Assembly (NCBI GenBank): GCA_037178675.1
Contig: JAYMGJ010000208.1
Span: forward strand, 1-47,329
Direction: 5' to 3'
DNA length: 47,329 nucleotides
From: Scleroderma bovista
Lineage: Eukaryota; Basidiomycota; Agaricomycetes; Boletales; Sclerodermataceae
Of the stretch, positions 1 through 47,329 are shown piece after piece. The position numbers and the translations under genes are program-made. The notes under the pieces were generated by a model. The model did not search any database. It saw only the letters and a program-made list of their open reading frames with translations, and was not told the origin of the DNA. Within the stretch, counting starts at the first letter, position 1; every line of letters begins with the position of its first letter.

Positions 1-2
1 TC

Positions 3-530
3 GCTGCCATATTTAACAAAGTCATTGAATCTTCTGAAAAGGCTAAATGCAACATGAAGCTTCAGGCGGATAAGCATAGAAACCCCGCCCCAGATTATAC
101 TGTTGGCCAGCAAGTCTGGCTTTCAACGGACAACCTTCGTATGTTAAATTGCGCTTCTAAGAAGCTTACAGAAAAGTGGATCAGCCCCTATGAGGTCACT
201 CGAGTAACCCCAAATGTGGTTGAGCTTAAGCTCCCAAAAACTCTTCGGATTCACCCAGTAGTGAATGTTTCCCAAGTCAAGCCTTATTTAGGTCCACTCC
301 CTGGACAGCCTGTTTCCCAGCCTGGCCCGGTACTTGTTTCTGAAGAATGCGATGAAGAGTACAAAGTGGACTATGTTGTAGTGTCCCGTATTTATAGACG
401 CCAGCTCCAATACTTGGTACAATGGAAAGGGTATGAAGAACACAAAAGAACATGGGAACCCTTGTCAAATCTGAAGAATTCTCCTCTGATAGTCGAGCGT
501 TTTTATAGGGAAAATCCTTCTGCCCCTTGA
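3..530 (+). CDS. Gypsy (Ty3) polyprotein, 3' end: integrase tail and chromodomain (partial)
   Basis: The reading frame is already open at base 3 and ends at a TGA at 528-530, so this is the C-terminus of a larger pol gene cut by the window edge. The first part has the basic, post-catalytic integrase tail typical of Ty3/Gypsy (KADKHR-like stretch, then a GxxVWL motif and 'KLxxKWxxPYEV'). The last 60 residues form a chromodomain with the aromatic signature 'YLVQWKGYEEHKRTWEP' and a final helix 'IVERFYREN'. Chromodomains in this position belong to chromoviruses of the Gypsy group and are known to steer integration toward modified chromatin. A polypurine tract and LTR follow directly, as expected. 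No stop or frameshift is seen in the visible part. Activity cannot be judged because the rest lies outside. Confidence 0.92.
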   Translation, partial: AAIFNKVIESSEKAKCNMKLQADKHRNPAPDYTVGQQVWLSTDNLRMLNCASKKLTEKWISPYEVTRVTPNVVELKLPKTLRIHPVVNVSQVKPYLGPLPGQPVSQPGPVLVSEECDEEYKVDYVVVSRIYRRQLQYLVQWKGYEEHKRTWEPLSNLKNSPLIVERFYRENPSAP

Positions 531-633
531 AAGCTTCGCATGGTGCAGTCGGACTTCGACTCATTATTTACTCGAATTCCCGAGAATCTTACCGTATGTG
601 ATCCTACCTTTTGCAGTCTGGAATCCTGCACCT

Positions 634-645
634 AAGGGGGGAGTA
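634..645 (+). other. Polypurine tract of the Gypsy element
   Basis: A purine run (AAGGGGGGAG type) sits directly before the TGTAACGG that opens the LTR and about 100 bases after the pol stop. This is the usual place of plus-strand priming in LTR retrotransposons. Confidence 0.75.
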
Positions 646-646
646 G

Positions 647-1075
647 TGTAACGGTCTAACATGGTCTAACTTTTTATCTTATCTAATCTGCGATTAGATG
701 ACATCTTATCTTATCGTACCGTAGTATCTTATCTAGTGCATCTTATCTGTAGGTCTGTCTAGACTACAGCCTTGTGCTGTACATGCTGTATCCCTTGATG
801 TCATTAGCATAGCCTTACCACAGGATGGCAGCTGTGTTCACTGCCTCGTACAGCATACAGCCTCATGGATAGCCTCGCACAGGACACGTGTAGTGTAGTA
901 TATATACCATTGCAATCCAGCACCCAGAGGCTCTCCATTCGAGCTCTCTTTGGGTCTTTGCTCTAAGACGCTTGCATCCTTTCCTCCTCAGAGTCCCTTG
1001 TGTGGTAGTTCTTTGGGTTTTGCCCTTAGGGTTGTCTCAGCAGCTCCCTTGCTGCATTATGTCCTATTGCCACAG
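647..1075 (+). mobile_element. 3' LTR of the Gypsy element (right end uncertain)
   Basis: Begins with TGTAACGG right after the polypurine tract. It holds a TATA box (TATATATA at 899-906) about 250 bases in, followed by a pyrimidine-rich stretch consistent with R and U5. The expected inverted end (a CGTTACA-like terminus) is not visible. The end at 1075 is only a CA-ending guess, so the LTR may be truncated or longer. No second copy of this LTR is in the window; the 5' LTR would lie upstream. Confidence 0.55.
671..750. promoter_or_regulatory. Cluster of GATA-factor sites in the LTR U3 region
   Basis: At least five copies of TTATCT (reverse AGATAA, the HGATAR consensus of fungal GATA factors) occur within 80 bases, spaced by short ATCTAATC/ACATCTTATC-like linkers. 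GATA factors control nitrogen and light responses in fungi, so this may be an enhancer of the retrotransposon. Regulation is inferred from the motif density only. Confidence 0.4.
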
Positions 1076-1472
1076 GCCATATCCTGATCTAGTGTACCAG
1101 TGTATCAGCCCACCAATATTGCTTGGTGACAACCTCTCCATGAGCCACCAATATGGCACGGTGAAACACCTTACCATTAGCCCACTTGTATGATATGGAG
1201 ATGCACCATAGCTGGGCCCTATCTCAGCTGGCCATGTAGCACAGCTGATTGTCAGCTTCATCTGTCTGTGTTGTATGGGACAATGCAAGGTGCATTATGT
1301 GGCTCAAGCGGGTTTTGCTACATCAATCCAGAAAATGTGACACACATCCCACTCACATTTTCTCGCTTGGAATGCTGGGCTTCTGCCATGGTTTGAACAC
1401 TACCATTGCATTTGAAATGCTGACATTTAGACTACTGCATAGCTCAAAGGCGATCAGGTTGCAAAAATCGAC

Positions 1473-2003
1473 ATGCCTCCAAACCATAAGGAGTTCAATA
1501 CTGTGCTTGCTGACGAAAACCTTGGACAGTTGACACTTCTCGTGGCTCGACGTCAAGAGCTTCAAGAACAAGCCCACACGAAACAATCCCAGAATTCATC
1601 TGCACCTGCACCCACACCAAGCACCACACCAGGCACTGCCACCACGTCAGGTGGGCCTATTATCAACATCAATTTTCCTGCCAAAATGTTCCAAATGTTC
1701 CACAATCCTGGTGTGGCTACAGTACCTCAAGCACCACTCACCCAGACCCAACCTGTGTTGCTGTCAGCTGCAATGTTACTGACACCCTCTCAGCTTCAGT
1801 CTCTTGGCCCTCGTCTTTCCCTTGACAACTTCTGTGTATCATATGATATTTCTCAAGACCTACAGTGCAAGCTCATTGAGAATGGCTATATAATCTCTCA
1901 TTCACTTCATTTCGCAACCATTCAAGACCTGGAGGCAATTGGTGTTCTTCGTGGGGAGATTGCTCAGCTGAAAGATGCAGTTTCCCATTGGTGCAATGCA
2001 TAA
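1473..2003 (+). CDS. Hypothetical protein with C-terminal SAM-like domain
   Basis: Intact 176-codon ORF. The N-terminal 30 residues look helical, followed by a Ser/Thr/Pro/Gln-rich linker (about residues 30-110). The C-terminal 65 residues read like a sterile alpha motif: 'LDNFCVSYDIS', then 'KLIENGY', then 'DLEAIGVLRGEIAQLKDAV', which matches the helix 3-helix 5 pattern with the GxxxGEIxxLxxAV end. Small proteins of this layout are common in mobile-element-rich parts of Agaricomycete genomes. It lies between a Gypsy LTR and a dead transposase. No catalytic function can be read. It could be an exon of a larger gene or a transposon accessory protein. Confidence 0.5.
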   Translation: MPPNHKEFNTVLADENLGQLTLLVARRQELQEQAHTKQSQNSSAPAPTPSTTPGTATTSGGPIININFPAKMFQMFHNPGVATVPQAPLTQTQPVLLSAAMLLTPSQLQSLGPRLSLDNFCVSYDISQDLQCKLIENGYIISHSLHFATIQDLEAIGVLRGEIAQLKDAVSHWCNA

Positions 2004-2064
2004 CATGACATTCAGGGGACAAAAATGACAAAACCCAATTGTATCATACCACTGCAATGTGTAA

Positions 2065-3142
2065 CTAGAAATAACCTGCATGTTGAATGTAGCTTTGTGC
2101 GTCATCAGCAGTGACAATATCCAGTGCCTCCTGCATGTCATAAAATAGTCCATCTCCTTCTGCTGCAAAGAAAACATCCCAGTTGCAGCAGATCCATAAT
2201 TTGATCTGTGAGAAGGCTTCTTCGATAGGGTTCAAATCAGGGGAGTATGGCAGTAAATATTCAAGCTGTACACCTTTGGAATTACTGTTATTAGAGGAAG
2301 TCCAAGGTAGTCATGGAATTGGACACACCATGCTACATGACAAGTTCACAAATCTCCTCACCATGATGGATGCATGCATTGTCCATGACGAGGACACTGT
2401 GCTTGCCTGGCCATCGAGTACACAAAGGTAGCTGTACATGACAGTAGTTTAGCCTGGATAGCCAGTTTACCAGCCAAATACTCACCATGAACGACTCAAT
2501 GAATTCAATGTACCTAACTCGGTCAAAGGAACCCAAGACTACCTTTCCAGCAATGACACCATCTGTGCTCATCACAGCAACTGCTGAAAGTTACTTTCCA
2601 CGAACAAATGGACCTATAATGCTTGCCTGCTCACTCCTTGGGGCATGGCCATACCTCCTCACTGGTGTCCACTCATCCTTGCTCATCTTGTCAATGAAGA
2701 TGAGTTCTTCTGGCTCATATCGGGCCATCTGCTGAATAAAGTTGGCACAAAGATCTTCATTCCACTCAGATGTTACTTTACAAAGCTTCTTGAGTGAAAT
2801 GCCTGCTTGAAGAAGTTCTCAATGAATGGTGGTGTAATGCACACTGATAAAGCGGTTTTGCTCCAAGAGCCCCTGGAGCTCATTGAGAAACCAGTCAGGA
2901 TGATGTTGGATGAGTTTGATCAAATAATGGACATCTGCATGGTTCTGGATCCGAGGATGACCACGGTAGGCACTTCAAGGCTTGACAACATCTCCAGTTT
3001 CACAAAAGATCTTCTGGACATGAAAGAAAGTCATCTGGGAAATGCCTAAGCAGTGGAGAATATCAGAGAGGGGCATGGCCCCATGTTGGTGAAGGCGAAG
3101 GGCAGCAAGCTTCAAATCATGTGATATCTTGTGGTTGGGCAT
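2065..3142 (-). pseudogene. Tc1/mariner-type (DDE_3, IS630 superfamily) transposase, broken
   Basis: Reading the minus strand from an ATG at 3142, a helix-turn-helix N-terminus is followed by the DDE domain. Conserved pieces in order are: 'FIDKMSKDEWT' (first acidic residue), 'VMDNACIHHGEE' (second Asp) and 'LLPYSPDLNPIEEAF' (third acidic residue in the NPIEE motif), ending at TAG 2067-2065. Breaks seen are an in-frame TGA at 2977-2975, a TAA at 2593-2591, several stops between about 2340 and 2270, and a frame change before the last motif. The triad positions survive although the frame is lost, which suggests fairly recent death. I could not identify terminal inverted repeats or a TA duplication with confidence. 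Confidence 0.8.
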
Positions 3143-3599
3143 TGATGAGAACAATCAAGCAGCGACTGAAAGCCAAAGTTCTACTAAGTCCCATCACTGC
3201 TTATCTCATTTGTTTGTCTCAGCCACGACACACCAGTACCATTATTGATGCAAACAGCTGTAATTAAAAACACTGGTAGCGAGAATTCATGCCCAATGTT
3301 TATATCATATTGCATCCCACATTATGCTCCCCCTTTTTAACCCACACTTCAGGTTTGCAATACCCTAGCATCAGCAAATCTGTCAAATACTATCCGAGCT
3401 ATTACGGCTTTTTTTGTGCCTTTCGGGACATTTAGGGCTTATTGGACTTTTCTGCCGAGGCGGCCAGCACAACATAACAAACATAGGTCAGAAAATGTCA
3501 ATTAAGCCCAGCAGGCCCCAATAATGTCATAATAAGTCCAAAATGTTGGCGAATTGCTGCAAAGTCAAAAAAGTACCAATAGTCATTATTATACAGCTC
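3143..3599. other. Gene-free stretch containing a transposon end-like segment
   Basis: No coding region seen. Holds the left copy of the end-like sequence described separately (3366-3450) and AT-rich sequence with scattered AAGTCCA/GGACTTTT motifs. Confidence 0.6.
3366..3450 (+). repeat. Left end-like repeat, candidate terminal or subterminal repeat of a DNA transposon
   Basis: TAGCATCAGCAAATCT (3366-3381) is present in exact inverted form at 14062-14077. Beyond the 16-mer both copies carry ACTATCC, GGCTTTTTT and GGACTTTT in the same order. A third, shorter match (CATCAGCAAATC at 11961-11972, with a nearby TTTCGGGACA also found after the left copy) shows this is a repeat family. It may bound the Plavaka element lying between. 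Confidence 0.45.
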
Positions 3600-3793
3600 A
3601 AGTAAGAAACATGACATAGAGGTGGGATATACATAGTAATTCTTGTCCATTAGTAAGTAGGGAGTTGCGAGGCCAGGTTGGTGGTGGCACTACTGGCCCA
3701 AGTAAGAGACATGATGTAAAGGTGGGGTATACATAGCAATTCTTGTCCATTAAATAGGGAGTTGCGAGGCCAGGTCGGTGATGGCACTGTATA
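3600..3793. repeat. Two-copy tandem repeat, period about 100 bp
   Basis: The block starting AGTAAGAAACATGACATAGAGG (3601) returns at 3701 with small changes and a 4-base indel, each copy ending near GAGGCCAGG..GGTGATGGCACT. It lies downstream of the Plavaka pseudogene stop and is probably part of the element's end. Confidence 0.75.
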
Positions 3794-4140
3794 CAATATC
3801 TGGCTTCTTTCGTCAAGAAGGAAGTCAGCTCTAAATGCCACTGACAAGTGAGTATATACTATGTACATCACCAGGGAGGCGAAGGCGAACAACTTACTTT
3901 TGGTTGGGGGGTGCTTGAACATGTTCTGACAACATCAACTATCCTGTTGACGAGGAAGCCAACACAACCTTGACTGAAAGGTCCTCGATACTGGCTGGTG
4001 TGGGGGGTGGCACAGAGGAGGTGGGGGTTGATGTAGAGTACTACGTTGGCAAGGTAATCGAGGAGTGTAGTGTAATGCAGTGGAGGGCAGACGCGATAAA
4101 GGAAGCTTGACCATGGAGCCAGACGAGGATGGCAGTAACT

Positions 4141-4660
4141 CTGGGCAAGTGAATAGGTGGGTGATGAACCTGGCGCGTAGGCATGGTATGTGCTCGTGGC
4201 CATAGAAGGGGTCAGCTTGCCATGAAACAGACCCTGCCAATTGGAGTTTCTGATGTGTGTTGGAAGGAGTAGGGAAGTTGTAAGACTGGGGGTACTTACC
4301 AGGTGAGGATAAGGTATCCAGGGGTGGGAGGCATTGTGTGAAGGGGTCAACCTGGCGTGTAGGTGCAATATGTGCTCATGGTCATAGAAGGGGTCAGCTT
4401 GCCGTGAAACAGATGCTGCCAATTGGAGTTTCTGATGTGCATTGGAAGGAGTAGGGAAGTTGTAAGACTGGGGGTACTTACCAGATGAGGATAAGGTATC
4501 CGGGGGTGGGAGGCAGAGAGGGTCAGGTTGCCATGAAACGGACACTGCTGATTGGGGTTTCTGATGTGCGTTGAAAAGAGTAGAGAAGATGGAAAACTGG
4601 GAGTGCTTACTGGCTGAGGTCCTGAGGATAAGGTATCTGGGGGTGAGAGGCGTTGTGCAG
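4141..4660. repeat. Imperfect three-copy tandem repeat, period about 192 bp
   Basis: The marker TTGGAGTTTCTGATGTG occurs at 4241, at 4433 and, diverged, at 4552. The first two copies are 192 bases apart and nearly identical. The third is only 119 bases further, so about 70 bases are deleted. The ORFs that overlap it on the minus strand simply read the repeat and look unlike real protein. Confidence 0.8.
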
Positions 4661-4868
4661 TGCATGAAAGAGGGGTGTGCTGATTGGTACGTGGTACCAC
4701 AGTCAAGCCATTGAGGTGGTTTGCCCAAATCGCCTGTGGTGGCTTCACTTTGATGCATGGCACTGCAACTGCACAGCATGAAAAAACATTGATGACAAAT
4801 TGGAAAAGAGGGTACATGTGGAGGTTGCACAATGGGTGGGTTTCCACACTGCATAGCCCAGCACAGAG

Positions 4869-7800
4869 CTAGAACACAATCTCGAACGCATGATGATCAG
4901 CATATTTATTAACATAAAAAGAATGAAACATGTCATAAGAATTGTGAGGTCTGATGTCTCTGACAACATTGTGAGAAGCATAGACGGGGATGAGATGCAC
5001 TGTACAATAAATAGTGTCAATGTGAATGACAGCAACATTTCAAATATTGTGTGCTTGGTAGCCTGGGTGGACAATCCACATCCCCATAGCCTCATCAGGG
5101 CCATTCCCTATGCAGTTGAACCAGTGCACAATGGCACATTGATGTTCTGTCCCTAGATACTTGAATGAAAAAAAAAAAAACATAAGACACGCACAATGTC
5201 CAGGCCACACATGCCTTGCATCTGTGGGTCGGTTACAACAAACACATAATCAAATGGGGGTTCCCATTCCGCCACATGGGGCAGGAATGGATATACTCGT
5301 GATGCACGCCATAGATGCCACTTAGATCACTGGGTGCAAAGAAAGTGGAGCATGCAGAGTTAAAGACATGGAGTGGACCATCATAAAATGGGCACTCGTC
5401 AGGAGGGATATTGTCTGGATTGTGAGGATCGGTAGCATCGAGTTGAGAGTGGAGGTAGCAGCGTAAAAGGCTTGAGAACTGTGGCATGTTAAGCTCATCT
5501 GCCAGGGCAGCTACTGTCCATGCACGATTATGTTCTAAGATGGGTTGATCAGTAGTACTGCTGCAAGAAACTGAGTAGTAAAACATACGATGAACGTGTG
5601 CCAATGTTACATGTGCATCAATCCTCATTGAGGTGTCAACTGCTTCACCTGCATCCTCTTCATGGCCCGCTGTTGTTTGCTCTATGTCTGGTGCGTTGTG
5701 GCCACCTTCCTCAATGCCATTGCGCTGATCGTGATCCCCATTAGCACAGTGTTCTAAATGAGAGTCAACATCAACAACAACTGGTGAAATGGAATTTCAC
5801 ACCTAATGCCTCAAGCATCTGAGATACACATGTTCCATTCAGCATACTGCACTCTTTAAAATCTGCACATGCTGCAGCAAGGTTGTCGAGCCTTTGGTTA
5901 ATCAAAAGCATTTGGCCCAAAGCTTGAAAGTGGTTAGTATGCCAATAAGGCCATTTGACAGCCTTAATATGTTTTGACTCAGTAATTGAGGAACAAAGTC
6001 CATTTGGTGCACCAAACTGGTGGATAAGGTGGTTGTAGTGCTTCATTGAATGTTGCTGGGGTAGCAAGAAGGTGTTGACTACACCAGTGTTCCAGAAGGC
6101 TTTGTGAAAATGATGGAAGCATTGAAGTGCATCGTCAATTTCGTTGATTGCTCAGTGACAACATTTCGACAAACAAGATAAGAGAATTCGAGGAAAGCTC
6201 AAAATGTATGCACTACGTCTTTTGGCATGTAGCCTTCAATGGCTGCAATGTAAACCTGTGTAACATTGGTCAATAATCACAGCCAGGAAAAATATAAACA
6301 TTATTACCTTCATTAGACCTTTTGAATTGTTGCCGGTCCACTGCTTAAAGGTCCGCCCTTGGGGGAAGTGCTGCAGGCCAGTAAATGGTGCCACAGCTGC
6401 AATCCTGAAAGTAATAATCAAAGAAGTGAGCAGTATGAATCACTGAATCATGTACCACCGGTCAATTTCATCAAGGATCTTCTCTGCACCTGCCTTTGTA
6501 TGAATTCAGATGAGGTACTTCTCAACCCATTCCACCAAGTGATCTTTGAATCTGCCCTTGATGAGTTGGTGAAGAATATCCGGTGAGAGCATTTGATAGA
6601 TATCTGCATGTGGGAAGTCGTTTGTAAATGGCTGTCTTTAATTAGACACCTTGTTATAACAAAAAAGGAGTACGAACTTACCACCAAATCACCCACAATT
6701 CCATACACATCCCAAAGTTTGCGAAATTCAAATTCTTCAATCACTGCATCGGCGTGCTCTCAGTGATGGTGGAGTGCTTCTTTGTCAAGGTTTGTCCGAT
6801 GTGCAAGACATTTTGGGCACCAGTTACGCACAATGCACAATAAAAGAACTTGCTCCTCGTAGTCTGCAATGTATGCTGCAAGGCTGTAAATAACACACTG
6901 GTAGTAGTCATCTCCAAACAACACAACCTCCGGGACCTTCATGGCAGAACAAAGCAAAAAAAGTATGCGTGTGAGTGAAGAATGAAAAAGCTGACGCTTG
7001 AATTTACAGAATTCCACAGAGTCTGCATGCTCTCTCATTGCTGTGCGACATGTCTTGAGTAGCACAAAACGAAGAAAACTATATTATACATACTTTTGGG
7101 CATTGCAAGAAATCCAATAAGAACGACAGCATTGCAGTGTCCACGACGGACAGTGTTCCACACATTTCCTATGGAGAGATATAGCAGGTAATAGTCCATT
7201 TGTCCCATTGCTACAGACACTATTGTCTTGTTGCTCCCCAGAATAATAGGGACCAATGTTGCACTGGCTGTTGTCAGATCATCTCGAATGATCCAGTCCT
7301 AAGTACTTGAAATTAGTATAAATTTACAGTAATAGATATGCTAATACCACTTCTTCCCAAGCCCAGTCACTGGACATAAAGTCTTGCCAGTGCCTCCTAT
7401 CGTTTGCGGTGTCGTATTCCTGGTAGGGTATATAATCCATTTTGTTCGTAAATTGAGGACTTGCAAGGATGTTGTGAACAACTTGACATGGGTCATGATA
7501 CCATACATTGTATGTGTCGGACATCCAAGGGGCCGCATCATTCTCTTGGTCACCACTTTTGTAACACACAGTGAAGTTCTCCCACTTCATGTCGCCAATG
7601 CATGTGCTGTCAATTATATGATAGAGACCTGTGTGATTAGAAAATAGCAGCTCCCCACCCAGTTCCAGCATTGATGCAGCCCAAATCTCAAGCAATGCAT
7701 CAATCTTTTTGATGGGCATTTCAGTGTGTGTAAAGAGAAAGTCGGCAAGTTCGAATTCCAGCCGGTTACGGTATGGAGACCAGTCATCTGGTGCCTTCAG

Positions 7801-8557
7801 TAAATGTGGTGGCGGTGGGGCATCATCAGGTAGAAAATGTCCAAGAGCATCACATTTTCATGTTGTAAAGATGTTAGTTAAAGTGTTCAGGTGATCATGG
7901 ATCCACAGGCTTACTGTTGAGACCTGGATGATAATTGCGGTAAAGCTTGCTGCCAGGACCAACAAACTTGGCCCTTAAAGCCTCATGTTCTCCCTCAAAT
8001 GGGTCTCCTCCTTCATGGCTGCTGTCTTCCCCTTGATAGCCATCTTCCCCTTGATAGCCATCTTCCCCTTGATAGCCATCTTCCCCTTGATAGCCATCTT
8101 CCCCTTGATAGCCATCTTCTCCTTGATGGCTGCCTTGATGGCCATTGAAGGTGTGTTCACGTAGCAGAGATGCTCTATTGTGGTGATCGAAAGATGGATG
8201 AAGGGTGTGCTTGTGCTGAGTGAGGCCAGAGAAATTTCTGAACCAGCAGTTGCACCCTGATGCATCACAGGGGTATTGGGCAGCACAGAAAGGCCTTTGT
8301 GTTGGCCTTTGACAATGACGATTTGCAGCTGGCTGCATCTTCAGAGTCAGTAAACACAGTAAGGACCATGTGGTCAATAAATGGTCAGGGTGAGTGGCAC
8401 TTAGCACCAAAAATTGTGTTATTTGTTTGCAAACAAACCTTAGCTGTGCACGAATAAAAACGACAAGTTCAAACTCACTGTTCATTGTCTCCATCTCCTG
8501 CCTGCTATGACAGGTACCATGTCGGCCAATAATCCCTCTTGGGGTCAACGTCTGCAT
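4869..8557 (-). pseudogene. Plavaka-type transposase (CACTA superfamily), broken into many fragments
   Basis: Minus-strand fragments line up in order as one long transposase. Near 8290 there is a C2H2-like finger ('CDASGCNCWFRNFSGLTQH') and then an acidic hexapeptide repeat. At 7719-7324 the fragment contains 'DALLEIWAASM' and 'YIPYQEYD'. At 7256-7035 it contains 'VPIILGSNKTIVSVAMGQ' and 'LYLSIGNVWN'. At 6067-5771 it contains 'QFGAPNGLCSSITESKHIKA' and 'GQMLLINQRLD'. The C-terminus ends 'FYVNKYADHHAFEIVF' at TAG 4871-4869. These are hallmarks of the Plavaka family of Agaricomycetes. The gene is dead: a frameshift occurs near 5263 (C run), another at the 13-base homopolymer near 5170, and internal stops lie in between. 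Short introns may account for some of the gaps, but not for the stops inside conserved blocks. Confidence 0.85.
8025..8132 (-). repeat. 18-bp coding minisatellite, six copies
   Basis: TCTTCCCCTTGATAGCCA repeats head to tail from 8025 to 8114, with a sixth diverged copy. On the minus strand it encodes the hexapeptide GYQGED, inserted just after the zinc-finger part of the Plavaka transposase. Because the period is a multiple of three, copy number change does not shift the frame. Confidence 0.9.
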
Positions 8558-8633
8558 TGAGAAAAAGCTAACCTACACCCAGGCCAGATAGTTCTCGACA
8601 CACAAGCTAAATGATGTACCCCAGTAGAGAAGA

Positions 8634-11010
8634 GAGCCGATGACTTGCGTGCACAGCAAATCAAAGATGCTCGTGCAACTGCTGTTCAGCAGGGTTGTGC
8701 TTGAGTCAGCGAGATGGAGGCAACCATGGAGGTCGAACAGGCAAGGCAAGAAGCTGTGAAAGCAAAGCCGGTGAGACCAAGATGGGGGGGAAGTCAAGGG
8801 AGACCCACCAAGACTGCTCCTCGTGCCAATAGTGAGGATTCATTTTATTAAATCCCCAGATGACTAATTGATCAGGTGCAGCTGATATAGAAATGGATAC
8901 TCAACATGCGCCGGCCATCAATGCTGCTGTCAAGGACCCTTTGAACACAAGGGATATCAATAAGCCTCTGCCAATTGGGGTTAGGGCCACTCACAGTAGT
9001 CATGCACTGAGAAGACAAAATGCTATGACCGATGTGACTGAAGAGTCCAGGTTGTCAACACGTGTCACACCAGAACAAGAACTATTGTCAGAGTGGTGGG
9101 TATTTTCCAAAAACAATGTTGCTTCTCACTGAATCTACTCTATACTGGCTCAACCTCACCTGGAATATCAGCACGCCGAACAAGAGGACTGCCCTGGCTG
9201 GCCGGATCAAGAACTGGGCTAACAGTGTTGATCATAGTGAGGGAAATGGTACCCCTCAGAACACTGCCACTTCCAATTGTTCAACCCATGGAATGTCTCG
9301 TGCACCGTCCTCCACTACCCCTTCCTTGTCAACCAAGGCTACCAGCATCAGTTCAGCTGCCCCTCCAGTGTACAAGAAGACTCCCACTCCAATTTCGAGT
9401 GCTGTACCCGATGCTCAGGACAAAGAGTTACCTGTCTGGACCACCAGGAAGCACAGGACTACAGTAAGCATTCAATGAAGAAGATCAATAATTCTCATTC
9501 TACTTGATTTCCAGTCAGTGTTGCACACTACCGTTAACTTAGAGGAGAGCGACGATGAGTTTATCACACCCATCTCCAAAGCAGTCAAGACCGGTTCAAA
9601 GCGCAAGCATGCAGATTATCCCAACACTGAATATATTGTGTCCAGTGAGGTTGATGAAGTGGACAACAATGGCTACAATGATACAGGCAGCCCGCAACAG
9701 ACCAAAAAGACACCTTGTGTGACTGCAATGGTGCACCTCCTTGTCTGATTAATTACCATACTAACTTTGTGGAGCAACAGACTAATATTATCATTGACAA
9801 GCTGGCAAAGAAACCACAGACCAGCCCTAGTGACACCATGGCTGGACAGTCAAAAGATTTGTCCGTACCAGGTACCGCAAGCCAAACGCCATCAGCTGGA
9901 ACCAATAGTGCAGGAATGGGTGGTGGTCGCTTCCACTACATGAATGGGCATCTGCCTCCTGCGCTCCAAGAGGATAGAAAGTGGACCAAGCAAATCCTTC
10001 CCGCCCTTCTGAGGTGGGCTGGTAGCTTGGGTGATCCATGGGTGATCCCAGACCAGGACCTAGTGCAAACCCTCCAAACCATTGTCACCACTGTGGACCC
10101 ACACTTTGCCAACTTGGATGAAATCCATCCTGGAACACCTGTCTTTGTGCTCGTAATTATTAATTATCTTTTAGTTTAATTAATTGTTGGACTCATACTC
10201 TCTTGAACAGGTGACTTGGCGGCTCAGTGTGTGGCGAAGCAATTTCAGTTCCACTGCTATTGCTCTCATGGCTCATTTTCTTGCTTCAGATAGTGACAAC
10301 ACAAAGTCCCTTGCTGCTATTCAGGAAATATGTCTCGAGCTCCTGGATGGGTTTGCATTCCTGTACCAAGACCTTGATCCTATGAAAACAGAGAATGCCT
10401 ATTGATCAGATTTTTTCTTACAGCTCTTTGCCCATGCCCATCTGTGCCCCTGCATTGGGTGCCCCGACATCCCAAGGATCAACACTGATGATCTGAAGGA
10501 ACACACTGTCAAAGGGGCAATATCCCTTTGTTGTTCTGCAGTAGGTCACATGTTTTATCTATTGGATGGCAGTGTAACAGTTAGCTTAGCTTGAATGTGC
10601 CATTCATCTGTTCTACAAAGGTGAACTGCTTGTCAATGACCAGATCAGCACTCATGGCAAGGCTACTGTGAAAACTCCTCTCAAGTTGCAGAAAGCTCAT
10701 CACAAGGAATCCTCGAACAGCTTGGCATTCTCCGACATGAACTGGGGATCGTGTACGAGGCAATATTTCATCTCGGTTACTAGATGCAATCTCGCCACAC
10801 TGAAGGAAGTTGTTACCATGGCAAATGCCCTCGTTGTTTCCAGCATGGATAGCGCAACATCAGAGGATGGTAGTATCAGTGAGCAGATTGTGGAGGAACT
10901 CATTGTGTGTGCTGATCAATGCATGAGCATTTGTATGTTTATTTCATGGTCTACACAACATACTGACAAGTTTGATAGGATCCTGCTAAATGGATGTTCA
11001 TTATACCCTG
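8634..11010 (+). pseudogene. Decayed companion gene of the DNA transposon (Agaricomycete hypothetical family)
   Basis: Plus-strand, divergent from the Plavaka transposase. Pieces that join through plausible introns are: a helical, charged start ('MEATMEVEQARQEAVKAKP', preceded by 'ADDLRAQQIKDARATAVQQG' and a TGA), 'AGRIKNWANSVD' near 9200, an acidic segment near 9540-9690, 'FHYMNGHLPPALQEDRKW' near 9935, a helical domain up to 10405, and 'LFYKGELLVNDQIS' near 10610. A probable intron is 10542-10589, which rejoins 'AISLCCSA' to 'LECAIHLF'. Several stops and frame breaks remain. The layout resembles a repetitive hypothetical protein family found beside transposons in mushroom genomes; I know of no function. 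It could be an element-encoded accessory protein. Confidence 0.5.
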
Positions 11011-11119
11011 CTTCGGTCATGCATCATCCTGTTTTTTTTTTTTTCAGTATACTTGGTTTTCCAAGTCCTCCCTCCTTGAAGTCACCCATTACAATTTTTT
11101 TTTCCTAATTGCTGTCTGT

Positions 11120-11860
11120 TCGCGTGAGTAGTCGCTGTCTCCTCATTCCTGTCATATCCATACTTTTCCCAGTCACAACTCTGGTCTAACCCTGGCCCGC
11201 CTGACCTCTCCTTAGGCATAGATGCAACTCCAGATCTAGTCCGGCCATCTCCAGCCCCATAGCTGCACTCCAGCCCAACTCCAGTCACTACGTCCATCTC
11301 CACCTCGGGACTAACCCCTGTCTTCCTCTAGACACATCTGCGGTCTAACTCCGCCATGTCAAACCTGTACCTACCACTTGTTGCTACTCCAGTTTCAGTC
11401 CGGCCACTCCCTTGGTCTTGTCTGCAACATAGCCCAACTCCAGCTCAGGTCTGCTCCTGTTCTGCTCCGCTTCCCCTGATAGGTCCACCAATGGCCTTGG
11501 ACATTTCCATGTCCAACTCCGGACCTTCCTCTGGCTACTCCGCCCTTCCTCCAGCTGTACACTCCCTCTGCTCTTGCACTTCCTCCGGTCCTGCACTTCC
11601 TCCAGTCCCACTTCCTCCGGTCCTGGACATCGCTCCGGACTTAACATTAGTTAAGTCCACCTCCAACCCTTACTTGTCCTCTTCCGACCTAGTTCCCTTT
11701 ACCTACTTGTCCCTGCATCTGCTCCATCGTCCCTGTAATCCTAGTTCCCCATTTCTGCTTCCGCTCTGGTTTATTTTCCTGTCCCTGCTTTATTTTCTTG
11801 TACCTGGTTTATTTTCTTGTCTGCTTCTGCTCCATCCCTTGTCCTGACTAAGGTGTTTAC
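11120..11860. repeat. Pyrimidine-rich low-complexity block
   Basis: The plus strand is almost entirely C/T-rich, with degenerate TCCGG/TCCTCC/CTGGAC motifs. Open frames here are products of the composition bias. A similar block lies at 13330-13720. No gene is supported. Confidence 0.6.
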
Positions 11861-12258
11861 TTGTCACCGTATGTACTCACCCTAGTTCTCATTACTATAT
11901 AAACTACCATACTCCAGCCTAGTAGATCCTTAGATCAAATCTCAACTAAGATACTCCCCACATCAGCAAATCCCTTATTTCGGGACAGTACTTACAGTAA
12001 TTACCGTAATAGTACAGTATTTGACAGCGCTTACAGCATACGTTGCCACAGGGTCCCAGTTCCACGGGAACACAGCTCTGACACAGTACGTTTACAGTAC
12101 ATGTTACATAAGCTAACTTCACAAAATTTCTCTAAGTCCCATCGCTTACCCCACCCCCACCCCCACTCCACCACCACTGTAATCACACGCACTATCAAAT
12201 GTTCACGCACGATGCTGCCACTACCCACCATACCACCACAGCGCAATCGCACTTGCAG

Positions 12259-12419
12259 GTACTATGAAGTTTCTTTTTTTTTGTTTCGTATACTAACTAT
12301 TATTCCAGGTTCTCTGTGTGCACACCCACACCCGCGTACACCTATGCCTGTACAGCCTGATTCCCCCCACTAACTTGTATGTTTTTTTCTTTTTCTCGTT
12401 TACTAACTATTATTACCAG
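12259..12419 (+). repeat. Duplicated intron-like unit with TACTAAC motif
   Basis: Two neighbouring segments, 12259-12308 and 12377-12419, both run from GT through a T-rich tract to TACTAAC (12291-12297 and 12401-12407) and end in CAG 12 bases later. The DNA after each copy is also alike (CACCC..CCGCGTACACC). This looks like a roughly 110-bp tandem duplication that carries an intron. Whether it is transcribed is unknown. Confidence 0.45.
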
Positions 12420-12429
12420 CCCATTGCAT

Positions 12430-13110
12430 GGGCACCCGCCCCGCGTACACCACACAGCCCAGCCACCAACACTGACCAAACAACGGCGACGACAGCCGCA
12501 CCCAACAGCACCAACCACCACCACCGTGCGTCGATCACCCCCACCACCACCACTCGTCGACAGTCACCACCACCCCATCACCTGTGAGGACAATGACGAC
12601 GACAGCGCCAGCACGCACGCTGTGGTGCAATCACCACCACCATCACCCGCTTAGATGGCGACAACGGCGACGATGGTGACGACCCCAGCGCCAGCGCACG
12701 CACACTACGGCATGACGATGGCCATAGCCCCAGCGCCAGCACACATTCACGCACGTGGTCATGCGACCACCACACCAGCGTGATGACGACGTCAACACAC
12801 ACACACGCACGCTGCGACGCAGCCACCACCGGCGTGACGACGACGACGACCCTGTGGCCAGCACACGCACGCTGTGACGTGACCACGACCACCACGACCG
12901 GCATCGACGACCCCAGCGCCAGCACACACGCTGCGGCACGACCACCACCACCACCACCGGCATTGACGGCTGCAACGCAACAACGACCACCACCGTCGTC
13001 GTCGTTGATGACAACGACGATGACAGCGGCGACCCCAGCAGAGCACGCAGTGCGACCACCACCACCACCACCACCACACACGCACACCGCGACGCGACCA
13101 CCACCATACA
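12430..13110. repeat. GC-rich degenerate minisatellite (ACC/GAC-rich)
   Basis: CACCACC, GACGACGAC and a longer recurring phrase (CCCCAGCGCCAGCACACACG-like) alternate for about 680 bases. All frames are open for long stretches and encode monotonous Thr/Pro/His or Val/Gly/Trp strings, so the long ORFs here are artefacts of the repeat. Confidence 0.7.
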
Positions 13111-13163
13111 GTAGGCACAGTATACAAGTCTATCTATATTAGGTATGGTGTGTACAGGACCTG

Positions 13164-13206
13164 AGATTGTGTCACAATCTGTACAGCGCTGTGACAGCGC
13201 TGTACA
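13164..13206. repeat. Two abutting perfect palindromes
   Basis: AGATTGTG-T-CACAATCT (13164-13180) shares its last base with TGTACAGCGCTGT-G-ACAGCGCTGTACA (13180-13206). Both are perfect inverted repeats around one central base (8 and 13 bp arms). They could extrude as hairpins or bind a dimeric factor. Related GACAGCGCT words occur near 12024. Confidence 0.8.
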
Positions 13207-13329
13207 AATGGGGACCTATCTGTATCACTGTGGGGACTGTAGGTGGCTGTACAGCTCGGCACAGCTCGGCACAGCAACTTATGGTTTTGCTGATGGCCCA
13301 CTCTGTACTACCCACTATGCTCTCCTAAT

Positions 13330-13720
13330 CCATCTGTTCATCTGAACTCCTGAACTCCAGCCAACTCTGGCCTCTGTCCTATCTCGTCCCCTTGGTCCTA
13401 TGTCCGATCCTAGCAAGTCTCCTACTTGCACAAGGGCAAAAGCCACCTCTGTCCCAGACTCGACACTAGACCTCTCAGGACTTATCCCACCTCTGGGATG
13501 TCCTTCGCTCCGGACAAGCTGCACTCAACTCCGGACCACTTTCCCGCAGTCCAGACTTACTCCGCAAAAACCCGGACTTACTCCCTGTGCTCCTCTAGTG
13601 CCTGGACTTCATTCATTTGACCCAGACTTGACTCTCTGCACTAACTAGCACCTACTAGTGTCTGGACTTACCTCCTCATTAGTTCCCTGCACCTCTGGAC
13701 CTCCTAGTAAGATCGTTGAG
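13330..13720. repeat. Second pyrimidine-rich block
   Basis: CTGGACTTACTCC-like words recur on the plus strand. Composition matches 11120-11860, and together the two blocks flank the GC-rich tract. No gene seen. Confidence 0.5.
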
Positions 13721-13989
13721 GAGAACCAGTCTTGACAGTTCCTTTCATACTGTCAGTGCTATGTTTACACTCATTTAAATGCTTTGGTATTACTTGTGCT
13801 GCAATCAATGACTGTGGTGCTGTTTATTTGTGAGCTATGCAAGCTAATTGTAAGCATAAGTGAAATGGCAAAAAAGGTTGGATTGTACAATAACGAGAAT
13901 AAGTCAAAAAGGCCACCCTAGTGGAAAGTCATGAAGGTCTAAATAGTCAGAAAAGTCATCTGGATAGACGAAGGATCTACTTAAAAAAG

Positions 13990-14077
13990 TCCTAACACTA
14001 TCTGGACTTATTTGACTATCTGTGCCTAAAAAAGCCAAAAAAGTCATGGATAGTCATGTGGAGATTTGCTGATGCTA
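13990..14077 (-). repeat. Right end-like repeat, inverted partner of 3366-3450
   Basis: AGATTTGCTGATGCTA (14062-14077) is the exact reverse complement of 3366-3381. The sequence inward keeps ACTATCC and the GGCTTTTTT/GGACTTTTTT motifs. The spacing to the left copy is 10.7 kb, with the Plavaka pseudogene and its companion in between. Confidence 0.45.
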
Positions 14078-14099
14078 CATATACCTATCTATGTTTAAC

Positions 14100-14938
14100 C
14101 TGCAGACATCCACTTTTCCTTGTTGTGTAGTTAGTAGGTCACAGGGTGTCACTTAGGTGACAAACATACACAATCTCATTATACTTCAAGGGGCATGACT
14201 GTAATTGGGGTTTATAGTGTTCGAGGAGAGGCTCCTCATATTGCACTCAACAATAACACTTAGTTTACTTGTATCACTCCACTTAATATTCTCTCTTATT
14301 AGTTTTAGCAGGTGGCTTTATCTGTTCCCACCACAGTTCTCCACCCTTGGATCCATGTGAACAACTCACTGTGACCCATGTCAAATACTAGTAGGTGCTC
14401 CAGGTAAAAATGTGTACATTGCGGATATAGTCGTAATTCGGGTTTTAGTACCTCCGCGCACATCCAGTACCTAGTGCATTTCGCGTCGCCGAGTACAGGA
14501 GCCTTGGATTATAGCGCTATACTCTAACCATGACCGCGGGTTGTAGTATGGTTTAGCTCCTTTGGGCACATGCACAAGCCCCCTCGAGTCTCGACCGTGT
14601 CGAGGAGTGGAAGGACATACATACTAGGACGTAATAATGGTCTGGTGATAGGAATGACTCCCATGGGGGTGTCGTAGAACATTGTTGCGCCGTACATACA
14701 TGGAGTAGGCCGTGGCGGTGGAAAGATCTGAAATCTGATACAGCGTGAGACACTGACTCGAAATTTTCAGTCGCACAATCTGCTCATTGACAAGCCATTC
14801 TTGTGGTGAGTCGGTTCTCATACATAAATTCCTCGGCGGTACACGTCCATTCTTGCTCAACCCACTCTTCCCTTCCCTCCTTGACGACTCTTTGCGTTTG
14901 ATCTTTCCCCTTCCCCTCCCACCGCCCCGCTAAGCAGC
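14100..14938. other. Intergenic region upstream of EMG1
   Basis: No coding signal recognised. The last 100 bases before 14939 are C/T-rich (CTTCCCTTCCCTCC, CTTTCCCCTTCCCCTCCC), a usual feature just upstream of basidiomycete start codons. Confidence 0.6.
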
Positions 14939-16179
14939 ATGTCCTTCACTCCAGAGCCAATTCGTCGCCGGCGCCATTCAGGATCAATTGCAACCCAAGC
15001 GCTCGATCGCGTCAGGCAACACCTGGCATCTGACGAAGAATTCGAAAACACGATCGTCCCTCCTCCACGTCCAAAGTCTACCCCAATCGACGAACGTTCT
15101 CAGCGAGAAATTTCCACTCCCAGCCCAGAGAGACCAACTCGCCCATTGCCATCTTCCAAGACACGAAAAATGGCTAGCTCGTCCAACAATACTATCCTTC
15201 AAAACCCCTCCATGCTACCCGTGCAGGCTCACGTACCAAGGGGTGGTCCAGCCTCCACCCAGAGGAGGCTCTTCGTCATCCTGGAGCAGGCGTGCCTAGA
15301 GGCATACCGCGTTACCAGTGGAGGGAAGGGAAAGGGCGGTCGGGAGGGCGAAGTCAAGTACACCCTCCTCAACTGCGACGATCACCAAGGAATCCTTGCA
15401 AAAACCGGTCGGGACATTGCGGATGCTCGTCCGGACATCACGCATCAGGTTCGTTCCTATCGCAGTCGACCCTTACAGTGGACCGTACTTGACGCATCAT
15501 CCCCAGTGTCTCCTCACGCTTTTGGACTCGCCTCTTAACAAGGCGGGACGATTGCAGGTATTTATCCACACCGCAAAAGGTGTCCTCATCGAGGTCAATC
15601 CTCACGTGAGGATACCACGCACGTTCAAGCGATTCAGTGGCCTGATGGGTAAGCCGACGGACTCGAGGCCATTGATCATTATCTGATCGTTACCACAGTT
15701 CAACTGCTGCATAAGCTTTCCATCCGTGGCGTCAATGGGCCGGAGAAACTACTAAAAGTGATCAAAGTACGTTATCACCTTTGTCCATGCACAAACCCTA
15801 ATGGGCCCAGAATCCCGTAACCGATCACCTGCCTGTCAATACGATTAAATTGAGTAGGCGTGATTATCCATTATCTGATCGTACCTCTAATCGTGATTTC
15901 CCTAGCTCTCTCCGGGGATGCGCCAACTGTGCGCCTGTCAAAATATCTATCGACACTGCCAGAGACGCACTCCATCGCCATATTTGTCGGCGCTATGGCA
16001 CGTGGGCGGGACGACTTCGCAGATCACGTTGTAGACGAAAAAATCAGTATCAGTGATTACCCTCTCAGCGCATCGGTCGCTTGTGGCAAGGTGTGTCCTA
16101 TGGACTTCAAGCCCTAACTTTGTTGACGATCCTCCACAAGTTTTGCTGTACCCTTGAAGAGCTCTGGGACATCGTATGA
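14939..16179 (+). CDS. EMG1: EMG1/Nep1, 18S rRNA pseudouridine N1-methyltransferase
   Basis: Six exons: 14939-15448, 15507-15648, 15699-15766, 15811-15853, 15906-16090, 16141-16179, giving 328 residues with consistent phases. The SPOUT-class core carries the family blocks '[19 protein letters not shown]', 'ARPDITHQ', '[10 protein letters not shown]', '[12 protein letters not shown]', '[10 protein letters not shown]', '[20 protein letters not shown]' and the end '[20 protein letters not shown]'. Emg1 methylates N1 of the hypermodified pseudouridine in 18S rRNA and is needed for small-subunit assembly in the nucleolus. The first 105 or so residues are a basic, Ser/Pro-rich extension not needed for the fold; an internal ATG (about residue 77) is an alternative start. 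All introns are GT-AG and 44-58 nt long. The gene looks intact. Confidence 0.95.
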
Positions 16180-18143
16180 GGGGTCAAGTACCCTCGGTGT
16201 ACTCTTCTGGTCCGGCCTGTATCTCCTTCGTTTTTCTTGTGCAAGTACTCCACGCCCGGCATCCTCACCATTGCATTTCAACCTGCTGCATAAATTAAAT
16301 TTATGTTGTGCTAACAGTAGGCCGAAAAAACCCAAGCCCCCTCGCATTAGACTCACGACTCAACTCGTGTTTCTGGGCTCTGGAAATAATGATGCGATTC
16401 TGCTTTTATTTACTTGTAACAGTAAGCTATATGAAGATTCATAGGACATGAAGATCAATTTTTTGCCTTATGTACACCCATGTTACGCCTTTCAATGATT
16501 TATTTGTTGAAAATGACGACGACTACATAGGGAAATTCTACCATGGTACACGTGACTATGTATTGCTTCTGAGATCACCCATCCTAATCAAGTGGCTACA
16601 GCGACGTACTGACCTACTATCGTATGCCAAGACATAGGTATCATGCACATCAAGGCTGCGCCGCAGTCGGCGTAAAATGGTCGCGGAAAGCGTCCTAGAA
16701 GATGGCGGAGTGGCTGCGTTCCAAGCGAATCAAGTGTACTTGATACCACTAGTACCCAGAAAGTACCGCAAACCCAACACGAAAAGAGAAAAACAGGCGC
16801 TTGCTCGTAGGGAAGGCAGCAAACTGGCATTGCAGTTGGAGGTAACATCATGATCAATCAGACGGTCATTTCCGAGGGGACTAAAATACTTCATTCGGTT
16901 GATCTCAGGGGTCCTTTGTTAAATGCCGGAGTCGGAGGGAGGTGCATGGGTCGTCGTATCGATCAGAGACTTATCGTGCACACCCCGCAGGCTAGTATCA
17001 TTCGCATCAGCACTTCTTGCATGCAATGCGCAACCGCCGGAATGGCCATTTGAGTTCTCTGGACCACACCCGGTGGGTCGTGGTATTATTTTTCTCCCTC
17101 CAGAATTTCCTTTCATCACGAAGTCTAGCAGCTCTTTGTTGATAGCGCCATCTCACGTCCGCAGTAACGGGCCGTACCAGCGTCCTGGTAGCCTTTACCA
17201 GCTTCGTGCCAGTCCGCCGCACGACCTGTACGAGGCTCTGCGAGGAAGGAACAGAAGCGATGCACACTCTGGTGGACCGTTTTTCTTCAAGGTTCTCTGG
17301 CTGTTTGTGCACTAGTATGGGAGCTTCAGCGTTTGATCGAATATGGCCAATGATTGGCGCAGGGAAGAAATGGCTTCCTACCTTTACCATCACCACGGCC
17401 ATCACGGCCACCACCGCCACTTCATCACTTCCATTGCCGTGTACCCCACCACCACCACCGCCACCATCACCATCCTCATCCCCATCACCACAAGGACGAT
17501 GACCTCGTCGACGCTCGTCCACCCGGCAAGTCCCCACAGCATGACTGCCACTGCTAACCACTGCTACCCCCGAATTGTCGAGTCGGACCACTTAGTAACG
17601 ACTGGTATTAAGAGACCGTATCGTGCTTCGGGCGCATTCTCAGTGTGAACACTTCCAGGCAGGTCGCTGAAGAGATACTGCTGTGGTTTAGCATCGCACA
17701 CAAATACGCTTTATGCCCTCCAGAAGGCAAAAACCCTGTAACAGTGGTTATAGTAGATCGCTTTGAATGAACGCCTGGAAAGCTTACTTCCTTAAATTCA
17801 GTCAAGATCATGATGGTTTCGGAATATCGACATGTTTAGGAGGCAACTGGTAGTTTAGGGGCTTGGACTCGTACAGAGAATGCATTAATGCCAAGTCCAT
17901 TTGATTGCTATTGTAATTAGAGGTACATTGTGATGTAGTCGAACTTGCGACAGAGTGAGGAAGTGCTACAAAGGAAATGAGATACAGTAGAATTGCGCGT
18001 GTAGACCGTCGTTCATGAAGAAAAAAATGGTTCAATAAGTAGAAGTACATTGCATAAGATCTTCGTACTTTCGTGATTATGCTGTCGTGTATCGCGTAAT
18101 CGTAATTGAGGTGGCCGATGGTAGAAGTTCCGCACTGTAGGAG
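16180..18143. other. Long intergenic region, little recognisable
   Basis: Nearly 2 kb between two convergent genes. Apart from the doubtful minus-strand ORF at 17007-17591 and a short CAC/CCA-rich tract near 17380-17500, I see no conserved coding sequence, RNA gene or element ends. Confidence 0.5.
17007..17591 (-). CDS. Doubtful ORF, Gly-rich N-terminus and basic C-terminus
   Basis: 194-codon open frame on the minus strand. It begins with Gly/Val/Asp-rich low complexity (the CCA tract read backwards) and ends in an Arg/Lys-rich segment ('TKLVKATRTLVRPVTADVR'). I recognise no family. The plus strand is also open over most of this stretch, so this may be chance. Confidence 0.2.
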   Translation of the reverse strand: MVRLDNSGVAVVSSGSHAVGTCRVDERRRGHRPCGDGDEDGDGGGGGGGVHGNGSDEVAVVAVMAVVMVKVGSHFFPAPIIGHIRSNAEAPILVHKQPENLEEKRSTRVCIASVPSSQSLVQVVRRTGTKLVKATRTLVRPVTADVRWRYQQRAARLRDERKFWREKNNTTTHRVWSRELKWPFRRLRIACKKC

Positions 18144-19864
18144 TTATGTATCATTAGCGATGCACGGAGACGGTCCAACCGAAGAAAATGGAGAAGTGAA
18201 AACATGCAAAGGAAGAGGAGGGGCATCGATGACATGAGCGACGATTGGAAGATTCCGCCCATTTCGGACACGATTCTCGATCCAACGCCGGAATGTGTCG
18301 TTTGTTTGGAAGTAGTACTCAGGGCCGTCGAAGCAACTGCCGCTGAATGCGACGTGGAAACCAAGTTTAGATAGAACCTTGGACGTGAAGCGCTGGAGGG
18401 AGATGTCCTGCGGGACTCGGATTCGCCATATATCATCAGTTGCTGGGACAAATACCTTGACGACAATCATCCCATCCACTGCTGCCCATTTAGTATCTGC
18501 TGGACGTGGGATGTCAGAGGTCCTTGGCATTTCAAGAGGGCCCTCAAGATACTGCTTACGACCAAGTTGGTCAAGTTCCTCGAGACACCTGATGTCCACT
18601 GCGTTAGTGCGACGATGGGTTTGGACAAACGGTTTGACAGAACCATGGGTCAGGGAGACGGGAGCAATGTCAACTTCCTCCTGACAGCTGTCCTCGGGTG
18701 ATATGTATGACGCAGATGATCGGCATTTCTCCGCGAATGAGGAAGGAGGGGTGGTTACGGGAGTAAGCGAGTCTGGAATCTCATCGAACAAGCTGGAGGC
18801 TGCGGGAGATGGGGCAGGAGAAGGCGAATGGCAACTCTCACAAGAGTCCTCGTCACTTTCATAAACGAAAGTTGGAGTAAGACGTTCAGTGGAATCCTCT
18901 TGAAGTGCCTGTAAAACGGTGAACACTACACCCGTGACATCATCAGTGCTGTCTTGCACCTGCACCTCCTCCTTCTCTTTGTAAGGGGATACGTCCACAT
19001 TTTCCTCTACGACTGTTGATTCATCCGCTTCCGCAATCGATTGCGGAATTTCCACAACCAATCGACGACGACGCGAGTGAAGGGAAGTGGATGTGCTCCG
19101 GCGATCCAAGGAAACGTTAGGTCGACAACGGGGGCTATCAATGACAGCAGGGGGTGTGCATGGCACGGAAGCATTGATGGCGCGAGGGGGGCTAACTACC
19201 GTTGGGGACTGAGCTGGCTTCGGAATATCGAGGAGGGGACCTGGACGATCCGATGCACCAATACGGTCAATACGGAAGTCGCGATTTCTCCCAATCCTGA
19301 CGTTGTTTCCATGAGCTTCCACCGTGCAGCCAGTGCTTGGACTGACGACGCCATGTCCAGAAGTCGCAGACCGCTCGTTGTATATCGACTCCTCGCTGCT
19401 GCGGTCATAGCTCCGCTCATCCTGATGAAAAGTGTGATAGGGAAATCAGACTGATATCCTGTTAGATTGAAAGTGCGCACCTCTTCTGGAGTTGGTCCCT
19501 GTGCCTCTGAAGTGACGGCCTGCCGGGGGAATGCCTATCCAAATAAGATGAAGCAATGCCTTCGACAATAAAGAGGACATACTTGAATGTCAGCCACGCA
19601 GTTACTTGCTACGTCCACTTTCTGCGCGGTGGAATCCAATGACACAGACACACTCTGAGGAGGTCATATTAGCGATACTCTCCCAGAGGAATTGGGCCAT
19701 ACCTTATCCTCTCCTGCTGGGACGAGCACCTCGTTGACACACCACGGGTCAACTGCAGCATTGGTGGAGGATAACAACCGAGGTTTGGAGATAATTAGTC
19801 TGCCGGATTTGTTGCGGCGGTTGCGACAGTGCAAGATGTCGCCAAGTTTAGACCAAATAGCCAT
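18144..19864 (-). CDS. Uncharacterised protein with C-terminal PB1-like domain
   Basis: Four exons on the minus strand: 19864-19703, 19654-19583, 19534-19481, 19421-18144. They join in phase 0 at GT-AG sites of 48-59 nt and give 521 residues. Most of the protein is Ser/Pro/Glu-rich and probably disordered. The last 100 residues or so fold-like part contains 'MIVVKVFVPATDDIWRIRVP', 'FTSKVLSKLGF' and 'FRRWIENRVRNGRNLPIVAHV', which resembles a PB1/ubiquitin-like beta-grasp. PB1 domains mediate pairing of signalling scaffolds; that role here is inference. The N-terminus has a short basic stretch ('HCRNRRNKSGR'). It lies 199 bases downstream of CGI121 on the same strand. The long last exon is certain; the three small upstream exons rest on splice-site logic. 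Confidence 0.7.
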
Positions 19865-20063
19865 GAATCGGTGATTGAAAGAGAAGAGAGCTTATAAGAA
19901 CAGTGGAGGTTGGTCTAAGAACAGAGCTTGAAGCGTCTAAGGAGAGGAGGGGCAGATATGTACATAACATTAGGGGGTATTGAGTCACTTGTATCGGCAC
20001 GGCTGACATGTCAGCCAATGAACAAACAGATGCACATAGTCTTCATATACATGGCCTCGTGAA

Positions 20064-20819
20064 TTAAGCAGCGACACATTTCATCGCGACAGTGCTCACG
20101 ACCACATTATTGATAATGGCCCTTTGCAGAGTCTCGTCCCCGGTTACTTCTTTCAGAGCCAATTCACCATTGAGCTTGTAGTGCTGCTCACAGTATGAGA
20201 GAAGGGCTAATGGCAAGTAGCCACACTCGCCTTTTTAATATCCATCCAGCTTGTCGACTCTGCGATTGTCGACATAGGAACCAGATTACCTTCCACAATT
20301 GCACACATCTTCTCTTCCACGCCGCATATATGCGGGGTTGTAACATGCACAAGAATCAAGTCCGTAGTCTTGCTTGATACGCCAAAGAACTTGATGGCTT
20401 CTGATATCTGAAATCACAACATCTTAAAGACTGTCCAAGCAGAGACACGCCAACAATACGCACGTTGTTCGTTGGGTTCAAGGCCCATATAATCTCCGAA
20501 TGGATTGTCTTGGTTCTCAACGACCCCTGCGACTCCGATAACAATGCTTGGTAGATCGCAGTCTGGAGATGCAACGGACTTGTTATCTTGAGCATTGAAG
20601 TGTTGAACAGGGCTCTGAAAGGAGAGAAAGGAACGCGCAACTAACGAGCTTGGCCTCGATAAATGCGAAGTTGACCGCTTCGCGCTCAGCATCGCCGTCT
20701 GATCCAACGACTGTAGCGGCCTTGACAATCCGTGTCCTCACCGCGTCGGCGTTCTTTACTTCTTTGAATTTTGCAACATACACCACCGCATTGAACTGGG
20801 GATAATGGTAAGCTTCCAT
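20064..20819 (-). CDS. CGI121: CGI121, subunit of the EKC/KEOPS tRNA-modification complex
   Basis: Four exons on the minus strand: 20819-20646, 20586-20464, 20407-20231, 20183-20064, giving 197 residues. Family marks in order are 'DGDAEREAVNFAFIEAKL', 'ITSPLHLQTAIYQALL', 'RTKTIHSEIIWALNPTNN', 'ISEAIKFFGVS' and the C-terminus 'YKLNGELALKEV...VVSTVAMKCVAA'. CGI121 (human TPRKB) binds the Bud32 kinase in KEOPS, which makes t6A37 in ANN-decoding tRNAs and also affects telomeres. The last intron (20230-20184, 47 nt) starts with GCGAGT and ends CAG, so it is a GC-AG intron; using any GT nearby would destroy the conserved C-terminus. The gene looks complete and functional. Confidence 0.93.
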
Positions 20820-21044
20820 GAAGTTTATCGATCAATACTCGAGTGCCACGGGGGGGGGTTCACTCCAAGTCTCCAACTTCGAGTATTTCAGTTCTCGAGT
20901 CCAAGGTTACTTTGGATTATGTAATCGACTGACGAATCCTTGCTTCTGTCGTTCAAGTACGCGCCCACTTTTTATGCGGGGCTATGACCTATGGCATGGA
21001 TATACATACGGTGACGTAGCTACAGACAGTCACATCTCCATTTC

Positions 21045-21563
21045 TCACTGGGCATGACCTTGCAGCGCAAGATGTCCAGCCTTACTGTTTTGTCAAGCAT
21101 CACGACGTTTTGCCCAGGTGTAGGTGCCATAACCTTGCGTTTCATTTGGTCAGTCATGAACATCCTTACCAGCGCTGTGGTGTACCTATGGAAAAAGGTA
21201 CGATCCGATATGGGAGTTGTTCAGCCAGACATCTGTAGCCATTGAATAGCCAGCCCTGAAATATATCCTTCGCAGCTTGAGAACAAAAGGGAGGGTGTTC
21301 AATCGACAAAAAGCTATAACGCCTGCAAAAAGCTAGGGCGGGGATATGCTGTTATACTTACTGTAGGTGATAATGCCCCTTTGCTTCAAATTCCTCGTGT
21401 CACCCCACCATGGGTTCTGCATGAGTGTAATTTGAATACCAATGGCGTTATGGATGATTCATTTAGTACTCACATAGGTTTGGCTGAAGCAAAAATAAGG
21501 CGAACCACCGAGTCATATCACAGGAAAACGCTTACGGCTGGGCATTCAACGAACTGTTCGCAT
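21045..21563 (-). pseudogene. QCR8: Decayed copy of QCR8 (cytochrome bc1 complex subunit 8)
   Basis: The minus strand from an ATG at 21563 retains the intron-exon layout of a QCR8 gene: a short N-terminal exon, a tiny exon, 'NPWWGDTRNLKQRGIITY' (from 21416), a hydrophobic segment 'GWLFNGYRCLAEQLPYRIVP', 'FSIGYGTYTWAKRRDA' after an intron beginning GTACAC, and the tail 'NSKAGHLALQGHAQ' ending at TGA 21047-21045. QCR8 is a small inner-membrane subunit of respiratory complex III that contacts ubiquinol. Breaks: TGA replaces a residue in the N-terminus, a base is missing in the tiny exon, and TGA stands where the family has Trp before 'xNSK'. Introns are still present, so this is an unprocessed duplicate rather than a retrocopy. 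The acceptor of the second large intron is ambiguous. Confidence 0.75.
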
Positions 21564-21762
21564 TGTTGGACCATAAAACGAGTTCAGACTGTTCAGGCTC
21601 GTGTCGACTCCGATGTTTTCCGCAGCCAAACAAAGCACAAAATGATCCTCACTTAGAACTTGACGGCAAGTATTATTCAAAGGCTAATTGATTCGTGATT
21701 GCGAGTCTGAAATTTCTTCTACTGCCAGGGTAGCACCATTCCGCCGTTCGTTGCAATCAAAA

Positions 21763-21900
21763 ATGATCACACATCAGACGCTGTACAACCTTGCCAATTA
21801 CCTCGGCGCCCTGGCCATGATCACTATCATCGCATATCATTTCGTGGCAGTCAACACACGTTACATTTCACAAAATGGATATGGGAAGGAAAGGATTTAA
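21763..21900 (+). CDS. OST4: OST4, oligosaccharyltransferase small subunit
   Basis: A 45-residue single-exon ORF: 'MITHQTLYNLANYLGALAM' followed by hydrophobic 'ITIIAYHFVAVN' and a short polar tail. This is the whole size and design of Ost4: a start with MI(S/T)xxxLxxLAxxLG and one transmembrane helix. Ost4 is an ER-membrane subunit that stabilises the Ost3/6-Stt3 part of the N-glycosylation complex. The last 12 residues (after RYISQN) are longer than usual and might be replaced by splicing. It is divergent from the QCR8 pseudogene, whose start lies 200 bases away, so both may have shared a promoter. Gene finders often miss ORFs this short. Confidence 0.75.
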   Translation: MITHQTLYNLANYLGALAMITIIAYHFVAVNTRYISQNGYGKERI

Positions 21901-24325
21901 GGTGGGACTCGTATTGTCCCATATATGTGAGTACAATTCCTGTTCGTGGGTGCTTCTAGAGTCGACCGAGCGCAGTAGCAGTTTCGCCAATTAAACGTTT
22001 ACATGGAAGTTAACCCAAGAATAGGGGACATTGTTGAGTGTGCTATACACACTATGCAGATCTAGCGCTCATATATTCTTCAGCTCTCATTCTGATATTT
22101 GAGGTATCTGAATCTAGATACAAAACGCACACCATTCAGAAGTGTGATATCTGTCAGTCCTGTGGTGCACCCAATAAGCTAAAACGGCATGTGAAGTTCA
22201 AGAGTTCAGACTGGCGCCTTCGCAATACGACTCAACGGGGATTGGAGCACTGTCCGCTGTCGACATTCTCTTGGTCTTTGTCCCAGTATTACGGAAAGTG
22301 GCCCTGGCGCTGGCCTCAACCAGGATAACGTTAACCAGGTAAGCGCGCCACATTGAGCTTAGCAAAATCGGACATAATTTTCCTTCAGTTGATGTTCCAA
22401 TGTAGTTCCCATCGTCCGTCTGCTAATGGGCATGGAAGTGCGCAGGAAATGACATCATATTTCTTCTGAGCTGTTCTGATCTATATGCTCTAAGATCAGA
22501 TTGCGCATAGTCCGTAAGACGAACCGTCCCGTGACCGATTCCTTCAAACTCGGCCGGCGTAGTGCTGGCACACGATCACAAGAACATGTATAATCCATCA
22601 TGCCAATCATTCAGGAGTACTGCTATCTCCAATCGATGCCACGAACCATCCTCGTCAGCACCGTGTACATGCAAGGGATACCGATGTAGATAGATGTTTC
22701 GATAGACCAGTTGATCCTGGATGAGATGGAAAGATATTCTTTCAGCGTTGGGAGCCCTTCTATAGATCTAAATACATCGCATCTGAACAATATGCTTTCG
22801 GATCTCAAATACCAACCTCAGCCCGCGGCAGGGGAGCCTGTGGACATGCCCGTCAGCGAAAATCGCGCAACGAGTTAACAAGCTGTTAGCATGAGTGGGA
22901 GGCGTGGAGCGTCATTTGGGCACTTCATGTCCACCTCCACTGGCATAATCACGCGCCTTGGAGCTGACTCATCGCCGTTTCCCAAGAGGACTTCTGTATG
23001 AACATTATTGTAAGGAACTCTTATCTCCTGTCGCATATTTGATCAACTTTGTCAAAGGTCCGTTCATCTATATCTAGTTTTTGGTCTGCTGCTCACAACA
23101 ATAATGACGATAAGCAAGATGCAATTTATCGAACATTTTATTATTGCGATCTTGGAACGGAGAACTTATTATTCTGGGACCCGCAAGCATCTCAAATGGT
23201 ATGGCAGACACACATGAGGCGTGCTTCGCCGCCGCATCCAGTGCGTCGGTGCACCGCCTAGGATCCCACAGCTACACTCACAATCGTTTGGCATGGTGAA
23301 TCTGGCCAGTCAGTGGCTGTCAGTTGCGAATGGCATGGAAGGCCATAGCTAATATGCCGCTCTATTGTGGTCAAAAAATAGTCATGTCGGACCATCGTAT
23401 GATGTATCCCTCCGATATTGTTGCCATTGCATGGTTCACCCTCGGATCTAGTTCTGGGCAAACGTGAGCGGCCAATGCATCCCGATTGCAAGAGAGTAGA
23501 GGATGACAGCAATAGTAGGCCATTGTACAATACTAATTAATGACATCACACTCTCAAGTCTAATATTAACGTTCGAGAGAACCGCGTGGACAGCCAGGAC
23601 TGACGAAAAAGCACAGGGGACTATGTTTCCAGAATAGGTAAGTAGAGACTAGTACTTTGTGGCGGTGCATCCGACTTATTTCCGGTGCAATTGTGTTCTG
23701 CCTGTTTAGGTAAGACGAGACAAAAAGTTGGCAAGAGACTTCACGGGAGTCATCGAGAGACGATTTCTGGTATGTTAATAGCTCGTTTCCTTCCCTTACG
23801 TTTCTCCGTCTGATTGGACACCCTTGACCTATTGTTCTAGCTCCTCGGCGTCTCACCTCCCGACTTTCTTTGCTTATTTGCACGGTGTCTTGGTTCAGCA
23901 CATGAACAAAACATTTGAAACACGCTTTGGTATGTTTCAGTAAACTTCTTGCCCAATTGTGTGAAGAAATGAACTGAATAATCTAGGCCGTCTGCATGGG
24001 CCATCTAGCTGTAAGCTGTTGGGAGGGCAAAACGTGGCTGGGTGGCTCAGGCATCCAGAACAATTAGGGGAATGCTTAGGCACCCTTTCACTCCTAAGAC
24101 TACCGCGGCGGGTCCAGACCGCGACTAGTTGGGACGCATGTTTTCGCTCAATTGTTCTGCGCAATGCTCAGTGGAGATGTATATATACATGCGTCGTGCT
24201 CCTTCGATGAGCCCACAGTATCCACTCTGATTACAGGTGCCTCGTACTCCCTTAAGCTGCCTTAACTTGCTTATCTTCCAAGCGACCACTCATAGCGATA
24301 CCCACAAGTTCCTTTACGCAACACG
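21901..24325. other. Gene-poor region upstream of the pheromone gene
   Basis: About 2.4 kb with only short frames on both strands (for example 22038-22328 with a CDICQSCGAP stretch, and minus-strand frames at 23258-23530 and 23566-23901). I cannot link any to a family. It may hide further small genes or decayed copies. Confidence 0.5.
24180..24187 (+). promoter_or_regulatory. TATA box of the pheromone gene
   Basis: TATATATA lies 139 bases before the pheromone start codon, followed by a leader with pyrimidine stretches. Upstream, ATTGTTC (near 24152) and its inverse GAACAAT (near 24058) could bind HMG-box mating regulators. Confidence 0.5.
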
Positions 24326-24460
24326 ATGGACTCTTTCTCCATCTTTTCGTTCGCGACAACACCTGTCAAGGTTTCGGATGAGACCCAGGGGTCAGAAGTT
24401 CCAGTTGACGAGGAATTCCAGACGCAATTATCACATTGGAATTACTGCGTCATTGCATGA
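24326..24460 (+). CDS. Mating-type pheromone precursor (CaaX lipopeptide)
   Basis: A 44-codon ORF starting 'MDSFSIFSF' and ending '...LSHWNYCVIA' then TGA. Both ends are diagnostic of homobasidiomycete pheromone precursors: the MD(S/A)F start and a C-terminal CaaX box (CVIA) that is farnesylated, trimmed and carboxymethylated. The charged 'VDEE' before 'FQTQLSHWNYC' fits the usual processing site, so the mature peptide is probably 11-12 residues ending in the farnesylated Cys. The secreted peptide would activate a Ste3-type 7TM receptor of compatible nuclei (B or P/R mating locus). No receptor ORF is in the window, so this is either the edge of a P/R locus or an unlinked pheromone gene. It overlaps a longer meaningless frame, which is why it is easy to miss. 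Confidence 0.88.
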   Translation: MDSFSIFSFATTPVKVSDETQGSEVPVDEEFQTQLSHWNYCVIA

Positions 24461-25208
24461 TCACCATCTCTATCAAGTGCGTGTTTCTCTTTTTTCTACC
24501 GTTTCGTGTCTCACGCGGCGTTCTAATCACCCAGTATTCGGGTTGCGAATCTTAAATCTTCTTGCTCTCCACTCCACTGTGCACATTCATCAATACTGCC
24601 TGCACCGCTTAGATCAACACTGTATCATGCAAACTCACTCCTTCGATGGCCATTGATCTGGTTTTTCGTTATCTCTGCATTCTCTGCATTCTTCGTTCCA
24701 CACAATGACTTCTGTTGACATAGCGAATGAACGTTGTAGCTAGCTACTCTCCTCATTCTACTTGGGTTTGGCGTACTCTGTATCTATTTATTGGGTTTCG
24801 GCGATGTATTATTCTTTCGGGCTCAAGGAAGGTAGTTAAGAAATGCTTCCTAGTTCGCTCGAGAGAAATGCCGTCGTCGCTGTCCCAGACTCTGTACTGT
24901 ATTTACAATTGTATACACCATACATTACATGTGGCTACTTGTAACAAATCACAAATCTTAACGCCTCGGATTTACTTACTCTTTTCTTGTTTCCCTTTTT
25001 AGTTAGTCGTTTATTCTCCCGCCGCACGAATGACATAGGATATTCGATGCATCTCCCCAGTCTATCTCTTACAGAGTTCCCTGCCAGTTCTTCCTGAGCG
25101 ACCTAAGGAATCCTCTAACGAGAATGGACTACTGTGTGACTGAACGCTCCCGCTGTCTCTTCGCCAATACCGTTTACGTAATGGTCAAATCGATTTGGGG
25201 ATCGCCAG
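24461..25208. other. Intergenic region
   Basis: No gene recognised. Several TTTTTCT-like tracts and weak frames only. I looked for a second CaaX ORF here and found none. Confidence 0.5.
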
Positions 25209-26079
25209 ATGGCAATGACTGACACCGTCTTCGTAGACTCCATCCAGCTTACGGCCGCGGTTAGTATAGACTGCTGGGGGCGACCGAAGCCCCAGCAAGT
25301 TCTCGCGAGTGTCTATCTTCATCTCAAGCCATCCTTCCTCGATGCTTGTGGCAAATCAGACGACGTGGCGGACTCGGTACACTATGGACACCTTGCCAAG
25401 GCAGTGTCAGCAGTCGTTGATGAGAAGGCACGCTCTGGAGCCCATTATTTTGGTGTGCACGCTTTAATTGAGGACGTGACGAGGGTTGCGTTTGAACTTG
25501 CTGGAGAAAATGCCGATGCAGTCCGTGTGGTTGTCGATCTGCCGAAGCAGATCCTACTTGCATCAGGGTTCTCCGTCGAGGTTACGACGTCAAAGGTGGG
25601 GGAATCAGAAGCGGACAAGGCAGGAGAGACTGCGAGTGGCCTTGTTGCACCCACCACAATTGTGCGCGTCACAGGCCTCGTCCTGCCCGTTCTTATCGGC
25701 GTTAACCCACCGGAGCGTCTTGCTCGCCAGCGCGTCATCACCAATATCATGTTCTCTGAGCGTCCTTCCTATACTAGCTCTGTGCTTCCTGGACTTCATC
25801 AGAGCGAGATAGATTACCCAGAAATAGTGCAATCCTTGTACCAGGTATGTTGATTCAGATATCACTATCAGAAGCACTGCTACATAACTACTACAGTTGA
25901 TCAATGCCTCGTCCTATCTGACCCTAGAAAAGCTCGTACTTGAGCTCTGCCATGCCAGTCTCCTGGCCACTCCTCCCCTTGTTGACGCTGTCACAGTCCG
26001 GTGTGAGAAGCCCAGCGCGATCGCATTCGCCTATGCTTCGGGAGTAGAAATGACGAGGAGGCGGGAGGCGGGGCCATAG
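25209..26079 (+). CDS. Dihydroneopterin aldolase-like protein with two FolB domains
   Basis: Two exons, 25209-25844 and 25897-26079 (intron 52 nt, phase 0), giving 272 residues. The first FolB-type half has 'CWGRPKPQQVLASVYLHL', 'DSVHYGHLAKAV' and 'HYFGVHALIEDVTRVAF'. The second has 'GLVLPVLIGVNPPERLARQ', with the GxxxxER motif that holds the catalytic Glu region, and ends 'LTLEKLVLELCH...VTVRCEKPSA'. Dihydroneopterin aldolase cleaves dihydroneopterin to 6-hydroxymethyl-dihydropterin and glycolaldehyde in folate synthesis. In ascomycetes such as yeast, Fol1 carries this activity fused to HPPK and DHPS; here the ORF stops after the aldolase part. It may be a stand-alone enzyme or a paralogue of the multifunctional protein. 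No signal peptide. Confidence 0.87.
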
Positions 26080-27037
26080 ATGGCAAATCTCACCTTTGTG
26101 AGATAGGTCTATAAGTTTGCCGAGGCATGGACCTACATGTAGATATTCCAGAAGAAAATGAGTACGAACCCTGCTTGTGAGTTACATCTAAGTCCGCTGT
26201 AAATAACTTTATGGGACGTGCGCTAGACACAGTGTACGAACGGAGCGACAATGCTTCTTGCAGAATGGACACCCTGGTAGACATATTCGTCCTAGGCGAG
26301 GCGTGGTGTGAATGGACGGCCCTTGTCTCTTCCTACATAAGTCCCCGCGTCGTGCTGGTCCTGACGTTCATATGCGTAGACGCAGCGAATATTGCGCGCG
26401 CAATTAGCCGCCAACTCCTTGGCCCGACGTTGGCGTTGCCCTCGGGTTCTCGGTCCGGGTGCGTCTCGTCTGATGGCTTTGGTCCAGCACCTGAGGTCCA
26501 TTGTTGGGCTCGTCGGAAGGGATCCGTGAGAGGTATCACGGGCGGTTGCCTCAGTGGGCAGCGGTGAGGGAGGAGGTCACATCACCATTGCAGGCAAATC
26601 GGCCTGGTGTTGGAGTAAAGCGTCGCTCCTATGGACAGAGGCTAGAGCAATATTGATTAGGGCGACATATACACAACGCGACGTACCCGGCTGCCACGTC
26701 GATCCCATCGTATGATGCGTGTATTACTGTCGGTCAGTCGAGATACGTCGTCGATACCTAGTCTTTCGAAGTGAGCGCACGAAGAGGTGCGATCTCACGG
26801 CGTCCGCGTGACTGCCTTGATGCGACAAGATCTTGTCGAGGGTCCATTCGCAAGTGGTCCCGCCAAGTTCTGGGATCTGCTCGTCGTTGGGAACATGAAT
26901 ATGCAGTAAGGAGTGTTCGAAAGACGTCGTGGGTTGGAGAGAACACTTCCCAGAACCTCCCAAATGAGGCAAGGCGCGTATTGCCACTTTGGCACCTACT
27001 TCGGTCGTCCGCAGACCCCGTTCATGCTAGACTGAAC
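26080..27037. other. Intergenic region between FolB-like and PDI genes
   Basis: GC-rich, with several short open frames on both strands and no conserved motif I can name. Confidence 0.5.
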
Positions 27038-29212
27038 ATGCCTCTACGACTTTGGCCTCGGTTGCAATCCCCGCTGTCACTCTTTGTCACTACTCTGGCC
27101 ATTCAGGTCGCTGCAGCACCAGTCACTGCGTCCAAAGTACTCACCCCAGACAACTTCCAGGAAACCATCTCACAGGGCGTTTGGTTTGTCGAAGCCCTTG
27201 TGATCTTGTCTTTTGTGGCATTGATAGAAGTGCAGGTTCATCGAGTACTTTTCGCCATATTGCCCTCATTGTCGCCATTTCGCGCCGACGTGGAATGACG
27301 TGGCAGAACACTTCGAGAAGCAGGCTGACCCCGGTGTTCACCTAGCCCAAGTGAATTGTGCTCTCAATGGAGGTTGGTAGCTTCCTTACTTGAATTAAAT
27401 CATCAAACACCTCATGATTCTACAACGAGTTCAGATCTCTGCTCGGAGAAAGGTGTCACCGGATATCCTCAGATGAATCTTTATCGCAACGGGGACTTTG
27501 TGGATACCTTCAAAGCGATCAGAACATTCGATATTTTGGTTGAATATCTTGTCAAGCATGCAGAGCCAACAGGCAGTCCCGTCCAAGATGCTATCATTGA
27601 GGAAAAACCTCTCGTGGAACCAACGCCGGAACCTCCATCCACACCCACCCCAGAGCCCGTACATCCTCCAAGTCCTCCCATAGTACTAAACCCTGCAGGA
27701 GATGTGAACTCTTTAACCGAACAAACGTTCGAGCGTTTCCTTTCAGAGGGTCCAGCGTTTATCAAATTCTTTGCGCCTTGGTATGTCATCCTGTAGGTAT
27801 AACCAGAATGACGCCAATTCGCTTTGCAGGTGCGGGCATTGCAAAAAATTAGCACCAACGTGGTCTCAACTAGCCCGGCACATGCAGCACAAGATGAATA
27901 TTGCCGAGGTTAACTGTGACGAGAACAGAGATCTCTGCACACGCCAAGGGGTTGCCGGCTATCCAACGCTGTTATATTATGCTCATGGTGCAAGAACCGA
28001 ATATACTGGCAGCAGAAAATATGATCAACTGGTTGCGTTCACCGAACAGGCCTCAAATCCGTAAGTTCGCTGAGCTGTACGTGAGTTTGCTATATGCTCA
28101 TTGATAACTCAGCACAATGCAAACCATTGATGCCTCGGAGCTTGAGCGGATCGTGCGAGACAAGCCTGTTGTCTATCTTCTCCTTCATGACCCTGCCGAC
28201 AACGGCGCTGTTGTACGTCCTCGTCTATAAGTCACAATCTAGATTGTCTGACAAGCAGTCAGAATGACGTCGCCAAGGAGTCGCAGCTTCTTTTTGGCTC
28301 TCCACCCGTATATCTTTCGTCTTCACACGATCTTATCAAGAAATACGGCATTCGCGCTGACAGCTCCTACGCAATTCTTGCGTTCAAGGATAATGACGTG
28401 CGAGAACCAACGTCGATATTCTATTCATCATCCCAACAGGGTGCGCTCAGGGAATGGCTTTTTGCCAACCGACTGCCAACGTCCCTCGAGTTGTCCCGAG
28501 ATGTGTTCCAGCAAGTGATGGAAGCCCCAAATAAGCCGTTGATAGTCGTGGTTTCTACGCCGAAAGGCACACAGGTCTCTGTTGCCGAGAAGCTGAACGA
28601 AATCGGGAAGAAATGGCGCCTGAAAGCGAACCAGAACCAGGGCAAGAGCGGGAGGAGAGACGTGGTGTTTACTTGGATGGACGCAGGTCAATGGGGTAAG
28701 TGGATGAAAGGAATGTATGGGATCAAGCCCTCTGGGGAACCGGAGGTCGTCATCGCTGATCATGCGGTAAGTTCGCCTTTAAGGCATGAGGTTCGCATTT
28801 GACATGATCCCTTATGTTATATGCTTTTCTTAAGCGCTTACTCTACTATGATGCGGATGGGTCTAGCCAACGTATCAAGCTGAATTTTGCCAGTATATCA
28901 TCAACTCTTGAATCTGTCTTCAAGGGAACTGCGAAGGCTAAACATTCCGAGAACGTTGTCGACCGGGCCATGAAGGTGAGTGCAGAATGCATATTATAAC
29001 CTCTTATTTTCTAACCACCGCTTCTGCCTTAGTACTTGAACTCGGGTATCCTTGGTCTTGAACGATACATAACAGCACATCCTTACATGACAGGCCTGGT
29101 CATCGCTGCGGTGTTCGTCGGTTCGTTCGCGGGGCTCCGAAGATTACTTCGCGACGATTTCGGCGATGCGCCCCCGGACAAGCGATATGAAAAGGGCAAC
29201 CGTCTGGATTGA
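27038..29212 (+). CDS. Membrane-anchored protein disulfide isomerase with two thioredoxin domains
   Basis: Eight exons: 27038-27183, 27236-27372, 27435-27780, 27830-28060, 28113-28212, 28263-28766, 28835-28975, 29033-29212, giving 594 residues. A signal peptide (about residues 1-26, hydrophobic 'PLSLFVTTLAIQVAAAP') leads into a first thioredoxin domain with active site CPHC ('YFSPYCPHCRHFAPTW') and 'GVTGYPQMNLYRNG'. A Pro-rich linker follows, then a second domain with CGHC ('FAPWCGHCKKLAPTW') and 'GVAGYPTLLYY'. The rest is a PDI b/b'-like region, then a single transmembrane helix near residues 555-575 ('GLVIAAVFVGSFAGL') and a basic tail. It should act in the ER lumen in disulfide formation or proofreading, like the TMX/Mpd group. 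The tail has no KDEL. All phases agree, so the gene is probably intact. Confidence 0.92.
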
Positions 29213-29627
29213 AAATGTATATCAAATGATACCTAACTACCGCAGAAGAATACCCGCTATTTTGACCTCGCATATCAGCATTCCAGCAGGCTGGATGGTA
29301 ACCCGTTGCCAACATCCTGTTGTGAATAATAATATCAGTGTAGGACCATTCAGAAGGTCTGATGGATTCCCTAGGCACTGGGAGACGTCTACACAACTTG
29401 CCCGTTCAAGTTTCATTCAAAAGCTTGCCTACCTCGTAAGATGAGGTCTGTACTGCACTCTAGTAGTAAACACTTGCAGAGTAGCCTGTGAGGAGGAACA
29501 GATTTATGAAGAGGAAAGTGCAAAACGGGACACGACAGCGGGCGCTTGTTGGGCCATGAGAGTGTCATGAAATTCTTGGCTTCCCTGCACCACACCTGAT
29601 CCTTGGACCCATACTACTTAAGCTTTC
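29213..29627. other. Intergenic region
   Basis: 415 bases with no recognised gene; expected to hold the PDI 3' end and the promoter of the F-box gene. Confidence 0.6.
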
Positions 29628-31284
29628 ATGTCATCGTTCCCTTTTCCGAACGAGTTGATAACCTTGATTTTGGAGGCATTGGACGTCCCGTCTTCGTTGA
29701 GATGCATGCAGGTAGCTATGTATCAACCATCCCCGACCCAGTTATCTAACATTTATCCTAGGTCTGCAAGCAGTTTCGATCCATTATACAAGAAAGCTCT
29801 GCTTTGTTGTACAAAGTGTCTTTATTCTCAGCGCAGATGACCGACGTCAAGCATTGTGATTGGGACTTGCCATCCCGTTTGGAAGCGATACGAAGACACA
29901 CTGACGCATGGAACAACTTACAATTCCCGACCCGCAAACAAATACCGACGGAAGATGTTGGTCAACAATGGTGGTATCTTGTTGGTGGTATGTTGGTACA
30001 AGCTCGGCCGCATGGTGGAATATCCTGCGTCCACTGAATGCCGTGTAGTATCAAGGGCATTCCGGAGCGCAGATGGATCGTGCCGACTGAATTTTCAATT
30101 GATCACTTCATAATTGATTTGACCCAAGATCTACTTGTTGCCATCGAGCTCCATCGGTGAGATATATGTCTTCCCTTAGTTAAAAACCCCAACGACACCA
30201 ACAATTCAGGATGCGTGCGATGCGATGCGATGTTCACTTACGTTCGTTTACCACCGGTATGCTGCATCCTAGGACAGCATGTCCCCTCATCACACCGACG
30301 TTTTTCGACAAACAATTTGAATCCTATTTTTCGATAGATGTCTGTGGGGCATACTTGGGCATCTTTTTTGGTAACCTTGATACAAAGGCAACTTTTGCTA
30401 TGTGGGACTGGAGAAGTGGTAATCAAACAATGGTAATTTTATAACTCACTTCGTGGAATATTGAACTCACTTCGGTCTTGCACCAGTTCATCGAGGACCC
30501 CAAGTTTACCTCGTTCACCTTCAAATCGGATGAGCTGGTCCTAGTGACATTCGTAGATGACGATGATGGGCAAGTGTCACTCAGGATTCTTGCAGTGCCC
30601 CCTGACAATTCTGTGTCTTCTTCAAGGGACGTTGTATACCTATGTGAATTGCGATACCCCAGACTTCGAGGTGATGTGGGTGTCGTCAGGATCATCCCGG
30701 CATCCTTACCAACTTCGGCTGGGTCCGGCATCCTCGCACAAATTCCGTTTGCTCACTCGTCCACGGACGTCTTATTCACTATCGTATTACACCCCGTAGG
30801 TCTAGTAGTCCATCAGGTCGTCGTTCTTTTCGTTCCTCGTTCAACCATACTCAATCAACTTTCGTCCGTCGCCGCTAACCCGCAAAAGTATCTGGAATGG
30901 GAATCCTGGGGACCCGAAGGGTCGCGCATGCTCAAGCTAGACCGGTCAGAAAGTTGGTCATGCCATTCCTATGGTATGAAAGTCGTTTATAGTCCACTTA
31001 ACGGGACGTCCGCGCGCATATTCGATTTCAATCCTTACAGAACAAGAAAGAACTTAAATACTCCCCATTCTCCTCATTTACCCTGGAAGCCCTTGCCGAT
31101 GGAGACGAAAATTGGAAGAAGGCGCAACCTGTTCGATATAAATGTGGTTACGTCCTTGCAAGGACGCGAAGCGTCTATTCCGCTACCACCCAACATCCAT
31201 GGTTAGGAAAATATCATGATCACTGAGGATCACATTGCAATGGTTCAGGTGGGAAATCCACAATTCTTGCCATTTTCCCATTGA
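29628..31284 (+). CDS. F-box protein
   Basis: Proposed exons: 29628-29711, 29762-29995, 30056-30156, 30210-30432, 30487-31146, 31207-31284 (459 residues). The N-terminus 'FPNELITLILEALDVPSSLRC' then 'VCKQFRSIIQESSALLYK' is a clear F-box, which docks substrates to Skp1 in SCF ubiquitin ligases. The remaining part has beta-rich repeats ('TFAMWDWRSGNQTM', 'ELVLVTFVDDDDGQVSLRIL') like those following F-boxes in mushroom-expanded families. Its target is unknown. The second donor (GTACAA at 29996) and the last intron (31147-31206) were chosen to keep the frame and to restore 'ENIMITEDHIAMVQ', a C-terminal motif usual in this group. The true 3' end may differ. Confidence 0.75.
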
Positions 31285-33193
31285 TGACTCCATAATCAGA
31301 CAGGACGTGAGCTATTTGCCTACATGGCAATGTGATAATACATTCCGAGCAGCTTTTCTGACAGTGGGGGTAGGTGCATTAAGTGACTCCTGGAGTGGAG
31401 TTGAACCGCCTAAAAACAGCGTACATGTATAGTAGGTACAGAGGGCTTCATAGAGACTAGTTAGTTTTCAGTCCTCATGGCGATAGTTCATGGAGATGCA
31501 ATCAACACGGAATGCTGTGGACAGATTCGGATCATGCTACCGGCTTCCCTTGCCAAGTTCACCAGTCATGCGATGGCTAGCTATTTATCTGTGGTGGGCA
31601 AAGGTGTGTTGGGAGTTTGAATGTACCGCGCGCCGACTGCCAGTCAGGGGTAGAGCGAGGGATTTACTGAGCAGCGCTTAGTCTGCAGAGGTAGATCATA
31701 CGGTCACACGCGCATGTACATCATCTACGACCACCCCAGACCATAGAGTACTGTCCCAGCGGCACGACTAAAACGTACAGCAGGAACATGGCGGACCACT
31801 GGGGGACCTGGGAGCCCTGGCTAGTGGAGCCTTCGTGCGCCAGAGAAGAGGCAGGCCACCTCCAGAAGCACTATAATGTCAATCAAAAAAGAGAGATCCC
31901 CTGTCCTCTATCTCTGCAGGTTGACGTATTTACCTTCGTTTGTGTCCGAGCTACTCTCTAGCGTAGTCAGTCAATTAATTCTCGTTCTCGTTCTTTTGTA
32001 CACAACGCAAATTCGTACAGGTCATATGTACATGTCACCTCTCCCATTTCTCCGGCTCTATGACGTTGGTTAGCAGCTGACGGCCAGGCACCACTTTCTC
32101 TCCTTCGCCGATAACTTCAAATAACAGCTAATGGGTTTTCTGCATGACTTTCTGGTCGCAATAAATGTCATCAGATGGCGATGACATGATTGTGGGAGGA
32201 AGTGAAAAGCGGCATTTTCGACGATGGAAGGAGGAAAAGAGCTAGGGCACATCTCGCCAACTTGAATGATACCGATCTGAGGAACAGGCCGGCGAGGAAG
32301 GACGCCGTGGTTGACTGAACTAGGTTCGGCGCTTCGAATGGTTCAATCTCGGGATCTCGAAAGCTCCTGCGTTAGACTCAGGTTCACTGTTGGTTCATTG
32401 CTTACCGAGATTGCAATATCGAATTACCAAGCGGGAGGTGTCGAACCGGTGCATTTTCCCAAGGAACAACCTTGGGCGAGATACATCCCTGGACAAAATA
32501 TACATCCAGGATGGAAACCCTTCAACAGAAGTCAGTATTTCGATACCAAGTGATCGGTGAATGACATGGGAGGTATTGACGGTCTTGACCTAGGTGGTCG
32601 ATAATCGCCGTTGTGTGGCAGTTCATCACCGACGGCGGCATATCATAATATGTATTAACGTTTCAGACACCACAATAGTTGCTTGCGTCTATGATGGAAG
32701 GAACAAGATACTGACCTGCGGCGACTTAGTTACGAATTGAGATGAAGGGGCACACTGTGCAGGTGCCATACCTGTTCGTTCTCGACATATACGCCGCCTT
32801 ATTAAACATCGAGGATCACAAGTCACACCGCGCTCCCATGCTTCGCTTGCACCACCTGAGACAAAGGCGAACGGCGGTCCAGAGTTGAACTGGCCAATGA
32901 ATTTGATAGAGTCTGTTGCAAATGATTGCGTCGGGCACGGATTGTACTCATCCTCATCGTCGGACTCGAAGGCGTATTGGGGTGGAATTGTGTCTGCGAG
33001 CGGGCCCAAGTCCTGAGCATGGCTGCATTATTCTGTATCAATGGTCTACGACGTACCATCTTGCTTGGATGGCGTCAAACAGGAGCAGGGTTTCTGGGGT
33101 CTGCGTCGTCTCAACGGATAAGCGCTCTGATAATCGACTGAAATCGGTTGTCAACTTTCCACCACCACATCGTTCGCCCGACTAAATCTTCAA
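31285..33193. other. Intergenic region with one weak gene remnant
   Basis: Nothing convincing except the fragment at 32770-33050 listed separately. Frames elsewhere are short and without motifs. Confidence 0.5.
32770..33050 (-). pseudogene. Possible remnant of a conserved gene (acidic N-terminus)
   Basis: The minus strand reads 'LGPLADTIPPQYAFESDDEDEYNP' in two pieces, then 'FAFVSGGASEAWERG', stops, and resumes in another frame with 'GGVYVENEQ' before a GTATGG. The pattern of a real, frame-broken gene is suggestive, and the acidic 'ESDDEDEYNP' start resembles proteasome-assembly chaperone 1 relatives, but I cannot confirm it. Confidence 0.3.
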
Positions 33194-36100
33194 ATGGCTC
33201 TCCGTAGGTTTAAGAGGATATTGTCACCATCGAAGAACAGACCAGGTAGGGTCTTGCCCATGAGTCCTGAGGGCACCTGATTGCTCATCTTCATTACCTA
33301 CTAACTAGAATCTGCGCATCGGAATACAACACCCACTCACAGTGTCGCCACGTCTAATGTGCCTTCTATGGATCGTACTGATGTCTCGACCCATTTCTCT
33401 GGTTACTGAATCCCATCGCTATCAGTTTTCAATAGCTTATTTACACGATTTCTAGGCACCACTCGTGGCGACACTGCGCACGCTCATGCTCTCGCCACCG
33501 TTTCCGCCCCTCTCAGTGATACTAGTACAGTTATCCCCACGTCAGGTTCGGTTTGGTCTCCACACTCTAAGGATTATACACTTTAGTATTCATACAATCA
33601 TCCAGGGTCTGCGGCTGGCGCTCTGACAGGTGCCTCCCCTATGGATGCCGATCATCCTAGTAGCGATGCCAATTGCGATGTTCGGTCTGGGCTATCTGTC
33701 ATTCCTACCACCGTGCATACTGACACAAAGTGGCCAGAAAATATTTCAAGGTGTTCCGAATTCTCGTTGTAGGCAGGGCAAATGCAGGCAAGACAACTAT
33801 TCTTCAACGGGTTTGTGCCACCAAAGAGCAGCCTGAGATCTTTGATGGGAATGGACAAAAGGTGCGTTACAGTCTGATCATGAGTATTGGTACATTGCTG
33901 CTATCTGATATTCAGATTGATATGGATGTGGTCAAAGGGTCACTTGAAGTGAGGATACTAGAATCCATCACTTGTCATACTTGCTGACATTTCCCAGCGG
34001 GGAGAGCATAGCATCGAGAATGAATTGAAATTCAGCAGCAATCCAGGCTTTATTTTTCACGATTCCAGTGGATTTGAAGCTGGGAGTGTGGAAGAATTCA
34101 ACAAGATGAAAGACTTTGTGCTGGACCGGGCGACCACATCACACTTGAAGAAACGGATCCATGCTATTTGGCAAGTGCATTTTGTGTCTTTCAAAGGAGG
34201 TTGTTGCTCATAAGAATTACCATGTGATACAGGTATTGCATCCCTGTAACTGATTACAACAGACCTATTGTGGCTGCAGAGATAAAATTCTTTCAGGAAT
34301 GTGATACAAAGAAAGGTATGTAAATTCATGACTGCATGCTTTCTAGTTCATCATATTTTTAGTTCCTGTCCTTGTATTGTTGACAAAGCTTGACACCCTG
34401 GAGTCTAATGCTTACAATGAACTCAAGAATGAAGGATGTTCAAAGGAGGAAGCAAGGAAATTGAGAAGTGAACGTGCACAACAAATGTTGGAGAGGCTAC
34501 AAGTTCAAATAGAAAGTGAACTAGGGATGACTCAATTCCCTCCTAAAAACTATGTTCAGTTGACTAGTAAGTATAGCCTGCTGAAAATTGCAGTCATAGT
34601 CCTAATGTTTGCAGGCATGCATGAAGATAATGCTGACTGTGGACCTCTTTTGGAAAAGACTGCAACTGCACTGGATGAAGTGGCCTTGCAACTGCTTCTG
34701 GTAACTACCCAGCAAACTAATCTGCACCTTTGCATTGAATGGGCTGTAAAAATGTAGGTGATGATATTAAACTGGAAATTTATGGAAAACTAATGTTGAA
34801 TAGTGCAATATGGGAGGTTATCTGTGCACAGGATTGTTCAGTGGCATTAGAGACATTGCTTGTTCTGTGGTTTCCACATACAAAGGTATGTTGCATTGCA
34901 TGGTGATGAAAATACATCAGAACATTGATATTACCAAAAGTTTGTGAGTACATAAATGCCTTTTAAATTGATGCCTTGCATAATTCTGATTATTCCTCAT
35001 AGTTGGTGAGCTGTTTTATCTGCAGTCATCTAGAATGTCTCTGAAAATCCTCTTCTGCATTGGTGGCTCTGCTCACTTGATAGCTTGTGAGTAACTTATT
35101 TACACCTACAAATGCATATCTTTGATTGGTTATCATCTTTTCTTGACAGTTTGTAAGTGTTGTGTCTCAAGTGCACCTGAAAGTCCTATGACTTGCTTGA
35201 TAGGATGTGAGTCACTTGTGACAAATGCACTTGCAATGTCTGATGGTTCTGTTCTGCTGGTGATCTGTACTAAACAGGAGGTGAGCATTAGTGCTCAAGT
35301 GGTCCTGCAAGCCCTGATGATGGTTCTCTTGTCTGGATTTCTTGATAGGATGTGAGTTGCCTCATCACAGGTGCACTTGCACATCATGGCTTTAGTAACC
35401 TTATTCCATTGGGCATTGGGTTGGCTTTACAGTATGTGAGTTGCTTGATTTCAAATCATCTTACAATGTATCTGTCTTGCTGATGATCTCATTGATTTGG
35501 TAGCCTGTAAGCTGCTGATCACAAGCACATCTAGATTGTCTAACAATGATAATTGTACAAACATATCAGAATGTGGGGTATTTGATTGCAAGTGTGCATC
35601 TGAAATATCTCTAACCATCATCTTTGTGGATAACTATACCCACTTGATAGGTTGTAAGTGATGTCAAATTCACATGTAATGCCCTGCTGATGACCCCACT
35701 TCTTTTCTAGGTTGTGAGTTACTTGCTTCAAGTGCACTCAAAAGTCCTGATAAATATGTCCTGCTGTAATTTTTATGCACTTAGTATGCAGTGAGTCACT
35801 CCACCTTGTTTCAAGTGTGCACCTACAATCTTTCTGATGTCCTTGATGCTCTTGTTTACCTGACAGAATGTAAGTTGCTTGATCTCATATGACACAATAT
35901 TTAATTCTGACATTCCTTTATTGCTGATTGGACTGACTTAATAGCATGTGAGTTACCACATGGATGCCTGCCATAATACTGTCAATTCTCCCTTACTGGT
36001 TATCCTATTCTGTTAACAGGAGGTGAGTTACTTCATCTCACATTTATATGATCAATATTTACTGATGTTTTTCAGGATGTAGGTTGCTTGTTGTCAAATA

Positions 36101-39100
36101 AATCCACAATTTTGCTTACAGCTATATCCCATGGCTGGTGGTTTTAACAGATTGTGAGACACATGATCATAAATGCATACCTGTGTTTATTCTGTCACCT
36201 TATGATTCTGCTCACTTGTCAGCTTGTGAGTTGGTTGACCTTCAGAGTGCCAAAATATCTCTAACAATCTCAATCATTTGGTGGTTTGCCTTAACTGATA
36301 GTGGGTGAGATTCTTCCATGAAATGTACTTGAAATGCATATGACAATGCCATACTATTGCTGTTACTTCTAGAATGTGAGTTGCCTGACCTCAAGTATAG
36401 TTTCTAACATTTCAATTCTGCTGATGGCCTGGCTCAACAGAAGGTATGTTGTTTGTTTTCAAGTACATGTGCTAAATATAATTGGGCCCTCATAATGCTG
36501 TTCTATTGATGACACAGCTTGTATGTTGTTTTATCTCAAGTCTGATTAAATTCCCTCTGAAAGTTCTTCTCTGCTGTTAATCTGGCTTCTGAGATAGTAT
36601 GTGAGTCTTGATGTCAACTATAAATATGCACAACATCTCACTCTGACATCTTACTTCAATGGCAAGGGGGTGAGTTAGCTTATCTGAAGCACAAATGCCA
36701 TGCTTCTAACACTTCCATCTTGTTGATGGTTATACTCACTTGAAAGATTGTGAGTTACCATTGCTACTAGTACCATACAATGATAAGGTCCTATTATACA
36801 CATGACAGTGTGTGAGTTTGTGAACTTTCAATGTAACTGAATTATCCCTAATATGTGATTTGGGTAGGATGTGAGTTGTTCAGTCTCATTTGACAATTTG
36901 ATTCTGATTCTGATCTGGCTTTGGTAGCATGTGAGTTGTTCAGTCTCATTTGACAATTTGATTCTGATTCTGATCTGGCTTTGGTAGCATGTGAGTTGTT
37001 CAGTCTCATTTGTCAATTTGATTCTGATTCTGATCTGGCTTTGGTAGGATGTGAGTTGTTCAGTCTCATTTGACAATTTGATTCTGATTCTGATCTGGCT
37101 TTGGTAGGCTGTGAGTTGTTCAGTCTCATTTGTCAATTTGATTCTGATTCTGATCTGGCTTTGGTAGGCTGTGAGTTGTTCAGTCTCATTTGACAATTTG
37201 ATTCTGATTCTGATCTGGCTTTGGTAGCTTGTGAGTTGTTCAGTCTCATTTGACAATTTGATTCTGATTCTGATCTGGCTTTGGTAGGCTGTGAGTTGTT
37301 CAGTCTCATTTGTCAATTTGATTCTGATTCTGATCTGGCTTTGGTAGGCTGTGAGTTGTTCAGTCTCATTTGTCAATTTGATTCTGATTCTGATCTGGCT
37401 TTGGTAGCTTGTGAGTTGTTCAGTCTCATTTGACAATTTGATTCTGATTCTGATCTGGCTTTGGTAGGCTGTGAGTTGTTCAGTCTCATTTGTCAATTTG
37501 ATTCTGATTCTGATCTGGCTTTGGTAGGCTGTGAGTTGTTCAGTCTCATTTGTCAATTTGATTCTGATTCTGATCTGGCTTTGGTAGCTTGTGAGTTGTT
37601 CAGTCTCATTTGACAATTTGATTCTGATTCTGATCTGGCTTTGGTAGGCTGTGAGTTGTTCAGTCTCATTTGTCAATTTGATTCTGATTCTGATCTGGCT
37701 TTGGTAGGCTGTGAGTTGTTCAGTCTCATTTGTCAATTTGATTCTGATTCTGATCTGGCTTTGGTAGGCTGTGAGTTGTTCAGTCTCATTTGTCAATTTG
37801 ATTCTGATTCTGATCTGGCTTTGGTAGCGTGTGAGTTGTTCAGTCTCATTTGACAATTTGATTCTGATTCTGATCTGGCTTTGGTAGCTTGTGAGTTGTT
37901 CAGTCTCATTTGACAATTTGATTCTGATTCTGATCTGGCTTTGGTAGGATGTGAGTTGTTCAGTCTCATTTGACAATTTGATTCTGATTCTGATCTGGCT
38001 TTGGTAGCTTGTGAGTTGTTCAGTCTCATTTGACAATTTGATTCTGATTCTGATCTGGCTTTGGTAGGATGTGAGTTGTTCAGTCTCATTTGACAATTTG
38101 ATTCTGATTCTGATCTGGCTTTGGTAGGATGTGAGTTGTTCAGTCTCATTTGACAATTTGATTCTGATTCTGATCTGGCTTTGGTAGGCTGTGAGTTGTT
38201 CAGTCTCATTTGTCAATTTGATTCTGATTCTGATCTGGCTTTGGTAGGCTGTGAGTTGTTCAGTCTCATTTGACAATTTGATTCTGATTCTGATCTGGCT
38301 TTGGTAGGCTGTGAGTTGTTCAGTCTCATTTGACAATTTGATTCTGATTCTGATCTGGCTTTGGTAGGCTGTGAGTTGTTCAGTCTCATTTGACAATTTG
38401 ATTCTGATTCTGATCTGGCTTTGGTAGGATGTGAGTTGTTCAGTCTCATTTGACAATTTGATTCTGATTCTGATCTGGCTTTGGTAGGATGTGAGTTGTT
38501 CAGTCTCATTTGACAATTTGATTCTGATTCTGATCTGGCTTTGGTAGGCTGTGAGTTGTTCAGTCTCATTTGTCAATTTGATTCTGATTCTGATCTGGCT
38601 TTGGTAGGCTGTGAGTTGTTCAGTCTCATTTGTCAATTTGATTCTGATTCTGATCTGGCTTTGGTAGGATGTGAGTTGTTCAGTCTCATTTGACAATTTG
38701 ATTCTGATTCTGATCTGGCTTTGGTAGGCTGTGAGTTGTTCAGTCTCATTTGACAATTTGATTCTGATTCTGATCTGGCTTTGGTAGCTTGTGAGTTGTT
38801 CAGTCTCATTTGACAATTTGATTCTGATTCTGATCTGGCTTTGGTAGGCTGTGAGTTGTTCAGTCTCATTTGTCAATTTGATTCTGATTCTGATCTGGCT
38901 TTGGTAGGCTGTGAGTTGTTCAGTCTCATTTGTCAATTTGATTCTGATTCTGATCTGGCTTTGGTAGGCTGTGAGTTGTTCAGTCTCATTTGTCAATTTG
39001 ATTCTGATTCTGATCTGGCTTTGGTAGCGTGTGAGTTGTTCAGTCTCATTTGACAATTTGATTCTGATTCTGATCTGGCTTTGGTAGGATGTGAGTTGTT

Positions 39101-40589
39101 CAGTCTCATTTGACAATTTGATTCTGATTCTGATCTGGCTTTGGTAGGCTGTGAGTTGTTCAGTCTCATTTGACAATTTGATTCTGATTCTGATCTGGCT
39201 TTGGTAGCGTGTGAGTTGTTCAGTCTCATTTGACAATTTGATTCTGATTCTGATCACATTTTAATAGAATGTATGTTATTCATTCTCCATAATGTTTTTT
39301 TGACACTTCAATTCTTATCATGGTTTTCCTCACATAATAGCAAGTAAGTTTTTTTCTTCATTCAAAATACCATTTGCTTGTGGCCACTGTATTTCATTGA
39401 TGGTAACTATCATGATAGGATGTAAGTTACTTTTTTGAAGCACAGATGCAATTGGGTCAATAATATTTTTTGCTATTCTCTCAATTGACAGCTTGTGAGT
39501 TGCATGATCTGCAGTTTGTATATGTATTGCTGATATTTCTCAAAAATCATTTCTGCTTGGTGATATAAATGGCACAATAGAAAGTAAGTTACCCTTGAGT
39601 GGATTGCTATTTCCCTGACATACTAATGATGTACCACATCAGCATGTGAGTCAATTGATCTTAACTGTATCTATTTTTGATGATCTCATCTGGCATTCTG
39701 TTCATTTGATAGGCAGTGAGTCACATGCTCTGAGCTGTCATTACTAGTAGGGTACCTCATAACCTTTTGCATTTCAGTTGGTAGGTTTTGTCATTGTACA
39801 TGCTCACTCCAAATGCCCATTTCCTTATACCAGGATGTATGTATACCATCTGTTTACAATTCTGGTAATATCTTAAATGTTATGGATATCACTTCCTATA
39901 ATAGCAAGTGAGTCATCAGCCACTATCATTATGTGACATCTTTCTAATGTATTCACATTTCTAGAATGTATGCAATTATTCAGATGTTATTGTTTCCATT
40001 CCAGCTTACCCACCAATTATGTAGCTGGTGTGTCTTCAACCCCTTTCTTAAGGAATGTCAATGTTTTCAACCCAAGACCATGTTCTTTATGATCCATCTA
40101 GTTGGTAAATTCAAGACCTACATCAATTATATCAATACTAAATTTTATATTAGGAGGTCAAGCCTGAACATTCACAATGGAAGAATGTGGAAGCAATTCT
40201 GAAGCAATTATTTTCTCAGAAAACTGCTGCTTCAGGATCAGCCACTCATATTATCACACAATATGCAATTGGTAATGTCCATTTACTATTTTGATTTTCC
40301 TTTTCTTATTATTACATGTTGTGCAGCAATATTAATTGTACTTGAATATTCCTTCTTTCTGCAGCATGATTCAATGCATCTGAAAGATGCTTTGGAATCT
40401 GCAGTGACAGAGTACAATAAGTCTGGAGCCCAAATGACTGTCAAAACAGCCATTTCAGCCACTATTCCCAGTGCAAAACCACCCCAATCAGCCAAAGATG
40501 ACTTCTGCAAGAAGATCATCAACATCACCCTGAACCACTTGATGTGTAAGGGACACTACTTTCAATTCAACCAGAACTCACATTACTAA
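33194..40589 (+). CDS. P-loop GTPase-like protein, split by about 91 introns including a codon-sized microexon array
   Basis: Ordinary exons: 33194-33245, 33309-33401, 33456-33545, 33606-33659, 33731-33861, 33916-33948, 33998-34170, 34233-34315, 34363-34566, 34615-34753, 34804-34885, then the array, then 40005-40100, 40154-40271, 40327-40589. With all microexons included the model is 1848 nt and 615 residues, frame intact. Motifs: Walker A 'GRANAGKT' at 111-118, 'FHDSSGFEAG' (DxxG, 173-176) and 'TKLD' at 244-247. These identify a G-domain protein of a family expanded in Agaricomycetes, with unknown role. After the array come 'EVKPEHSQWKNVEAILKQLF' and a hydrophobic segment 'AILIVLEYSFFL', possibly membrane-associated. 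The intron after 34170 starts GCAAGT (GC-AG). Exon 4/5 junction (GTAGCG donor) is the weakest ordinary site. Residues 379-457 come from the array. Confidence 0.78.
34886..40004 (+). other. Array of 79 intron-like units separated by 78 codon-sized microexons
   Basis: Every unit begins GTGAGT, GTAAGT, GTATGT or a close variant, contains CTGAT/CTAAC-type branch motifs near its 3' part, and ends TAG or CAG (AAG in three). Spacers begin at 34941, 35003, 35084, 35150, 35204, 35278, 35349, 35433, 35504, 35570, 35651, 35711, 35785, 35867, 35945, 36020, 36076, 36151, 36223, 36302, 36373, 36441, 36518, 36598, 36667, 36747, 36809 and 36868. They continue every 60 bases from 36928 to 39268, and then at 39341, 39419, 39492, 39581, 39643, 39713, 39778, 39834, 39905 and 39965. 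All are 3 nt except 35785-35790 (6 nt). None is a stop. Outside the core, units share only faint sequence and range from 37 to 86 nt. The exon before ends in phase 0 and the exon after (40005) starts in phase 0. A weaker reading is one 5.1-kb intron containing a satellite. Confidence 0.75.
36871..39270 (+). repeat. 60-bp satellite, 40 copies: 57-nt intron plus one codon
   Basis: Forty head-to-tail units with no indel. The 57-nt part is GTGAGTTGTTCAGTCTCATT..., has three CTGAT words and ends TTGGTAG; it varies at one main position (TGACAA or TGTCAA). The last copy changes to a diverged 3' half. The three-base part varies among GCT, GAT, CTT, CAT, CGT and AAT, so the core would encode an Ala/Asp/Leu-rich stretch. 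Such homogeneity implies recent spread by unequal exchange or gene conversion. Because 60 is a multiple of three, one minus-strand frame and one plus-strand frame stay open across it; those are artefacts. Confidence 0.95.
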
Positions 40590-41121
40590 TAAATATGACT
40601 AGCTTCAAAGCTCTCCAGCTGAGCTATGTGCTGGTTGAAAACTACTAGTTACTGGCAAATATAACACCCCAGCCTTGCCTACTACCCAAGATCAATGGAC
40701 TTGTGCCATAACCACTGTGTATGCTGTATTGAAACACCTTGTATGTGCCCCTAGTACATAAAACCCCAATTTGTTGGTTTCGCATGGATTCCACCTTGGT
40801 GGTACGATGAGTCTTAACCACCACTGTTGCAGCCAGTAATCTAGTCGATTATCTTCTTTAGTAGTCCACCTAATAGGGGCTTACTAATTAGAGAGTTCTC
40901 AGAGTGACCCAATGTCACTCAGAGCGTCGGTCGACATACTCGCATCAAAACTCGCCTAACAGTGTTCGCATCGTCTTGTGATGTGTTCGAGAATGTCCTC
41001 AACCACCCGTGCAGCAAGTCGGCACGGTGACCACTCTGTTTGTCGCTCTAAGCCCATAGACATATGTGCATTCAAAGTACTAGTAGGCCCTTCCCTGTCG
41101 TCCCGGCGCGCTCATTGACAA
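40590..41121. other. Intergenic region downstream of the GTPase-like gene
   Basis: AATAAATATG directly follows the stop and may serve as poly(A) signal. The rest (for example ACATAAAACCCC near 40756) could be part of an old LTR, but no boundaries are visible. Confidence 0.45.
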
Positions 41122-42030
41122 ACGACGCGTATTGCAGTCGTGGGTAGCAACGGCCGTGGCACGGTTGGCAAAAGCACCGTCGCAAATGCATTTTCTCTAA
41201 GATGACCGGTTCATTTGTACGCCCCACAGATCTCGCAGTTTCTCTCGCCATGCAGGAGCCCACGTCGCCTGGACAGCGTATATGTATGGGCGTGATATAC
41301 TTGTGCCGTCTGTGCCAACACTGATGGGTCTTCGACACACCGACGAGCCGCCGTTGACATCTGGTATGCCCCTACTTCTCCCCCCCCCCCCCCCCCCCCC
41401 CCCACATCCTGACCAACTGAGCCCTTGTTTTCAGCGAGTGCGATCATTCCCATCACCAGCCATGCGAACCGGCCATGTCCATAGGCTACCTCCTTCCCAA
41501 GTCTGCGCCAGGTCCGTCACGCCAAGGTGTATAGCAGTTACTATTTGAAGTGGACTGGCGCGATGGTGGAGAGGGTTCTGGACTAGATGTGCGCCAATTC
41601 ACAAGGTTGGTATGCTTTAATGCAATGTGTTTTCCAATAGGCAGTGCGGTGATTTCCTCTACGTCTCAGGATGTTGCTTTGACGGACGTCCACTGGGGTA
41701 ATCCATGTTTTGCAAAGTCGCCGTACCGGTGCGTGATGTACACGTTGCTGTATTTCCTGCATCTTAGTACCGCATTGAACGATTACAGGAATGATCCTGA
41801 ATCAGTCGTATTTTGTCTGCCCCTCTTGTGCCACCCCCCACTACTACCTCTTCGGATCGCCGACAGCCTTTTGCTCCATTGCTGCCTCGCTCGATGTTCT
41901 CGTCCTGGGTGAATTGCCCCTCGTGAAGGGTGTCAGTGTGGACGGAGATAATAGCATGCCCTATGTGCTTACCTCAAGCAAGGAGCAGGGGGGGAGGAGG
42001 ATAATGCAGGTAGGCGAGACATCATGCAAG
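41122..42030 (+). pseudogene. IND1: Decayed copy of IND1/NUBPL (Mrp/NBP35-type Fe-S assembly ATPase)
   Basis: Plus-strand pieces in order: 'RIAVVGSNGRGTVGKSTVANA' (deviant Walker A; the family has GKGGVGKS), 'ILVPSVPTLMGLRHTDEPPL' near 41300, 'PAMSIGYLLPKSAPGPSRQG' near 41460, 'QLLFEVDWRDGGEGSGLDV' near 41540, 'GSAVISSTSQDVALTDVHWG' near 41640, and 'LNQSYFVCPSCATPHYYLFG' with 'LGELPLVKGVSVDGDNSMPYV' near 41800-41970. IND1 inserts Fe-S clusters into mitochondrial complex I; the CPSC motif binds the cluster. The copy changes frame several times, has stops, lacks the 'MPPGTGD' block and is interrupted by a run of 24 C. It keeps intron-like gaps, so it is a dead duplicate rather than a processed copy. 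Confidence 0.8.
41380..41403. repeat. Homopolymer of 24 C
   Basis: An uninterrupted C run inside the IND1 pseudogene, right where the family reads a Pro/Leu-rich loop. Long G/C homopolymers are rare and unstable, so the exact length may be a sequencing estimate. Confidence 0.9.
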
Positions 42031-42672
42031 AGATAACAGGAACAGTATGGCAAGCATTGAAGGAAAATTTAATTGTCGCTCAGATCCTGATGCGAAAAGT
42101 ACGGGAATTGGTGCTGTTCGTGCTCCCGGGTCTTATTCTGCGCCGTTTTCCATTGGTCGCTGACCATTATGTACGCTCCTGAACTGATGTTGCTTGGCTT
42201 CGGAGCAGGAAATCCCTTTGTATGCCAATAAGACTTGGACATACTGATCATTACCAACGGCAAGGAGCGCCATCTGGGTGACTGGATTGCTAGATCTTGC
42301 GTAAGACGCTTGTGACTCTACAACCTAATGCGTATAAAATAATCTTAGTGCCGCAGCTGGTTTGGGCCTCGAGAAGGCATACGATCTTTGTGACACTGCT
42401 GTCCTGGATTTCAAAATGGCTTAGTGCGGGGGGACCATAACAAACCCCAGTGAAGTCTGTCATCGGTTGTGTATAAGATACAGGTCGTCAAGCTAGTGTA
42501 CAGTATGCGTGCAAGATATCATTGTTGAGTGAATAGGTTAGATCGAAACATATACTTTTGGTTCTCCCTGCTGATGGCCCATAAATCATTAAAATAAAAG
42601 CATACTACCGCGTTCGTCCATTCTTGGATCCTGCCGGCCAATGAAACCAGTCGATGTAAAATATTATAGGGT
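42031..42672. other. Intergenic region
   Basis: No gene recognised; includes the 3' flank of the PPR gene. Confidence 0.6.
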
Positions 42673-45600
42673 TCACTGTGGTTGTGAGGCAGGTGACTGT
42701 ACCCAGGGCGAAACAGAGTCGTCGAGCATGATTCCGCGTATCCTCTCATACACTGCCTCTGGGAATCGTCTGTGGACATAGACATGAGTAAGACCGTATA
42801 TGTCCTTCTAGCGGACTGCCACGTACCTTTCTTGTAGCCGGTGTAGGAGAGCGACGGCGAGATCGCGATTCCCATTACCAAGTTCAGCACGGAACATGGC
42901 TTCCCACGTCGATGGCTGCAACGAAAAGAGCCATCAGAACGGAGCAACTCATTTGTTTAGTCGAAACCGACGTACCTCTCTGTACGAGGGCCCAGGCGAT
43001 AACAGGGGAGAGCTGGATGCGGAATTGTGAGGGACGTGGTTGTTGGGAGCAGCAACGCCGCTAGGCGGATCCTCTAAGCTCTCAAATACCCTCCGTGCCT
43101 CCTCGATATCGCCTGCAGCGGCGTAGCCCTTGATCAACAGGTTCGCAATGTACGCCGTCATGTGCACGCCCGTCGCTTGCAGCCTTGAGAGGTAGCTAGG
43201 AACGAGATCCATACGCTTGTGCGTGACGAGTACATTGATAAGTGATTCGTAAGTGACGGCGTCTGGGAGGGTGCTACGGCGGGAGGAAGGACGCGACGAG
43301 ATGGACTCGAAGATGTTAATGGCTTTGTCGAGGTCTTTGCAGACGCAGCCGTATGCGTTGATGAGCGCTGACCAGTGGGTACCTTGAAGTGCAACTTCAG
43401 CAGACGACTCGATCTGCTTGAATGTTTTTTCCATAGCCTCTACGTTGATCGGCTCTATGGTTCCATATGCGTCTATCAAGAGCTGAAAGGGATGCGTCAG
43501 AAGAATGGCACAATAGTTCATTAAGGACCATCACCTTGTAAGTGTGCGCAGAAGGCTTGATCCCTGCCTTCAACATCAAATCATAATAGTGCAACACGCG
43601 CTCCCTATCCGGCTTGGTGTGCGTGTACATCTGCATCATAGTATTGAACGGCGGGATCCGAGGCCGGAAATTGTGCTGGCTCGCCATCTCCTCGAAAAGT
43701 TGCTCGGCGGTCTGGTAATCACCTACACGGGCACACGCCGCAATGACCGCACCATACGTGATCGACGAAGGACGCAACTTGTCGTCTTTCATCTGCCGGA
43801 ACAGGACCAGCGCATGATCTGCCTTGCGTGCTTTGGCAAGCTTGGAGATGATGGTGTTATAGAGGTACACATTTGGCTTTACCCCGAGCGACAATGAGTC
43901 AGTGAAGAGGTCCAGTGCATTGGATGTGTCGTCAGTGGTGTCACGCATACACTCAATAAGAGATCCGAATGCGTCAGGAGAGGGGACGCCGCCAGCTGCG
44001 GTGATGCGGTCGCGGTGCATATAAGCGGCCTCCATATCACCGGCGTGAGCATGCGCGACGATCATCTGGTCCTCGATCTGGAACCACGCCTCGGTCTGCC
44101 AGGCGGGGTTGGCGAAGAAATAAGGCGAAAAGAGGACTTGTTGGGCAATGGAATAGACCGATTCGAGCGCAGGGATGTCGTGTGTGCGGCCAAGGCCGTT
44201 GATGAGGCGGCCGAGGACAATGGGGTGAGGGTACCTTGTAGAATCCGCCGATAAAGCTGATTGGAGGCGCGCGTAGCCATCATGCACAGTGAGCGAACGA
44301 TGCGTTGGAGACCATTCGTCGACGTGGCGACTGAGTTCGGAGTCGATGATGACCTGTGCAGGGGGAGGGGACACGGCGACAGACGGTGTGGGGGTGGGGG
44401 TGGGAGAACGAGGTTTAGAGCGATGAAGGTGAGGTAGGTCTCCGAACAAAAGGTCGACTATTTCACCATCGTCAGTTGCGTAGAGCGCCTCTGCGACAGC
44501 TGTGAGTACTCCATCCGACACACAGGTCACCTGGCTAATGGCGTCAGCGGTATTTATTGCTTGGAGTAACCCTGCGAGGGACTGGTATGCACACCCCTGG
44601 AAAAGGTCGTCGTGCGAGAGTTGAGTGGGAAGCACGAGAGCGCAAGACAACAGGATCTCGTAGTCGTTCGTCGTCAGTGACCGTTTTGCCTCCTTCGGAG
44701 CAACGATGTAGGCATGAAGGTGATACGGAGCCATCAAAGGCGTCGGGACCACACCCTCGGATACAGTGTACCGCATTAGTTCTACAGTCTCCAAGAGAGG
44801 TTCCTGAGACGAGGAAACAACCGCCTCAAGAGCGAGCGGGACGACATTGGTGAGGAGGTGTGAGGAAATCCTGGCCGCGGATTTATCATCCTCCGTCAAC
44901 GATTTTCCGATCACCGCCGACTCCTCGGCCACCAATGTCTTCGCTAGCTTCCACGCCTGCTCAGCCATTCCAAAACGCACGAAGTGATGGTATAAGCGGG
45001 TCAGATTATTCGAGCACTCTGCGATGTGAAGGATATAGGGCAAGATGTCCTTGTTAGGTGAGATTTGTTGCGCAACGAACGAAAGTGAGGAGCGGGCGAG
45101 TTCCTCGTCGTCCGGCAAAACTGCTTGCTCCAGGAAACGCAGGTTGGCATCGAGCACCATTGACCGTAGGGACTTGGAGTCCAACTTGTCTTTGGGGGCA
45201 CATTCAACCAGAGTTTCGAATAACTTGTTGAGATCGTGGATGCGAGATTTGTCCGAGGTAGATGCTTGTGAGAGTGCGTCAAGCATCACATTCCAAGTTG
45301 TTTGGTCTGGTCGCGTCGGTTCAGGAGTAGAAACGAATGAGTCATGGGCCGCGGTAGGCTGTAGAAGCAGGCGATTGAACCAAGAGAGCGCAGTGGCAAT
45401 GTCTGGCTCGGGTGGCGATCCGGATGCGGTGTTTGGGGTTGGATTGCAGAAGCCGTTGATGATGGTCGTGAATGTCGACGATGCAGGACTTGGAATGACA
45501 GTCTTTTCCGCTGCAGGAATTAATGGGTGAGCTATAAATTCGAAGCACGGGGAATTAAATACCTTGGGTATCAGTGCTTTTGGCGTCCATCATGGTCTCG

Positions 45601-46842
45601 AGGAGACGCAGAGCCCCAGCGGGCTGTCCAGCCCTGAAATAGGCTTCCATCATCCTGTTCCATACCCTTACCGCCGGCCCCGTCTCTAAGTGGCCAATTT
45701 GGCCCCTGGCACATAGACTGTTGAACTCGGCGAATACCTCTTTGGCCCCATCAAGGTCGCTGGCGTTGACATAAGTGCTGAGAAGGTAATAAAATACCAA
45801 CGTGGTAGGGTAGAATGACTTCCCCTGCGAGCGTGACGAACGGGCGCGGGCTTCGAGGAACGAATACATACGAATGGCACCGTCGATGGAAGAGTGGTGC
45901 GAACATGAGCGAAGAAGGGTATGATACACCGAAGTCGGGAAACAGGAAGCGAGGGAATATCCAGGCGGGGAGGAACCCTGCTGGACGTGTGTCGTGCATG
46001 CAACGTCGAATATGGACATAGCTCTGCGGAAGTTGTCCTCCGCTAGAAGTTCTTCCCTCTGTTTCGCATCCGCTGCCTCCAACGCTGCATCGTCTGGATT
46101 ACGTGCACGCAGTCTCCGTCGGCGTGTGCGTCCCTCAAGAGCACGCAAACTCTTCTGTACCTGGTGGTCGCGATCTGCAAGTTGTGTGATTATCTGCGCT
46201 ATTCGTGGGACATCGTTTGCAGCCAGTGCTTCTTCGACGGTAGCCTCGAAGGGTTGATTTGACGAATGATCCTCGGTATCAGGGGGCTCTAGTTTCCCTC
46301 GGTACTGCTCCTGTTCTGCTGCCGGAGCAAATGTATGCCGTGCACGGAGATGTGTCTGGACTGTCTGCAGGACGCCCGCGCCAGTTTCCTGTTCATGATC
46401 GCGACGGCCTGGTGGAAGAGAAAACGAATGACGGCGAGCGAGAGAGCGTGAAGACCGCGAGGGTGGTTGGTGCGACTTGATGGATGATGATGGGGTGTCT
46501 TCTCTGTCGTCGTCCTTGGCGAGTTCCTGGCTAGTGGACGTGTTTGCTTGTGTAATTGCGCGACCCGCGCCCTTTGTGCATGTTAGCGTACAAAAGATAT
46601 GGACAGAGAGCACCGACCGTGTATCCGGTGTAGAATTTACTACCAGCATTGAATTTTGCTCCGCCAGGACCGGCTCCATGACCAGCGCTGCCCCACGACG
46701 AGCCTGCGCCTGCACCCCATGAAGCGGTCGAGCCAGATGACTGGTATTGAAGGACGCTACGAAGTGTGCCCGACTGGTTCTGAACCAGTGCGACTGCACG
46801 TGAGGTGTGCAGAAAGAGATGGTTGGCGACTTTGGGAAGCAT
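42673..46842 (-). CDS. Pentatricopeptide repeat protein, probably mitochondrial
   Basis: Six exons on the minus strand: 46842-46618, 46571-45563, 45510-43535, 43482-42976, 42915-42827, 42769-42673; 1300 residues with all phases consistent. The start 'MLPKVANHLFLHTSRAVALV' is a basic amphipathic presequence that should target mitochondria. PPR motifs are clear at about residues 370-410 ('VWNRMMEAYFRAGQPAGALRLL'), 950-1060 ('YLYNTIISKLAKARKADHAL', 'ITYGAVIAACARVGDYQTAE') and 1070-1220 ('HWSALINAYGCVCKDLDKAI', 'YIANLLIKGYAAAGDIEEAR'). PPR arrays bind single-stranded RNA; fungal members stabilise or activate translation of mitochondrial mRNAs (Cya5-like proteins act on COX1). The specific target is not readable. 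A Ser/Arg-rich disordered part covers residues 85-200. The first intron has a weak donor (GTCGGT). Confidence 0.92.
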
Positions 46843-47178
46843 TGTCGTCGTTGTCGTCGTCGAGGCTGTCGTCCACGACGGGCTCGGAGGTAAATTTGTC
46901 GGCGGGGAAAAATAGAATCGGGTTATTATAAATAATTAATTCGGGAGTATTCGGGCCGTGTTCTCCCAGATGCCGACCAGAGATGGCGGCCTACGTAAGA
47001 TGAGGCACGAGAGCGACGTAGGAGTTAGTCTATGCGTGAGAGGCGGAAGCGGAGTTATCTTCTCCTTGTCTTCCGCTCTCTCCACCAGTAATCAGTCCGT
47101 AGTACCGCTAGTAGTACTCGCGCAACCACCTTCCTTGTGTTTTTTCACATTCGTTTTCTCAGCCCGACCCTGGACGAT
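46843..47178. promoter_or_regulatory. Shared divergent promoter region
   Basis: 336 bases between the start codons of the PPR gene (minus) and the next gene (plus). It contains a GTCGTC microsatellite in the PPR leader (46843-46875) and an AT-rich patch (TTATTATAAATAATTAATTC near 46921). C/T-rich sequence precedes the plus-strand start. Joint regulation is inference. Confidence 0.5.
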
Positions 47179-47329
47179 ATGCCCAACATCACCCAGAATC
47201 CTCACGACTCTCTCCCACCGGACTACGGACTAGACCGTTTTCTTCCAGCGCGACAACCACTAGTGAACGACTTCCACATCTCACACGAAGAAGCGGCGCA
47301 GCGGCTACTAGCAATTTGGCAGGCCCAAA
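47179..47329 (+). CDS. N-terminus of an unidentified protein (cut by window end)
   Basis: An ATG after a pyrimidine-rich leader opens 50 codons that run to the window edge without a stop: 'MPNITQNPHDSLPPDYGLDR' and further a helical part 'ISHEEAAQRLLAIWQAQ'. Too short to assign. Confidence 0.55.
   Translation, partial: MPNITQNPHDSLPPDYGLDRFLPARQPLVNDFHISHEEAAQRLLAIWQAQ

Follow-up and report, generated by a model that had tools for sequence, protein, structure and literature searches.

One-codon exons most likely form long tandem arrays in a GTPase gene family of Scleroderma bovista

Our analysis of a 47,329-nucleotide stretch of the Scleroderma bovista genome (positions 1 to 47,329 of contig JAYMGJ010000208.1, here called the window) points to a GTPase gene whose coding sequence is interrupted by a long run of intron-like units separated by triplets, and most likely these triplets are one-codon exons of a hypervariable segment lying between two domains of the protein. 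Present in the sequence itself are the 3-nt spacing, splice signals in each unit, a common phase 0, avoidance of stop codons and recurrence in a gene family. We consider it probable that the whole explanation holds, namely that the spacers are spliced and translated, that the introns are removed sequentially and that the codons turn over under selection. The features of the window gene are collected in Table 1.

Table 1. Features of the window gene and its array
Feature	Position	Strand	Basis
5' part of host GTPase gene, predicted start ATG 33194	33194..34885	+	open frame, Pfam, P0001
G-domain exons	33724-33861 (frame only), 33916-33948, 33998-34170, 34233-34315	+	open frame
G-domain exons, continued	34363-34566, 34615-34753, 34804-34885	+	open frame
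Array: 81 intron-like units and 80 predicted microexons	34886..40153	+	parse
5' diverged block of 28 units with introns of 51-81 nt; its codons read FLLFDEDYPNVV-YA-NHEDILWNKLYGICD	34886..36870	+	
Sole 6-nt spacer, TATGCA	35785..35790	+	
Homogenised core of 40 units, each 60 bp long and made of a 57-nt intron and one codon (GCT/GAT/CTT/CGT/CAT/AAT)	36871..39270	+	
3' diverged block, including two added microexons, CTG 40025-40027 and TTG 40102-40104	39271..40104	+	
First ordinary exon 3' of the array (EVKPEHSQWKNVEAILKQLF...), phase 0	40154..40271	+	homologous in C69, C448
Last exon, C-terminal region, stop TAA	40327..40589	+	

The first-pass annotation had read the block end to end as GT..AG introns alternating with triplets, and our parse of the plus strand confirms this without a break from 34886 to 40104. 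Its run of 3-nt exons with a single 6-nt exon also stands, while its count of 78 microexons and about 79 residues is now 80 exons (79 of 3 nt, one of 6 nt) and 81 codons. The ordinary exon that it placed at 40005 is probably two further one-codon exons: because the CAG acceptor at 40004 is absent in the paralogs C448 and C69, we moved the end of the array beyond it, and the array most likely continues over the CTG and TTG codons to the next ordinary exon at 40154, whose phase is the same in both paralogs. A parse without length preference did take the 40004 acceptor, giving a 23-nt exon, in the window locus (C208) and in C406. As claimed earlier, no spacer is a stop codon (0/80, and 0/78 in a separate count) and both flanks of the array are in phase 0; the GTPase frame is open across the array from 33724 to the stop at 40589, a total of 491 residues in the model extended to TTG 40102-40104.

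The introns preceding the 80 spacers measure 51-86 nt (57 nt in the core). Their GT..AG ends are imposed by the parse; the donor is GTGAGT in 59 of the 80, the acceptors are TAG (61), CAG (16) and AAG (3), and 69 have a branch-like CTNAY at a distance of 10-50 nt upstream of the 3' end. Each of the 28 units in the 5' diverged block has a single counterpart among 28 units of C69, mostly with unequal intron lengths, and the 6-nt spacer is also 6 nt in the paralogs (AGGGCA in C69, ACAGCA in C448). Thirteen codons, NQDLKHALDQNLL, come from the last core exon (AAT 39268-39270) and the 3' diverged block.

Pfam assigns the 5' part of the host gene to the P-loop GTPases, and it is 82% identical to Scleroderma citrinum P0001; the start codon at 33194 was placed because P0001 begins MALRR. 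The ordinary introns between its G-domain exons are 47-62 nt long. In Pfam the window protein and its relatives match GTPase and P-loop families, among them MMR_HSR1, Arf and Septin, most of these matches falling short of the cut-off; neither WD repeats nor an NLR architecture was found there, only GTPase or other P-loop families. IIGP, the Pfam name for the immunity-related GTPase family, was absent from the matches of the window protein (E<=1) and from those of six relatives (E<=0.01). When A1 was compared by profile with solved structures, the matches were 16 weak ones to GTPases, reaching E 0.1, and a fold search with the P0077 model gave nine matches at E<=0.001. IRG (Irga6, GM4951) and septin/EngB GTPases differ from the protein described here, sequence identity being 8% and 18% in those matches.

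The one-codon-per-exon reading had been put forward for a single gene; the sequence supports it, and the trait turns out to belong to a GTPase gene family, with arrays read in 14 loci of the genome and runs of up to about 80 units. Within the window array, 65 of 67 strict donors with a YAG up to 30 nt upstream lie exactly 3 nt from it (five more have no YAG), compared to 2 of 44 in the rest of the window on both strands (28 more without YAG). Across 12 array stretches, the donors that have a YAG no more than 30 nt away follow it at exactly 3 nt in 455 of 468 cases, and when the parse permitted any exon of 1-30 nt, 521 of 540 exons were 3 nt long, so that the drift seen in intron lengths, which the annotation expected of spacers in a decayed satellite, is not found in the spacers. 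Genome-wide, 869 of 898 CTTGACAG..GTGAGT pairs 0-20 nt apart are separated by exactly 3 nt, and the pattern GTGAGT-N42-72-YAG-NNN-GTRAGT has 1228 matches vs 21 for its reversed control, while a version with a 4-nt spacer has 40 vs 81. Stop triplets number 1 in 462, compared to the 44.4 that position-wise composition predicts; if repeats of a triplet within an array are ignored, one stop remains vs 11.4 expected (sd 2.2). Exceptions are a TGA spacer and spacers of 8 and 5 nt in C206, further TGA spacers at C534 and C694, 4-nt spacers in C101, C298 and C384 and a 2.5-kb insertion inside the C448 array, and some array copies may be broken.

Codons and introns were compared pairwise in two sets of paralogs, C208/C69/C448 and C216a/b. 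Over 23 paired units of C216a and C216b the spacers are 93% identical (64/69) while the introns are barely alignable, with interiors 71% identical ungapped against 65% for random unit pairs (Fisher p 1.6e-5); lengths are equal in 4 of 23 introns but in all 23 spacers, and AG and GT are each kept in 21 of 22 cases at 56% interior identity. Among C208, C69 and C448 the spacers are 79-83% identical, no better conserved than the intron interiors (80-81%), and the changed codons are non-synonymous in 14-15 cases vs 0-3 synonymous; ordinary exons, for C208 vs C69 only, are 87-95% identical. The idea that triplets are better conserved than introns everywhere is thus right for C216a/b and wrong for C208/C69/C448. 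In six homogenised cores (C208, C406, C453, C211, C158 and C101) the introns are nearly identical and exon heterozygosity is 9-52 times that of the introns; the ratio of exon to intron diversity is just 3 in C111 and 5 in C206 and C448b. C406, a locus near-identical to the window locus, has 21 core units of the 60-bp kind vs 40, and the two loci have 41/41 non-core spacers in common whereas their core codons, 39 in C208 vs 20 in C406 as cut there, differ in sequence.

A relative that looks spliced is P0056 (source label 'lgn', a 2346-base contig), which runs contiguously over exons that are separate in the S. bovista genome and, judging by this contiguity, would be a cDNA. The contiguous exons are followed by about 77 residues without a tblastn match in four paralog loci, and the tail is 85% identical over 26 aa to the first array codon plus intron of C206, which suggests that P0056 carries array-like residues and then a retained array intron. 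With its region 300-453 as query, only P0056 itself and two Scleroderma yunnanense models ending soon after the WMP motif were found. Its AlphaFold model has predicted helices in the array part (344-431, block pLDDT about 64-84), which are weak evidence because the mean pLDDT is 67, and a fold search with the model gave no match at E<=0.001. Two more relatives, P0159 and P0179, are likewise contiguous and end in array-like residues, but they are no more than suggestive because many proteins have Q/E- or G-rich ends. Among the 120 matches listed, no database protein covers the window gene's own array, and those from Scleroderma, Pisolithus and Rhizopogon reach no more than 61% query coverage. 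Many, not all, public models of relatives end, or by eye turn unrelated, just after the WFP motif, the point where the arrays begin; several others (e.g. P0004, P0085 and P0153) pass from this motif to the C-terminal domain by a short contiguous linker, and the segment is therefore short, absent or skipped there.

Could the 5.2 kb instead be one long intron in which a satellite has grown, with triplets that never enter the mRNA? The clean 60-bp minisatellite of the core would fit, as would the spacers of C208/C69/C448, which evolve about as fast as their introns. However, a decaying satellite should lose its AG and GT ends and its 3-nt spacing, and between C208 and C69 AG is kept in 40 of 41 and GT in 41 of 41 cases at 71-74% interior identity; stops are avoided (1 vs 44 expected), the C216a/b spacers are conserved while their introns are not, and P0056 carries array-like residues. 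We rejected an ordinary satellite within a long intron on spacing, stop avoidance and splice-site constraint, and hold this reading to be unlikely. Less credible still is a mobile intron, an introner-like element of the kind known in fungi (PMC4457414, from the part of the source available), whose copies insert beside themselves with a 3-bp target duplication: all units of one array do look like copies of one intron, yet such duplications would tend to give adjacent units the same triplet, the near-identical loci C208 and C406 differ in copy number, and a DNA query of two window units, representing that unit type only, gave at least 95 matches, those listed all lying in four arrays (C208, C406, C448 and C69). 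Coding by the opposite strand, as a minisatellite, is the least plausible of all. The minus strand is open for 810 codons in the C208 core and 1684 in C453, because unit lengths there are multiples of 3 and one open unit repeats; C216 and C448a, with varying unit length, keep the 3-nt spacing with at most 76 and 61 open codons, and opposite-strand coding is not general across the array stretches.

A somewhat unlikely reading, to be taken more seriously than these, accepts that the exons are spliced in but regards the array as a tolerated by-product whose residues lie in a loop tolerating all but stops. Introns could multiply with one codon attached, whole-codon gain or loss keeping the frame; the spacers of C208/C69/C448 seem nearly free to change, and residues 300-338 of P0077, which match the array region, are a low-confidence stretch of its predicted structure. 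Against it, neutral turnover should homogenise the triplets too, which in the six cores are far more diverse than the introns, and in C216a/b the triplets are held by selection.

Under the explanation we favor, each spacer, as a rule one codon, is likely a real exon that would be spliced in and translated. The spliceosome would take out the array introns one after another by intron definition, and no step would pair sites across a 3-nt exon because the upstream exon is long again after each removal. Translation would yield a GTPase whose G domain/helical part and C-terminal helical domain are separated by a variable segment. Unequal exchange between near-identical introns may add, drop and reorder single codons, leaving the frame unbroken because the unit is an intron plus one codon, and selection would then maintain codon diversity in some genes while holding the codons constant in others, perhaps, by analogy, for non-self recognition. 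More tentatively, with the odds in our judgment somewhat against it, the introns could serve as recombination arms, providing 57-78 nt of homology per residue in a scaffold that splicing erases, so that a large immune-type GTPase family could shuffle single residues of a recognition segment at a resolution beyond any exonic repeat.

Should the triplets be spliced in, the cell would have to join dozens of successive 3-nt exons in the correct order within a single mRNA, which would put the limits of intron definition and sequential splicing to the test and reveal a new evolutionary use for introns, as homologous spacers by which a protein changes one residue each time. Gene finders seem to overlook such arrays, and for this reason hypervariable segments may be missing from databases; in the present case this would concern fungi related to the ectomycorrhizal genera Scleroderma and Pisolithus.

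No array of one-codon exons was found in the literature on tiny exons, exon arrays and introners, among matches listed by title and abstract opening, a body in which subscription papers and preprints are thinly covered. Fungal exons of 1-3 nt are on record, a 1-nt exon in Fusarium CYP621A (PMC12940212) and two 3-nt exons in lipS of a Dactylellina species (PMC5639578), but in the available parts of these reports they number one or two per gene and form no array. Genes with many small exons, as predicted here (n=80), include the schistosome microexon genes, with a central coding part of small exons, mostly multiples of 3 nt and under 36 bp; the part of that report available describes neither a single-codon run nor a homogenised tandem array (PMC4671649). 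The aphid bicycle genes, among them a megacycle gene of more than 100 microexons, likewise have dozens of tiny exons in a fast-evolving family, but belong to another protein family, and the accessible text does not mention single-codon exons in tandem repeats of intron and exon (PMC9168663). Repeat homogenisation with diversified codons, as in het-d/het-e-like allorecognition repeats, is present here. The account of the het-d/het-e (HNWD) WD-repeat genes of Podospora anserina, as far as it was available, gives a tandem-repeat family with a homogenised backbone, a few diverse codons per unit and, as in the array genes, a variable number of units, with diversifying selection and a recognition role reported; there the homogenised backbone is translated protein, whereas here it is the intron that is homogenised and one codon is kept per unit (PMC1805685).

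Our analysis makes it quite probable that the triplets separating the GT..AG intron-like units of the GTPase gene on the window contig (C208, of a 51.8-Mb assembly in 850 contigs) are exons of one codon each. The first-pass annotation had claimed that the block parses end to end into such units and tiny spacers, and indeed the parse of 34886-40104 leaves no remainder. All of the spacers it had counted were kept and two more were found, which brings the number to 80, of which 79 are 3 nt long and one is 6 nt long. Phase 0 on both sides and an open frame had also been claimed; when the flanking exons are joined via every one of the 80 spacers, the frame stays open for 491 residues, starting at 33724 and reaching a stop at 40589, and the array is entered and left in phase 0. 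The proposed start of the next exon at 40005 fared less evenly: in both C208 and C406 a parse without length preference chose the acceptor at 40004, giving a 23-nt exon, but this acceptor is absent from the paralogs C448 and C69, and at this place paralog copies retain the pieces CTG or TTG, and TTG, with a donor after them. Among the matches listed, the proteins closest to the host protein are from Scleroderma citrinum (82% identical, covering 52% of the query), followed by Pisolithus, Rhizopogon and Suillus.

The array is a trait of the gene family. A two-unit DNA query of the genome revealed at least three further arrays, on contigs C406, C448 and C69, and a strict three-unit pattern gave 84 matches compared with 1 in the reversed control, its single outlier leading to a fifth array locus, C216. 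The host protein without its array matches at 144 places in the genome, and arrays lie downstream in all five paralogs fetched on that match alone (C211, C158, C453, C206 and C216b). They are also present in C181 and C127, as well as in C101 and C111, which were picked since array matches there were already known; 14 array-bearing loci were read in total. Two of these look like second copies: C406, probably the other haplotype of the window locus, aligns with it in two long pieces, array included, at 98.9% identity, and C181 pairs with C101 at 97.5% identity over one 2.1-kb aligned piece, with differing unit number and codons.

The claim that spacer length stays at 3 nt without drift is borne out by a dynamic-programming parse that treated all exon lengths from 1 to 30 nt alike, in which 521 of 540 exons are 3 nt; of the other 19, several reflect an earlier AG picked within the same intron and a few are genuine. 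With no exon length assumed, in 12 stretches including the near-duplicate C406, YAG stands exactly 3 nt upstream in 455 of the 468 strict donors having a YAG within 30 nt (45 more have none), compared with 2 of 44 donors in the rest of the window. Genome-wide, CTTGACAG is followed by GTGAGT at 0-20 nt in 898 pairs, 869 of them with a gap of 3 nt (reversed controls: 0 and 3), and GTGAGT-N42-72-YAG-N3-GTRAGT has 1228 matches (control 21), against 40 (control 81) for the N4 version. Three of those 40 resemble array units, and a frameshift would follow from their 4-nt spacers; no such spacer is present in C181, although it is nearly identical to C101. The irregular stretch of C206 is perhaps a decaying copy.

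Features of the window and of array loci elsewhere in the genome
Feature	Location	Strand	Description
Core	C101		25 units with introns of 78 nt; mean heterozygosity 0.013 (introns) vs 0.66 (triplets)
Core	C453		60 units; mean heterozygosity 0.026 in introns vs 0.50 in triplets
Core	C208		40 units; mean heterozygosity 0.013 in introns vs 0.36 in triplets
4-nt spacers	C101:57386-57403; C298:22812; C384:34922		resemble array units
Irregular array part	C206 (L059), 4500-5000		TGA spacer; 8-nt and 5-nt spacers
Insertion in one array intron	C448 (L020), ~15530-18070		~2.5 kb; part is a dispersed repeat, being 87% identical to window 11961-12472
Predicted ordinary host-gene intron	window 34171-34232	+	GC..AG boundary
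Stop-free frame antisense to core	window 36828-39260	-	810 codons, because the 60-bp unit is open in one frame
Open frame	window 43397-45589	-	730 codons; by eye like a pentatricopeptide-repeat protein
C run	window 41380-41403		24 C in a row
Tandem repeat	window 8025-8127		18-bp unit, 5.7 copies, 98% matches

Stop codons are strongly depleted among the triplets, with 1 in 462 (11 stretches, C406 excluded) against 44.4 (sd 4.0) expected by position-wise shuffling, or 1 against 11.4 (sd 2.2) when distinct triplets are counted once per array. At the 869 genome-wide CTTGACAG sites, TAA or TGA, the two stop codons counted there, occurs twice. Between the arrays C216a and C216b, 23 units pair, and spacer bases are identical at 64 of 69 positions, the middle codon base in 23/23, compared with intron interiors that are 71% identical ungapped or 60% with gaps, little more than the 65% of random unit pairs (Fisher p 1.6e-5). 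Spacer length is equal in 23/23 and intron length in 4/23. Whole-block alignment of this pair keeps AG in 21/22 and GT in 21/22 at 56% interior identity, and that of C208 and C69 keeps AG in 40/41 and GT in 41/41 at 71-74%. By contrast, in C208, C69 and C448, spacer conservation (79-83%) is only on par with introns (80-81%), and spacers carry replacement changes in 14-15 codons against 0-3 with synonymous ones; by this comparison, the subfamily is constrained in architecture, with residues nearly free or pushed to change.

In the homogenised cores introns scarcely vary, whereas triplets do. Ten stretches were entered and nine had a large enough core, C69 being too diverged; the triplet/intron heterozygosity ratio runs from 3 (C111) and 5 (C206, C448b) up to 52 (C101). 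Core codons, within limits as cut by the analysis script, read HHDAALAALAALAAARLDLDDAAAADDAADALAAARDAR in C208 and HHDAAAAAAYYAYAAHHHAA in C406, and outside the cores these two share all 41 spacers, with 7 differences in 2602 bases of 39 equal-length introns. A 3-nt exon flanked by homogenised introns would be expected to lose its variation along with them, and as this is not seen, the triplet diversity points to selection; mutation targeted to the triplets would be the less likely cause.

Some database proteins of relatives are consistent with splicing of the arrays. P0056 is 453 residues long and comes from a contig of 2346 bases with source label 'lgn'; it matches the paralogs C206, C127, C101, C181, C60 and C730, mostly at 66-87%, and looks like spliced RNA because its matching pieces are separate exons in the S. 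bovista genome. Past ILDWMPYLQ comes a stretch of about 77 residues in which K, S, E, L and W are abundant, residues likewise encoded by the C101 and C206 arrays; tblastn of residues 345-424 against four paralog loci gave no match. The tail that follows matches the first array codon of C206 plus the array intron (85% over 26 residues), and the simplest reading would be a transcript from which many array introns have been spliced out while one was kept. Array-like residue runs also form the ends of P0159 and P0179. At the array position, P0077 (contiguous, from a contig of 1699 bases) carries a linker about 44 residues long, and other models of relatives, e.g. P0085, have only a short one. Many public models of the GTPase family stop, or switch to unrelated residues, shortly past the WFP motif that precedes the array, and some carry VS there, which is GTGAGT translated. 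Arrays probably exist in Pisolithus microcarpus as well, since two similar units are translated within its model P0013.

In fungi, the two ends of a short intron are paired across the intron itself, so that removing the array introns one by one would require no contact across a 3-nt exon. As for purpose, three readings remain: the array may serve diversification for recognition, may be a structural spacer of adjustable length, or may be a tolerated by-product. Among the papers listed by literature searches on tiny exons, exon arrays and introners, none describes a run of one-codon exons. Single exons of 1-3 nt are already described (PMC12940212, PMC5639578), and one gene is known to contain more than 100 microexons (PMC9168663). 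The analogue for the recognition reading is het-d/het-e, whose repeats are reported to undergo concerted evolution with four residues per repeat under diversifying selection (PMC1805685).
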